44,494 nt of DNA, from positions 1-44,494 of the IMG/VR virus record IMGVR_UViG_3300031565_000084. One strand, given 5' to 3'. Origin of the DNA: a virus. The notes beneath the pieces are model-generated. The model did no database searches and was not told where the DNA came from. It saw nothing but the letters and a program-made list of their open reading frames with translations. This document shows positions 1 through 44,494 of this stretch, in pieces. The first letter of the stretch is position 1. Each line of letters opens with the position of its first letter. The translations under genes and the position numbers were made by a program.

Positions 1-942
1 CCTGGCCGCGACCAGGTGGATGTGGCCACAAGCGCCGCATTCCCAGGCCACGCTAACGTGCTCGACCCCGGCCGGGCCCGGCTCTGTCTCTTGGCCTCGG
101 TCCGGATTATTTTCGGCCTGCTCGATGGCGTCGGCCTTCTTTTGCTCGGCCATCGCGCGCAGCCTCTTGGCCTCGTCGGCGTGGCCGAGGAACTCTTCGA
201 CGGCCGCCGCCGCCAGCTCCTCGATCTCGTAGGTGCCCAGACGGTGATTTCGTTTATCCGTCGGCGACCAAGCCCCCGCCTTAAACGTGATAGTCCCATC
301 CGTGCGGGTCTTGCCTTTCGTCACACCTTTGTATTGCGAGTACGTCGTGGCGGAAGCGCCTTTGTGTGACGAGCGGGCTTTGGACGGGGCCTGGGCTGGG
401 GACGGTGGTTTATGTCCCGTCGGGATGCCGGCCTTGCCCGGGCCCGCAGGCCGGTCCGGATTATTTTCGGCATGCTCGAGCAAACCGGACAATCGCTTGA
501 CCTCCTCGGTCTTGCCCAATCGCCTGGCGACCATGATCGCGCATTGGATCTCGTCATCGAAGGTCCCCAGGTGGACCGCCTTCCCGAGTTTCCTATCCCA
601 ATACGTGGCCTGATATTTCGCCGGGCCTTGCCGGCGAGCAATGATCGTGACGCCTTTGTACTGAGAGCGCTTCTTCGCCCACCTCCTCGGGCGAGGCCCG
701 GGCCGGTGGGGAGGCTTGGCCTTAACCGGCTTGGGCACGTCCCGGGGCGGAATATTTTTTGGAATATTTTCCGTCTTCGCTGCGCCGCCCAGCCCCCGCG
801 TCTGCCGGGGCGGAGCTATGGGCGTTTCAGCATCAAGCTGCCGCAGTAATTCGATGGTTTGTTTGATCGTGTCAATCCTTTGCTCGAGGGGTTGCAGCCT
901 CGCTTCGAGATTCGCGATCGTCGTTTGAATATCTGTGGTCAT
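1..942 (-). CDS. Two-AP2-domain, zinc-ribbon protein (continues across the circle join)
   Basis: The ATG at 942 overlaps the upstream stop as ATGA. The frame is open to base 1 and, on the circle, continues into 44367-44317, giving 330 residues. Residues 1-45 look like a coiled coil and 46-90 are Pro/Lys/Arg rich. Two AP2-like DNA-binding domains follow, each opening with SQYKGV (residues 93-141 and 202-252) and carrying HLGTFDD or HRLGTYEIEE. The C-terminus is a zinc ribbon with Cys302, 305, 318 and 321. A linker with AENNPDR occurs after both AP2 units, so the module was probably duplicated. AP2 domains in phages usually accompany HNH homing nucleases, but no HNH motif is visible here. A DNA-binding or regulatory role is inferred. 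Confidence 0.8.
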   Translation of the reverse strand, partial: MTTDIQTTIANLEARLQPLEQRIDTIKQTIELLRQLDAETPIAPPRQTRGLGGAAKTENIPKNIPPRDVPKPVKAKPPHRPGPRPRRWAKKRSQYKGVTIIARRQGPAKYQATYWDRKLGKAVHLGTFDDEIQCAIMVARRLGKTEEVKRLSGLLEHAENNPDRPAGPGKAGIPTGHKPPSPAQAPSKARSSHKGASATTYSQYKGVTKGKTRTDGTITFKAGAWSPTDKRNHRLGTYEIEELAAAAVEEFLGHADEAKRLRAMAEQKKADAIEQAENNPDRGQETEPGPAGVEHVSVAWECGACGHIHLVAAR

Positions 943-1196
943 CGTGATTCCTTTCGATAAAGCTGTTTGAGTAAATTTGCACACATCCGCGAGCGCAGCG
1001 CCGCGTCGAACCGCGCCTCACGCAGCTCCTTCTGCATCGCCCGCAGCCGCTCGCCTTTGACCAGGCACCAATCCCACGGGAGCTCGATCCCGAGACATTC
1101 CGTTTTCCGCATCACTTTCTTCGCCCCGCCGGTCGGTTTGGCCGGCAACAATGTAAACCCCATCGGCCTGCTGCATTGTCCCTTCGGATCGCTCAT
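939..1196 (-). CDS. Small hypothetical protein
   Basis: An 85-residue basic protein of unknown function. GGAGAT lies seven bases before the ATG at 1196, and the stop overlaps the start of the AP2 gene as ATGA, so the two are translationally coupled. The sequence is rich in Arg, Lys and Leu, with a helical C-terminal half. It contains three scattered cysteines (one near the N-terminus, two central) but no recognisable CxxC pair. I do not recognise the family. Confidence 0.65.
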   Translation of the reverse strand: MSDPKGQCSRPMGFTLLPAKPTGGAKKVMRKTECLGIELPWDWCLVKGERLRAMQKELREARFDAALRSRMCANLLKQLYRKESR

Positions 1197-1246
1197 ACTG
1201 ATCTCCTTTTCCTATTCCAATGTCGCCCGCGGTGACGGCTCATCAA

Positions 1247-1411
1247 TCAGATTTTCCAGATACGAGGCCGTATCTCGCGCCAGTGTTCCGATTTACGCAT
1301 TCTCAGTACCCAACGGCAGACTTGGCAGCAGTAGCCTTCGTCTTTGTGAAATTCGAGGCAAGTGCAGTTGCAGCCACAATGTGGACAATGGATGTATTTC
1401 TGTTCAGTCAT
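1247..1411 (-). CDS. Small Cys-rich zinc-binding protein (54 aa)
   Basis: This short frame starts at ATG 1411, overlapping the stop of the coiled-coil gene as ATGA, and ends with TGA at 1247. It encodes 54 residues with the cysteine pattern CPHCGCNCTC near the N-terminus and CCQVC at residues 28-32, followed by a basic Trp/Arg tail. Two knuckles about 18 residues apart are typical of a small zinc ribbon. It is one of many mini zinc proteins in this genome. The function is unknown; a nucleic-acid or protein adaptor role is plausible. Confidence 0.6.
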   Translation of the reverse strand: MTEQKYIHCPHCGCNCTCLEFHKDEGYCCQVCRWVLRMRKSEHWREIRPRIWKI

Positions 1412-2631
1412 TCTTTCTCGCCTTTCACGGCCCGCTCAATCTCCAAGTCTGCTAGCGATTTGCCGCAAATCTTGCAGATGACAACCCGATCCGATGTCAA
1501 ATGAGCCTCGATGTGTTGGTAAAATCGCTCATACCTCTCCAACTCCGCGATCCGCTCGACCTGGGCCAGAATCTTATCCTCTTGCTCGATGCAGAGGATC
1601 CCGCCGCTTTCGGTCTCGCAATCCGTGCGACTTCGCAATCGCTTGTTCACGGCAATCAGGCGGACAATACTTTTGTTGCGTCGATTCAAGATGTCGTTGA
1701 AATCAGCAATGTCTTTTTTGTTCGCTTCGGTCAGGCGATCAGTCTGCGCATTCAAGTCATTGGCACCACAGTCACATTCTCCGGCATACCAATCACAGCC
1801 GGGAAGATGTTTCATGCGTATGTTCTTGTCTTTGCGTGTCCCTCGCGTGAAATCGGGCCGCTTCTCAAGCTCTGCAATCCGCTCGGCCTGGGTATTGAGT
1901 TTGGTTCGGAGTTCTTTCATTTCACGTAACACAACATCTATGTAATAGTTTAACCTTGCGACCTCCGCGGTCAGGGTCTTCTTCTCGGCGTTCAGGCTTT
2001 TTACTTTTGCATAATTCCGGGCGTTTTGGTCCCTCGTCTCGGAGTCAATCCGTCGCATCGTAGCGATCCGCTCGGTCAGGGCCTTGTTCTCCTCCGCTAA
2101 TCCAGTCGCCAGCTTTTTGTAAAGCCGTTGCGATGCTGACGCAGGTTGTTGTGCGTTGGCAAGTTCGGTGGTCAGGCGGTCGATACTTTTGTTGCGTCGA
2201 TTCAAGATGTCGTTGAAATCAGCGATGTCTTTTTTGTTCTCTTTTTTTAGCCTCTCGATCTCTCCTCGTGCCACACAGGCATCATTTTCAAGTTGCACCT
2301 TATCGGCGTTCAGTTCTGCGATCCGCTCCTCTTTAGCTTGGAGTTTGGCTTGCAGTTTCCCAACCCCTTTATGTGCATCGTGGCAGTAGTCTGCATGTAT
2401 ATCCGTCACCTTTTCGTTTTCAACAGTCAGGGTCTTGTTCTCGGCCACCAGTTTGTCATGAGCGTTCCAGCAATGGACAAGTCTCTCCGCGTCGGCTTTG
2501 TCATTCAAGCCACGAGACATAGTTGCAATAATCATCTGGCCCCGGCCTATCCACCGAGATATTAGTCGGTCATCGTCCCATTTCGTTTCTTTGACTTCTA
2601 ATGGCCCTTCTGTGTGTTTCGCTTCGCTCAT
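1408..2631 (-). CDS. Long coiled-coil accessory protein with internal duplication
   Basis: 407 residues from ATG 2631, preceded by TAGGAGAAACGAA and overlapping the upstream stop as ATGA. The first 60 residues contain an N-terminal module ending in a DKADAERLVHCWNAHDKL-like segment, a pattern frequent in small phage early proteins. The rest is heptad-rich coiled coil with recurring 'ERIAEL' stretches. The segment KKDIADFNDILNRRNKS occurs twice, encoded by 57-bp DNA copies with one mismatch. A Cys cluster (GCDWYAGECDCG) and a C-terminal CKICG knuckle suggest metal binding. Function unknown. Confidence 0.75.
   Translation of the reverse strand: MSEAKHTEGPLEVKETKWDDDRLISRWIGRGQMIIATMSRGLNDKADAERLVHCWNAHDKLVAENKTLTVENEKVTDIHADYCHDAHKGVGKLQAKLQAKEERIAELNADKVQLENDACVARGEIERLKKENKKDIADFNDILNRRNKSIDRLTTELANAQQPASASQRLYKKLATGLAEENKALTERIATMRRIDSETRDQNARNYAKVKSLNAEKKTLTAEVARLNYYIDVVLREMKELRTKLNTQAERIAELEKRPDFTRGTRKDKNIRMKHLPGCDWYAGECDCGANDLNAQTDRLTEANKKDIADFNDILNRRNKSIVRLIAVNKRLRSRTDCETESGGILCIEQEDKILAQVERIAELERYERFYQHIEAHLTSDRVVICKICGKSLADLEIERAVKGEKE
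1667..1723. repeat. 57-bp direct repeat within coiled-coil gene, copy A
   Basis: The 57 bases match 2183-2239 with a single A/G difference. Both copies lie in the same frame of the coiled-coil gene and encode the duplicated KKDIADFNDILNRRNKS segment. The near-identity, including third codon positions, indicates a recent duplication or gene conversion. Confidence 0.85.
2183..2239. repeat. 57-bp direct repeat within coiled-coil gene, copy B
   Basis: Partner of 1667-1723, with one mismatch in 57 bases. It lies about 170 codons nearer the N-terminus in the same reading frame. Confidence 0.85.
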
Positions 2632-3140
2632 TTCGTTTCTCCTATCAAAACAACCTTTCTGACAATCTTTTCCGGCGGCCATTCCAGCTCAACGCCGATG
2701 ATCTTCATAGTGGCCGTGACGTCCACGCCCAGGGCCTCCGGCCGGTACGTCACGTACAACCCGCCCGCGATCCTGTTCGGACCGAAGAGGTTCACGGCGC
2801 CATAGGCGGCTACGCGATCCTCCAGTTTCGATTCGACGCGGCCCTGCCAGTAGAGGCAGCATTCCGCCTGTCTTTTCGACCATCGCGGATGCCGGGCCCA
2901 CATCCGTTGGCGATGCGCTTCCAGGTCGTACTCCGCCCATTTGACGAGAATCGCTTTGCTGCAATCGATCACCGCGTCGAACATCGGCGCCGACGGCGGG
3001 CAGCCTTCCTGCCGGCCGAAATTCGGACAGCCCTTCGGGTGACCGGGATAGGGCCGCTGGCAGAGCAGCCTGACCGATGGATTGAGCACCACGTGCCTGC
3101 CCGCCAGCCGGTAATCGCAGATCTTTATCCCGTCGCTCAT
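2628..3140 (-). CDS. Predicted metal-binding protein (Cys-rich)
   Basis: 170 residues; the start at 3140 overlaps the preceding stop as ATGA, and its own stop overlaps the next start in the same way. The N-terminal third has a conserved-looking cysteine motif, CQRPYPGHPKGCPNFG followed by EGCPPSAP, with further cysteines at ICDY, IDCSK and ECCLYW. This pattern resembles the small metal-binding proteins (DUF2284-like) seen in phages and bacteria, possibly holding a zinc or Fe-S site. The C-terminal 40 residues look like a beta-rich domain. No enzymatic role can be assigned. Confidence 0.7.
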   Translation of the reverse strand: MSDGIKICDYRLAGRHVVLNPSVRLLCQRPYPGHPKGCPNFGRQEGCPPSAPMFDAVIDCSKAILVKWAEYDLEAHRQRMWARHPRWSKRQAECCLYWQGRVESKLEDRVAAYGAVNLFGPNRIAGGLYVTYRPEALGVDVTATMKIIGVELEWPPEKIVRKVVLIGETK

Positions 3141-3391
3141 TTTTTATCCCTCTTGCGCTTCCAATGGCAGCCGCGCGACTCGCTCATCACGCCGGCGAAG
3201 TATCGCAGACGGCGGGGCCGTCGCGTATCGAACCTGGCCGGGCGCAAGAGCGGCGGCATTCGCCAATATTTGACCATCCAGCCCCAGCCGGCGTACCGCG
3301 AATGACACGAGCCCACCACGGCACCGAAGTGTGCCAGCCATAGCAATGTCCAGTCGCGATGCGTAGGTTCAACATATTCCCATGTTGCCAT
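3137..3391 (-). CDS. Small hypothetical protein directly after pentamer array 1
   Basis: I choose ATG 3391, giving 84 residues, because AGGGGAT stands six bases upstream and because upstream codons would be read from the pentamer array. The protein is Trp- and Arg-rich (TWEYVEPTHRDWTLLWL near the N-terminus, a basic C-terminus). The stop overlaps the next gene as ATGA. I do not recognise it. Its 5' leader is the end of the array, so its translation signal sits at the very edge of that structure. Confidence 0.55.
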   Translation of the reverse strand: MATWEYVEPTHRDWTLLWLAHFGAVVGSCHSRYAGWGWMVKYWRMPPLLRPARFDTRRPRRLRYFAGVMSESRGCHWKRKRDKK

Positions 3392-3418
3392 GCTATCCCC
3401 TGCTTTGCCGCCCCGCGC

Positions 3419-3967
3419 CCTTGCTTTGCTCTGCCTTTGCCATGTCACGCCTTTGCCAGGCTCGGCATTGCCTTGCTTTGCCTTTGCTTTGCGTCGCTCT
3501 GCCTCGCCATTGCCGTGCTCGGCATTGCTGTGCCTTGCCTTTGCTGAGCATTGCGGGGCCCGGCCTTGCCTTGGCCGAGCCGCGCGCTGCTTTGCCTATG
3601 CCTCGCTAAGCGAAGCTTTGCGTTGCGCCACCATGCGTTGCCTTTGCTTTGCCGGGCGGCGCCGCGCTAAGCAGTGCATCGCCCTTGCCATGCGAAGCAT
3701 CGCCCTGCTGCGCCTTTGCATTGCTGCGCCGTGCTGAGCCTTTGCCAAGCTAAACAAGGCGGCGCCGGGCCCCGCCCTTGCTACGCCAAGCGTCGCACCG
3801 CCGTTGCTGTGCGCTGCAACGCTGTGCCATGCAACGCCTTTGCTATGCCTCGCATCGCGTCGCATAGCCTTGGCCACGCGATGCGATGCCTTGCCTTTGC
3901 CCTGCAGTGCGGCGCACCGCTCAGCCTTTGCTCCGCGCCGCGGAGCCAGACGGCGCCCCGCCTTTGC
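3419..3967. repeat. Helically phased NNNGC pentamer array 1 (549 bp)
   Basis: On the plus strand the sequence can be cut without remainder into 106 units ending in GC (or a rare AC): 87 pentamers NNNGC and 19 hexamers, most often CTTTGC, with variants such as CTTGGC, CGTTGC and CCTTGC. Hexamers usually follow four to six pentamers, so a common super-unit is 31 bp. Mean unit length is 5.18 bp. The last hexamer overlaps the TAG stop of the minus-strand gene at 3967-4590. Less regular units extend left to about 3384. A pentamer period is not a multiple of three, so the open frames across it are not genes. Confidence 0.9.
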
Positions 3968-4590
3968 TATTCACTTGTCAATTCGCGCCAGGTAAATCGC
4001 CCGTAGCTCGCATTTCGCCATTGGCCGAGACCCCGCAAGGCCCCGTAATTGAGCCATTGCTTGATAAAGTCTGCCAACTTTGGATTGAACCATGAAATCT
4101 CGACCGTAATGGTTGCCCCTGCCGGGATAACTTCGGAACGAGCGAGGGCGATTCGTTCACCGCGCATTGTCTGGCCGCGTAGAGGCCGTTCGAGGAATTT
4201 CAACGGCTGACCATTGAGGCCCTCTAAGACAATTCGCCTGGGCGTGACAAAAACAGCCTCGTCAATCGTGCGCCGGAATAGATACTCCGTAAGGCGAGCT
4301 TTCTTCAACTCCTCTTTGGTCAACCGTTCGGTGTGAATCATGGCGGCACACGCTTCTTTGAAGAATCCCTTGACTTGATAATCCCACAGCATGGGCTTGC
4401 CGTCCTTGCCGTCCTGATTCCGGGCAAAAATCGTGCTGGACTTTTCCACTGTCTCATCAATGGGGACAGCATCCGATTCTTCCTGACTACTTCCGTCCGG
4501 GTGTTTGCTGATGATAAACTCCTCGGCAATTTCTTTGTTGCCAGACAGAGTACCCAGCAATGGTTCTGTAAATGTAATTCTGACCTTCAT
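3967..4590 (-). CDS. Conserved phage protein between the two arrays
   Basis: 207 residues from ATG 4590, preceded by GAAAGGAAGTGCC. The sequence follows a pattern I know from many siphophage genomes: an N-terminal 'ITFTEPLLGTLSGNKEI', a central 'DYQVKGFFKEACAA', 'RPLRGQTMRGERIALARSE' and a C-terminal 'YGALRGLGQWRNASYGRFTW'. No function is established to my knowledge. It is predicted soluble with no membrane segment. It is the only gene between the two pentamer arrays, with one array touching its stop codon and the other starting 80 bases upstream of its start. Confidence 0.85.
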   Translation of the reverse strand: MKVRITFTEPLLGTLSGNKEIAEEFIISKHPDGSSQEESDAVPIDETVEKSSTIFARNQDGKDGKPMLWDYQVKGFFKEACAAMIHTERLTKEELKKARLTEYLFRRTIDEAVFVTPRRIVLEGLNGQPLKFLERPLRGQTMRGERIALARSEVIPAGATITVEISWFNPKLADFIKQWLNYGALRGLGQWRNASYGRFTWRELTSE

Positions 4591-4630
4591 AATGGCACTT
4601 CCTTTCGTAAATTGTTTGAATTACTTTTTT

Positions 4631-4653
4631 CTCCGGACCCCAAAGGTCCGGAG
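4631..4653. other. Perfect 9-bp stem hairpin upstream of the inter-array gene
   Basis: CTCCGGACC at 4631-4639 pairs exactly with GGTCCGGAG at 4645-4653 around a five-base loop. It lies between array 2 and the ribosome site of the gene starting at 4590. The adjacent T-run is on the wrong side for an intrinsic terminator on either strand. A leader hairpin or a protein-binding site is possible. Confidence 0.6.
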
Positions 4654-4670
4654 CACTCATCCAAAAACAT

Positions 4671-5487
4671 CCTGCTTTGCCTTTGCCCCGCTGCGCAACG
4701 CCAAACATCGCCGTTGCCAAGCCCGGCGCCGCCGCGCTTCGCCTTTGCCTTACTCTGCTTTGCCATGCTTTGCCTTTGCGGTGCGTCGCGGCGCTTTGCC
4801 TCGCCTTTGCCCTGCTATGCTCTGCGTTGCTCGGCCTTTGCGGTGCGCCGCGACGCGACGCCACGCCACGCCTTTACCCTGCCCAGCGACGCCGCGCTGC
4901 GCCTTTGCATTGCTGTGCCTTTGCCCTGCGACGCCATGCTTCGCCTTTGCCGCGCCTTGCACGGCATTGCCATGCCATTACTTTGCCTTTGCCGTGCCAC
5001 GCCAGGCACTGCCGCGCTGCGCCTAGCCTTGGCCACGCGAAGCCAAGCATGGCCAGGCCTTTGCCTTGCTGCACCTTTGCGCTGCCCCGCTGTGCGGCGC
5101 GCTGCCTTTGCTTTGCTCGGCTTTGCCATGCAGAGCCTTCGCCAGGCCCAACCACGCCGCGCCGTTGCTGTGCGCTGCCCTGCTTTGCCTTTGCATTGCG
5201 TTGCTCTGCTTTGCCTTTGCATTGCGTTGCTCTGCTTTGCCTTTGCATTGCTCTGCCTCGCGTTGCTCTGCTTTGCCTTGCCTCGCCTCTGCGAAGCGAT
5301 GCAGCGCTGCACCTTGCCTCGCCTTTGCGAAGCCCCGCGCCGCCATGCCCCACAGAGCCTATGCTTGGCGAAGCTGCGCTGTGCACTGCCCTGCCTGTGC
5401 TTGGCCCTGCGGTGCCATGCCAGGCATCGCCTTTGCAAAGCGCTGCGCTGCCGGGCGCAGCCGAGCGCTGCGTTGCCTTTGCCTCGC
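4671..5487. repeat. Helically phased NNNGC pentamer array 2 (817 bp)
   Basis: Same grammar as array 1: 158 units parsed end to end, made of 131 pentamers NNNGC and 27 hexamers (mostly CTTTGC), mean 5.17 bp. A few units end in AC instead of GC. In the first third hexamers are spaced almost perfectly by five pentamers (31-bp super-unit, close to three helical turns). Two identical 26-bp super-units (four pentamers plus a hexamer) stand in tandem at 5195-5220 and 5221-5246. The three bases in front of GC vary widely. Several frames are open simultaneously on both strands, which reflects the periodic composition rather than coding. Confidence 0.9.
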
Positions 5488-5779
5488 GCCGTGCCATCAT
5501 GATTTTCCATGTCACTCTATCGCCCCGGCCGTTCATAAGTCCTTATTCCGCCAAGACAACCGATGTGGTCTTGTAAAAAAAAAATCAAACGTTTCCCGAA
5601 ACCGCAGGGCGTTTATCCGCTGGGCCGCAGGGGCCAGGGAGGACCCATGATATAAGAGGCGGTTCCTACACGACTTACGCCTGCTCTTCGAGCCATCGCA
5701 ACAGCAGACACATAACATTGCACACTCATGTTAAAACCTCATGCCCATTGACCTTACATAGCCTTACATCGCTTCGGCC
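5488..5779. other. Intergenic gap between array 2 and the helix-turn-helix gene
   Basis: I see no credible gene here. It contains an inverted repeat CAAGAC...GTCTTG (5552-5557 and 5568-5573) followed on the plus strand by ten A residues (5575-5584). The T-run therefore precedes the hairpin on the minus strand, so it is not a standard terminator for the leftward operon. A 61-codon frame at 5533-5718 has no ribosome site and no protein-like pattern that I trust. Confidence 0.5.
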
Positions 5780-7012
5780 TCACCCTATACTCGTGGCCGG
5801 CCCGTCGCGGATGGGCGGCAGGCGGGACGCCAGCTTGTCGCGCAAGATAGGCTTGAACCACACTCGTTTCGCCGCCCCATAGCCGCCGTTCTTCGCATAG
5901 ATCCGGCGCAGCCGCTGGGCCTCCGCGATCAGGCCCTCCCAGAGATCCGCCGCGACGGGCGGCGCCAGGCCCGATTGCACGACGCGATCGAACGCCGCCC
6001 CCAGGCAGCCCATGTCCTGGGCATACTGCCGCGTCCCGTCGATCTTCGGTCCGCCGAGGGCCTGATAGACCCGCTCCGCCGCCTGGCGGCTGGCCGGGTT
6101 GCAGCGCCGTCGAATTCCCGCCACGGCGTGGCTGATGTGCGTCGGGTCATCGGCATGAACCGGCCGCGGGGGGGGCGGATGAATGGGAATCACCCGTGGC
6201 CCCCCCGGGTCGGAAGAGGTCGGACAAATCGGCGGGGTGGTGGTCGGGGCAAGGGCGGTTCGTATTCCGGATGGCCCTTGTGCTGTGGCCTGCCCCTGCG
6301 CGTTGTCTTCTCGTTGCGTGACGGCTTCGCCTTCGGTTGGATTGGTCGGATCCGAGGACGAAGTCCGAGGATCTTTGTTTAAATTAGTATTCCGATTCCG
6401 ATTGTTTTCCGATTCTTGAATGCTTTTTGAATTTTCCGAAACGTTTTTGAATTTTCCGAAACGTTTTGAAATTGCCTTGGCGGAGGGCTTCAAAGCCCTC
6501 CGTTGGGGCTTTTGGCGTTTGCCCTTGCCATCGCGTCTGTCATCCTGTGCTCCATCCTGCGACGGCTCTTGGACCGGCCGCTCGAAGGCGGGGCACTCGA
6601 CACACTCCAAAAGCCCGACGCGCTTGAGCGCCGCGAGTGTCTGCTTCATCACCGGCACCGACAGGTGCAGCCGCGCGGCCAGTTTGGCCAGGCCCAGCGG
6701 CTGCTGATCGGCGTCGAGCAGATAGCCCCGCAGCCAGTTCTCCTGGGTCGCCGTCAAGCGGCACAGTCGCCAGAAGCGGCCCTCGTAGGCGTCCCGCTGC
6801 TCGGGATAGTAATGCTCCAGTTCGATGAGCTGGCTCAGAAAGCCCGTCGATTCGTTGCTCTTGTCCTTGGTCGTGGCGGTCACAAACATCCGCACGTAAT
6901 CCAGCCCGCCCTGCCGGACGTACCCTTCCATCTCGAACCGCTGGTCGAAGTGAAAGATCCGCCACACCATTGAAGATTTTCGATTGACGATTTTCGATTG
7001 ACGATTGCTCAC
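5780..7012 (-). CDS. Helix-turn-helix replication-initiation-type protein
   Basis: 410 residues if read from the GTG at 7012, which overlaps the upstream stop as GTGA and has GGGTGG six bases before it. The first ATG after the repeat (6970, residue 15) lacks a ribosome site. The first 14 residues (SNRQSKIVNRKSS) are encoded by a dispersed repeat. Residues 15-150 form a winged-helix-like domain with 'LGLAKLAARLHLSVPVMKQTLAALKRVGLL'-type helices, like phage replisome organisers. A long low-complexity linker follows, then a helical C-terminal domain from about residue 300. A replication or regulatory role is inferred from the domain plan and the nearby ParB and methylase genes. Confidence 0.65.
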   Translation of the reverse strand: MSNRQSKIVNRKSSMVWRIFHFDQRFEMEGYVRQGGLDYVRMFVTATTKDKSNESTGFLSQLIELEHYYPEQRDAYEGRFWRLCRLTATQENWLRGYLLDADQQPLGLAKLAARLHLSVPVMKQTLAALKRVGLLECVECPAFERPVQEPSQDGAQDDRRDGKGKRQKPQRRALKPSAKAISKRFGKFKNVSENSKSIQESENNRNRNTNLNKDPRTSSSDPTNPTEGEAVTQREDNAQGQATAQGPSGIRTALAPTTTPPICPTSSDPGGPRVIPIHPPPPRPVHADDPTHISHAVAGIRRRCNPASRQAAERVYQALGGPKIDGTRQYAQDMGCLGAAFDRVVQSGLAPPVAADLWEGLIAEAQRLRRIYAKNGGYGAAKRVWFKPILRDKLASRLPPIRDGPATSIG

Positions 7013-7049
7013 AAAGCCACCCGATTAGATTTATGATTTACGATTGTCG
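6971..7049. repeat. AATCATAAATC-family repeat across a coupled gene junction
   Basis: Tandem GATTTTCGATTGACGATT-like words at 6971-7008 and GATTTATGATTTACGATT at 7028-7049 flank the GTGA junction. They encode the last residues of the HNH protein (VNHKS) and the first residues of the helix-turn-helix protein (SNRQSKIVNRKSS). The repeat has therefore become coding on both sides of the overlap. Confidence 0.8.
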
Positions 7050-7956
7050 CTTGCCCTACCCTCACGTTGGACGTGCCCAGCGCCTCTTCGAACGCAACTC
7101 TTTCCGCAAACTCTACAGGCTGGTCAATTTGCTCGAAGACCAGATGCCCACATTTCCGACAGGGCGGCACGGGTATGGTCGTGTCATCTCCACACCCGGT
7201 GCACTGCCACCAGGTCTTGACTTCACCCCGTAACTCATGGACGCCGGTCTTAAACAGTCGTCGATGTTCTTTTTCCTCTTGCCGTTCGCGTTCGTGTTGT
7301 TTCTTGAACCTAACCTTAAGGATGCGGTTGCGGGCGTGGCGGCGCTTGCTCGCCTTGCCCGCGTTAAGGCGGAATTTCCGGAGATGTCCCGGAATTGTGG
7401 CCCATTGATGCGCGACGTTCTCGGCGCGAGTGGCCAGGACGAGATTCTCAGACTCGTCGTTGAGGGTATCGCCATCGCGGTGAATGACAAGAAGGCCCGG
7501 CGGGATCGGCCCATGCTCTTTTTGCCACACGTGGCGGGCATAAGGCATTCGCCTCGAATGCCAGGGGCCGCGGTCGGATAGCTTAATCCAGCGGCAGGGC
7601 TTGCCCCCTTTCTTGGCGATGATATAGATCTCGCCGATCGCCTTGTACTTGGCCGGCCGATTTCCCTTCTTGAATTCAGTGCGCGGCGACAGATGAATGC
7701 CTTTGCGGTTCTTGTTCCAAGTGCGGTGACCCTTTTTGAACCGCGTTTGCACGCCTGTCCGGCTCAGTTTCATGCGGGCCATGTGTCGATATTCCTCTCT
7801 CGATATCCGCGAGAAAATCGCCTTGTAGAGCGTGGTGTAGGCGCACGCATATTCGACCTTGATCTGGCCCAGCGTCGTATCTATGTTTTTGAGCCGCTCG
7901 ACAATCAGATCGGCCTCGGCCATCACCCGGTCAGCATTGCCGCGATAGGTTCCCAT
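7009..7956 (-). CDS. HNH endonuclease with C-terminal zinc ribbon
   Basis: 315 residues; AAAGGAGCT directly precedes ATG 7956. The N-terminal 65 residues are helical and look like a DNA-binding helix-turn-helix. Then come two 'F-K-K-G' boxes (TRFKKGHRTWNKN, TEFKKGNRP) typical of phage HNH nucleases. The HNH core is HVWQKEHGPIPPGLLVIHRDG plus NDESENLVLATRAENVAH, with the expected His and Asn residues present. The C-terminus has CTGCG and CRKCG, a zinc ribbon. The last residues derive from a dispersed repeat. It is probably a free-standing homing-type nuclease. Confidence 0.85.
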   Translation of the reverse strand: MGTYRGNADRVMAEADLIVERLKNIDTTLGQIKVEYACAYTTLYKAIFSRISREEYRHMARMKLSRTGVQTRFKKGHRTWNKNRKGIHLSPRTEFKKGNRPAKYKAIGEIYIIAKKGGKPCRWIKLSDRGPWHSRRMPYARHVWQKEHGPIPPGLLVIHRDGDTLNDESENLVLATRAENVAHQWATIPGHLRKFRLNAGKASKRRHARNRILKVRFKKQHERERQEEKEHRRLFKTGVHELRGEVKTWWQCTGCGDDTTIPVPPCRKCGHLVFEQIDQPVEFAERVAFEEALGTSNVRVGQATIVNHKSNRVAL

Positions 7957-7972
7957 AGCTCCTTTTGACGAT

Positions 7973-8773
7973 CTACCCGGTTTTGTGGGCCGCCTGCAAC
8001 AGCCCCTCGATCAATAATTGCCTGACGGCTTGTTCGACCGTCTCGGCGGCGGTCCTTTTATCCATCAGGATGTCCAGCTTCGTATTCCACCGTACATATT
8101 TCACCTGGCCTTTTTCGAACCCGTGCTCCGCGAAAGACTTGATCGCCACCGCGCTGCAAGGAATCGCTCCTTTGTCCTTATCGAGGTCGAAGTGCGTGGG
8201 CGCCGCGAACGCAGGCTCTGACCCAAGGTCTTTTCGCGTCCCCTCGATAAATATCCGGCGCCGCCGCTGCGGAACGCCGTAACTGGCCGCGTCCATCAGG
8301 TTGAACCTCACGATATAGCCCTTGCCTTCAAGATCGCCGAGCAGCTCGATAAAAAACTCCTTGAAACTCAATACCCCCGGCACGTTCTCGATGACAAAGC
8401 AGCACGGCTTGATCTCCCCGACGAGCCGGATGAAATGCCACATCATTTGCGAGCGAGGGTCATCGACGCTGCGGTTCTTATTGCTCCAGGTAAAGCCCTG
8501 GCAGGGTGGGCCGCCGCTCAAAATATCCAGATCGCCCTTCTCGATGCGGGCGGCGGCCAGAATCTCCCGGCCCGAGATCTTCGACAAATCCGCTTTGATG
8601 ATTCTGGCCCGGGGGAAATATCGGTTCCTGTTCGCCCCGAGCGTGGCAAGACAGAACTTGTCAATCTCGACCAGGCCGACCACGTCGATACCGGCCTGCT
8701 GGAGGCCCAGGGCCATCCCGCCGGCGCCGGCAAACAGTTCGATGGCCTTTAATTTACGTTTATTCATGTTCAT
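7973..8773 (-). CDS. C5-cytosine DNA methyltransferase (short)
   Basis: 266 residues from ATG 8773 (a second ATG lies two codons on). Motif I ELFAGAGGMALGLQQAG, motif IV GGPPCQGF with the catalytic Cys, motif VI ENVPG and motif VIII QRRRR are all present in order. It therefore transfers a methyl group from S-adenosylmethionine to carbon 5 of cytosine. The target-recognition part is very short, and the usual motifs IX and X near the C-terminus are not visible, so it is smaller than typical enzymes (about 320-450 residues). No restriction partner is nearby; self-protection against host restriction is likely. It follows the ParB-like gene in the same operon. Confidence 0.9.
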   Translation of the reverse strand: MNMNKRKLKAIELFAGAGGMALGLQQAGIDVVGLVEIDKFCLATLGANRNRYFPRARIIKADLSKISGREILAAARIEKGDLDILSGGPPCQGFTWSNKNRSVDDPRSQMMWHFIRLVGEIKPCCFVIENVPGVLSFKEFFIELLGDLEGKGYIVRFNLMDAASYGVPQRRRRIFIEGTRKDLGSEPAFAAPTHFDLDKDKGAIPCSAVAIKSFAEHGFEKGQVKYVRWNTKLDILMDKRTAAETVEQAVRQLLIEGLLQAAHKTG

Positions 8774-8779
8774 TCGCGA

Positions 8780-10594
8780 TTACTTCGCGGTAGACTTGTC
8801 TTCGCAGGCCGAGCACAGGTCCGGCTCGACCCAATGGCAGGGAACACCGTCCACTACGCAGGCCTTCGCATCGGTGCAGCCGCACACGCGGCAGACTCGC
8901 TTTTTGTCGCCCGCCAGCAGCTCTTGCCACGCCTTCCCGGGCGGACGTCCCTGGCTGGCCGGCGCCTTTTTGGCCTTCGCTTTGACGTTCTTCGGTTTGG
9001 CCGTCTTATCCTTCTCGGCCTTCGGCGTGCCGTCGGCGTTGAGCGAGGCCCACGACTTCGGGACCGTGAAGCCCTTACGAGAGCAGACGTCTTTGAGCAT
9101 CCCCTTGAGATCCACGCCGATCAGCCCGGCGATCCATTCGGCCTGTCTCTTTAAGTGATCGGGCGTTTGACTGATCGGCCCAATCCACGTGAGCTCAGCG
9201 TCCAATGTGGACTTGAAACTTTCCCAAAGGGATTCCCGTGCCTTCATCGCCGGATCTTTCGCCTTGAGAATCAATTTGAGTTGTTGCTGTCTGCCTTCCC
9301 TCATCATCCTGACTGGAGAGTTTCCGTAAACAGCGACGAGCGCCATTAGCCCCGTCATTTTGTCTTTGCACGTGATCTGCGAGACTTCGGTTGCCCCCAC
9401 TTTTGCTCGCAGATCGAGCAACGTCTGCGCCGATCGCTTCGCGTCGAGCTGGACCTGGCGTTCTTTCAGAGGCGTCGGCCGGCCAGGCGTGCGGACCCGC
9501 TTGCTTTCGCCGGAAGACATCGCCGTCGGCTTGATGTAGGTGAGCTGGCCCGAGGCCGTTCCATTGATATACATCGCGGGGATGGCCCCCACCGTGCTTT
9601 TGGACACGATCTTATAAGCGTACTTAGAGATGAAGGAACCGAACGCCTTTGCGAGCCTTTCCTCTTCGATATAATCTGCTGCATGTTCCTTGGTGATGAG
9701 CGTCAGGCTGTTATGCTGATCCTTGAGCTCTTTGGCCCGTCGCTTCAGCCAGCCATCGGTCTTGTTCTGCCAGCAGTACCCATCCAGGCACTGATCGCCC
9801 GTCTGGGCCTGGTCAGCCATCTCAAACCAGAGCATCGGCTGGTGGCCGCTGCGCTTCGGGCATTCCGTGCAGGCGCCCGCCTTCGGCGCCAGCGTTCCAT
9901 CATCGAGCGCCCACGTGGCCTTCGAGAGTAAATGCAGGCTGGCTCCGATCATCGTCTCCAGGTCCCGGGTCGAGCAGTTGCAGGCTTTCTCAAAGTGCGG
10001 TTCCCATGACCCCCGAAGATGCTTGTGCAGATCGGTCTGGATATGCTCCGGCAGCCGTCCGATCAAGGCCAGGTGCGTGAGGCTCCACGTTTGGAACATC
10101 GGGTGCTTGTCGATATCGGCGAAAATATCCCGCCAGCATTTAGCCAGGTGGCCGTGAATATAGGCCCGGATCCGCACCCATTGTTCGCTCTTGCCGAGCT
10201 TCTGAGCGATCGCTTTGGCGTTGCCGCCGAATCGCTCCATCAGCATCGATACTTCCTGCGCCTGTTCCATCGGTAAAAGGTCTTCGCGGAACGTGTTTTC
10301 GATATAGGTCAGGTCCACGGCCGCCGGATCGTCCATGTCCGAATGGACAATCGCCGGGATCGTCTTCAGGCCCAGGGCCCTGCAGGCGCGATACCGCCGC
10401 TCGCCGGCTCGCAGTTCATAGCCGGCCTTCTTGCCCGACATGAGGCGGACCTGAATCGGGATGCGGACGCCGCCGGCCGCGATACTGGCCTTCAGTTCTT
10501 GAAAACCTTCACTGCCCTCAAGAATGTTGCGTTTGCTGTCCCCCGAGACGACAATGTCCTTCATCGCGATTTCTTGAAATGTTTGGGTTGTCAT
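8780..10594 (-). CDS. ParB/Spo0J-like protein with C-terminal zinc motif
   Basis: 604 residues; the start overlaps the upstream stop as ATGA. Residues 8-100 match the ParB N-terminal fold, with AGERRYRACRALG and the box ENTFREDLLPMEQA. A helix-turn-helix follows (AIAQKLGKSEQWVRIRAYI). A central Cys-rich region contains CTECPKRSG and CLDGYCW. The C-terminus is CRVCGCTDAKACVVDGVPCHW followed by CSACE, a compact zinc-binding module I have seen on phage ParB-like proteins. No ParA gene is present, so plasmid-style partition is unlikely. A DNA-binding, replication or regulatory role beside the methylase is more probable. Confidence 0.88.
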   Translation of the reverse strand: MTTQTFQEIAMKDIVVSGDSKRNILEGSEGFQELKASIAAGGVRIPIQVRLMSGKKAGYELRAGERRYRACRALGLKTIPAIVHSDMDDPAAVDLTYIENTFREDLLPMEQAQEVSMLMERFGGNAKAIAQKLGKSEQWVRIRAYIHGHLAKCWRDIFADIDKHPMFQTWSLTHLALIGRLPEHIQTDLHKHLRGSWEPHFEKACNCSTRDLETMIGASLHLLSKATWALDDGTLAPKAGACTECPKRSGHQPMLWFEMADQAQTGDQCLDGYCWQNKTDGWLKRRAKELKDQHNSLTLITKEHAADYIEEERLAKAFGSFISKYAYKIVSKSTVGAIPAMYINGTASGQLTYIKPTAMSSGESKRVRTPGRPTPLKERQVQLDAKRSAQTLLDLRAKVGATEVSQITCKDKMTGLMALVAVYGNSPVRMMREGRQQQLKLILKAKDPAMKARESLWESFKSTLDAELTWIGPISQTPDHLKRQAEWIAGLIGVDLKGMLKDVCSRKGFTVPKSWASLNADGTPKAEKDKTAKPKNVKAKAKKAPASQGRPPGKAWQELLAGDKKRVCRVCGCTDAKACVVDGVPCHWVEPDLCSACEDKSTAK

Positions 10595-10863
10595 AATTGC
10601 TTCCTTTCATGTGTGGTTCCTAAATTGCGTTTATCCGCATTCATCGGCGGTTCCTGTTTCATTCGCCCGCGTCGCCGCGTCCCCCCCCCTACGAGATTTG
10701 TGATTTTCCATTTTGCATTGCGATGGGCTAAAAGCACGCGATAGCAGTCCCGGCAGGGATAGCGATTCGGCTGCCCTTCGCCAACGTCCACAAAGCCCGG
10801 CTCGCCGCATCGGCAGGCGTACCGAGGTTTCGCTTCGCGGTTTTTCTTGGCCACAGATTTCAC
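10591..10863 (-). CDS. Small zinc-binding protein with repeat-derived ends
   Basis: 90 residues starting at GTG 10863, which lies inside a dispersed repeat. The encoded MKSVAKK is almost the same N-terminus as that of the small terminase (MKSVAEKK), which also starts in this repeat. The core has CRCGEPG and CRDCYRVL, a likely zinc knuckle pair. The C-terminal third is again repeat-encoded. The stop overlaps the ParB start as ATGA, indicating coupled translation. Only the central 35 residues look like an original phage protein. No clear Shine-Dalgarno precedes the GTG. Confidence 0.6.
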   Translation of the reverse strand: MKSVAKKNREAKPRYACRCGEPGFVDVGEGQPNRYPCRDCYRVLLAHRNAKWKITNLVGGGTRRRGRMKQEPPMNADKRNLGTTHERKQL

Positions 10864-10904
10864 CGTTCTTTCTCAGCCACAGAGGACACAGAGATCACAG
10901 AGAT
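10850..10904 (+). repeat. CACAGAG-family dispersed repeat
   Basis: A GCCACAGATTTCACCG word at 10850-10865 is followed by a full CACAGAG unit (10873-10904) in plus orientation. It supplies the GTG start of the small zinc protein. Confidence 0.85.
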
Positions 10905-10937
10905 TGTTGGATTATTTTTCGGTAATATTTTCGTGCT

Positions 10938-11393
10938 TCAAACTCCAGGCAGCAGGGCCGGCAGCTTGCCCGTGCTCATCATCGTCTGCAATTGGTCCTG
11001 CTGAGCCTCGTAGATCGTTTGGCCGCCGCGCATGGGCAGGCAGATGTCCCCGTAGAACTCGTGCTCGAGGGAACGCAGGCCGATCGACACGGCGACCAGC
11101 TTGGCCTTGAGCAGAAGACAGAACTCCCGCATCCGCTGCCGGCACGCCTGTTCCCAGGCCAGCAGCGAGGCGTTAACTTTGCGGTGGCGCCCGGTTGACG
11201 TCTTGCAGAAGTCATGCCGGGCCGGCATGTCCAGCTTCATCTTGATCGGCACGCCCTTGAGGACGAACGCCACGAACGCACAGTCGCCGTCCCAGCCGCT
11301 CATGCACTTCTCGGCGCCCGCACGCCGGAGCAGCCGCGTCACTTCCTGCTGAGACGATTCAACCGATACCGTTGTCGAGCGAGCATACTCCAT
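10938..11393 (-). CDS. Conserved phage protein of unknown function
   Basis: 151 residues. The sequence follows a pattern common in phages and prophages: N-terminal 'ARSTTVSVESSQQEV', a 'GWDGDCAFVAFVLKG' strand region, 'WEQACRQRMREFCLLLKAKL', and a C-terminal 'MSTGKLPALLPG'. I know no function for this family. ATG 11393 follows immediately after a CACAGAG repeat whose GAGGACACAGAGAAAG end is the only purine-rich tract that could act as a ribosome site. It is predicted cytoplasmic. Confidence 0.8.
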   Translation of the reverse strand: MEYARSTTVSVESSQQEVTRLLRRAGAEKCMSGWDGDCAFVAFVLKGVPIKMKLDMPARHDFCKTSTGRHRKVNASLLAWEQACRQRMREFCLLLKAKLVAVSIGLRSLEHEFYGDICLPMRGGQTIYEAQQDQLQTMMSTGKLPALLPGV

Positions 11394-11396
11394 CTT

Positions 11397-11449
11397 TCTC
11401 TGTGTCCTCTGTGCTCTCTGTGGCTAAAGATTTATGATTTATGATTTTC
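11397..11449 (-). repeat. CACAGAG plus AATCATAAATC dispersed repeats
   Basis: A full CACAGAG unit in minus orientation (11397-11427) is joined to ATTTATGATTTATGATTTT (11428-11449). It fills the gap between two genes and encodes the last residues (ENHKS) of the gene at 11432-11680. Confidence 0.9.
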
Positions 11450-11680
11450 AACGGCGATAGTTACTGGTCCTTCGATTCGCGGTTCCATATCTTTTAGAAC
11501 AATCATGGTTTCCCGCAAAACCCTGGCCGCCCAGTCGCAATCGTCACGCAGTTGAGCGAATCCTAATCCTCTCAGATTTCCTACCCCATTGAGAGTTTCC
11601 TGATCCATGACCCGCATTACCTTTATCACGCGAGCTTCTACGTTGTTTAGATCACTGATTACCCCTTTAATAGTGGCCAT
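11432..11680 (-). CDS. Small hypothetical protein
   Basis: 82 residues; AAGGAAGCGAAATAC precedes ATG 11680. It overlaps the end of the radical-SAM gene by 14 bases. Largely alpha-helical, with a segment DDCDWAARVLRETMIVLKDM. The final residues NHKS come from a dispersed repeat. Family not recognised. Confidence 0.6.
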   Translation of the reverse strand: MATIKGVISDLNNVEARVIKVMRVMDQETLNGVGNLRGLGFAQLRDDCDWAARVLRETMIVLKDMEPRIEGPVTIAVENHKS

Positions 11681-12536
11681 GTATTTCGCTTCCTTTCTCT
11701 GTGTCCTCTGTGCTCTCTGTGGCTAAAACCTTCGACGTTCTCGGCGGCTCTTTTTCGATCACCTCGCGGATCGAATCCTTCCAGTGGATGAACGGACGGC
11801 CGCTCAGATGGCCAACCATCGCGCGGACAAATTCATCGCTTTGGGCGGCCTTGAGCGGGTTGACGTATTGCCGGATCTGTTCGTCCGTCGCACCCGAGAG
11901 GTCCACGCGGCTCTCCCAGCGCCGCAGCTTGCCGATCCAGAAGCCGCCCGCCCCACGATCGAAAGGGGGCCGCGAGAGATAAGGCCAGCAGGCTTGATAG
12001 ACATCCGGGGCAAATTCATCCAGATAAGGCTCGCACGAGACGCTGGTGCAATAGCCCTCGAAGTAGGCCATCGAGAGGCTCTTAATCCGCTCCTCAAAAC
12101 ACGGCGCCCCCGGCTCCCAGAACTTGAGCACGTTGTCGGCCGTCGAACCAATCGTGAATCGAAATGCCACGCGATGCTGAAAACCCTTCAGGGCCTCGAC
12201 CAGCAACGCCGTGACGTTCATCGACGGCTTGCTGACGATCAGCACGCGGTTGCCCGCCTCGAGCAGCTTTCGCAGAACCACCAGACAGGGTCGCAAAAAT
12301 TCCAGCGTAATATTGCTGGCACTTTGGAACATGACAACGCCATCGAGTTTTCGGCGTTGTTTGACAACTTCCGTAGTTCTAAGATGGGGCGTATTCCATT
12401 CATCGGCTGTCTTTATGCGACCGAATCTCAATGCCATCTCCCGACCATAGCAATATCGGCAGCCTCCGGAACATCCTGAAAGTATAGTTACATTGTGAGC
12501 AGCCCATTCTTTTGTTCCACTGATTTTCTTGCTCAT
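11667..12536 (-). CDS. Radical-SAM protein (spore photoproduct lyase-like)
   Basis: 289 residues from ATG 12536, overlapping the HNH-fusion stop as ATGA. Residues 21-29 read CSGGCRYCY, the CX3CX2C motif that binds a 4Fe-4S cluster and S-adenosylmethionine. The later VSKPSMN, 'RFTIGST' and 'YFEGYCTSVSCEPYLD' segments fit phage radical-SAM proteins related to the lyase family, though the substrate is unknown. The C-terminal LATESTEDTEKG is read from a CACAGAG repeat. The frame immediately upstream encodes the first 24 residues of a second, interrupted copy, so this gene seems to have been hit by a homing element. Confidence 0.85.
   Translation of the reverse strand: MSKKISGTKEWAAHNVTILSGCSGGCRYCYGREMALRFGRIKTADEWNTPHLRTTEVVKQRRKLDGVVMFQSASNITLEFLRPCLVVLRKLLEAGNRVLIVSKPSMNVTALLVEALKGFQHRVAFRFTIGSTADNVLKFWEPGAPCFEERIKSLSMAYFEGYCTSVSCEPYLDEFAPDVYQACWPYLSRPPFDRGAGGFWIGKLRRWESRVDLSGATDEQIRQYVNPLKAAQSDEFVRAMVGHLSGRPFIHWKDSIREVIEKEPPRTSKVLATESTEDTEKGSEIHGHY
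11696..11726 (-). repeat. CACAGAG-family dispersed repeat inside coding sequence
   Basis: A 31-bp unit in minus orientation. It is read in frame as LATESTEDTEK at the C-terminus of the radical-SAM protein and lies just upstream of the start of the next gene. Confidence 0.9.
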
Positions 12537-13204
12537 AATCCCTTCCCGGCGTGACTGGATTCTGTTCGTCGTTTGCCAAGCAAAATATTAGAAATACAGG
12601 ATTGGCCAACACCAAACCGTTCAGCTAATTTGTATTGACTGGCGGTTCCTTCCAGGGACCGAATCTCCGCAACTTCCAGGTTTGTCAGTTTGGCGTTGTG
12701 ATGATTCTCGCCACCGGGTCGAGTCCTATGATATCGTTGATCTTCCATGTTATCTTTTTGTGTTGCCCATCTGAGATTTTTGAGATGACAATTGAGGGGA
12801 TTCCTATCGGGGAAATGACAACACACATTGTTTTCCGGACGAGGCCCAACGAATGACATCAATACAAGATCGTGGACTAACAATTTGAATGTCTTGCCGT
12901 CTTTCCGAAGTGAAACTTGAAGACGGTCATACTTTCGATGGGATTTTTTACCACTCGATATGATGGTAGGCTTAAGTCTTCGCCATTTATCGCCCAAGAC
13001 ATAAGTACCCCAACCGTGGCGAAAGCAACTCCAAATCGATCCATCGTCGCCTGCACGATAAGCCGGAAACCCTGGAATTAAAGCATATCGGCAGTCGTGC
13101 TCGCAGCCGGTCTGGATGTTGATGGTCTTTTCGACCCACTCGCGCGTGCCGGTGGCATGCGATTTATGATTTGCGATTTGCGATTTATGATTGTCCCCTG
13201 TCAT
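12533..13204 (-). CDS. Truncated radical-SAM N-terminus fused to HNH endonuclease
   Basis: 223 residues from ATG 13204, with GGAGG seven bases upstream. Residues 1-16 are repeat-encoded. Residues 17-41 (TGTREWVEKTINIQTGC, EHDCRY) match the N-terminus of a radical-SAM protein up to the second cysteine. The sequence then switches to a NUMOD4/HNH homing nuclease: IPGFPAYRAGDDGSIWS, HDLVLMSFVGPRP, CHFPDRNPLNCHLKNLRWAT, and a C-terminal helix-turn-helix (YKLAERFGVGQSCISNILLGK). The stop overlaps the intact radical-SAM start as ATGA. The nuclease half is complete and probably functional; the radical-SAM half is not. Confidence 0.8.
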   Translation of the reverse strand: MTGDNHKSQIANHKSHATGTREWVEKTINIQTGCEHDCRYALIPGFPAYRAGDDGSIWSCFRHGWGTYVLGDKWRRLKPTIISSGKKSHRKYDRLQVSLRKDGKTFKLLVHDLVLMSFVGPRPENNVCCHFPDRNPLNCHLKNLRWATQKDNMEDQRYHRTRPGGENHHNAKLTNLEVAEIRSLEGTASQYKLAERFGVGQSCISNILLGKRRTESSHAGKGL

Positions 13205-13270
13205 ATCTGCCTCCATGCTGTCGCTCCGTTTCCTATTTTCTCTGTGCTCTCTGTGTCCTCTGTGGCTAAA
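13161..13270 (-). repeat. AATCATAAATC (13161-13192) and CACAGAG (13239-13270) repeats
   Basis: Two dispersed repeats flank the ribosome site of the HNH-fusion gene. The first encodes residues NHKSQIANHKS near the protein's N-terminus. The second lies in the untranslated leader. Confidence 0.85.
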
Positions 13271-13354
13271 CAAAATCCTGCCCCGCCCGCGGACCCTTTT
13301 CACGCGGGCAGGGCTTGCGTGGAGAGACAATTCATATCCTCGCCTTCGGCCCTC

Positions 13355-13690
13355 TCAGGCGCTCACCGCATCCGGCGGGACAATCGGCTTGTCGCGGCTC
13401 TCGGCGGCGAACAGCTTGACGGACGTCAGCGCCGCGAAGAGCAGCCGCGTGATGAACTGCCGCTGCATCGCGATCATCGAGACGTTCTGCTGATTGAGCT
13501 GCCGGAAATCGTCGGCCAGCAATTGGAGCGCTGCGACGTGCTCGGCCGTGGTAAACGTCGCCGTCAGGGCGTCATACGCCTCGGCAATCCGGCCGTCGGT
13601 CAACTGCAGGATGAACTCGGCGAGCTGCTCGTCGGTGATCGCCCCGGCGATCTGCATGAGCAGCGTTTGAAATTCTTCTTTGACGTTCAA
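13355..13690 (-). CDS. Small helical protein (TTG start)
   Basis: 111 residues. I choose TTG 13690 because GGGAGG stands eight bases before it and because it overlaps the lipoprotein stop as TTGA. The sequence is alpha-helical throughout (NVKEEFQTLLMQIAGAITDE, QLLADDFRQLNQQNVSMIAM). No signal peptide is present. It follows a lipoprotein gene and a holin-like gene, so it may belong to the lysis cluster, but the function is not recognisable. Confidence 0.65.
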   Translation of the reverse strand: MNVKEEFQTLLMQIAGAITDEQLAEFILQLTDGRIAEAYDALTATFTTAEHVAALQLLADDFRQLNQQNVSMIAMQRQFITRLLFAALTSVKLFAAESRDKPIVPPDAVSA

Positions 13691-13935
13691 GGCGCGGCCC
13701 TCCCGTCCAGGGCGTCCACGATCTGCCCGAGTATGTCGTTGGCGGCCGCCAGCCCGTCTCTGCAGGCGTTCGGATCGCCGGCCTGGCACGCCCGATTCAG
13801 GGCCTTGACGTGGATCGCGGCCATCCGCGTCCGCGTGGCATACCACGGCGCCATCTGTACGCCCGAACAGCCGGCGAACAGCAACAGCCAGGCCATCAGC
13901 AGGGCGAAATACCACAACTTCCATTTCGGCTTCAT
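13687..13935 (-). CDS. Small lipoprotein (possible spanin-type)
   Basis: 82 residues, start ATG 13935 with AAAGGAGTCC upstream. The N-terminus is a lipoprotein signal peptide: KPKWK, a hydrophobic stretch, then the lipobox LFAGC with acylation expected on the Cys at about residue 23. The mature part is a short helical domain. Its place beside the holin-like gene and its small size would fit an outer-membrane spanin, but no inner-membrane partner is obvious. The lysis role is inferred from context only. Confidence 0.75.
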   Translation of the reverse strand: MKPKWKLWYFALLMAWLLLFAGCSGVQMAPWYATRTRMAAIHVKALNRACQAGDPNACRDGLAAANDILGQIVDALDGRAAP

Positions 13936-13960
13936 AAGAGGACTCCTTTCGTAGATTGAT

Positions 13961-13992
13961 TATTTATGATTTACGATTTTCGATTGACGATT
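13961..13992 (-). repeat. AATCATAAATC-family dispersed repeat
   Basis: TATTTATGATTTACGATTTT and CGATTGACGATT words fill the gap between the holin-like gene and the lipoprotein gene. No gene is visible in this gap. Confidence 0.85.
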
Positions 13993-13998
13993 GTTGAT

Positions 13999-14478
13999 TT
14001 ATCCGCCCGTGATGGCTGGTTCATCCGCCTTTGGTGGTTTGATCTCGGCGTCAGGCCTCGGCCAGGGTCTGGGTGGTTCTACTCTATTCCTCGGCATCGG
14101 GGGACAATCGGTCACGATCGGCAGTCCGAACCGCCCGAATTCAGGATCGGTGAGCACTGTGGTGGATCTGTTTGGCTTGCCGTTGCTCAAGGCTGTCGTG
14201 CCTTTGAACATGTCGTAGCCGCCGCCGGCGGCCAGACCCAGGACCGCGCCGGCGACGAGATAATTCTCGACGCCGCCCAGACCGAATGCGAGCGCGCACA
14301 AGGCCATCCCGACCATCGGCCATAAGGGTTTTTGAATCGCATCGCTCAGGCGGGCCCAGCCGCCGACGCAGGCCTTAATGAACTGAATGGCGTAGGCCAC
14401 AAAGCCCGCGATCACGAGCATCGTCGGGGTGATCGTGACCTCGAGCGAACTGATTGCATTGGATAGATCGGGCAGCAT
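13999..14478 (-). CDS. Holin-like membrane protein
   Basis: 159 residues; AAAGGAGTCTCTT precedes ATG 14478. It has three hydrophobic segments at about residues 18-36, 52-68 and 70-88 and a long Pro-rich cytoplasmic tail ending in ADEPAITGG. This size and topology fit a phage holin that permeabilises the inner membrane to release a lysin. No endolysin is recognisable beside it, so the assignment rests on topology. An alternative is a generic membrane protein. Confidence 0.6.
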   Translation of the reverse strand: MLPDLSNAISSLEVTITPTMLVIAGFVAYAIQFIKACVGGWARLSDAIQKPLWPMVGMALCALAFGLGGVENYLVAGAVLGLAAGGGYDMFKGTTALSNGKPNRSTTVLTDPEFGRFGLPIVTDCPPMPRNRVEPPRPWPRPDAEIKPPKADEPAITGG

Positions 14479-14497
14479 AAGAGACTCCTTTCAAAAA

Positions 14498-14561
14498 GAT
14501 TGACGATTTGCGATTTTCGATTGACGATTTTCTCTGTGTCCTCTGTGCTCTCTGTGGCTAA
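14498..14561 (-). repeat. AATCATAAATC plus CACAGAG repeats
   Basis: A GATTGACGATTTGCGATTTT block (14498-14530) is fused to a complete CACAGAG unit (14531-14561). They fill the gap between the metallopeptidase stop and the holin-like start. Confidence 0.9.
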
Positions 14562-15268
14562 TCCTGTCTTTCTTCCGCCGCGACGGTCGCGGCCATGCCC
14601 TTATCTTTGCGTCCTTTCTTGCCTTTTTTATCCGTGCCCTCTGTGTCCTCTGTGCCCTCTGTGGCTGAATCCTCTGCGGCTTGGCTTTTCTCGGCGGCCT
14701 TGCGCTCCGCCTCGGCCAGCAGCGGGCGCTCGGCATCGGCGATGCCCTTCTCGGCCAGGTCCTGCAGGTCCTCCTCCCATCCGTATACCTCCACGACGTC
14801 GCGGAAATCCTGAATGTCGTGCTTGCGGATCCGGCACACGATCCGCCCGCGGTCATCCCGCTTGGGCTGACCGTTGGTATCGAGCGACAATTGAGCGTGC
14901 CCCAGCTCGTGGAAGATCAACCGTTCTTTCTGTTTTTCGCTGAAGGTCGGCCAGGCGTCCTCGTTGAGCAGGATGATGAAATCCCATTCATCCAGCTCGC
15001 GGTCAAGATCCCCGCGTTTGCGGCACTGGCCGAGGGTCCGTCGCCCGTCGGCGTCCGGCCGCCAGCCCAGCCGCCAGGCGATGCCGATCTTGACGTCCGC
15101 CAGGTCCGCGCGCCGCGTCTTGATCAACTCCTCCATGATGCGATAGGGTTCCGTGACGTTTCCCGTATGTTCGATCCGCCGCTGAATGAATTTCACCGTG
15201 ACCCGTTTGCGTTTCTGGCCCGAACCTTTCGGCCGGCCGCGTTTAGAACTCCCAGGTTTTCTGCCCAT
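14558..15268 (-). CDS. Putative phage metallopeptidase (HELGH)
   Basis: 236 residues; AGGAAGATC precedes ATG 15268. After a very basic N-terminus, residues 30-165 form a domain with 'EWDFIILLNEDAWPTFSEKQ' and the zinc motif FHELGHAQL, the pattern of the putative phage metallopeptidase family. HExxH supplies two zinc ligands and the catalytic Glu. The C-terminal 45 residues are low-complexity and include ATEGTEDTEGTDK, read in frame from a CACAGAG repeat (14635-14667). The substrate is unknown; processing of phage or host proteins is possible. Confidence 0.8.
   Translation of the reverse strand: MGRKPGSSKRGRPKGSGQKRKRVTVKFIQRRIEHTGNVTEPYRIMEELIKTRRADLADVKIGIAWRLGWRPDADGRRTLGQCRKRGDLDRELDEWDFIILLNEDAWPTFSEKQKERLIFHELGHAQLSLDTNGQPKRDDRGRIVCRIRKHDIQDFRDVVEVYGWEEDLQDLAEKGIADAERPLLAEAERKAAEKSQAAEDSATEGTEDTEGTDKKGKKGRKDKGMAATVAAEERQD
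14635..14667 (-). repeat. CACAGAG repeat embedded in metallopeptidase coding sequence
   Basis: This copy is translated as SATEGTEDTEGTD without breaking the frame, adding a charged tail to the metallopeptidase. Confidence 0.85.
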
Positions 15269-15440
15269 GATCTTCCTTTCTCGTTTGATATTGCCGATCG
15301 TATTCGAGTTGTGCGATCCGCACCTGCACGTCCGCCGGGCCCTTGCCCGCCGCCGTCGCGGACGCCAGCTTGGCGGGGTCGATAGCCTCCACCCTGCCGT
15401 CCGCCGCCCGCAACAAAATAAATACGTCCTGCCAGCTCAT
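15243..15440 (-). CDS. Small hypothetical protein
   Basis: 65 residues, starting MSWQDVFILLRAADGRVEA. It overlaps the metallopeptidase start by 26 bases. No clear ribosome site precedes ATG 15440. Predicted soluble; family not recognised. Confidence 0.5.
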   Translation of the reverse strand: MSWQDVFILLRAADGRVEAIDPAKLASATAAGKGPADVQVRIAQLEYDRQYQTRKEDHGQKTWEF

Positions 15441-15449
15441 CTTTGTAGT

Positions 15450-15490
15450 AATGATTGACTATTTACTATTGACGATTGACGATTGACGAT
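15450..15490 (-). repeat. AATCATAAATC-family dispersed repeat
   Basis: Tandem ATTGACGATT words (TTTACTATTGACGATTGACG). They supply the C-terminus and stop codon of the tiny gene at 15459-15608. Confidence 0.8.
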
Positions 15491-15608
15491 CGCGCCGTTC
15501 TTTGGCGAGCATTGTGATCCGCCGAGCGATCTTCATGGGCACGACGACGCCCACCGGCCTTTCGATTCCAAGTGCCTTATGCCGGCGATTGTAAAATACG
15601 ACAGCCAT
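15459..15608 (-). CDS. Tiny basic protein ending in a repeat
   Basis: 49 residues. GAAAGGAGCCCAAAGAA gives a strong ribosome site before ATG 15608. The sequence is basic with a hydrophobic middle (GVVVPMKIARRITML). The last nine residues (QSSIVNSK region) are read from the AATCATAAATC-type repeat at 15450-15490. Function unknown. Confidence 0.5.
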   Translation of the reverse strand: MAVVFYNRRHKALGIERPVGVVVPMKIARRITMLAKERRDRQSSIVNSK

Positions 15609-15629
15609 TTCTTTGGGCTCCTTTCGTGG

Positions 15630-15782
15630 TTAGGACAGCTTCCCGGCCACCCTCAGGACCCAGGAGCCGATGATCATCAGCGCCGTCACGATGGCCGCGG
15701 CGATCACCAGATAACGATAGCACTCCATCATCTCGAGATGCTCCTGCTCTTTGCGTTCGTAATAGCCTTGTTCCGGCTCCAT
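15630..15782 (-). CDS. Single-pass membrane peptide (50 aa)
   Basis: 50 residues from ATG 15782, preceded by GAAAGGAGACCCTT. A charged N-terminus (EPEQGYYERKEQEHLEMM) is followed by one membrane helix at residues 24-44 (LVIAAAIVTALMIIGSWVL) and a short basic tail. It is a candidate accessory lysis protein (antiholin or pinholin-like) because of its position between metallopeptidase and tRNA genes, but this is only a suggestion. Confidence 0.6.
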   Translation of the reverse strand: MEPEQGYYERKEQEHLEMMECYRYLVIAAAIVTALMIIGSWVLRVAGKLS

Positions 15783-15800
15783 AAGGGTCTCCTTTCTCGA

Positions 15801-15902
15801 TCATCGGCGCCGCCGCCTCGTGCGGAACGGCCGGCCGCCTCCACCAGGTTGCGGCTCGGCGCCAATGATCGCTTGGTCCATTTCTATTTTCTATTTGCGA
15901 TC
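15801..15902 (-). other. Gap with a minor 26-codon frame
   Basis: A 26-codon frame (15801-15881, Gly- and Arg-rich end) starts right after a degenerate repeat TCTATTTTCTATTTGCG. It lacks a ribosome site, so I do not call it a gene. Confidence 0.3.
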
Positions 15903-16004
15903 TCAATAATTCCGCCTGCTACCCCGGCCCTTGCAGGATCGGCACGTGTTCTGTTTGCCTCTCGTCGTCGCCGTGGTGGTGTACCGGGCACGGCTACTGC
16001 ACAT
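15903..16004 (-). CDS. Possible tiny zinc-knuckle peptide
   Basis: A 33-codon frame with CRSCKGRG near its end, resembling half of a DnaJ-type zinc knuckle, in a very basic Thr/Arg-rich sequence. No good ribosome site precedes ATG 16004. It may be real but untestable from sequence alone. Confidence 0.3.
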   Translation of the reverse strand: MCSSRARYTTTATTRGKQNTCRSCKGRGSRRNY

Positions 16005-16028
16005 TCAGGGTTATTTCATCGGGCCCAA

Positions 16029-16100
16029 TAGCGGGGGCCGGATTCGAACCGGCGTCCTCCTGGTTATGAGCCAGGCGTGTAGCCGCTACACTACCCCGCG
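16029..16100 (-). tRNA. tRNA-Met (anticodon CAT)
   Basis: A 72-nt cloverleaf on the minus strand: acceptor 5' strand CGCGGGG (16100-16094), D arm GTGT/ACAC, anticodon stem CCTGG/CCAGG around loop CTCATAA (anticodon CAT), five-base variable loop, T arm GCCGG TTCGAAT CCGGC, and acceptor 3' strand CCCCGCT. No CCA is encoded. Base 1 (C) faces U at position 72, so the first acceptor pair is absent, as in bacterial initiator tRNAs (C1-A72). However the anticodon stem lacks the three G-C pairs of initiators. Elongator Met or a lysidine-modified Ile tRNA are alternatives. Confidence 0.9.
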
Positions 16101-16187
16101 ATAAGCCCCATCGGCGTCCGTTGCTCGATGGGGCCTTCAAAAAGGAGGCTACTGACAAAACTGACAAAGAAGATGCCGCGTTCATCG

Positions 16188-16403
16188 TTAATCCAAATCC
16201 TTCTGGAAGCCGCGATAAGACAGCCTCTCGCCGATCATGCGAAAGACCCGCTCGCACTCTCCACAATAGAAATCCTCGCGCCACGAGCGGTAGATAATCT
16301 TAGGCATGGTGCAGCCCGGGCACATATCATCCTCGAGCAGGGCCGCCTGCTCGACGGCCGTCAGCCGGCCGGGCTGGCGTTCCGTTGTACTCTTCGTAGT
16401 CAT
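16188..16403 (-). CDS. Small zinc-finger protein
   Basis: 71 residues; AGGAGCGTCAGGG precedes ATG 16403, which overlaps the upstream stop as ATGA. Cysteines in CPGC and, 18 residues later, CGEC form a zinc ribbon within a helical protein. Likely nucleic-acid binding. First gene downstream of a coupled cluster and just upstream of the tRNA. Confidence 0.7.
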   Translation of the reverse strand: MTTKSTTERQPGRLTAVEQAALLEDDMCPGCTMPKIIYRSWREDFYCGECERVFRMIGERLSYRGFQKDLD

Positions 16404-16720
16404 CCCTGACGCTCCTGTTCTCGCCGCTCATATTCGGCGTTTACCTCATGCCGCCAGCGGTCCAGGACGGCCCGCGCGACGTCCGGCTTGTTCCGGATCG
16501 CGGCCGATAGAATCCTCTGAGTCTCGTTTACGACCAGCTCGGCGTAGAAGGCCGCCGGCATGGATTTGGGCCGGCCGGCCTTGCTGTCATAGATGATCGC
16601 CAGAACGGTACATTTCAAATCGAAGTCCACATCGCCGACGCCGTGCAGGGCGTTGAACAGCTCATCGAGGTTTTCGAGCCGCCCGAGCTCGCGGGCCGGC
16701 TCCCGGCCTTCTTCTGTCAT
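16400..16720 (-). CDS. Small hypothetical phage protein
   Basis: 106 residues from ATG 16720. An in-frame extension to 17050 is rejected because it would overlap the entire neighbouring gene in another frame and is Arg/Pro-rich. The chosen product is helical (LENLDELFNALHGVGDVD, ERREQERQG end). AAAGGAC lies almost against the ATG. Stop overlaps the zinc-finger start as ATGA. Family not recognised. Confidence 0.6.
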   Translation of the reverse strand: MTEEGREPARELGRLENLDELFNALHGVGDVDFDLKCTVLAIIYDSKAGRPKSMPAAFYAELVVNETQRILSAAIRNKPDVARAVLDRWRHEVNAEYERREQERQG

Positions 16721-16725
16721 GTCCT

Positions 16726-17019
16726 TTATGGTCCCGTACTCACGATATCGCTCACGGCCCGGCCGACGATCTCGAAGTCCACCACCGCGGTCCGCCGCTT
16801 CAGCTCGAACAGATTGACGATTCCTTTTTTCTGGACCATGAGGCTGACCCAGTAGGAATCGCTGCCGGGCTTGCGGAAGATCGTCGCCGAGACGGGCGCG
16901 GGCCGGCAGCCCAATATCTCCACCGCCCTGGCCGCCAGGGCCTGCAGCTCGATCGGCGGCGGCGGCTTGATTGTTATGCTCTCGTCGATGATGATCGTGA
17001 CTGTTTTGCCGGCATTCAT
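16726..17019 (-). CDS. Small hypothetical protein
   Basis: 97 residues; GGAGGAGCGATC precedes ATG 17019, which also overlaps the upstream stop as ATGA. Alternating beta strands (KTVTIIIDESITIK, SYWVSLMVQKKGIVNLFEL) suggest a small beta-sheet fold. No motif known to me. Confidence 0.6.
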   Translation of the reverse strand: MNAGKTVTIIIDESITIKPPPPIELQALAARAVEILGCRPAPVSATIFRKPGSDSYWVSLMVQKKGIVNLFELKRRTAVVDFEIVGRAVSDIVSTGP

Positions 17020-17336
17020 GATCGCTCCTCCTGGCCGTAGGCCCAGTCATCCCGGCTGGCCGTTTCGAGCTGCGAGAGCTTCACAAACGGCAGATCGGCC
17101 ATATAGATCGCGTGCTTGCTGGCGAAGTTGCCGGCGTGCTCGGCGCAGTAGAGCTTCTGGCCGCTGACGGCCGCCTTGCCCCGCATGTGGTCCCACTCGC
17201 ACACGTACTCCGCCGCCTTCTGGCAATGAGCCGCCGCACACTTCGGCGAATAGGCCTCCCGGCTCAGCCGGGCCGTTCTGTGATGCCAACTCTTTTTCGT
17301 CTTTCGTCTATCGTCGGGCATCATTCGTGGATTCAT
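17016..17336 (-). CDS. Small Cys/His-rich protein
   Basis: 106 residues, start overlapping the HNH-AP2 stop as ATGA. CAAAHCQKAAEYVCEWDH and, further on, LYCAEHAGNF place several Cys and His residues as in a treble-clef or B-box-like zinc fold. The basic N-terminus may bind nucleic acid. Two later Met codons (residues 5 and 6) are alternative starts. Confidence 0.6.
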   Translation of the reverse strand: MNPRMMPDDRRKTKKSWHHRTARLSREAYSPKCAAAHCQKAAEYVCEWDHMRGKAAVSGQKLYCAEHAGNFASKHAIYMADLPFVKLSQLETASRDDWAYGQEERS

Positions 17337-17887
17337 CCGCTTTGCGCTCTGACCTTTTTGTTTTGAGTAATCATATTTCCGGTTTTGGTATGATCGAAAT
17401 TTGTTCGTCCAAACTTGCCAAAATACTTCCTTGACATCTCATCGTAGCCTTTGGCGGCATCAATCTCGGATACAAATAGACCCAAAGAGATTCGTCGCCT
17501 CTCTACCTGAATGCGAGCGCACCATTTTGCTTCATCCCGACCCCGATAAACGCCTTTAAATTGGGAAGATACAATATGCTTGGCATACACCCGGTGTGGT
17601 CTTTGATTCTGAAGATTTTGGGTCTTACTTGCGATTCTCAAATTGCTTCTCTGGTTATTAAGACCATCGAGATCAATATGGTCAACATCCATGCCGACGG
17701 GTGGTTGTAAGATTTCCCGGTGCATGCGGATTGTTGTTCTCTTCCCATTTTTGCGGGATGACGTTCTTGATGCGTAATAAGTATTACGGCCTTTCTCAGA
17801 ATGCCATTTCCATTGATTCAGCCATTCATAATCGCCATCATCGACAATGGCGACTTTCTCTTTTGTGAGTTGAATTTTTTTGCTCAT
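17333..17887 (-). CDS. HNH-AP2 homing-type endonuclease
   Basis: 184 residues from ATG 17887, with GGAGG nine bases upstream. The N-terminal part is the HNH domain ('MHREILQPPVGMDVDHIDLDG', 'NNQRSNLRIASKTQN'), with the His and Asn residues of the nuclease centre. The C-terminal part is an AP2 DNA-binding domain (SSQFKGVYRGRDEAKWCARI to AAKGYDEMSRKYFG). This is the classic free-standing phage homing endonuclease. The frame stays open upstream to 18189 through two repeat families, but the strong internal ribosome site favours the shorter form. Confidence 0.9.
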   Translation of the reverse strand: MSKKIQLTKEKVAIVDDGDYEWLNQWKWHSEKGRNTYYASRTSSRKNGKRTTIRMHREILQPPVGMDVDHIDLDGLNNQRSNLRIASKTQNLQNQRPHRVYAKHIVSSQFKGVYRGRDEAKWCARIQVERRRISLGLFVSEIDAAKGYDEMSRKYFGKFGRTNFDHTKTGNMITQNKKVRAQSG

Positions 17888-17910
17888 CAGCTTTGCCCTC
17901 CGGCCTTGGG

Positions 17911-17952
17911 TGATTTCTGATTTATGATTTGCGATTGTCGATTGTCGATTGT
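17911..17952 (-). repeat. AATCATAAATC-family dispersed repeat
   Basis: TGATTTCTGATTTATGATTT and GCGATTGTCGATTGTCGATT words lie in the leader of the HNH-AP2 gene. Confidence 0.85.
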
Positions 17953-17976
17953 TCCGCCGGAGGCGGATTGGCCCTC

Positions 17977-18042
17977 TCTGTGTGCTCCCTCGACAGGCTC
18001 GGGACGGCGTCTGTGTGCTCCCTCGACCAGCTCGGGACGGCG
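17977..18042. repeat. Tandem pair of 33-bp units
   Basis: Two consecutive 33-bp units (17977-18009 and 18010-18042) share TCTGTGTGCTCCCTCGAC and GCTCGGGACGGCG and differ at two adjacent bases (AG versus CA). A third, degraded start follows (TCTGTGGCCCAAAACTCTGT). This is a third repeat type, embedded between the other two families. Confidence 0.85.
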
Positions 18043-18212
18043 TCTGTGGCCCAAAACTCTGTGGCTTGGGATGAACAGAAAAAGAAGCGCCAGCAGCGGA
18101 GAAACAAAGTTGCGACAGAGCTTCAGGAACTGCCGGCGCTTGAGGGCTTTTGCAAAAAGGATTCAATCGGTTACTCTGTCGCATTCTAATTCTCCTGTAT
18201 TTCATTTTCTGT

Positions 18213-18242
18213 ATTATCGGGTAAATTCCAATTGGAAGTCAA
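18213..18242 (-). promoter_or_regulatory. Sigma-70-type promoter toward HNH-AP2 cluster
   Basis: On the minus strand: -35 TTGACT (18242-18237), an 18-bp spacer, and -10 GATAAT (18218-18213). It is followed by AGGAGAATTAGAATG with an ATG at 18189. It should drive leftward transcription of the early region from 17.9 kb down. Confidence 0.6.
18226..18237. promoter_or_regulatory. Perfect 12-bp palindrome in promoter spacer (operator candidate)
   Basis: TTCCAATTGGAA is fully palindromic and sits between the -35 and -10 boxes of the leftward promoter, an ideal place for a repressor. The nearest divergent gene (18325-18603, plus strand) is a ribbon-helix-helix candidate. Confidence 0.55.
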
Positions 18243-18324
18243 GGGAATTATTTGGTTTTTTTCTAAAATCTTGAAAAATCTTTGGCGACGTATCCCTAAT
18301 CCCTTGATAAATCTATGGTTATAT

Positions 18325-18603
18325 ATGGGTACTGGACAGGGTAAAATCACATTCAGCAAGGATATAAGCGAATATGTAGTTGATATATTCGAGCGTTTGT
18401 ACAAGGACCTGGGCTCGCCAAAGTATCGTATTCTTGAGGCAGCTATTGAGTCTTTTTCTGAACTACCGCGAGAATTTCAATATGCCCTTAAGGGGTACAA
18501 TGAGGCCGATAGGAAACTTTGCCTTGATTTGATTCGTGAGCTTGAATTGCGGCAGCAACGATCTGAACCCGGTATAAAGGCCAGGTCTTCAAAGACCGGG
18601 TGA
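18325..18603 (+). CDS. Putative ribbon-helix-helix regulator (only plus-strand gene)
   Basis: 92 residues from ATG 18325; the frame opens earlier at TTG 18232 with a basic, hydrophobic extension. The sequence GKITFSKDISEYVVDIFERL followed by GSPKYRILEAAIESFSEL fits a strand-helix-helix of the CopG/Arc type. The DNA is more AT-rich than its neighbours. No clear ribosome site precedes the ATG. It reads away from the palindrome-containing leftward promoter, the usual position of a phage repressor. The assignment is inference from fold pattern and position. Confidence 0.5.
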   Translation: MGTGQGKITFSKDISEYVVDIFERLYKDLGSPKYRILEAAIESFSELPREFQYALKGYNEADRKLCLDLIRELELRQQRSEPGIKARSSKTG

Positions 18604-18664
18604 TTTCTTGAATGAGTTGCTCTTTCTGAAAGTCGATAATGCGGGGTTCGTCCGGTCTTTTCAT
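18488..18664 (-). CDS. Short frame antisense to the regulator's 3' end
   Basis: 58 codons from ATG 18664, with AGGAGCAAGCG upstream, a good ribosome site. The start overlaps as ATGA the stop of a 38-codon frame (18661-18777). The frame is open further upstream to a stop at 18750, and that extension (NNYPLYVVFRPALDYEGW, RTFQEQA) looks protein-like but has no ATG, GTG or TTG start. This could be the 3' remnant of a gene broken by mutation. It overlaps the plus-strand gene by 116 bases, so at most one of the two is likely to be a conserved protein there. Confidence 0.35.
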   Translation of the reverse strand: MKRPDEPRIIDFQKEQLIQEITRSLKTWPLYRVQIVAAAIQAHESNQGKVSYRPHCTP

Positions 18665-18783
18665 CGCTTGCTCCTGAAAAGTCCTCCATCCTTCATAGTC
18701 CAGTGCCGGGCGAAAGACGACGTATAACGGGTAATTATTGCGTGCGGCGATGAATTGACCTTAAGAGGTAACCCCATTTCATA

Positions 18784-18833
18784 AAAAAAGTGGCCGGGGC
18801 CGTCCTTACGGATAGGCCAGCCCTGGCCGTGTG
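18784..18833 (-). terminator. Intrinsic terminator of the moron cassette
   Basis: On the minus strand GGCC(A)GGG pairs with CCCGGCC, with a small inner TCC/GGA hairpin, followed directly by AC and seven T residues (18784-18789 region). It starts just after the stop codon at 18835, ending leftward transcription of the lipoprotein cassette. Confidence 0.8.
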
Positions 18834-18834
18834 T

Positions 18835-19218
18835 TCATCTTCTCTTCATAAAATCACCGTCTTGGAGTTCTCCACTGCTATACTTTCGCAAACTTTTGTG
18901 GCACTCAATACAAACGTTTAGATTCCCGCCCTCGACAGGACTGTCGCACTGAGCCCACTTTCCGTGATTCGGATCAGGAGGGTACTGAGAATGGCGCGGA
19001 TCTCGCTCCTGTAATGCGGCCTTTAATCGCAGCGAGCGGAAGAGACTCTCCTGGAGCGCGTTTGATTTCTTCCAGTACTCGGCGGACCGGGCGGCATGTT
19101 CCTTCGCCACGGCCAGCTCCGGCGGATCCCAGTACGTGAAAAAAACCAGCAACCCTAAAAGAATCAAACAAATCGCCAACAATATTATTCGCAACTCCTT
19201 TCCCATCTCCTTTTTCAT
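18835..19218 (-). CDS. Membrane-anchored protein with CxxCH motif
   Basis: 127 residues from ATG 19218; AAGGAGAGAAAG is an excellent ribosome site. Residues 8-28 form one membrane helix (RIILLAICLILLGLLVFFTY), with the rest probably periplasmic. The C-terminal part has CDSPVEGGNLNVCIECHKSL; CIECH is formally a haem c attachment motif but with the preceding Cys could equally be a zinc site. Last gene of a cassette bounded by its own promoter and terminator, pointing to an accessory, possibly host-altering, function. Confidence 0.7.
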   Translation of the reverse strand: MKKEMGKELRIILLAICLILLGLLVFFTYWDPPELAVAKEHAARSAEYWKKSNALQESLFRSLRLKAALQERDPRHSQYPPDPNHGKWAQCDSPVEGGNLNVCIECHKSLRKYSSGELQDGDFMKRR

Positions 19219-19281
19219 CTTTCTCTCCTTTTCCGATCCAGGTATCCAGGACATTGAATCCAATTGATACTTTCGATTCTC

Positions 19282-19416
19282 TTACCCTAAATAGCCGTCG
19301 TGGCGTTTGTACCATTTGTCTTCCCGGTGATGTTCGGAAAGCAAGCATAAGAAAACTACAATGAAAACTACAAGGGCGATTATGCCCATCATCGAGACTA
19401 CGATCAGTCTGACCAT
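19282..19416 (-). CDS. Tiny membrane peptide (44 aa)
   Basis: 44 residues; GGAGGTGAAAA precedes ATG 19416, one of the best ribosome sites in the window. Residues 2-26 are a membrane helix (RLIVVSMMGIIALVVFIVVF), followed by a charged tail rich in His, Lys and Asp. Third gene of the cassette. No known family. Confidence 0.7.
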   Translation of the reverse strand: MVRLIVVSMMGIIALVVFIVVFLCLLSEHHREDKWYKRHDGYLG

Positions 19417-19436
19417 TTTTCACCTCCACGTTTTTT

Positions 19437-19832
19437 TTATTCTTTTGACCACCGACTCAAAAGTCCATTTGTAAAATAAAAACTGTTCGTTGGAAAACGA
19501 AAACGATGAACTCCTATACGATCTTCGTAGGCATAACTCAGTATTACCGTACCCTGTCCTAAGTCTTGCGTTTGTGAAGGCGTTCCCCACAAGTTTAGAA
19601 AATCCGTGACAGGCATGCCCGCATAGACTTGACCATTTTCCAGAGATTTCTCAAGGTCCTGTTGTCGCTGAACTTTTGTCATCGTATTGTCCAGCGTTTG
19701 TCTTTGCGCTTGAATTGATGCACGTTCAGATTCAAGTCTTGTACGCTGTCCTGGGTTGTCGTACACAAAAGGACCTGCACACCCGCCCAACAATACCAAC
19801 ATTAAACAAATTGTCAGCATTACTCTTTTCAT
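19437..19832 (-). CDS. Lipoprotein with SmpA/BamE-like domain (copy B)
   Basis: 131 residues from ATG 19832 (AAAGGAGAGAAAG upstream). The signal peptide KRVMLTICLMLVLLGGCAGP has a lipobox LGGC; the acylated Cys is residue 18. The mature part begins with a coiled-coil stretch, then 'GMPVTDFLNLWGTPSQTQDL' and a Tyr/Phe-rich beta end, a pattern seen in SmpA/OmlA (BamE) -like outer-membrane lipoproteins. Its first 62 coding bases are identical to those of the neighbouring lipoprotein. Phage lipoproteins of this kind often act in superinfection exclusion; here that is inferred. Confidence 0.75.
   Translation of the reverse strand: MKRVMLTICLMLVLLGGCAGPFVYDNPGQRTRLESERASIQAQRQTLDNTMTKVQRQQDLEKSLENGQVYAGMPVTDFLNLWGTPSQTQDLGQGTVILSYAYEDRIGVHRFRFPTNSFYFTNGLLSRWSKE
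19771..19832. repeat. 62-bp identical repeat encoding the lipoprotein signal peptide
   Basis: The 62 bases at 19771-19832 are identical to 20160-20221, covering start codon to just past the lipobox Cys. The rest of the two genes has diverged, so the signal segment was duplicated or converted recently. Confidence 0.95.
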
Positions 19833-19870
19833 CTTTCTCTCCTTTCTTTTGCTTCTGGCTTGACGATTGA

Positions 19871-20221
19871 CTATCCACGCCAATTTGTAAGAAGGCCATT
19901 TTCAAATGTGAACAAATAGACCTTGTAGCCATAGCGGTAGCTTCGCACAGCTATGTTACCATACCTCCAAGTCTCCCGGATGATATTGCCCTCAGCAGAG
20001 CGATCTCTGGCCGCGGGACCCCCACAAATCATTAAAAGTTCGTCTTGGCTCATGCCGATGTGGATAGTACTATCGGCCAGTTTGGGTTCAAAAAACGCGA
20101 GGATTTCCTTGTTCGTATTATAAACGCCCCCGCCGTCAAGTTGGGTTTTGAATTGTATGGGACCTGCACACCCGCCCAACAATACCAACATTAAACAAAT
20201 TGTCAGCATTACTCTTTTCAT
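19871..20221 (-). CDS. Lipoprotein with SmpA/BamE-like domain (copy A)
   Basis: 116 residues from ATG 20221, after AAAGGAGAAGAAC. Signal peptide identical to that of copy B (KRVMLTICLMLVLLGGCAGP). The mature region has 'HIGMSQDELLMICGGPAA' and 'RETWRYG', then beta strands ending FTFENGLLTNW, matching the SmpA/BamE-like two-helix, three-strand plan. First gene of the cassette, 120 bases downstream of a strong promoter. A further in-frame ATG at 20301 would add a repeat-free 27-residue N-terminus but would destroy the signal peptide. Confidence 0.78.
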   Translation of the reverse strand: MKRVMLTICLMLVLLGGCAGPIQFKTQLDGGGVYNTNKEILAFFEPKLADSTIHIGMSQDELLMICGGPAARDRSAEGNIIRETWRYGNIAVRSYRYGYKVYLFTFENGLLTNWRG

Positions 20222-20344
20222 GTTCTTCTCCTTTGAAAAAGGTGGGCCGCTTGCGGTTGATACGCATAGACCCATAAGGTTGATGCACCGTTCGCGGCCC
20301 ATGATTTTATACTTTGATTGTGAGTCTATTCGTATCATACCCAC

Positions 20345-20373
20345 AATATAGCGAGCAAAGGCCGGCTGGTCAA
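20345..20373 (-). promoter_or_regulatory. Strong sigma-70-type promoter of the lipoprotein cassette
   Basis: On the minus strand: -35 TTGACC (20373-20368), a 17-bp spacer, and -10 TATATT (20350-20345). It lies upstream of the first lipoprotein gene and is oriented toward it. It is the best promoter match that I can see in the window. Confidence 0.8.
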
Positions 20374-20627
20374 GACAATTTCCGAATCTTTGCCCGCTCA
20401 CAGAAGCCCACAGGGCCTCGTTTGGGGCCACCCGTTGCCCACGGGGGCGACGATCTCCCTCATTATGGCGTAATGGTAGCCTCCTCCAGGGGGCGTTCGT
20501 GGGCTGGCGCTCGCGTGAACGGCATCCTGTGGCGCAGAATGGCCAATAGAGAACGCCGCCGGCGTTCGGGCCCGCCGACGGCGTCACACGAAAGGAAGCA
20601 GATCGCTCGGAATTTACTATTTCTGAT
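20374..20627. other. Non-coding gap upstream of the moron promoter
   Basis: No convincing gene. It holds a perfect seven-base inverted repeat GAACGCC...GGCGTTC near 20553-20569 and ends in TTCTGATTTATGATTTATGA (repeat family 2, 20611-20643). Frames across it are Arg/Pro-rich and lack ribosome sites. Confidence 0.5.
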
Positions 20628-20921
20628 TTATGATTTATGATTGTTATCCGCGTCCAGGGCGGCGGCGCTGATCCGGCGCAGCTCGTAGATCGCCTGGGCC
20701 GTCGCCGTCAACTCTTTGCGGCAGTCGGCGACGCGGCCTTCCAACGCCAGCAGTTCGAGGCTCAGCACCTGATACCGCCGCCAGCAGGCCATGACCCGCT
20801 CGTGCAGCTCCCGGACCTTGTCGAGCGGACACACCAGGGCCACCGGCGAGGGCATCGATTCTTTAGCCACAGAGGGCACAGAGAACACAGAGATATTTTC
20901 ACCTTTGTCCGGATCCATCAT
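20628..20921 (-). CDS. Small coiled-coil protein with repeat-derived ends
   Basis: Up to 97 residues from ATG 20921, or 75 from ATG 20855. The core (LDKVRELHERVMACWRRYQV, ELLALEGRVADCRKELTATA) is a long amphipathic helix. The N-terminal SVFSVPSVAKE is read from a CACAGAG repeat in inverse orientation and the C-terminal NNHKS from the second repeat family. No clear ribosome site at either start. Function unknown. Confidence 0.5.
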   Translation of the reverse strand: MMDPDKGENISVFSVPSVAKESMPSPVALVCPLDKVRELHERVMACWRRYQVLSLELLALEGRVADCRKELTATAQAIYELRRISAAALDADNNHKS

Positions 20922-20950
20922 TCAATCGACAATCGTAAATCATAAATCTC
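20863..20950 (+). repeat. CACAGAG (20863-20893) and AATCATAAATC (20922-20950) repeats
   Basis: A complete CACAGAG unit in plus orientation lies within the coiled-coil gene's 5' part, and a TCGTAAATCATAAATCT block lies in its leader. Confidence 0.85.
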
Positions 20951-20964
20951 CCGCCCTGCCCCTA

Positions 20965-21366
20965 TCAGGGCAGGGATGGCCCCTGGCTGGCCCCCGGCTG
21001 CGAGATCGGGGGCCGGGCTGGCTGTGCCTGGCCCTGGTACAGAGAGAGCAGCCAAGCCGTCACGGCGATGATGGCCGCCGATAGAACCACCCTCAGTAGG
21101 CCCAGCCAGAAACTCCGCCAGCGGTCGGTGGACGATTTAAGGCTGTCTTTGCACAGCAGAAGCTTTTCGACTTTATACGTCAGGCCAGTTCCATTGTCAT
21201 CGCCGTAGAGCGTCTTCTTGAACGCCGAGACATGGCCGTCGAGCGATTTGTGGGCCTCGGTATGGACGGCCTTGAATTTCAGAAGCTCAGTACACTTGCC
21301 GTCGACTTCATCGAGCTGGAGCTTGATATCCTTGACCACGCCTAAGATCACGTCGAGTTCAGCCAT
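20965..21366 (-). CDS. Coiled-coil protein with C-terminal membrane helix
   Basis: 133 residues from ATG 21366; AAGGAATGAAC gives correct ribosome spacing, whereas the ATG at 21372 is too close. Residues 1-75 are coiled coil. WLGLLRVVLSAAIIAVTAWL (about residues 88-108) is a membrane helix, followed by a Pro/Gln-rich tail. The plan resembles XhlA-type haemolysin-associated or virion membrane proteins that sit with tail/lysis genes. The function is not certain. Confidence 0.6.
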   Translation of the reverse strand: MAELDVILGVVKDIKLQLDEVDGKCTELLKFKAVHTEAHKSLDGHVSAFKKTLYGDDNGTGLTYKVEKLLLCKDSLKSSTDRWRSFWLGLLRVVLSAAIIAVTAWLLSLYQGQAQPARPPISQPGASQGPSLP

Positions 21367-21380
21367 GTTCATTCCTTTTT

Positions 21381-21449
21381 TTTAGCCACAGAGGGCACAG
21401 AGCGCACAGAGTTTCAAAATCAGAAATCATAAATCGGAAATCGCAAATC
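21381..21449 (+). repeat. CACAGAG (21381-21411) plus AATCATAAATC (21417-21449) repeats
   Basis: Both families occur side by side in the gap between the tail gene and the coiled-coil membrane gene. No gene is visible in this gap. Confidence 0.9.
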
Positions 21450-21451
21450 CC

Positions 21452-21877
21452 TTACGCCGGCGGCTCGCTGGCAATTTGCATCTTGCAGTCGTAGCTCTCG
21501 GTATCGAGCAGGGCGACGCCGGCGCCGGACTTGAGCGGCTCGGTGGCGATCAGGTAGCCCGAGTCGTCGCTGCTGGTCGCCAGGAACCGCGTCTTGGCCA
21601 GGGCCCAGTCGCCGCCGGCGGCGGTGAACGTCACCTTTTTCGTCGTCAAGGTCCAGCCGTTGTCGCCCGCGGGGGCCGCGATCATCTCGGCGTCGTCGCC
21701 GGCGACGGCCTGCCGCGCATAGCCGCTGCCGGCCAGCTCGGTCAGATCGCCGAGCGAGGCCGCCTTGGCGATCTCATCCTCTGCCTCTTCGCACCAGCCG
21801 ATATAATAGTTCTCCGGCAAGCTGACCAGGCCATTGGCCAGTTTGAAAAAGAATTCAATTCCTTCGGTTTTGATCAT
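21452..21877 (-). CDS. Virion/tail-associated beta protein
   Basis: 141 residues from ATG 21877, one base after the TipJ-like stop. The pattern 'GYARQAVAGDD', 'TFTAAGGDW', 'ATSSDDSGYLIATEPLKSGA' is one I know from many small phage tail or head-fibre proteins. It is beta-rich without signal peptide. As the last gene of the tail operon it is likely a minor tail or fibre component. Confidence 0.7.
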   Translation of the reverse strand: MIKTEGIEFFFKLANGLVSLPENYYIGWCEEAEDEIAKAASLGDLTELAGSGYARQAVAGDDAEMIAAPAGDNGWTLTTKKVTFTAAGGDWALAKTRFLATSSDDSGYLIATEPLKSGAGVALLDTESYDCKMQIASEPPA

Positions 21878-21878
21878 G

Positions 21879-24800
21879 TCAATATCCCCAATTTTCAAAC
21901 ATCCCATCAAAGTATTCTTCAGTGTCATAACCTACAACAGCCCATATTGCACCGCCCTCGACGGAACCTAAAAAACGTCCCTTAACATATAAGTCAATAG
22001 GACCACTACGCCACCAATTGAGGGCACCCACCATTTGGTCTGGATTATTGGGTACATCTACCACAATAGCATATTCTTGTTCGGCGGATACGATAATCGG
22101 TGTAGTCAGTTCAAATTCATACCATGCTTTATTTGCTGACGGTGTGGCAACCAAATTAGCCTGACTTGATATAGTACTTAGTGCTGCACCCAAAATAATG
22201 TTCGATGGGTCTGAACCATCCGTAACTTCGTGTATTGTGATATTCAATTGAACGCCATCATTCCATACTATCGGTTCACCTTCAATTCGGGACAATTTCA
22301 ATTTGATAAACGTTAAAGTATAGGATTCATCTGGAGTAAATGTGTGACCACCTATAATATGGTAGGGACTATAAACACGGATGGGATAAAAACTCGTATC
22401 ATCTGTATTGTGATAATCTTTCAGTTCCGGTTCAGGCGGCAAATAAGGCCCATACTCATAAGAGCCGCCGCCGGGGGTCATGAAGGTAATCCGCGAATAT
22501 TCCACGACCGGCTGGGGCGGCAGCAGGCGTGCGATCAAATCCACAACGGTCTGCTGCGTCGGTGGCCGCGCGGGCTGGCCGGCAGGCCCGGGCCAGATGT
22601 AGTTCTTGTCGGGGCAATCGGGGTCCCATTCCGGATCGTCCGCTTCGAAAAGCTGCTCATCGTAGGTCTCGACGGTCACGTCAAAGTAGTTATCCACCGT
22701 CGGCTCTATTTTTGTGATGCGCCGAAGCTTAATGGCGCCGGCACCGTCGATGGCAACGATGTTGTTCTTGACCGGCGGTACGGTCCAGGACCCGGTAATC
22801 GTCACGACCCGGCCCACGCAGGACTCGATGACCTGCGCATAAATACCCACCACCTCGCCCACGTCGTTATAAGTGCGGATGTAAAGGATATCCTCGGCTA
22901 CAGCGTCCACAATGCGGTCCAGCTCGACCGTATTGGCCGCGTCGCTTTTGACGACGCGGTACGCCTGTCCCCAGTTCGGCACTCTGTGCTGCAACATGAC
23001 CACGTCGCCCAGGCGATAGCGGAACGCATCTTTGTAGGTCCTGAAGTTGTTCACGTTGCGAATGAGCCTGTTGCGCTCGAGGGCGTGGTGGGCGACATGG
23101 ATCGCCGTGCCGCGCGTGGTGATGCCGATGCCTTCGATACTGATCGCCTGCGTATAAGTGCCGGCATTTTCATTGCCGAATGGAACATGCGTTCTTTCGT
23201 AACCCTGTCGCGAGTCCTGGAAGAACACCTCGACCATGCCGGCCAGCGTGTCTTTGCCGGTCCATGCGCTACGCCAGGACTTCAGCATGACATTATCCAT
23301 CGTCACGAGGTCGATCACGTCGTCAACGGGCTTGTCGATCCACCCGGTTAGCGTATGTCCCTGCCAGTAGAGGTAGGCCCTGCCAATCTGGGCGATTTCA
23401 TTGACGAGCGTCCAGATGTCCGTCTCGAAATCGACAATCAGATCGCACGCCATACGATCTTCGGTACTTTCCTCGCCATAACCATCCAGGACTTGAACCT
23501 CGCACCACTCCGCCCATTCAAGGAAGAAGGCCAGGTCCAACTTATCGGGTGATATCCCTTCGTACCGCTCGATTTCATATTCCACGGTATCGCCGTTTCC
23601 GGAGATGATCGGCTGTGTCAGGACATCAAAGACGACCCACGCCCGGTTGCGAGAATATTCAATGCTCCCTGTCGCACCATTCCAGATGAGCCTGTCTTCG
23701 CGCACGACCTTGACGTCGATGTTCCCACTGAGCTGTGACGTGGCAATCGCCCTAATGCCTATAAGCGCCTTGCCCGGCCGCGCGAAGGCCACGTCGACGA
23801 CCTCGCGCACCGATTTGATATGGACGTTATTGACATGCCTATCCCCTGTTGCAGAGTAACTGGTAAAGTCCAGGTCGTATTGCGTGCCCCGGACGCAGTT
23901 AAAACCCAGGCCGGAGAGCTTATAAAGCTTGAACCACGGTGTGACCTTTTCTGCCGTGATGGACGCGGAAAAGAGCACCGTCCAATCCTCCAGACCATGT
24001 ACGGATATACGCACCCTGACGTGGTGCGAAGAAGCACTGCGGTCGCCATCTTTGGAATATTTGTAAAGCCCTTGCGGAAAGACTAACGTGTATTCGAGGT
24101 CATCGAAATAATCGTTGGGCGTCGTGAAGATGATTGGGGGGTTGCCATAAACAAGCTCGTTACCCAATTCATATTCCAGCTTCGTCTTCTCGAAGCCCTC
24201 CATGACGGTCTGATCCATCGTGCCTGTGCGTTCCCGGATACTCACGTCACCGAAATTGGTGGCCGGCTGGTCGTTGAGATAAACCGCGTTCGAACCCACA
24301 CCTTGCGTGGGCCCATCACCGTGCTCGATAATCATGTAGAGGACTTCACGTTCTTCAAGAGTGCCCTCTCCGGTATTGAAATTGGCCGTATTCGTGTACC
24401 AGGAACGGACTTCGTGCTGGCCGAGTATATTGCACTCTACCGTTCCACCCGGATAATACGTCGTCCTGGCAGTATCCCAAGCCTTCAGCTCGTAGAGGTA
24501 GTGATAGACATAGGTCCTGTAACAAGGCAATTCGAGGTCCATGTACAAATACGATTCAATCTTGACTTTGCTTACGTCATGCCAGGGACCGCCGGCCGTA
24601 ATGCTGATGGTATCTTCACCCTCTCCTTTCACAGTATAGTTTTTCGTATTGATGAGATTCCATGCACCCCCATAATAGAAATAGACCTTCTCATACCCCC
24701 CGAAATCATTTGTCCCTCCCGTTATTTGCCAATACCTGTGATAGCTCACCCTATCGATGACGGGTTCAGTGGCCGGAAATTCAACGATGACCTCATATTT

Positions 24801-25160
24801 TCCATAGACCTTTATCGTTCCCTGGGGCGGAACGTCCATATCTCCGTAACAACCAAAACCGACTTTCATCGCGGGATTCGTGACATCCGTCCATTTGGCG
24901 ACGATGTTCCCGTGATGCATGTTCCGGCCGTAGGCCCGCGGACGGACGATGCCCTCTCGCTCCGTCGTGTGCGGGTTCCAGGAACGGCTCTGCGGATCGG
25001 CGGTGCTCGTATCGGCGGATTTGGGATCCTGACCGAAGAGCTTCTGGGCAAGCAGCGACAGCCCTACGGATATAGCAACGGTTACGGCAGTCTTGACAAT
25101 AAAAGTCCAGATTATAGCCGCCGTAATCGGATCCTGAGCAAGTATTGGGCATGGCCACAT
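21879..25160 (-). CDS. TipJ-like central tail tip / host-specificity protein
   Basis: 1093 residues, GAGGATCTGAT before ATG 25160. A hydrophobic N-terminal segment (AAIIWTFIVKTAVTVAISVGL) is typical of tip proteins. Next come 'IVRPRAYGRNMHHGNIVAKW' and 'YGDMDVPPQGTIKVYG', a tip entry region. The central 600-850 region has 'RAYLYWQGHTLTGWIDKP' and 'VMLKSWRSAWTGKDTLAGMV', the core tail-hub fold of lambda J relatives. The last 180 residues form a separate jelly-roll-like domain (FTPDESYTLTFIKLKLSRIE, 'EYAIVVDVPNN'), encoded by DNA clearly richer in AT, so it is probably a recently exchanged receptor-binding module. Confidence 0.82.
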   Translation of the reverse strand: MWPCPILAQDPITAAIIWTFIVKTAVTVAISVGLSLLAQKLFGQDPKSADTSTADPQSRSWNPHTTEREGIVRPRAYGRNMHHGNIVAKWTDVTNPAMKVGFGCYGDMDVPPQGTIKVYGKYEVIVEFPATEPVIDRVSYHRYWQITGGTNDFGGYEKVYFYYGGAWNLINTKNYTVKGEGEDTISITAGGPWHDVSKVKIESYLYMDLELPCYRTYVYHYLYELKAWDTARTTYYPGGTVECNILGQHEVRSWYTNTANFNTGEGTLEEREVLYMIIEHGDGPTQGVGSNAVYLNDQPATNFGDVSIRERTGTMDQTVMEGFEKTKLEYELGNELVYGNPPIIFTTPNDYFDDLEYTLVFPQGLYKYSKDGDRSASSHHVRVRISVHGLEDWTVLFSASITAEKVTPWFKLYKLSGLGFNCVRGTQYDLDFTSYSATGDRHVNNVHIKSVREVVDVAFARPGKALIGIRAIATSQLSGNIDVKVVREDRLIWNGATGSIEYSRNRAWVVFDVLTQPIISGNGDTVEYEIERYEGISPDKLDLAFFLEWAEWCEVQVLDGYGEESTEDRMACDLIVDFETDIWTLVNEIAQIGRAYLYWQGHTLTGWIDKPVDDVIDLVTMDNVMLKSWRSAWTGKDTLAGMVEVFFQDSRQGYERTHVPFGNENAGTYTQAISIEGIGITTRGTAIHVAHHALERNRLIRNVNNFRTYKDAFRYRLGDVVMLQHRVPNWGQAYRVVKSDAANTVELDRIVDAVAEDILYIRTYNDVGEVVGIYAQVIESCVGRVVTITGSWTVPPVKNNIVAIDGAGAIKLRRITKIEPTVDNYFDVTVETYDEQLFEADDPEWDPDCPDKNYIWPGPAGQPARPPTQQTVVDLIARLLPPQPVVEYSRITFMTPGGGSYEYGPYLPPEPELKDYHNTDDTSFYPIRVYSPYHIIGGHTFTPDESYTLTFIKLKLSRIEGEPIVWNDGVQLNITIHEVTDGSDPSNIILGAALSTISSQANLVATPSANKAWYEFELTTPIIVSAEQEYAIVVDVPNNPDQMVGALNWWRSGPIDLYVKGRFLGSVEGGAIWAVVGYDTEEYFDGMFENWGY

Positions 25161-25161
25161 A

Positions 25162-28056
25162 TCAGATCCTCACCGTATTGGGGTCGAGTCCGGCTTCACC
25201 GCCCCAGTGATGGGCATTGCCTTTTTCGAAGCAGTCTTCGAGCAGCCCGGTACACGTTTCATCCTCCTCGTCATATTGACATTCCGGCCCTTTGAAGAGG
25301 CTCGGCGTTGCGTAGGGACAGACTTTGCTCGAATACAAACGCAGCGGGATTCTGCGGGTCAGCGGATTGGGGATGCCCAATACGAATGTGACCCATTCGG
25401 TGTCGCTGCCGGCGGTCAGGATATCGAACGTGTGCTCCAGCTCCTCGACGGCCGTGTCGAGAAACTTCTCGCTGGCCCGAATGAGCTTGACCGATCCGCC
25501 GCAAGCCCCCTGAGTCGCGTTGACCTTATCCTCCAGCGTGCGATCGGGGTCCTGGGCGATCCGCAACTGGATTTGCGGGACCGAACCGTCGCCGGAAAAA
25601 CTCTGCTGGCCGATATCGAAGTTGTGCTTGTCAAAAGTCTTGCCCCCGTAAATCACATCTTTCCTATTGCGGGCCAGCGGCACGGCCGCATAACCGGGGA
25701 TGGAGATTTCGCACAGCCAGAGCCACGCCCCCCCGCTGTACAGGTCGATGAGGTCCTTGTGCATCAGAGGCGGTATTTCTGCTGCTTCCGCTATGTAGCG
25801 CAGTACCGCAGCCTTCCCTATCACTACATAACTTCCCACGCCAGCAGTGAGTACATATTCACTTACCGGTGTATATGTTAGAGTTACAGCTTGCCCTGTT
25901 ACTGTGTAGCTCCCAGCACCCATGCTGAGTAGGTTGCTCTTGAGAAGGCTTACAGCCATGCCTGTTAGCACGCAAGACCCTGGTTCAATTGTAAGCAACC
26001 TGCCTTTGAAGAGACTTACTGCTGTGCCTGTTATTACATAGCTTCCTGCGCCAATTACAATTAGGTTGCTCTTGAGGAGGCCCGCTGCTTGGCCCGTGAG
26101 CACGTAACTTCCTGCTTCAGCCGTTAGCGTATATGTAGCTGCACTATACGTTCCTGCACATATCCGATCGCTTTCAGCTACACTTAGTACATCGTCAAAA
26201 AGAACGAGCTCGTCCAGCTTTCCCTCAGTCCCATAGACATCGGTTGGAAACCCAAGCATGACGTAGCCTGGACTGATGTAAGGACTCGCAAGCGTACCGT
26301 TCTTGTCTGCACCGACAGTTTGGCAAGCTGCATCGCGGATTCGTATCCAGGTATCGCCGTTAGCATTGTCGTAAGTGACGGTGATGTGATACCACTCATC
26401 TTCGCTCAGCACAGAATCATGTTGCAAACTATTGTAATTCAGGCCGTCTGGAGATAGGTAGAAAATAACCTTGCCATCCATGTCCACTTTAATACGAAAG
26501 CATCTGTACGGTGAGATACCTTTGAAAATCAGGTCAACAGCAACGGCAGTATCAAGCGGCTTGTACCAGAGCGGTATTGAAAACGTTCTGTTGCTCTCGC
26601 CACCCTTGAGCGGAACACCTGAGTCAAGGTCCTCATCGAGGATGTACATGCGATCTGCATTAGCTCGCACAAATCTCGCACTACAACCTCCTTCTCTATA
26701 ATCGTCGGTATCTTCATCGACGCCCACATTGGTAAGAGTGTTGTCGCCTATGGAATCTACTGTCAGTGCTTCTGATTCGAAACGCCAAAGAAGTTTACAA
26801 TTAGTATCTTTTGAAAAATCATTGGCTGCCACTTTTGTCAGAGTTACATCTTGGCCTGTGAGTACATAAGACCCCACACCTGCTTCAACCAAACTACTTC
26901 TGAGGAGAGTTACAACCTGACCTGTGAGTGTATAACTGCCGGCATCAACTGTAATCAAGCTGCTTTTCAAGAAGGAAGCAGCTTGACCTGTAAGTATGTA
27001 GTTTCCTACTCCGATTGTCAGTAGATTGCTTTTGAGGAGAGTTACAGCCGTACCTGTAAGGACGTAGCTCCCAGTTTCAGCAGTAAGTGTTGCACCCGTT
27101 ACAAAGTACTCGAAAGCACCAATGTCCCATGTGGTCGAACGGGCCGTGCCGATGATGTCGTCGGAGTACAAGGCGCCACCGGGAGCGTCAACGCCTACTC
27201 CAACACAACACGGACTGGTCGTGTAGTTCTTGAGCGTCACGTCGCCATTGGCATAGTCTGTAAAAACTTTATTCCAGTCGGTCGCTTCTGCGGTGAAGTC
27301 TTGAGCGTTTGTTCCATCGCCGTCGTCTGACGCACAATGGTCAATCGTTCCTATCGTGCCTGCAAAATCATCTTCGTTATTGAACGAGGCACAATTATAG
27401 ACAGAAGTTCCAGCGACTCCCGTAATCCCCTGCGTACAGCTATGCACAGTGCAGTTGTAGATATGCCCGGTGCCTGCGACATTGATACCGCTAAAGTTGG
27501 TGTCACCGGCGATATAAAAGCCATAAGCAACACAGTTAACAACATCGACAATTACATCGGCGTCCCCGCTCTGGAATCCTATACCCAGTCCCGTCCCCGA
27601 ACAAACGCCTTTGAAAATGCAACTGTCAACGAGAATGTAGTTCTCTACCCCCATCGACGGGCACTGGAGACCTCTTGCATTGCCGGCATTCGTTGCAGTG
27701 ACTTCAAACTGGAGATGGTGAAACCTGAGATAGTCCTCGTAGGTTTCTATCAGATTGACATTCGTGCCCGTAACCCGAAACTTTGTGGCGTCATAAATCC
27801 CGTTGGCAGGAAAATCAACTTGAATCATTTCAATATAGTTGCTTGCTCCCGTCGTCCAGCCATTGATAAGACAACCACCGTTAGCAGTTCCATTTGACGA
27901 GCGGCAATAGACGGTCATGTAGTTACCGCCGTTGGCAGTCAAATCCTGCCCCTCCGCTGCTTCCCACTGAGCTAACGTGGTATAAGCATCTTCCCAACTC
28001 GTGCCGTTCGCTGCTCCAGTTGCTGCTGGATCGATATATCGGATGATCTGTGCCAT
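25162..28056 (-). CDS. Receptor-binding / gpL-like minor tail fusion protein
   Basis: 964 residues. Residues 1-315 look like a right-handed beta-helix (NGTSWEDAYTTLAQW entry, repeating VDSCIFKG, YNCTVHSC, IDHCASDDGD). Residues 316-405 are 22-residue repeats of the type GSYVLTGQAVTLLKS. Residues 410-635 are a LamG-like domain (WRFESE, ADRMYILDEDLDSG, WYHITVTYDNANGDTWIR, LDELVLFDDVLS). Repeats return at 640-755. Residues 760-964 match lambda gpL: DLIDLYSGGAWLWLCEI, 'TFDILTAGSDTEW', and four closing cysteines in VCPYATP, ECQYDEED, CTGLLEDC, with GNAHHWGG. gpL normally carries an Fe-S cluster at the tail tip; here it bears a large adhesin on its N-terminus. Confidence 0.8.
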   Translation of the reverse strand: MAQIIRYIDPAATGAANGTSWEDAYTTLAQWEAAEGQDLTANGGNYMTVYCRSSNGTANGGCLINGWTTGASNYIEMIQVDFPANGIYDATKFRVTGTNVNLIETYEDYLRFHHLQFEVTATNAGNARGLQCPSMGVENYILVDSCIFKGVCSGTGLGIGFQSGDADVIVDVVNCVAYGFYIAGDTNFSGINVAGTGHIYNCTVHSCTQGITGVAGTSVYNCASFNNEDDFAGTIGTIDHCASDDGDGTNAQDFTAEATDWNKVFTDYANGDVTLKNYTTSPCCVGVGVDAPGGALYSDDIIGTARSTTWDIGAFEYFVTGATLTAETGSYVLTGTAVTLLKSNLLTIGVGNYILTGQAASFLKSSLITVDAGSYTLTGQVVTLLRSSLVEAGVGSYVLTGQDVTLTKVAANDFSKDTNCKLLWRFESEALTVDSIGDNTLTNVGVDEDTDDYREGGCSARFVRANADRMYILDEDLDSGVPLKGGESNRTFSIPLWYKPLDTAVAVDLIFKGISPYRCFRIKVDMDGKVIFYLSPDGLNYNSLQHDSVLSEDEWYHITVTYDNANGDTWIRIRDAACQTVGADKNGTLASPYISPGYVMLGFPTDVYGTEGKLDELVLFDDVLSVAESDRICAGTYSAATYTLTAEAGSYVLTGQAAGLLKSNLIVIGAGSYVITGTAVSLFKGRLLTIEPGSCVLTGMAVSLLKSNLLSMGAGSYTVTGQAVTLTYTPVSEYVLTAGVGSYVVIGKAAVLRYIAEAAEIPPLMHKDLIDLYSGGAWLWLCEISIPGYAAVPLARNRKDVIYGGKTFDKHNFDIGQQSFSGDGSVPQIQLRIAQDPDRTLEDKVNATQGACGGSVKLIRASEKFLDTAVEELEHTFDILTAGSDTEWVTFVLGIPNPLTRRIPLRLYSSKVCPYATPSLFKGPECQYDEEDETCTGLLEDCFEKGNAHHWGGEAGLDPNTVRI

Positions 28057-28190
28057 AGATTAATCTGTTTATCTTCTACGTCAAAGCACATTCCACAAAG
28101 TGTGCAGCGAGCCTTTCCGCATTCATCGCAGAAAACCTTTTCCCCGCTACAATCTATCAGTTGTTCGTGTTTACACTTTTCTTCGTTCAT
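27972..28190 (-). CDS. Small zinc-binding protein overlapping the adhesin start
   Basis: 72 residues from ATG 28190, five bases after the previous stop. CKHEQLIDC, CDECGKARCTLCGMC give a dense zinc-finger pattern in the first 37 residues. Its last 28 codons overlap the start of the adhesin gene in another frame. Possibly a small regulatory or chaperone protein. Confidence 0.55.
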   Translation of the reverse strand: MNEEKCKHEQLIDCSGEKVFCDECGKARCTLCGMCFDVEDKQINLWHRSSDISIQQQLEQRTARVGKMLIPR

Positions 28191-28194
28191 TGGA

Positions 28195-28593
28195 TTAAGC
28201 CTGAACCGCAGACATGGTAGGCAGGGTTACAATCTTTCCACTGGGTGTATTCGGAAAACGCCAGCGACTTCGCTTGAGAAGAGTTTCTTGTGACATGAGT
28301 TTTCCTGTTCCAGATTCAGGAATCATGCGCACTTGCACTTTTGGCTCTGCGAAACTTTGGTTAGGAGCGATTCCGGGTACGCAAACAACCTTGAACGCTT
28401 CCCGGTTGAACTTCAGAGCTTTCGGTCCTGTCCAATAACCATCTGGGCGGACTTCTATAATGTCGCCTCGCCGATATCGAGCGAGATACTTTTCGTCCCA
28501 TGTCTTTGGATACCTCGCTCGCATCTGCTCGATGTCCGCAGCATTGAGCATGTCCATCCAGTGGTTCTTGTCAAATACAAGAAACTCAGCCAC
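28195..28593 (-). CDS. Conserved small phage structural-region protein
   Basis: 132 residues from GTG 28593, with AAGGAGGTGTCGTC upstream. The pattern 'MAEFLVFDKNHWMD', 'YLARYRRGDIIEVRPDGYWTG' and 'FKVVCVPGI' is one I know from tail-region genes of many phages, without known function. It probably belongs to the tail-tip cluster. Confidence 0.7.
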   Translation of the reverse strand: MAEFLVFDKNHWMDMLNAADIEQMRARYPKTWDEKYLARYRRGDIIEVRPDGYWTGPKALKFNREAFKVVCVPGIAPNQSFAEPKVQVRMIPESGTGKLMSQETLLKRSRWRFPNTPSGKIVTLPTMSAVQA

Positions 28594-28610
28594 GACGACA
28601 CCTCCTTACG

Positions 28611-29030
28611 CTACGCAATTGTCAGGACAGAGGCACCGAAGTCGACTTTGAATTTCTCGCCTGCCGCACAACTGATTTCCGATCCATAGTCCCAGTATGC
28701 AACGAGCGGGTCTTCTGGGTCTGCTGGTGTATCATTGTAGAGTACGACGTACCTGAATGGGCCGAATCCTGCTCCCGTGGCTGTCCACTCCACATCGACA
28801 CCTGTTAGTGTTCCTGTACCGGCACTCTCCTCGTAATCGTTCTGAATGTCAGCGGCTGCATAGCCATTTTGCTCGGTGATACCCGCCAGATCGGCTTTCA
28901 CCGCATCTTCCGATACGCTGGGAGGGTTGTTCGTCAAATAGACTTTCAAGGTGTCATCTGCCGCGTGGAGTTTGTGCACACCCTTCACGAGTTGCACTAC
29001 AAAATCGTGAAACTTTACATAAGCTGCCAT
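28611..29030 (-). CDS. Virion-associated beta-rich protein
   Basis: 139 residues; AAGGAGTGACCA before ATG 29030. 'FHDFVVQLVKGVHKLHAADD', 'LKVYLTNNPPSVSED', 'FRYVVLYNDTPADPEDPLVA' and 'YWDYGSEISCAAGEKFKV' match a family common beside tail fibre genes and in gene-transfer-like elements. Likely a minor virion or fibre protein. Confidence 0.75.
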   Translation of the reverse strand: MAAYVKFHDFVVQLVKGVHKLHAADDTLKVYLTNNPPSVSEDAVKADLAGITEQNGYAAADIQNDYEESAGTGTLTGVDVEWTATGAGFGPFRYVVLYNDTPADPEDPLVAYWDYGSEISCAAGEKFKVDFGASVLTIA

Positions 29031-29056
29031 TGGTCACTCCTTATTGTGTTCTTCTT

Positions 29057-29416
29057 TCAAATGGGTGTAGTTTGACGCAATTCCAGGCCAATCCGCCAAA
29101 CATCCGGCAGGCCGTCGAGTGCACAGCCGGGCCTGGCGACAAAAGCGACCTCGTATTGCTGATGATCCTGCCCGTTCGTCCAGAGGAACGGCACGTCTTT
29201 GTTCGCCTCGTAAAAAGCCAGAACGTTCTCTTTGTCCGTTTGCGAAACAAACCGCAAATCAAAACGGAACGTCCTCGGATCGAAGGTGAACAGCTTGTTC
29301 AGCAACGGATAACCCGAGGCCGTGCTGGCAATCAAGACGGCGTCCGCACTCGGCTCATCGCGGAAGCCGTCGCAAAGCGGCGCGCTTGCAATGGAGGGAA
29401 ACGTATTGAGTGCCAT
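29057..29416 (-). CDS. Minor tail protein, gpM-like
   Basis: 119 residues. Position directly after the tape measure and the pattern TFDPRTFRFDLRFVSQTD, 'VLAFYEANKDVPFLWTNG', 'WRIGLELRQ' fit the gpM family of lambda-type tails, which joins the tape measure C-terminus with the tip complex. No clear ribosome site other than GAGGGGGATAGAGTCA upstream of ATG 29416. Confidence 0.75.
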   Translation of the reverse strand: MALNTFPSIASAPLCDGFRDEPSADAVLIASTASGYPLLNKLFTFDPRTFRFDLRFVSQTDKENVLAFYEANKDVPFLWTNGQDHQQYEVAFVARPGCALDGLPDVWRIGLELRQTTPI

Positions 29417-29421
29417 TGACT

Positions 29422-31017
29422 CTATCCCCCTCTCATACCCTTGCGGTACTCTAAATTCGTCTGCATCTTCCGGAGGGTCACGTCACAGATTCGCTGGTCG
29501 CTGATCATGTAGCTTTCCACCTGGCTGATCTCCAACTGTTCAGAACCCTCGTTGTGAATGCGAACGTCAAATTTTGTTTCTTTCATCAAGCCGCCGGCGC
29601 CGGGGCGGCTGATCACTTCATCGTCCTGGGCGATCACGGCCGTCTCGCCGGGCAGCAGACCGTGAAAGCGCGGGGCGTTGGCGAAGATCGCCGGATCCAC
29701 CCATCGCCGGTCGGTCAGATCGCCGACTCGCCCGCATCGATGCGCAACGTGCGCGCCGGTGGCTAGTGTTGGGGAAACATCCGCCCCGACGCCTCCGCCG
29801 AGGGCCCCGGCCAGACCGCTCATCAGAGGTGCGATCCATTCGTTCATCATCGCCCGGGCCGCCATGTCCGCCGCCATCCTGGCAAAGGCATTGGCAACAT
29901 CCATGAAGAATTGCCCCATGGCATCCCGCCACGTTGCCCCGCCCGTTATCATGCTTTGAAACGCCCCGCTCATGGAGCTTTCCATAGAGCGCGAGACCTC
30001 GGCAAATTTCTCAGATTGATACAGGGCCAGATTCTGCATATCATCTCGCAGCTCGGCCTGATAGCCCTTCATGGCATTCATTCTCGATCGTTCGAGACTG
30101 AGGATCTCGTCGTTGAGCAGGCGATTTGCTTCCTCGACTTCCGAAAGGGTTTCGGCGTTCTCTTGCTGATAGATCCGCAGCGACTCGATCCGCTCCATGC
30201 GCGTCAGGTAATCCTGGTGACGGACCGACTCCATCGCCTCGCGCGTCCGGTCGATCACCATCTGATCTTCTTCGGCGGACATGCGGGCAATCTCTTGTGG
30301 CGTCAGACGCTGTAAAGTTAAATCCACCCCTCGCTTGCCCTGATATTCCTCTTTCGCCATCGCGTACAGTTCCGAGGCATCAACGTCGGCTAGCGCCTTC
30401 CTTCGGCCCTTTAGCTCCGCGATGTCCTTCTCGACGACGCTTTTGAAGGCCGCCTTTTCCTTCATCTTTTCCAGCATCGCTATTTCTTTGTCCAGCTCCG
30501 CGTTATACTCGCGGGCCGCTCGGATCTGCTCCTTGAGGGCATCAATTTGTTTGATCCGATCCAGATAGGCAAAGCCCGTCTGAAGGCGAGATGCTTCTTC
30601 GGGGCTGGCGCCCTGAAGGGCCATGGACCGCCTCATGCTTTCTCTGAGGGCTTCCGATTTCTCATACCACTTCGTGACGCTATCCACGGCTTCTCTATAG
30701 GCTGTCGCCCCGCTGAGTTCGCCCGCCAGGTTCTTGATGCTCTCGGCGAAGCTGTTAACGATGGGTATGCCGGACAGAAATGCGGCGAAAAGACCCTCTC
30801 CTTCCCGCCGGGCCTTCGCCATCGCCGTGGCGGAATCGGCCAAAGAACGGGCGAGCCACAGAGCACCGCCTGCGCGACTGAGGCTTGAAAGCGTCCGGCC
30901 GAACGTGAGCAGATTCTGCTGCATGCCGCCGATGTCCTTTTTGAAGGCATTGACCCCCTCGGCGGCCTTGTTGCGGGCCAGCAATTCCAGAACGATTCTG
31001 CGCGTTTCATCGGCCAT
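29422..31017 (-). CDS. Tape measure protein
   Basis: 531 residues, mainly alpha-helical with coiled coils at about 120-350, a helical region FFMDVANAFARMAADMAARA, a glycine-rich hydrophobic segment (LMSGLAGALGGGVGADV) and a lambda-type C-terminus (FHGLLPGETAVIAQDDEVIS). This protein sets the tail length during assembly; 531 residues would predict a short siphovirus tail of about 80 nm by the usual rule of 0.15 nm per residue. It follows the frameshifted tail chaperones and one small tail gene, as usual. Confidence 0.88.
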   Translation of the reverse strand: MADETRRIVLELLARNKAAEGVNAFKKDIGGMQQNLLTFGRTLSSLSRAGGALWLARSLADSATAMAKARREGEGLFAAFLSGIPIVNSFAESIKNLAGELSGATAYREAVDSVTKWYEKSEALRESMRRSMALQGASPEEASRLQTGFAYLDRIKQIDALKEQIRAAREYNAELDKEIAMLEKMKEKAAFKSVVEKDIAELKGRRKALADVDASELYAMAKEEYQGKRGVDLTLQRLTPQEIARMSAEEDQMVIDRTREAMESVRHQDYLTRMERIESLRIYQQENAETLSEVEEANRLLNDEILSLERSRMNAMKGYQAELRDDMQNLALYQSEKFAEVSRSMESSMSGAFQSMITGGATWRDAMGQFFMDVANAFARMAADMAARAMMNEWIAPLMSGLAGALGGGVGADVSPTLATGAHVAHRCGRVGDLTDRRWVDPAIFANAPRFHGLLPGETAVIAQDDEVISRPGAGGLMKETKFDVRIHNEGSEQLEISQVESYMISDQRICDVTLRKMQTNLEYRKGMRGG

Positions 31018-31069
31018 GATTCGTCAAGCGTCCTTCGTCTCTCGTCTCTCTGCCCTTGGCCAGGTCAGT

Positions 31070-31594
31070 TTAATCGAGCCCCATCGCCACGACGTCCACG
31101 TTCATCGAGCTGTCCCCTTCGCCGCCGTGTTCGAGCTTGAGGTTCTTGTTCGTCGTGATGAGCAGTCCTGCCGCACTCGGATCCCGCCAGGTAAAATCGC
31201 CACCCGGCTTAATCTTAACGATCTCCGTATTGATCGCACAGATCGGGATATCCGCCAATGTTCCGCCGAACACCTTCAGGGTCGCATCCGCCGAGTTGTT
31301 CTTGATGTAGAGAAACTTCAGCGCCGTCATCGTGAGTGCCCGGTTGAAGACATCCAGCAAGGTCCCCGAGGCATAAAGGTCCAGAGTCACCGTCTCGCCG
31401 CCGCCGTTGGGCTGGGCCAGCGCGATCGTCTTGGCGTAGATGACATTGATGGCCCCGGCGCCGGTGCCGTAACTCCAAGCCGTGTTGGGCACGGCGACGG
31501 GGACCTGCAATTCACTCAGGTCACCGGCCAGAAAGGCCTTCAAATCAATCGCCACCCCGGCCTGGCCGCTTAAGCGTGTGGATCCTATAGACAT
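31070..31594 (-). CDS. Tail-region structural protein
   Basis: 174 residues; AAGGAGATGAATC precedes ATG 31594. Beta-rich, with 'ALTMTALKFLYIKNNSADAT', 'GGDFTWRDPSAAGLLIT' and 'NLKLEHGGEGDSSMNVDVVA', reminiscent of virion proteins with a jelly-roll fold. It lies between the tail chaperone and the tape measure. The exact role is unknown. Confidence 0.7.
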   Translation of the reverse strand: MSIGSTRLSGQAGVAIDLKAFLAGDLSELQVPVAVPNTAWSYGTGAGAINVIYAKTIALAQPNGGGETVTLDLYASGTLLDVFNRALTMTALKFLYIKNNSADATLKVFGGTLADIPICAINTEIVKIKPGGDFTWRDPSAAGLLITTNKNLKLEHGGEGDSSMNVDVVAMGLD

Positions 31595-31605
31595 GATTCA
31601 TCTCC

Positions 31606-32264
31606 TTATGTTGGATTAAAAAAATTCTTAAAAATTTGGTCCAGCACTTGCTGGTCAACTTCATCTTTTTGTTCATTGGGCTGATACGTGCCGTCCAGCT
31701 TTTTCATCATCTTTTTCGCGACCTTTTCATCCTTGTAGCTGTATGTGCCGGAAATCAACGCCCGGCAATTTTCCGCCGGCTCGCCCACGGGCCAGAACTG
31801 CTCTACGATATACTGTTCGATCAGCTCGTAGGCGCTGTGTTGCTTGAGGAGTTTGGTAACAGAACATTTATACTCTCTCGCAGTTCTCGCAAGCCAGCGT
31901 CGCCAAGGATCTTCCGTAAGTTTTTTATTATGGCGTCCACACCGAGATCATTGAACCCATTGACTCTCAGGACGGCGCCCTCAATCTCATCGATCTTAGT
32001 ACCGAACATGCCATTGATTTGATTGACTTCGTCGTCGCCGATGAGCCGGCTGCCGTCCTTTTTATAGAGCGACAACTGGATCAACTTGGCCATTGCCGAG
32101 CAGCTCTTGAGCTCATCGGCGTTGTTCTTCCACTTGCGATAGACGTTGAGCTCGTAAGCCGACAGGCCGCGAATGACGATCTTCTGACCGCCGATCTCGT
32201 AGTCTTCCTCCGGGATCTCCTCTAACGCCTTGAAGATCGCCTGTTTGATTTCATCGATTGCCAT
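31606..32264 (-). CDS. Tail assembly chaperone, gpGT-like (-1 frameshift product)
   Basis: Slippage at AAAAAAC moves the ribosome from codon 115 of the zero frame into the -1 frame, which is open to TAA 31606 and adds 104 residues, for 219 in all. The added domain (LTEDPWRRWLARTAREYK, KLLKQHSAYELIEQYIVEQF, WPVGEPAENCRALISGTY) is protein-like and matches the usual T domain that recruits the tape measure. The T domain has no independent start with a ribosome site. The slippery sequence and both frames are seen directly; the frameshift itself is inferred. Confidence 0.82.
31821..32264 (-). CDS. Tail assembly chaperone, gpG-like (zero frame)
   Basis: 147 residues; AAAGGAATGCA precedes ATG 32264. 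It follows the tail tube gene and precedes the tape measure, the position of gpG. 'AIFKALEEIPEEDYEIGGQK' and 'AYELNVYRKWKNNADELKSC' resemble other phage tail chaperones. Near its end it contains the heptamer AAAAAAC (31926-31920) in exactly the A AAA AAC phase, allowing -1 slippage. Without slippage, the protein ends at TGA 31821. Confidence 0.82.
   Translation of the reverse strand: MAIDEIKQAIFKALEEIPEEDYEIGGQKIVIRGLSAYELNVYRKWKNNADELKSCSAMAKLIQLSLYKKDGSRLIGDDEVNQINGMFGTKIDEIEGAVLRVNGFNDLGVDAIIKNLRKILGDAGLRELRESINVLLPNSSSNTAPTS
31920..31926 (-). promoter_or_regulatory. -1 ribosomal slippery heptamer AAAAAAC
   Basis: In the gpG-like frame the codons are ATA AAA AAC, so both P- and A-site tRNAs can re-pair one base back on AAA AAA. 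This is a textbook X XXY YYZ site. Confidence 0.85.
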
Positions 32265-32323
32265 TGCATTCCTTTCGTTTTAGTCACAGAAAACACAAAG
32301 ACCCACTATTCCTGTATTCTGGT

Positions 32324-32737
32324 TTACACGCCCGTATGGCTGTGAGCGCCGCAGCGCTCGAACGTCACCGTGAACTCCTCGACGCCATCCGCTTCACCGG
32401 AACCCGGGTCGCCCAGGTCGGCGATGACGGCCTGCCCCGACATCTTCGAGCCGGTTGGATGAGTGACCAAAAGAGTCGACTTCGTTTTGGCATTGAAGTC
32501 GTTCTGGAGTTGAGCATAGACGGAGGCACTCGCCGGATTGTAAATGAAGGCCAGAGTCACCTGCCCCGCATCGAAGGCGCCGACGATCTTATCGGCATAC
32601 CCGCTGGTCGAATCGCACGTGAGGACCGGGTGAATAGTCGCCTTCCGGCTGCCCGGCACGGGCCCCTTGAGCTCGGGAATCACCGTACCATTCCAGGTCA
32701 CGGTTGTCCCAATCGCTGTTATTCCACTGGTTGCCAT
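32324..32737 (-). CDS. Major tail tube protein
   Basis: 137 residues from ATG 32737 (AAGGAGATCAAT upstream; an earlier ATG at 32755 lacks spacing). Beta-rich with 'TSGITAIGTTVTWNGTVIPE', 'ATIHPVLTCDSTSGYADKIV' and 'EEFTVTFERCG', typical of short siphovirus tail tube proteins. It sits between tail terminator and tail chaperones as expected. It polymerises as stacked hexameric rings. Confidence 0.78.
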   Translation of the reverse strand: MATSGITAIGTTVTWNGTVIPELKGPVPGSRKATIHPVLTCDSTSGYADKIVGAFDAGQVTLAFIYNPASASVYAQLQNDFNAKTKSTLLVTHPTGSKMSGQAVIADLGDPGSGEADGVEEFTVTFERCGAHSHTGV

Positions 32738-32782
32738 ATTGATCTCCTTATTCAAAACTGTTCATCGTTCATGGTTTATGGT

Positions 32783-33250
32783 TTATGCTTGCGTGTAGCC
32801 GTCGAGCAGCGCGGTTCGATACAGCACGTTCACGGTCACTCCCGCGATCACGCCGCCGGTACAGGTCTCGAAACTCGCCGCAGGACAATCGATCCGAATC
32901 GCCAACCCGCCGCAGGCCTGGCCCGAGACATTGCCCGCCAATAACAGTCGACGGATCGTCTCGATCATCCGGCTGATAACGGTATCCGCTACGGTCCCCT
33001 CGGGCAGTGTCCTAATGATTCCGTACAGATTCCACACGGCCAATTCGCCCCGCGACTGAACGGTTGTGCGACTTTCGGTCGTGAGCGAGGCGGCCTCGAT
33101 TATGATGTCCCCGTGCTTGAAGTCTTCAACGCCCCAGTCAAGGACCTTGGGTCGGATAGCCTTCAGTGTCAGCGTCGCGTCCGGGTCCTGCTTTCCGTTC
33201 AGTGCCCCGGCTATCCATTGAGCAATCTGTTCGTGAATCGTTTCAGCCAT
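32783..33250 (-). CDS. Tail terminator / completion protein
   Basis: 155 residues from ATG 33250, overlapping the minor-tail-Z stop as TAATG. 'MAETIHEQIAQWIAGALNGK', 'WGVEDFKHGDIIIEAASLT' and 'VSRMIETIRRLLLAGN'-like helices fit the gpU/tail-completion size and order. Predicted alpha/beta. Confidence 0.65.
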   Translation of the reverse strand: MAETIHEQIAQWIAGALNGKQDPDATLTLKAIRPKVLDWGVEDFKHGDIIIEAASLTTESRTTVQSRGELAVWNLYGIIRTLPEGTVADTVISRMIETIRRLLLAGNVSGQACGGLAIRIDCPAASFETCTGGVIAGVTVNVLYRTALLDGYTQA

Positions 33251-33849
33251 TATTTGGCCCACCGCCTCAGCTCCAGGCCGATATAGTCGTTTACCTGTTT
33301 TGATAAATTTTCGGCCGCCTTTTGATTGGCTTCATTCAATAATCCAGGCGTATTCGTGATGATCTGCCAGATGGACGGTCCGCGCCGTCCAAAAATGGCT
33401 TCCCGAGTGGGGCGGCCTTGCATTGGAAGGAAATGTCCCTTGGCATATCTGGCCCTCAAAAACACGCCACGATGTCCGCTCTTCATCGTAGCGATGAAGG
33501 CATGCTCGATACTCTTGAATCCTTCCCGTCCGATCCGGTACTTGACGCCCCGCTTCAGTTGTCGAGTCCCTTTGAACTCGGCCAAATCCGGGCGGTGCGG
33601 TTTGGCCACGACGGCGCCGGCCAGGTTCGCAAAGCTGGCGTGACGCTTGCCGATGCCCTTGGCGACCTCGCCTTTGGGCAGCTCCAATTCAGAGGCGACT
33701 CGCCGCTTAAAATCGGTTGCCGCCATATCGACGGCCCGGTTGATGGCCCGCCGCATGACGCGAGGGAAGCCTCGCGGGATTGCCCGCAGGATGTGCTCGG
33801 CCTCTTGGAGACTTGCTTCATCGATCTGGATTTGAACGGCTAAAGCCAT
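33250..33849 (-). CDS. Minor tail protein Z-like
   Basis: 199 residues. I choose ATG 33849: the frame is open to 34086, but that part overlaps the next gene and is low-complexity. 'AEHILRAIPRGFPRVMRRAI', 'AVDMAATDFKRRVASELELP' and 'LKRGVKYRIGREG' match the gpZ family that joins tail to head. The family is usually 180-200 residues. Confidence 0.8.
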   Translation of the reverse strand: MALAVQIQIDEASLQEAEHILRAIPRGFPRVMRRAINRAVDMAATDFKRRVASELELPKGEVAKGIGKRHASFANLAGAVVAKPHRPDLAEFKGTRQLKRGVKYRIGREGFKSIEHAFIATMKSGHRGVFLRARYAKGHFLPMQGRPTREAIFGRRGPSIWQIITNTPGLLNEANQKAAENLSKQVNDYIGLELRRWAK

Positions 33850-33856
33850 AGAACAC

Positions 33857-34201
33857 TCAGTGACATTCGTAAGTTGCCCAGATGCCGTTGGCTTTGACGA
33901 TCCGGGCCAGGTGCATCGTCCGGACCTCCGCCCCCGGGCGAGGCGGAACACTAACCGTCTGGCTCGAATCGAACTCAGCGGTGGCAATGCCGACAACCGC
34001 GTCATTGGCCACCTTGATCTGGACTTGCGGACTGCGGTGCCGAATGATCGGGGGGACCTCGGCGTCATCCTGGACGTACTTGACAATGGCCGTCACGGCC
34101 CGGTCCAGTGTCCCCGGCTGATAGACAATCGGCTGGCCGAACGCCGCCAGAAACGCCGCCCGCCCGGCCGTCAACCATGATGTCTCGAATGTCGTCGCCA
34201 T
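33857..34201 (-). CDS. Head-tail joining protein (gpFII-like)
   Basis: 114 residues; position between major capsid and gpZ, and the sequence 'DRAVTAIVKYVQDDAEVPPI', 'VPPRPGAEVRTMHLARIVKA' with closing WATYECH, resemble short head-tail attachment proteins. No strong ribosome site; the leader contains a large hairpin (34215-34261). Confidence 0.65.
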   Translation of the reverse strand: MATTFETSWLTAGRAAFLAAFGQPIVYQPGTLDRAVTAIVKYVQDDAEVPPIIRHRSPQVQIKVANDAVVGIATAEFDSSQTVSVPPRPGAEVRTMHLARIVKANGIWATYECH

Positions 34202-34214
34202 GTCATAATTCGAA

Positions 34215-34261
34215 GAGCCGGGCGCACAGACGTCGGTGCGCCGCCGTTGCGCACCCGGCTC
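34215..34261. terminator. Large GC hairpin after the capsid gene
   Basis: GAGCCGGG.GCGCA pairs with TGCGCACCCGGCTC over some 12-14 base pairs with a few imperfections, around an inner GC-rich loop. On the plus strand GATTTTGTTT follows; on the minus strand no T-run follows. It may be a processing or stability structure at the 3' end of the capsid message, or a terminator for plus-strand transcription. Confidence 0.55.
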
Positions 34262-34341
34262 GATTTTGTTTCAGACCGGGCCATCGCCGCCCAGGGTATC
34301 AGGCGTCATTCGTCGTTGCGTGGGCCGCATACTGCCAGCGG

Positions 34342-35298
34342 CTAAGCATACGTCGTTATATTTCCGAGCAGATAGGCGCAATTCGTGGCGATGAACTCTT
34401 CATCCGTATCGTGCCGAACACGGATCACGTCGGCCCGGACGGTCTCGTCGCGGTACGATTCGATCACTGAGTTGCTCGGCGAATCGCCCGTCCAGAGGAA
34501 CGTCCGGCCGATGCAGGGCAGCTCGCCCAGCATGGGACTGTCGCTGGTCACGCAGAGCATGGCGTACTCATCGGGCCATAAGTTCGCCAACGTCGCCGTC
34601 TTGCCTTTCTTGGCCGAATTGTAGAGCGACCCGGCGACCAGAATCTTCTCGACGCCGAACGCCTGGGCCAGCAAGGCCACGTTGACATCGCCGCGCTGAA
34701 CGGCCGGCGTGGTATATTTGATCCGGTCAATGATCGAATCGCAGACGCCCAGCTCGAGAAACGTCGAATAGGAGATAATGAGCGTATTCGGCTCCATCCC
34801 GATCGTATCGTGGATCGTCTTGCGGCCCTTCTTGACGTCATCGATGGGTTTGGCTTTTGCACCATCGTCCCATTCCTCGTCGACGTTATGAACGGCGAAA
34901 TTGCTGATGTTGAAAACGGCGTCGGCGATCCGCTTTTCCTGGTTGCGAAGCACGATATTGAGCGCCCGCCGGGCCGCCATCGTCTCGGCGTCGAAGTAGC
35001 GGCTGTAGAGCGCCACCTCGCGGTCGTCAATCTTCTCTTCCCAGCCGTTCTCGAGGCACTTATACGTATCCCAGTCCCAGGTCCAGTCGCTGCGCTGATA
35101 CGCCCCGCGGTCCGTGCGCCTCGTGGGCGGAACGGAGAACATGACCTCGGCCGGGATGACCGGAAACCGTCCATCGACTTTATCGACTTCGAATATCGGC
35201 ATGACCTGCAAACCGATAAAACCGGATGGCTGATCGGCGGCGGCGAAAAGAACCGCCTGAAGGTCGGGTCGATCTGCTGCTGAGCTTGGTCTTGGCAT
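34342..35298 (-). CDS. Major capsid protein
   Basis: 318 residues from ATG 35298, with AAGGAGATTTACA upstream. The pattern 'DLQAVLFAAADQPSGFIGLQ', 'RGAYQRSDWTWDWDTYKCLE', 'NQEKRIADAVFNISNFA', 'EPNTLIISYSTFLEL' and 'MLCVTSDSPMLGELPCIGRT' fits phage major coat proteins of the HK97 fold that are made without a cleaved delta domain. It forms the icosahedral shell. A strong hairpin precedes it and another follows it, so it may have its own message. Confidence 0.85.
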   Translation of the reverse strand: MPRPSSAADRPDLQAVLFAAADQPSGFIGLQVMPIFEVDKVDGRFPVIPAEVMFSVPPTRRTDRGAYQRSDWTWDWDTYKCLENGWEEKIDDREVALYSRYFDAETMAARRALNIVLRNQEKRIADAVFNISNFAVHNVDEEWDDGAKAKPIDDVKKGRKTIHDTIGMEPNTLIISYSTFLELGVCDSIIDRIKYTTPAVQRGDVNVALLAQAFGVEKILVAGSLYNSAKKGKTATLANLWPDEYAMLCVTSDSPMLGELPCIGRTFLWTGDSPSNSVIESYRDETVRADVIRVRHDTDEEFIATNCAYLLGNITTYA

Positions 35299-35350
35299 TG
35301 TAAATCTCCTTAAAAATTTGGCTTTTTCATTGCCCCATGGTTTTCGGGCG

Positions 35351-35402
35351 CAAACAAAAAGGGCCATGTGAGTATGTGGCCCCACATGGCCCTTTTGTTT
35401 GC
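35351..35402. terminator. Bidirectional hairpin terminator upstream of the capsid gene
   Basis: GGGCCATGTG and CACATGGCCC form a perfect ten-base stem extended by AAACAAAA/TTTTGTTT. On the minus strand it is followed by TTTTTGTTTG, on the plus strand by TTTTGTTTG, so it can act in both directions. It sits about 50 bases before the capsid ATG. Confidence 0.8.
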
Positions 35403-35461
35403 CTTGCGTCACCCTCGGGCCGGCCAGCCTTCGGATGAACCCGCTTATTCACTTGTCAACA

Positions 35462-35677
35462 CTATTCAATCAGATGGCCGTTTTCGTCTCTCGGCCAGAC
35501 GTTCAATTTTGTCTTTCCGAACGGAACTCTGGACATAATCCTGGGCGGTATCGGTTTGCCGTCTCTGGTGGTATGGCCCGCTCTGTGAGTGCGAATGTTA
35601 ATCTCTTCAATGTAATCCCTTTCAGGGATTCCTTTGAGCTCAGGATTTAGAATGTTATTGATACGTCTCTGGTTCAT
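35462..35677 (-). CDS. Small hypothetical head-region protein
   Basis: 71 residues from ATG 35677. Basic, with ERDYIEEINIRTHRAGHTTR and PPRIMSRVPFG. No clear ribosome site. It lies between the decoration protein and the capsid gene. Family not recognised. Confidence 0.5.
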   Translation of the reverse strand: MNQRRINNILNPELKGIPERDYIEEINIRTHRAGHTTRDGKPIPPRIMSRVPFGKTKLNVWPRDENGHLIE

Positions 35678-35692
35678 AGAGGATCTGACGTG

Positions 35693-35815
35693 CTATTTTT
35701 TATCCTCAGATTCCTTTTGAGACGATTTTTTGTCCTCAGTTTTTTTCTCCGCCGGTTTCGCATAGCTGTTTTTCGGATGGGATGTGTTTTTATCACTCAT
35801 CGGTTTTGTCCTCAT
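35693..35815 (-). CDS. Tiny Lys-rich peptide
   Basis: Either 40 residues from ATG 35815 or 35 from the in-frame ATG 35800, the latter preceded by GAGGACAAAACC. Nearly half of the residues are Lys, Glu or Ser (KPAEKKTEDKKSSQKESEDK). A disordered, charged head-region peptide; function unknown. Confidence 0.45.
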   Translation of the reverse strand: MRTKPMSDKNTSHPKNSYAKPAEKKTEDKKSSQKESEDKK

Positions 35816-35862
35816 AATTAATGTTTCAGTTTCCAGTTCAGTTTCGATCCATCATGCGATTC

Positions 35863-37023
35863 TTAACGGCTGATTTGCAGCATAATGAACGGAGCGCCTT
35901 GGGTATTGGCCCGCGCTCTGGACAAAACGAAGCCCACGTGCTGCTGCAACTCATTTTCGGCATCATCGGAATCGTGAATCGCTATGCTGCCGTTGTACCG
36001 CGCTACGACTTGATGATTCTCTCGCGTATTGCCCACGTCTGCCGAACTCCATCCATTGTCCGGCGCCACCCAGCATTCGCCCCATGTCTGCTCCCAGTGA
36101 TGGGGCAACAGGGTCGTTGCCGGCATCATCGGCAAGCCGATGAAGCTCTTATGCAAATCTCCGGCCGAACCGGCCTTGACGGCTGCAAACTGGTTGGCCA
36201 TGATCTCCACGTGCATCGAGGTGTGCGTGATCGGTATCGGCAATGGATGTTCCAGGGTTACCGTCATCGTGCCCCCTGTCCCGCCGGCAAGCACAGTATT
36301 GCCCGTTATTTTCATGTTGATCGAGTTTTCGGAATGAGGGAATATGACGATGGATCCCTCGGCAAGCGCATCGGCCGCGATATTGCCGCTGCCATCCCCA
36401 TCCGTCGCACCAACAGTGACCTTCAATGACGTCGCTCCGGCGGCGGCCGTTGCCTGGACGGCGGCATAAGCAACGGCTTGGACATGGCTGTTACTTTGCG
36501 CCAGCAGATCCGTGTTAAGAGTGGAGATGGCACAACCATATTTGAACACTCTTCCGTCACGGGTCACGCGCCGCGTTCCGAATGGATAGTTCTTGAGCAG
36601 GCTCAATCCGTAAGGTCCCTGCGGGCTTCCCCCTTCGAGGACATCGGAGAAAATCTGGTCGCCTAACGTCAGCTCGCCCGCGACTCTCGTGCGAAGGACA
36701 TTGATGATATCGTCCAGCGCGCTGGCGGCCGCCAGGGCAAAGCCCAGGGGCAGCCCGCCGACTGTCGCCGTGATCCTTCCCGATGCCGCCGGATAGAAAG
36801 GAGCACCTGCGGCAATCTCGCCGGCCGCGGCTATCTCCATCGTTCCCCCGCCGTTATCCAGCCGAATCGTGACATCTTCGCCGCTCAAGACGGCAAATTC
36901 AGTCACCCCGATGCCGATTTCGGTCGCCCCGGCATAAATGGCGGTCGTGCCGGACAGTTTGACTCTTCGCTTGGCCGCCAGCGTCTCGCCAGCCACCAAT
37001 GTTAGAAATGCACTTTCAATCAT
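35863..37023 (-). CDS. Head decoration protein (DUF2190-like) with C-terminal extension
   Basis: 386 residues; the start overlaps the zinc-ribbon stop as ATGA. Residues 1-110 follow the DUF2190 pattern, a beta-barrel capsid decoration domain (FLTLVAGETLAAKRRVKLSG, 'IGIGVTEFAVLSGEDVTIRL', 'AAGEIAAGAPFYPAASGRIT'). Residues 130-386 are a second beta-rich domain (GPYGLSLLKNYPFGTRRVTR) of the kind seen fused or next to such proteins in environmental phages. It likely stabilises the capsid surface. Confidence 0.75.
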   Translation of the reverse strand: MIESAFLTLVAGETLAAKRRVKLSGTTAIYAGATEIGIGVTEFAVLSGEDVTIRLDNGGGTMEIAAAGEIAAGAPFYPAASGRITATVGGLPLGFALAAASALDDIINVLRTRVAGELTLGDQIFSDVLEGGSPQGPYGLSLLKNYPFGTRRVTRDGRVFKYGCAISTLNTDLLAQSNSHVQAVAYAAVQATAAAGATSLKVTVGATDGDGSGNIAADALAEGSIVIFPHSENSINMKITGNTVLAGGTGGTMTVTLEHPLPIPITHTSMHVEIMANQFAAVKAGSAGDLHKSFIGLPMMPATTLLPHHWEQTWGECWVAPDNGWSSADVGNTRENHQVVARYNGSIAIHDSDDAENELQQHVGFVLSRARANTQGAPFIMLQISR

Positions 37024-37232
37024 CGTTTTGCCCTTTCAATTTCTGTCCCCGCTTCATTGCCGGTTTCTTCGGCAGCAGGTCCGCGAGGTACTGTTTCTTG
37101 TTTCTTGTTTTCTTTGACCTTTGACCGGGTCATTTTGACCGGCACAAACCGCTCGTTGCATCGCGAGCAGCTTTTGACTTTTCCGGCCATAATGATCTTT
37201 TCACGCCCGCATGGACATTTGAACAACGGCAT
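37020..37232 (-). CDS. Small zinc-ribbon protein
   Basis: 70 residues starting immediately after the protease stop. CPCGREKIIMAGKVKSCSRC gives a CxC...CxxC zinc site in the first 25 residues, followed by a charged, Lys/Glu-rich tail. The gene is coupled to the decoration protein by ATGA. Resembles Mu Com-type mini zinc proteins. Confidence 0.65.
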   Translation of the reverse strand: MPLFKCPCGREKIIMAGKVKSCSRCNERFVPVKMTRSKVKENKKQETVPRGPAAEETGNEAGTEIERAKR

Positions 37233-38516
37233 CTAATCCCCTTTTGAAGCTCTCATCTTCTCATGCAGCTCGGGATACAGGGACGCGCAGGCCCGGACAG
37301 CATCGGCCTGCGAGCATTTGTGCTCGGCGGCATAGACTGAAACGGCCTCCATGAACGTCGCCGGCTGTTTGCCCTTTCCCGTCCCCGGCGGCGTCGCCGT
37401 ATCACTGAACTCCATGATGGCCGGGTCCAGCTTGCGGGCCTTGAGTGCCGCGTTCTCGTCGGTCAGCCGTTTCGCTTCCGCCTGCAGCTTGCCCACCTTC
37501 AGTTGCAAGGCATCGGCGGGCGTCTTGCCTTCGGCCAGACATTGCACGAGCAGCACCGCGTCATCGCCGCAGACTTTCTGCAGCTCGGCGAAGCGCTGTT
37601 TGCCGGCCTGCTCGGTTTCGGTTTTGCCTTTGGCCAGGACCTGGTTGTAGATCTCGGGCAGAAGGGTCGAGAAATTCTCGGCCGTCAGATCCGCCAACGT
37701 CATGTTCGTAATTTCTTCGGACATGATATTCTCCTTTTTCAAAATAGTTTCAAATGCCTTTGATTGTGTATTTTTCAGTGCCCCAAAAACACAAATGCTG
37801 CCTTCCATGATCAGGGCGTTACGGATAACCGTGCCGGGCCCTTTGAGCTTATGGCCATTGACTTCCGCCGTCTCGTCTTCCTGGATATGCTCGATCTCGC
37901 TTTTATCCGGATCGAACCGCAACGAGGCCTCGAAGGGAAAACCTTCATCCATTTGGTTTCGAATCTCCTGCGCGATCTGCGAATTCTCCAGGAATTGTCC
38001 CTCCATCACGAACTTCGGCTCAAAGACCGCCTCATCACTATAGGCGATCCGCTGCTCGACGTCGTGCTGGAACAGGACCGGATTGCGTTTCTTCGCCATG
38101 CGCATCGTTTTCTGGTCGAAGGCCAGATTGCCCCAATACCAGTGCTTGACGATCGAGCCGTCATAGAGTGTCAACTTGACTTTATTTGGGGGTTTACCGC
38201 CTTCCGTCTGGGCAAATTCGACAAGCCCGGGCATCGTGAAGATGAACGGGTTTTCTCCGGTCGCCTGCTGCTGGCTATTTTGACTGGCCGGCTCGAATAG
38301 GATTCCCTTGTGACTTCTACAATGGCTTCTCGCTGCCGATTCGGACCAAATTTTGTCAGAATAACGATATGCCTGTTCTTGCCATTTTCCTTTTTGTTTT
38401 TGGAAAATGACATCATAGGATTTACCATCGTGTTTGCGCTTCCCATTCACACGTCTCGTCGGTGCATCTTTGACTGGAGGCAATAATCGGCAGGAATGTT
38501 CGTTTTCGTACGGCAT
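37233..38516 (-). CDS. Prohead protease / scaffold protein
   Basis: 427 residues from ATG 38516, in a TAATG overlap with the portal stop and with GGAGGGAAAGACTA upstream. Residues 20-90 contain a 'KSYDVIFQKQKGKWQEQAYR' and SHCRSHKG region. The protease part follows: NPVLFQHD, likely holding the catalytic His, and FPFEASLRFDP with a candidate Ser, then 'MEGSICVFGALKNTQSKAF'. The C-terminal 150 residues are helical (LTDENAALKAR) and act as scaffold. Such proteases clear the prohead interior before packaging. Confidence 0.75.
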   Translation of the reverse strand: MPYENEHSCRLLPPVKDAPTRRVNGKRKHDGKSYDVIFQKQKGKWQEQAYRYSDKIWSESAARSHCRSHKGILFEPASQNSQQQATGENPFIFTMPGLVEFAQTEGGKPPNKVKLTLYDGSIVKHWYWGNLAFDQKTMRMAKKRNPVLFQHDVEQRIAYSDEAVFEPKFVMEGQFLENSQIAQEIRNQMDEGFPFEASLRFDPDKSEIEHIQEDETAEVNGHKLKGPGTVIRNALIMEGSICVFGALKNTQSKAFETILKKENIMSEEITNMTLADLTAENFSTLLPEIYNQVLAKGKTETEQAGKQRFAELQKVCGDDAVLLVQCLAEGKTPADALQLKVGKLQAEAKRLTDENAALKARKLDPAIMEFSDTATPPGTGKGKQPATFMEAVSVYAAEHKCSQADAVRACASLYPELHEKMRASKGD

Positions 38517-40021
38517 TAGTCTTTCCCTCCGTTGGATTGCGGAGACTGTTTTTGTGGCGTCAGGACTATGCCGCTGTCGCGGATCGTTTCTTCCTCCTTC
38601 ACCCGCTCCGGCCAGACCTCCTCGGCCCAGTCCAGCCCGTCCTGCCGGGCGACGATCTCCGTCCGCGTCGTCGTGCCGTTTTCGAGATGAATCTTGTCGG
38701 CCTGGGCCTCGCGGTACGGATCGACGTAAGGCCATCGCTTCAGGTAGATCTGATGGGCCGCCCAATCGTCACGCTCCTTGAGCTTCCCGCGGTCGATGAG
38801 CTGACCGATTTTCCAGAGCCACAACCGCCGCACCAGGGGTCTCACCACCAGTTCCTGCTCGTCGCGCCAGAAGGCCCGCGCTTCATTGTAGGCGAATCGC
38901 CCGTTCATAAACGTCGCGTGGCTGAAGTCGCCCGTAGTCAGCATCAACGGCAGGCACAGCGGGCCACCGACGAACATCAACATTCTCATCACGAACGGAT
39001 CGAACGCCGCGGCCGGCCGGGCCGCTCCGATTGCCTCATAACTTTCACCCACCTCGGCATCGATCAGAGTGCCGGGTTGAATTTTCACTTTCTCTCGATT
39101 AAAATCATCTTTCTGATTCGATCCCATTTCGCTCGCCGGTATCCCCCCGAGCCCGCTAAAAGCCTTCGCGTCATACGTTTTTGCCACTATCGGGAAGCAG
39201 GCATTGATTTTCGCGGCGACCAACTCGGCCTCAATATAATTGAACAAGTAATCGATATAGGGAACGGCGCTGGTCAGCTTGGGCTCACCCCGGGACTGAT
39301 CGAACCGTTCCGGATCGAACATATGATGGACCCGTTCGGCAGACCGGCAATGCCAATCATGGGGCTGGATATAACCCCATTTGTTTGGCTTGCCTAAAAA
39401 ATAACCAACGATGCGGGTAGTCTCTTTGTCGAAGACCACACCGTTACTGATCGTATAACGTTTTGGATCGAGTTTATCCTCGGGAATTTTTGCACCATAA
39501 GGTGTGCCGCAGCATTCACCTTGTAATGCTTCCGGACCATAATCGTGAAACAGAGTAAAGACATCGCCATCCTGAATGTAGCGGTAATAACTCTTATGGA
39601 TATAGGCATGAAAATTGAACCGGCCCGTGACGTCGCAGGGCACATCGATCATCTCGGCCTTGACCGCCTGCTCGGCGGCCTCGTTCCATCCCTTATCGGC
39701 CGTGCGAGCCTGGATCCGCGTCGAGGTCCCGACGACGTTCGTGGCGATCTTGCGAAACAGCCCCTTGACTAATGGATTGTTGGAAGACAAATCTCGGGCG
39801 ATCTGACGTAAATCATCGAGCGTCCTCTCACTCAAGTCCGCATCGCCTGCGCGCGGACCCGCCTTTCGTTTCGGACGCAATCGGTCTTTATCGAGGACAT
39901 CATATTTCAAGCGACTGGCCTGGCGCTGGACGACCAGGTCGGGCGAAAGAACGCTGAGCGGACGATCGATCCATTCTGACATCCACCGCCAAAAACCGCT
40001 ACGTTTCCACTCTCGGATCAT
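38516..40021 (-). CDS. Portal protein (lambda gpB family)
   Basis: 501 residues, directly after the gpW-like gene. 'RTLDDLRQIARDLSSNNPLV', 'FRKIATNVVGTSTRIQAR', 'YYRYIQDGDVFTLF', 'YFLGKPNKWGYIQPHDW', 'VHHMFDPERFDQSRGEPKLT' and 'VKIQPGTLIDAEVGESYEAI' match the phage portal family of lambda. It forms the dodecameric ring through which DNA enters and leaves. The size is slightly below the usual 530. Confidence 0.92.
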   Translation of the reverse strand: MIREWKRSGFWRWMSEWIDRPLSVLSPDLVVQRQASRLKYDVLDKDRLRPKRKAGPRAGDADLSERTLDDLRQIARDLSSNNPLVKGLFRKIATNVVGTSTRIQARTADKGWNEAAEQAVKAEMIDVPCDVTGRFNFHAYIHKSYYRYIQDGDVFTLFHDYGPEALQGECCGTPYGAKIPEDKLDPKRYTISNGVVFDKETTRIVGYFLGKPNKWGYIQPHDWHCRSAERVHHMFDPERFDQSRGEPKLTSAVPYIDYLFNYIEAELVAAKINACFPIVAKTYDAKAFSGLGGIPASEMGSNQKDDFNREKVKIQPGTLIDAEVGESYEAIGAARPAAAFDPFVMRMLMFVGGPLCLPLMLTTGDFSHATFMNGRFAYNEARAFWRDEQELVVRPLVRRLWLWKIGQLIDRGKLKERDDWAAHQIYLKRWPYVDPYREAQADKIHLENGTTTRTEIVARQDGLDWAEEVWPERVKEEETIRDSGIVLTPQKQSPQSNGGKD

Positions 40022-40261
40022 CTAAAACTCCGCCACCTTGAGAGGACCGCTGCTTTGTCGCTCAATTTTAAGCTCCAGCTCGTGCTGCCGTTTCATTAGG
40101 CCAACCTCCCGGTCTGAGAGATCTCGCAAAGAAGCGTATAGGATCGTTTGCCCATCATTATCGGTATAGCTCTGAGCCCCGCTCTGAACTGCCGCAATGG
40201 CAGTCCTGGTAGCGGCCAATTCCGTTTCAATGGTCGCCAATTCTTGCGCTAAAGTCGCCAC
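40022..40261 (-). CDS. gpW-like head-tail connector
   Basis: 79 residues, helix-rich (LAQELATIETELAATRTAIA, 'SLRDLSDREVGLMKRQHELE') with the short beta hairpin between, the fold of lambda gpW. The gene ends directly before the portal start, as in other phages. Confidence 0.75.
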   Translation of the reverse strand: MATLAQELATIETELAATRTAIAAVQSGAQSYTDNDGQTILYASLRDLSDREVGLMKRQHELELKIERQSSGPLKVAEF

Positions 40262-40381
40262 ATCTTGTGCTCCATAATAACCCGATTCACCATATCTGGT
40301 GTTTCTGATATCCGGAGTATCGGCAGATCGGGGGAAGTTTCAAAGGGGGTCGGTGGCAATAATTGCCACCTACTTGAAAAT
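40262..40381. other. Gap with a perfect palindrome
   Basis: Contains GGTGGCAAT A ATTGCCACC (40352-40370), a perfect nine-base inverted repeat, just downstream of the zinc-ribbon gene. No T-run follows on either strand. Possibly an operator or RNA hairpin recognised by the small zinc protein beside it. Confidence 0.5.
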
Positions 40382-40612
40382 TTATTTTTCGACGCTCTTG
40401 AAGGTTAAATCGCACTTTTTGCAGCGATGGCGGCGGATCGGAAGATCGTCGCTGCTGTAAACCGGACAATCATCCGAGCCACATCGCGGGCATTTGACCT
40501 TGATGTAATAGACCACCGGGACGCCGCTTTCGTCCGTCGGCGGCGGCCGTCGCCTTCGGGGCGGAGGATCCGGCAACCCTAAATCCGGCGTGTTATTCCA
40601 GAAATCAGCCAT
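40382..40612 (-). CDS. Com-like zinc-ribbon protein
   Basis: 76 residues. After a Pro/Arg-rich N-terminus, residues 38-71 form a full zinc ribbon, KCPRCGSDDCPVYSS and HRCKKCDLTF. It lies between large terminase and connector genes. Phage Mu Com, of similar size and motif, binds mRNA to switch translation of a neighbouring gene; a comparable role is conceivable here. Confidence 0.7.
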   Translation of the reverse strand: MADFWNNTPDLGLPDPPPRRRRPPPTDESGVPVVYYIKVKCPRCGSDDCPVYSSDDLPIRRHRCKKCDLTFKSVEK

Positions 40613-40618
40613 AAGAGA

Positions 40619-40681
40619 TTGACTATTTTCTATTGACTATTGACTGTTTTTCTCTGTGTCCTCTGTGTTCTCTGTGGCTAA
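40619..40681 (-). repeat. AATCATAAATC-like (40619-40648) plus CACAGAG (40651-40681) repeats
   Basis: TTGACTATTTTCTATTGACT words are joined to a full CACAGAG unit. The unit ends at the stop codon of the large terminase gene. Confidence 0.88.
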
Positions 40682-42687
40682 AGCGTCGGTGTTCCGTCCC
40701 AGTAGCCGCTGGATTCACCTGGACGTATTTGCTTTCTCTTAATGCGACCGACCGTCTCAATATAATCGATATCCCGCAAGGAAAAGACCCCGGCCAACTC
40801 GGCCGCCAGGTCGCAATAGACGTTCGCGTCCCAGGCGTGGTTCTCGCGGAAGCCAGTCTTCTTGACCCACGTCACGATCTCGCGACCGGTGCGGCCCCGC
40901 TTGACGAGCTGCGCCTCGCTGGCTAATTGCCTGGCGATTTCGCCCGGCAGATCGTGCGGCAGGTGCATGAAGCCCGGCCCGGGCGATTTCTCTTTGTCGT
41001 ACAAGACTTGCCAGAGCCGGTCCTTGCCCATATCGACGTTCAGATCGAAGCGCTTCAGGGCCTTGCCGATCACGGGCCGGACCTTGTACAGGCTGCCGTG
41101 CATGCGGTCCCGGCCGTAACCCATGACCGGAATCACAGCCCCTTCCGGGAACCGAAGGCAGAAATCATAGACGACCGTCGATTCCTCATCCCGCTCGACG
41201 CGCTGGTACCGGCAGTCCACCGCCGCCCGGCTGGCGTAATATTTGACGCTCGGATCGGCCGCCGAGACCCATTCGCTGCGGAGGTAGGACTCGACCAGGT
41301 CCCAGTTTTCTGGCCGGCCCGTATGGCCCGTCTCCAGACGGCCCGCCCAGAGCAGCCATTGCTCGTTTCGGAATCCGTAGCCCTTCGTCGCGATCCAGAC
41401 GCAATCGGGCTGCACGTCGATGCCGTGACAGATCATCTGGACCTTGCGGGGCACAAGCCGCTCTCGCATCGAATAGTCGCCCACGCGGCTCTGCAGGTGC
41501 GTCAGGCTCGTCTCTCGCTCCCGCTCCTCCCAGGCCCGGGCGGCCTGGTTGTTCCAGAAATTTCGAAGCGGCAGGATATTGCCGGCCTTGCGATGCTTAT
41601 CGGCGATGACCCACTCGGCGGCCAGTTGATCGACCGTCGTAAACATCGGATCGACCAGGACGGCCGGAACGCGAAGGGCCTTGTGCGTCGAATCGTCCCA
41701 CGGCCCGACGATCTCGCCATCGGCCCCGATCGAGCAGCCTTCGGGACAGGCCCGGCAGCCGGAGATGGACGCCTTGCGCTCCAGCTCGCTCCACTTGACG
41801 CCGCACCGGGGGCAGACGTACCAGGCGTGCCGGCGGCCGCCCTGGGTATATTGGCGCGGCTCCAGGAACGCCCCCTCTTTGGTCTTATCCAGCTTGACGT
41901 GCTCGAACATCGCCTCGTGAAACGCCCCGCAATCCGGGCACGGGATATGGATCGACCACTGCTGGCAGGCGGAGAAATTCTTATCGGCCAGATCCCCTTT
42001 GTTTTTCGGGCTGGTGATATAGAATTGCTTGCTGACCGATTCGTAGGTCCGGGTGCCGGCGCCGAGCAGGCTGATGGCGTCGGTGTCCTCCTTGATGTCC
42101 TGGACCCACAGGGCCACCTCGTCGCCTCCGATAAACCGGGACGGATCGTCCGAGAGCGTAATCGGGCTCGTCGGCCAGGCCAGGATCAGCTGCATATTGT
42201 CCAGGTCCGTCGGCTCGCCGATCAGCAGGTTGCGAATGTCACCGCCTAAATGCCGAAGGATACGCGGCGAGTTCTCGAAGGCGGGCTTGAGCCGCTTAAT
42301 TCGCTTTTTGACCACCTTCTCATCGGGCAAGACGATTTTCATCGGACCCGGGTCCACGTCGATGCAGTAACCCATCCAGCCGCCCAAAATGACGCTCTTG
42401 CCCGTCTGCCGCGCGGCATAAATCCAGATCACCCGCGTGGTCAAATCGCACAGCCAATCAATGACGATCCGCCAGAAGGGCGTGATCGATAACTGCCAGG
42501 GCCCTTTGATGCGACTGGATTTCTCCGGCAGGACGTAATACTGCTGCATCCAGTCCAGCATGTGCTGCCTGTGGCGAGGGACCAGCACCTCCAGGACCTC
42601 CTCGGCCATCGGCATCGGGCGGAAGTACTGCAATGCCTCGCGTTGCAGATTTATGATTTCTGATTTTCTATTTTCGATTTGAATCAT
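40678..42687 (-). CDS. Terminase large subunit (GpA family)
   Basis: 669 residues from ATG 42687, which overlaps the small terminase stop as ATGA; the first 15 residues (IQIENRKSEIINLQ) are repeat-encoded, and ATG 42615 is an alternative. Walker A is AARQTGKSVI (91-100), and a Walker B-like FIGGDEVALW lies at 185-194. A zinc-ribbon insertion follows (CPDCGAF, CPRCG). The C-terminal nuclease half has 'ICHGIDVQPDCVWIATKGYG'. The GpA type cuts at cos sites and drives ATP-dependent DNA packaging into the prohead. Confidence 0.93.
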   Translation of the reverse strand: MIQIENRKSEIINLQREALQYFRPMPMAEEVLEVLVPRHRQHMLDWMQQYYVLPEKSSRIKGPWQLSITPFWRIVIDWLCDLTTRVIWIYAARQTGKSVILGGWMGYCIDVDPGPMKIVLPDEKVVKKRIKRLKPAFENSPRILRHLGGDIRNLLIGEPTDLDNMQLILAWPTSPITLSDDPSRFIGGDEVALWVQDIKEDTDAISLLGAGTRTYESVSKQFYITSPKNKGDLADKNFSACQQWSIHIPCPDCGAFHEAMFEHVKLDKTKEGAFLEPRQYTQGGRRHAWYVCPRCGVKWSELERKASISGCRACPEGCSIGADGEIVGPWDDSTHKALRVPAVLVDPMFTTVDQLAAEWVIADKHRKAGNILPLRNFWNNQAARAWEERERETSLTHLQSRVGDYSMRERLVPRKVQMICHGIDVQPDCVWIATKGYGFRNEQWLLWAGRLETGHTGRPENWDLVESYLRSEWVSAADPSVKYYASRAAVDCRYQRVERDEESTVVYDFCLRFPEGAVIPVMGYGRDRMHGSLYKVRPVIGKALKRFDLNVDMGKDRLWQVLYDKEKSPGPGFMHLPHDLPGEIARQLASEAQLVKRGRTGREIVTWVKKTGFRENHAWDANVYCDLAAELAGVFSLRDIDYIETVGRIKRKQIRPGESSGYWDGTPTL

Positions 42688-42720
42688 TTCTCTGTGCTCT
42701 CTGTGCTCTCTGTGGCTAAT
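42648..42720 (-). repeat. AATCATAAATC (42648-42680) and CACAGAG (42690-42720) repeats at the terminase junction
   Basis: The first repeat encodes the N-terminus of the large terminase, the second the C-terminus (LATESTESTEK) of the small terminase. The ATGA overlap sits exactly between them. Confidence 0.9.
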
Positions 42721-43718
42721 TTATCCGCGTCCCTCTGTGGCTTAATCGCTTCGTAAAACTCGGCCAGCTTTGTCAGGGCCCGATCCGAGAGCTTCAGTTC
42801 CGCCGGCACGTGCTGCAATTTCGCCATCACCTCATCTCGGAAGTCCTCGAGCCGCGAGACGATCTCTTCGCGGGGCTGTCCAAATACCCGGTTGGCCAGG
42901 TCCGCTATGGCGTTGAAGGCGTTCACGACGTTCTGCATTTCGGCCATCTGGAAACCGAGGATATCTCCGCGATTGACGAGCTCCCCCTGCTCTTGATCCA
43001 ATTTCAACAACATGTGCTTCACCTTGACGTCTTGAAACGGAGAAAGCGGGCCGACCGCGTCCCGGCCGCGCACCGCCTTCTTCAGCTCGAAGTCGCCCCA
43101 CCAGGCGATTGCGCGGTGCAGATCGAACGTGCCGTCGATATTCTGAGGCAGGCCCTTCGTCGTGTACCAGTCGTGGATCGTCTCCCGCCGGACGCCGAAC
43201 AGCTCGGCCGTTTGATTGACCCCGACCCGGCTGAAATTCGCCGCCCCCAGCTCGCCCGTCTCCCGCTGCCGGTCCACCGCCCATTTGTCCATCAGCTTGA
43301 TCGCCTGGACGTTGCCCTCGCCGGCCGTCTTGACCAGGGCCTCGCGATTGGCGATCCAGCCGTTGACCCGGGCCGTCTCCCACAACTCATTCGCCTCCGC
43401 GTCGCCGTCGAGAAAATCCCGCAAATTCTGAGCCGTCTCGAACTGGCTAAAGCCCAAATCTTTCAATCGCCTGGCCGCCTCGTAGATCATCGCCTTCGGC
43501 GCCAGCTCCACCAGGTACCGCAGTAGCCGCCCGCGGTCATACGCCTTGCGGAGCCGCGGATGCCGCGCGAAGTACTTCGCCAGGTTCGGCCCGATCCCCG
43601 ACCGAGCATCGGCCACGGCCAGATCTTGGGATTCAAGGCCAAGCCGCTGGGCGGAGGCCTCGCTCATTTGCGATTTGCGATTTCTGATTTTCGATTTTTT
43701 CTCAGCCACAGATTTCAC
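42684..43718 (-). CDS. Terminase small subunit (Nu1-like)
   Basis: 344 residues from GTG 43718, in GTGA overlap with the zinc-ribbon gene; the repeat-encoded MKSVAEKKSKIRNRKSQ precedes a second candidate start at ATG 43667. A winged-helix region, VNQTAELFGVRRETIHDWYT, is the DNA-recognition domain as in lambda Nu1. The C-terminal half is helical (VVNAFNAIADLANRVFG, DFRDEVMAKLQHVPAELKLS). An N-terminal helical domain makes it longer than Nu1 (about 180). It binds the packaging site and recruits GpA. Confidence 0.82.
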   Translation of the reverse strand: MKSVAEKKSKIRNRKSQMSEASAQRLGLESQDLAVADARSGIGPNLAKYFARHPRLRKAYDRGRLLRYLVELAPKAMIYEAARRLKDLGFSQFETAQNLRDFLDGDAEANELWETARVNGWIANREALVKTAGEGNVQAIKLMDKWAVDRQRETGELGAANFSRVGVNQTAELFGVRRETIHDWYTTKGLPQNIDGTFDLHRAIAWWGDFELKKAVRGRDAVGPLSPFQDVKVKHMLLKLDQEQGELVNRGDILGFQMAEMQNVVNAFNAIADLANRVFGQPREEIVSRLEDFRDEVMAKLQHVPAELKLSDRALTKLAEFYEAIKPQRDADKLATESTESTEK

Positions 43719-43757
43719 GGTTTTTTCTTAGCCACAGAGGACACAGAGTTCACAGAG
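43668..43757 (+). repeat. AATCATAAATC plus two CACAGAG-type units
   Basis: TTTGCGATTTGCGATTTCTG words (43668-43698) are followed by CAGCCACAGATTTCACGG and a complete CACAGAG unit (43702-43757). Read on the minus strand they encode the end of the zinc-ribbon protein and the start of the small terminase. Confidence 0.88.
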
Positions 43758-44245
43758 GATTTGGTTGCCGATACAAATCCCGTCATCGGTCCCGCCTCTT
43801 TTTTTGCTTCGCGTTCATTCGTGGTTCCTTTCTCTGTGTCCTCTGTGTTCTCTGTGGCTAATTTATCCGTGTCCCTCGGCAGCTCGATCGCCTCGAAGTT
43901 CCGGTCGCCACATTTCGGGCAGGGTCGATCCGTGTTTTCGATCTCGTGCCCGCAGCCCAGTCACCACCAAACGGTTCGACTGCCGTTGGGCATCTTGAGT
44001 TCGGCGATCGCCGCCTCAATTCGCCGCCGTTCCGCCGGGTCGGGCATTTCCGGAGTCGGACCCAACAAGTCACGATAGGCCGCCTCTCCGAGGACTTTTG
44101 TCATTGCTTGCTTGAATATTCTATGCGTACAGTGATATTCTTTGAGCAAAGCCGTCACCGTCACCTGCCCGGCTTCCAGGCGCCTCGCAATGTTCCCGGC
44201 ATCCGTGAAAATCCGTTCTGAGTTATCGTCATTCCATCTCGGCAT
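43715..44245 (-). CDS. Helix-turn-helix / zinc-ribbon protein with in-frame TGA
   Basis: The frame from ATG 44245 first meets TGA at 43961 (94 residues) but then stays open to TGA 43715, which overlaps the small terminase GTG as GTGA. The first part is helical and DNA-binding-like (TVTALLKEYHCTHRIFKQAM). Around the TGA the product reads TVWW-stop-LGCGHEIENTDRPCPKCG: with Cys at the TGA the zinc ribbon CLGC...CPKC would be perfect, as in the HNH protein's WWQCTGCG. The remainder is repeat-encoded. Options are a nonsense mutation, readthrough, or selenocysteine. Confidence 0.6.
43830..43862 (-). repeat. CACAGAG-family repeat
   Basis: Minus-orientation unit, opposite to the one at 43702-43757. 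Read in the extended frame of the zinc-ribbon gene it gives LATENTEDTEK. Confidence 0.9.
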
Positions 44246-44250
44246 TTTTG

Positions 44251-44280
44251 TCTGTGTCCTCTGTGCCCTCTGTGGCTAAA
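44251..44280 (-). repeat. CACAGAG-family repeat
   Basis: Minus-orientation unit immediately upstream of ATG 44245; its GAGGACACAGACAAAA end is the only candidate ribosome site for that gene. Confidence 0.88.
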
Positions 44281-44316
44281 ACTCCATTCAAGCAGTCCCA
44301 AAAGTCTCATTGGCGC

Positions 44317-44494
44317 TCAACAGATCTTCCTCAAACTCTCGTGCCGGCACTTTTCACATTTGCGAGGCCTGGCCGCGACCAGGTGGATGTGGCCACAAGC
44401 GCCGCATTCCCAGGCCACGCTAACGTGCTCGACCCCGGCCGGGCCCGGCTCTGTCTCTTGGCCTCGGTCCGGATTATTTTCGGCCTGCTCGATG
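44317..44494 (-). CDS. C-terminal part of the AP2/zinc-ribbon protein
   Basis: This is the continuation of the gene at 1-942: bases 44368-44494 duplicate 1-127, and the reading frame runs on to TGA 44317. It encodes the second half of the zinc ribbon (CEKC) and the end of the protein. Confidence 0.8.
   Translation of the reverse strand, partial: IEQAENNPDRGQETEPGPAGVEHVSVAWECGACGHIHLVAARPRKCEKCRHESLRKIC
44368..44494. repeat. 127-bp terminal overlap identical to bases 1-127
   Basis: The last 127 bases equal the first 127 exactly, and a gene reads through the join without interruption. This is the signature of a circular assembly with a fixed-length overlap rather than a biological terminal repeat. 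Confidence 0.95.

Follow-up and report, generated by a model that had tools for sequence, protein, structure and literature searches.

Here we describe a phage locus in which two long arrays of 5-nt repeat units flank a gene for a predicted RAMP-fold protein, and which is very probably an RNA-guided system of the VIPR type (Viral Interference Programmable Repeat; bioRxiv 2026 preprint, PMC13142463), carried by a tailed phage. This reading draws on the grammar of the repeats, the RAMP fold of the protein, its homology to Vipr, the adjacency of gene and arrays, and the rule that both lie on one strand. The stretch analysed (hereafter referred to as the window) comprises 44,494 nucleotides of the virus record IMGVR_UViG_3300031565_000084, and includes lambda-type terminase, portal, head and tail genes. 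The locus is made up of the following features:

3384–3416, minus strand: degenerate 3′ edge of the downstream array, where the units TATCC and CGCCC break the rule.
3417–3970, minus strand: predicted downstream guide array (array 1), 107 units (88 GCNNN and 19 hexamers) in 554 bp, mean unit 5.18 bp.
3967–4590, minus strand: gene for a Vipr-like RAMP protein of 207 amino acids (AlphaFold2 model, PDB fold matches, hhalign, conservation in at least 343 IMG/VR loci).
4671–5487, minus strand: predicted upstream guide array (array 2), 158 units (131 GCNNN and 27 hexamers) in 817 bp, mean unit 5.17 bp.
5171–5251, minus strand: three near-identical 26-bp copies in the upstream array, a local duplication (period 26, 3.1 copies, 96% matches).

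On the minus strand, the order of the locus is array–vipr–array, and both arrays parse as (GC NNN)n with a GCAAAG-like hexamer at about every sixth unit. The hexamer, mostly CTTTGC on the plus strand, reads GCAAAG on the minus strand in 11 of 19 cases in array 1 and in 19 of 27 in array 2. The first unit of the downstream array overlaps the stop codon of vipr, the TAG of which supplies the G of the first GC. A first-pass annotation of the sequence had reported NNNGC arrays with units of about 5.17–5.18 bp, and the parse reproduces these values. It had placed the two arrays within a span of 3384–5494; two arrays are indeed present, but 3971–4670 is occupied by the minus-strand gene and a short gap, and the first 33 bp are degenerate. 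Within the units, G and C are fixed at 97% and 91%, the base that precedes them (N3) is G in 33% and A in 31%, and N1 and N2 have entropies of 1.82 and 1.98 bits, respectively (near maximal). The reading of the GC step and its spacing as conserved, with the other bases variable, is borne out. A neutral low-complexity repeat expanded by slippage would account for the tandem duplications (26 and 62 bp) seen locally in the arrays, but it fits poorly with a G and a C that are kept beside near-random neighbours, with a grammar kept across many phages and with a fixed place by one gene, and we consider it very improbable. Open frames of up to 389 amino acids run across the second array, and long open reading frames cross both, as they would if the array encoded a repetitive protein. 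However, a unit of 5 or 6 bases keeps no single frame, the frames are open on both strands, and stops are sparse because of the composition of the GC units; we give this explanation next to no weight.

Both arrays are real, far beyond chance. GC-to-GC distances of 5 bp occur 80 times versus 24 expected in array 1 (z 13) and 121 times versus 38 in array 2 (z 15), the reference being shuffles that preserve dinucleotide content. The Fourier spectra peak at 5.16 and 5.18 bp with a power of 58–59, about 13-fold the mean shuffled maximum, whereas dinucleotide-preserving shuffles reached at most 7.9. Of the two peaks anticipated, near 5.17 and 10.35 bp, only the former was found, power at 10.35 bp being nil in the window arrays. 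The arrays withstood the shuffles, and they also withstood a comparison with related phages, in which random unit lengths would have counted against them: 112 arrays were parsed and the mean unit was 5.12–5.23 bp in nearly all. The hexamers are regularly placed. Among 1,715 runs in oriented arrays of related phages, a mean of 5.0 pentamers separates successive hexamers with a variance of 2.9, versus 30 for random placement, so that the spacing is far more even than chance. Phase coherence (R) is 0.78 and 0.88, versus means of 0.52 and 0.59 when the arrays' own units are randomly re-ordered. The regular rhythm of the hexamers, which the first-pass annotation took as phase-correcting leap-units, is confirmed; the helix-phase purpose attached to it is not supported.

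The structure of the 207-amino-acid protein was predicted with AlphaFold2 from a family alignment (pLDDT 88.5, pTM 0.84). The model matches Cas7/Csm3 with a probability of 1.00, and every one of the 50 best PDB fold matches listed is a RAMP subunit of a CRISPR effector complex (type III, IV or VII). The RAMP fold is known for guide-RNA binding. The protein consists of a single small RRM-type domain with a G-loop, and a loop of the form RGLGQWRN..GRF is conserved. The family profile aligns over its full length (182 columns; hhalign E 3.9e-7, probability 92.8) with a canonical Vipr alignment composed of SUSP1 and seven further canonical loci, re-read from sequence. The predicted fold and this profile comparison show the product of the gene to be a RAMP-fold protein homologous to Vipr. 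The similarity in sequence is remote: a simple profile search ranks type VII Cas7 (E 0.004) above SUSP1 Vipr (0.41), with Csm4 at 0.02. The PADLOC profile Cas7_IIId matches at 2.4e-4 (and in 6 of 24 family members), and a phage protein in BFVD annotated as a Cas-associated RAMP is 45% identical; together with those to Cas7, Csm4 and Vipr, these weak matches agree with the fold. Pfam, PHROG and NCBIfam gave no match to the window protein. With the RAMP proteins of class 1 CRISPR systems (type VII Cas7, Csm3) it shares the fold, a glycine-rich C-terminal loop and, probably, the binding of an RNA filament. It differs from them in its low identity (about 13–15%) and in its setting, since the window locus has neither a CRISPR array with identical palindromic repeats nor a cas operon or other cas genes.

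A motif scan of IMG/VR returned 34 contigs with the array motif, all of the same grammar except for L026 and L031, the arrays of which are strict GGC/NN. In 257 Gb of cellular genomes, the exact motif was present in 2 contigs only, and among genomes sampled from two host-candidate phyla, a vipr-family gene was found in 1 of 392 for one and in 0 of 195 for the other. A profile search of IMG/VR gave at least 343 vipr-family relatives, 80 of which form the basis of the adjacency counts. A GY-NNN array lies within 1.5 kb of the gene in 74 of these 80 (within 60 bp in 62) and is undetectable in 5; 56 of the 74 arrays are downstream and 18 upstream of the gene, and all 74 are on its strand. Conversely, 1.75 Mb of phage contigs contain 58 arrays, 50 of which have a vipr-family gene within 3 kb, and most arrays, which reach 350 units among the relatives, are directly preceded by the end of one conserved gene of about 200 codons. 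This gene, vipr, is the sole conserved gene around the arrays: no other neighbour is kept, and no vap-like partner was found. No Rfam match and no common structured 3′ tail were found, blastn against INPHARED gave no useful match, and promoter and terminator scans were near chance.

The strand rule points to RNA and not to DNA bending. The first-pass annotation had offered, among possible meanings, a DNA-level element, in which GC steps at every half helix turn would form a curved or wrapped nucleoprotein platform such as an origin, packaging or segregation site. Such a platform would suit the length of two mean units (10.35 bp, near one helical turn), a phase coherence above that of the re-ordered units, and a ParB-like gene 3.3 kb away in the window. 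However, GC is palindromic, so the strand should not matter, yet the hexamers share the orientation of the adjacent gene in 74 of 74 relatives. By the established logic of DNA bending, moreover, identical steps at each half turn cancel, rather than add, curvature; canonical VIPR tracts, built from the same unit and with a nearly identical grammar, have a mean unit near 5.0; the adjoining RAMP-fold protein is of the RNA-guide type; and the ParB-like gene is not kept among the neighbours in related loci. The platform is therefore unsupported and, in our view, improbable.

The first-pass annotation knew of no described system with this grammar, but VIPR has nearly the same one (PMC13142463). VIPR consists of the phage RAMP protein Vipr and vrRNAs of 9–16 YNNGG repeats, in which GGY is fixed and NN guides; the repeats lie both upstream and downstream of the gene, and double-stranded DNA is bound in such a way that each unit skips one base, at codon wobble positions (PMC13142463). 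Seven types with varied array architectures are described, with 'GGY/NN or a related consensus'; type II has 9–16 repeats followed by an invariable structured tail, loci 'typically' include a vap accessory gene, and the SUSP1 system was shown to block transcription (PMC13142463). Like type II VIPR of Escherichia phage SUSP1 and Pseudomonas prophages, the window locus has a phage-borne RAMP protein of about 200 amino acids, and tandem 5-nt repeats that flank the gene on both sides and share its strand, with a fixed G–pyrimidine and variable bases between. We re-read the SUSP1 tracts as GGTNN. Canonical tracts close with 6-nt units (GCAAGG and GCGAGG in LESphi2; GTATGG and GTGTGG in SUSP1) of the same form as the hexamer that recurs here, and GCAAGG and GCGAGG occur among the hexamer variants of the window family. 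The two differ in code, which here is GY/NNN and not GGY/NN: N3 of the window family is in register with the first G of GGY but is relaxed to G (33%) or A (31%), so that strict GGY is not kept and the units would fit only the 'related consensus' clause. Here, too, the arrays are far longer (up to 350 units), a hexamer comes at about every sixth unit, and there is no conserved vap gene and no separate structured tail, a feature that defines type II and not VIPR as a whole. A solitary phage-borne RAMP protein and same-strand repeats might also suggest an RNA anti-CRISPR, in which the arrays and the Cas7-like protein mimic CRISPR parts as decoys and jam host CRISPR complexes. The units, however, are not CRISPR repeats, vary freely, reach 300 copies and more, and match the published VIPR code instead, which leaves this explanation with little probability.

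Gordonia phage UmaThurman and the actinobacterial prophages L026 and L031 also carry continuous arrays next to a Vipr gene, in which a unit that changes the register recurs regularly. There the register unit is the 4-nt GGCA (about every 10 units in UmaThurman) in place of 6 nt every 5–6 units here, and GGY is strict. Long GGYNN arrays broken by GGCA lie at 1787–2097 of UmaThurman (L384) and at 1736–1928 of L026. GGCA, which shifts the register in the opposite direction to the hexamer, possibly delimits guides, and the marking of guide boundaries by a change of register may be a general strategy. Compared with the main text of the preprint (PMC13142463), the grammar of the window arrays is new; the window family is possibly already among its seven types.

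For the VIPR-type system of the window, we propose that the arrays would be transcribed together with vipr into RNA that reads (GC NNN)n, with GCAAAG at about every sixth unit. By analogy with VIPR, Vipr subunits would coat this RNA, one per 5-nt unit, gripping the invariant GY, and the variable bases would base-pair with the DNA of rival phages or mobile elements; pairing would probably block transcription, as in SUSP1 VIPR. The hexamer would act as a register or boundary unit, as suggested by its resemblance to the 6-nt unit that closes canonical vrRNA tracts.

Among 48 strict arrays, N3 correlates with N1 of the next unit (z 7.4), as neighbouring genomic bases do, despite the two fixed bases between them, which hints that all three N are read and that the target is contiguous. 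We also consider, as a tentative and somewhat doubtful reading, a VIPR code of its own kind: each Vipr subunit would read NNN with GY flipped out, deletion of GC from the array would give a contiguous target, and the hexamers would split one long transcript into many guides. A deficit of TA in N1N2 was considered as a codon signature and set aside, being partly a genome-wide bias. Guide blocks were also used in target searches, and one of them gave a candidate:

5437–5476, minus strand: a block of eight units bounded on each side by a hexamer; without its GC pairs it reads AACAGCTCGTGCCCGAGCAGCTTT, and a candidate target that agrees at 23 of 24 bases lies in a gene for a phage DNA polymerase (L243).

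An IMG/VR scan with this block matched 18 contigs, six of which carry one gene family, phage DNA polymerase. The best copy (L243) agrees with all 16 guide bases and with 7 of 8 third bases, the third bases falling at wobble positions. With six guides scanned and homologous copies considered, we estimate p at about 0.05 to 0.1, and the match is no more than suggestive. In the other IMG/VR scans, a second window block gave more than 120 chance matches (third-base match at most 5/8 among 80), an eight-unit block of L077 gave third-base matches of at most 4/8, a nine-unit block of L077 gave 14 codon-like matches, none of which extends, and two guides with 18–20 fixed bases gave 0 matches. Searches of 1.1–3.3 Mb of local phage DNA (2.95 Mb for the related-phage set), with NN or NNN and skips of 0–3, returned nothing above shuffled guides except L243, which had entered the local set through the prior IMG/VR scan.

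Two phages of about 73 kb, L059 and L061 (contigs G034 and G036), have several long arrays each, some of them 3.5 and 13 kb from vipr, in which shared units are interspersed with differing ones; they are a natural pair for the study of array evolution. An exchange of hexamer-bounded blocks as modules between sister phages was considered and rejected, as runs start after a hexamer in 16 of 60 cases and end at one in 11 of 52, about chance. A further contig (G024, L036) has three short arrays of 15–23 units (244–320, 4135–4253 and 7722–7834), with a hairpin or a terminator-like sequence after each of them, and no detectable vipr of the window's family; these are possibly stand-alone guide cassettes served by the protein of another element.

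VIPR has been proposed as the viral ancestor of CRISPR. The window family contributes several hundred further loci from environmental phages, in which the arrays are very long and punctuated and the code is relaxed. It provides a natural data set on the reading of a noncontiguous code, on guide delimitation and on array change between sister phages, and yields testable predictions as to which bases pair and what the hexamer does.

Elsewhere in the window, a C5 cytosine methylase gene adjoins the gene for a 604-amino-acid protein with a ParB-like N-terminal domain (7973–10594, minus strand). Short exact or near-exact tandem repeats lie at 6424–6467, 6969–7006, 13962–14001 and 15453–15490, two of them of the GATTGAC / ATTGACGATTTTCG type. 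The window also carries three HNH endonuclease genes (7009–7956, 12533–13330 and 17333–18205) and a tRNA-Met gene (16028–16101, minus strand).
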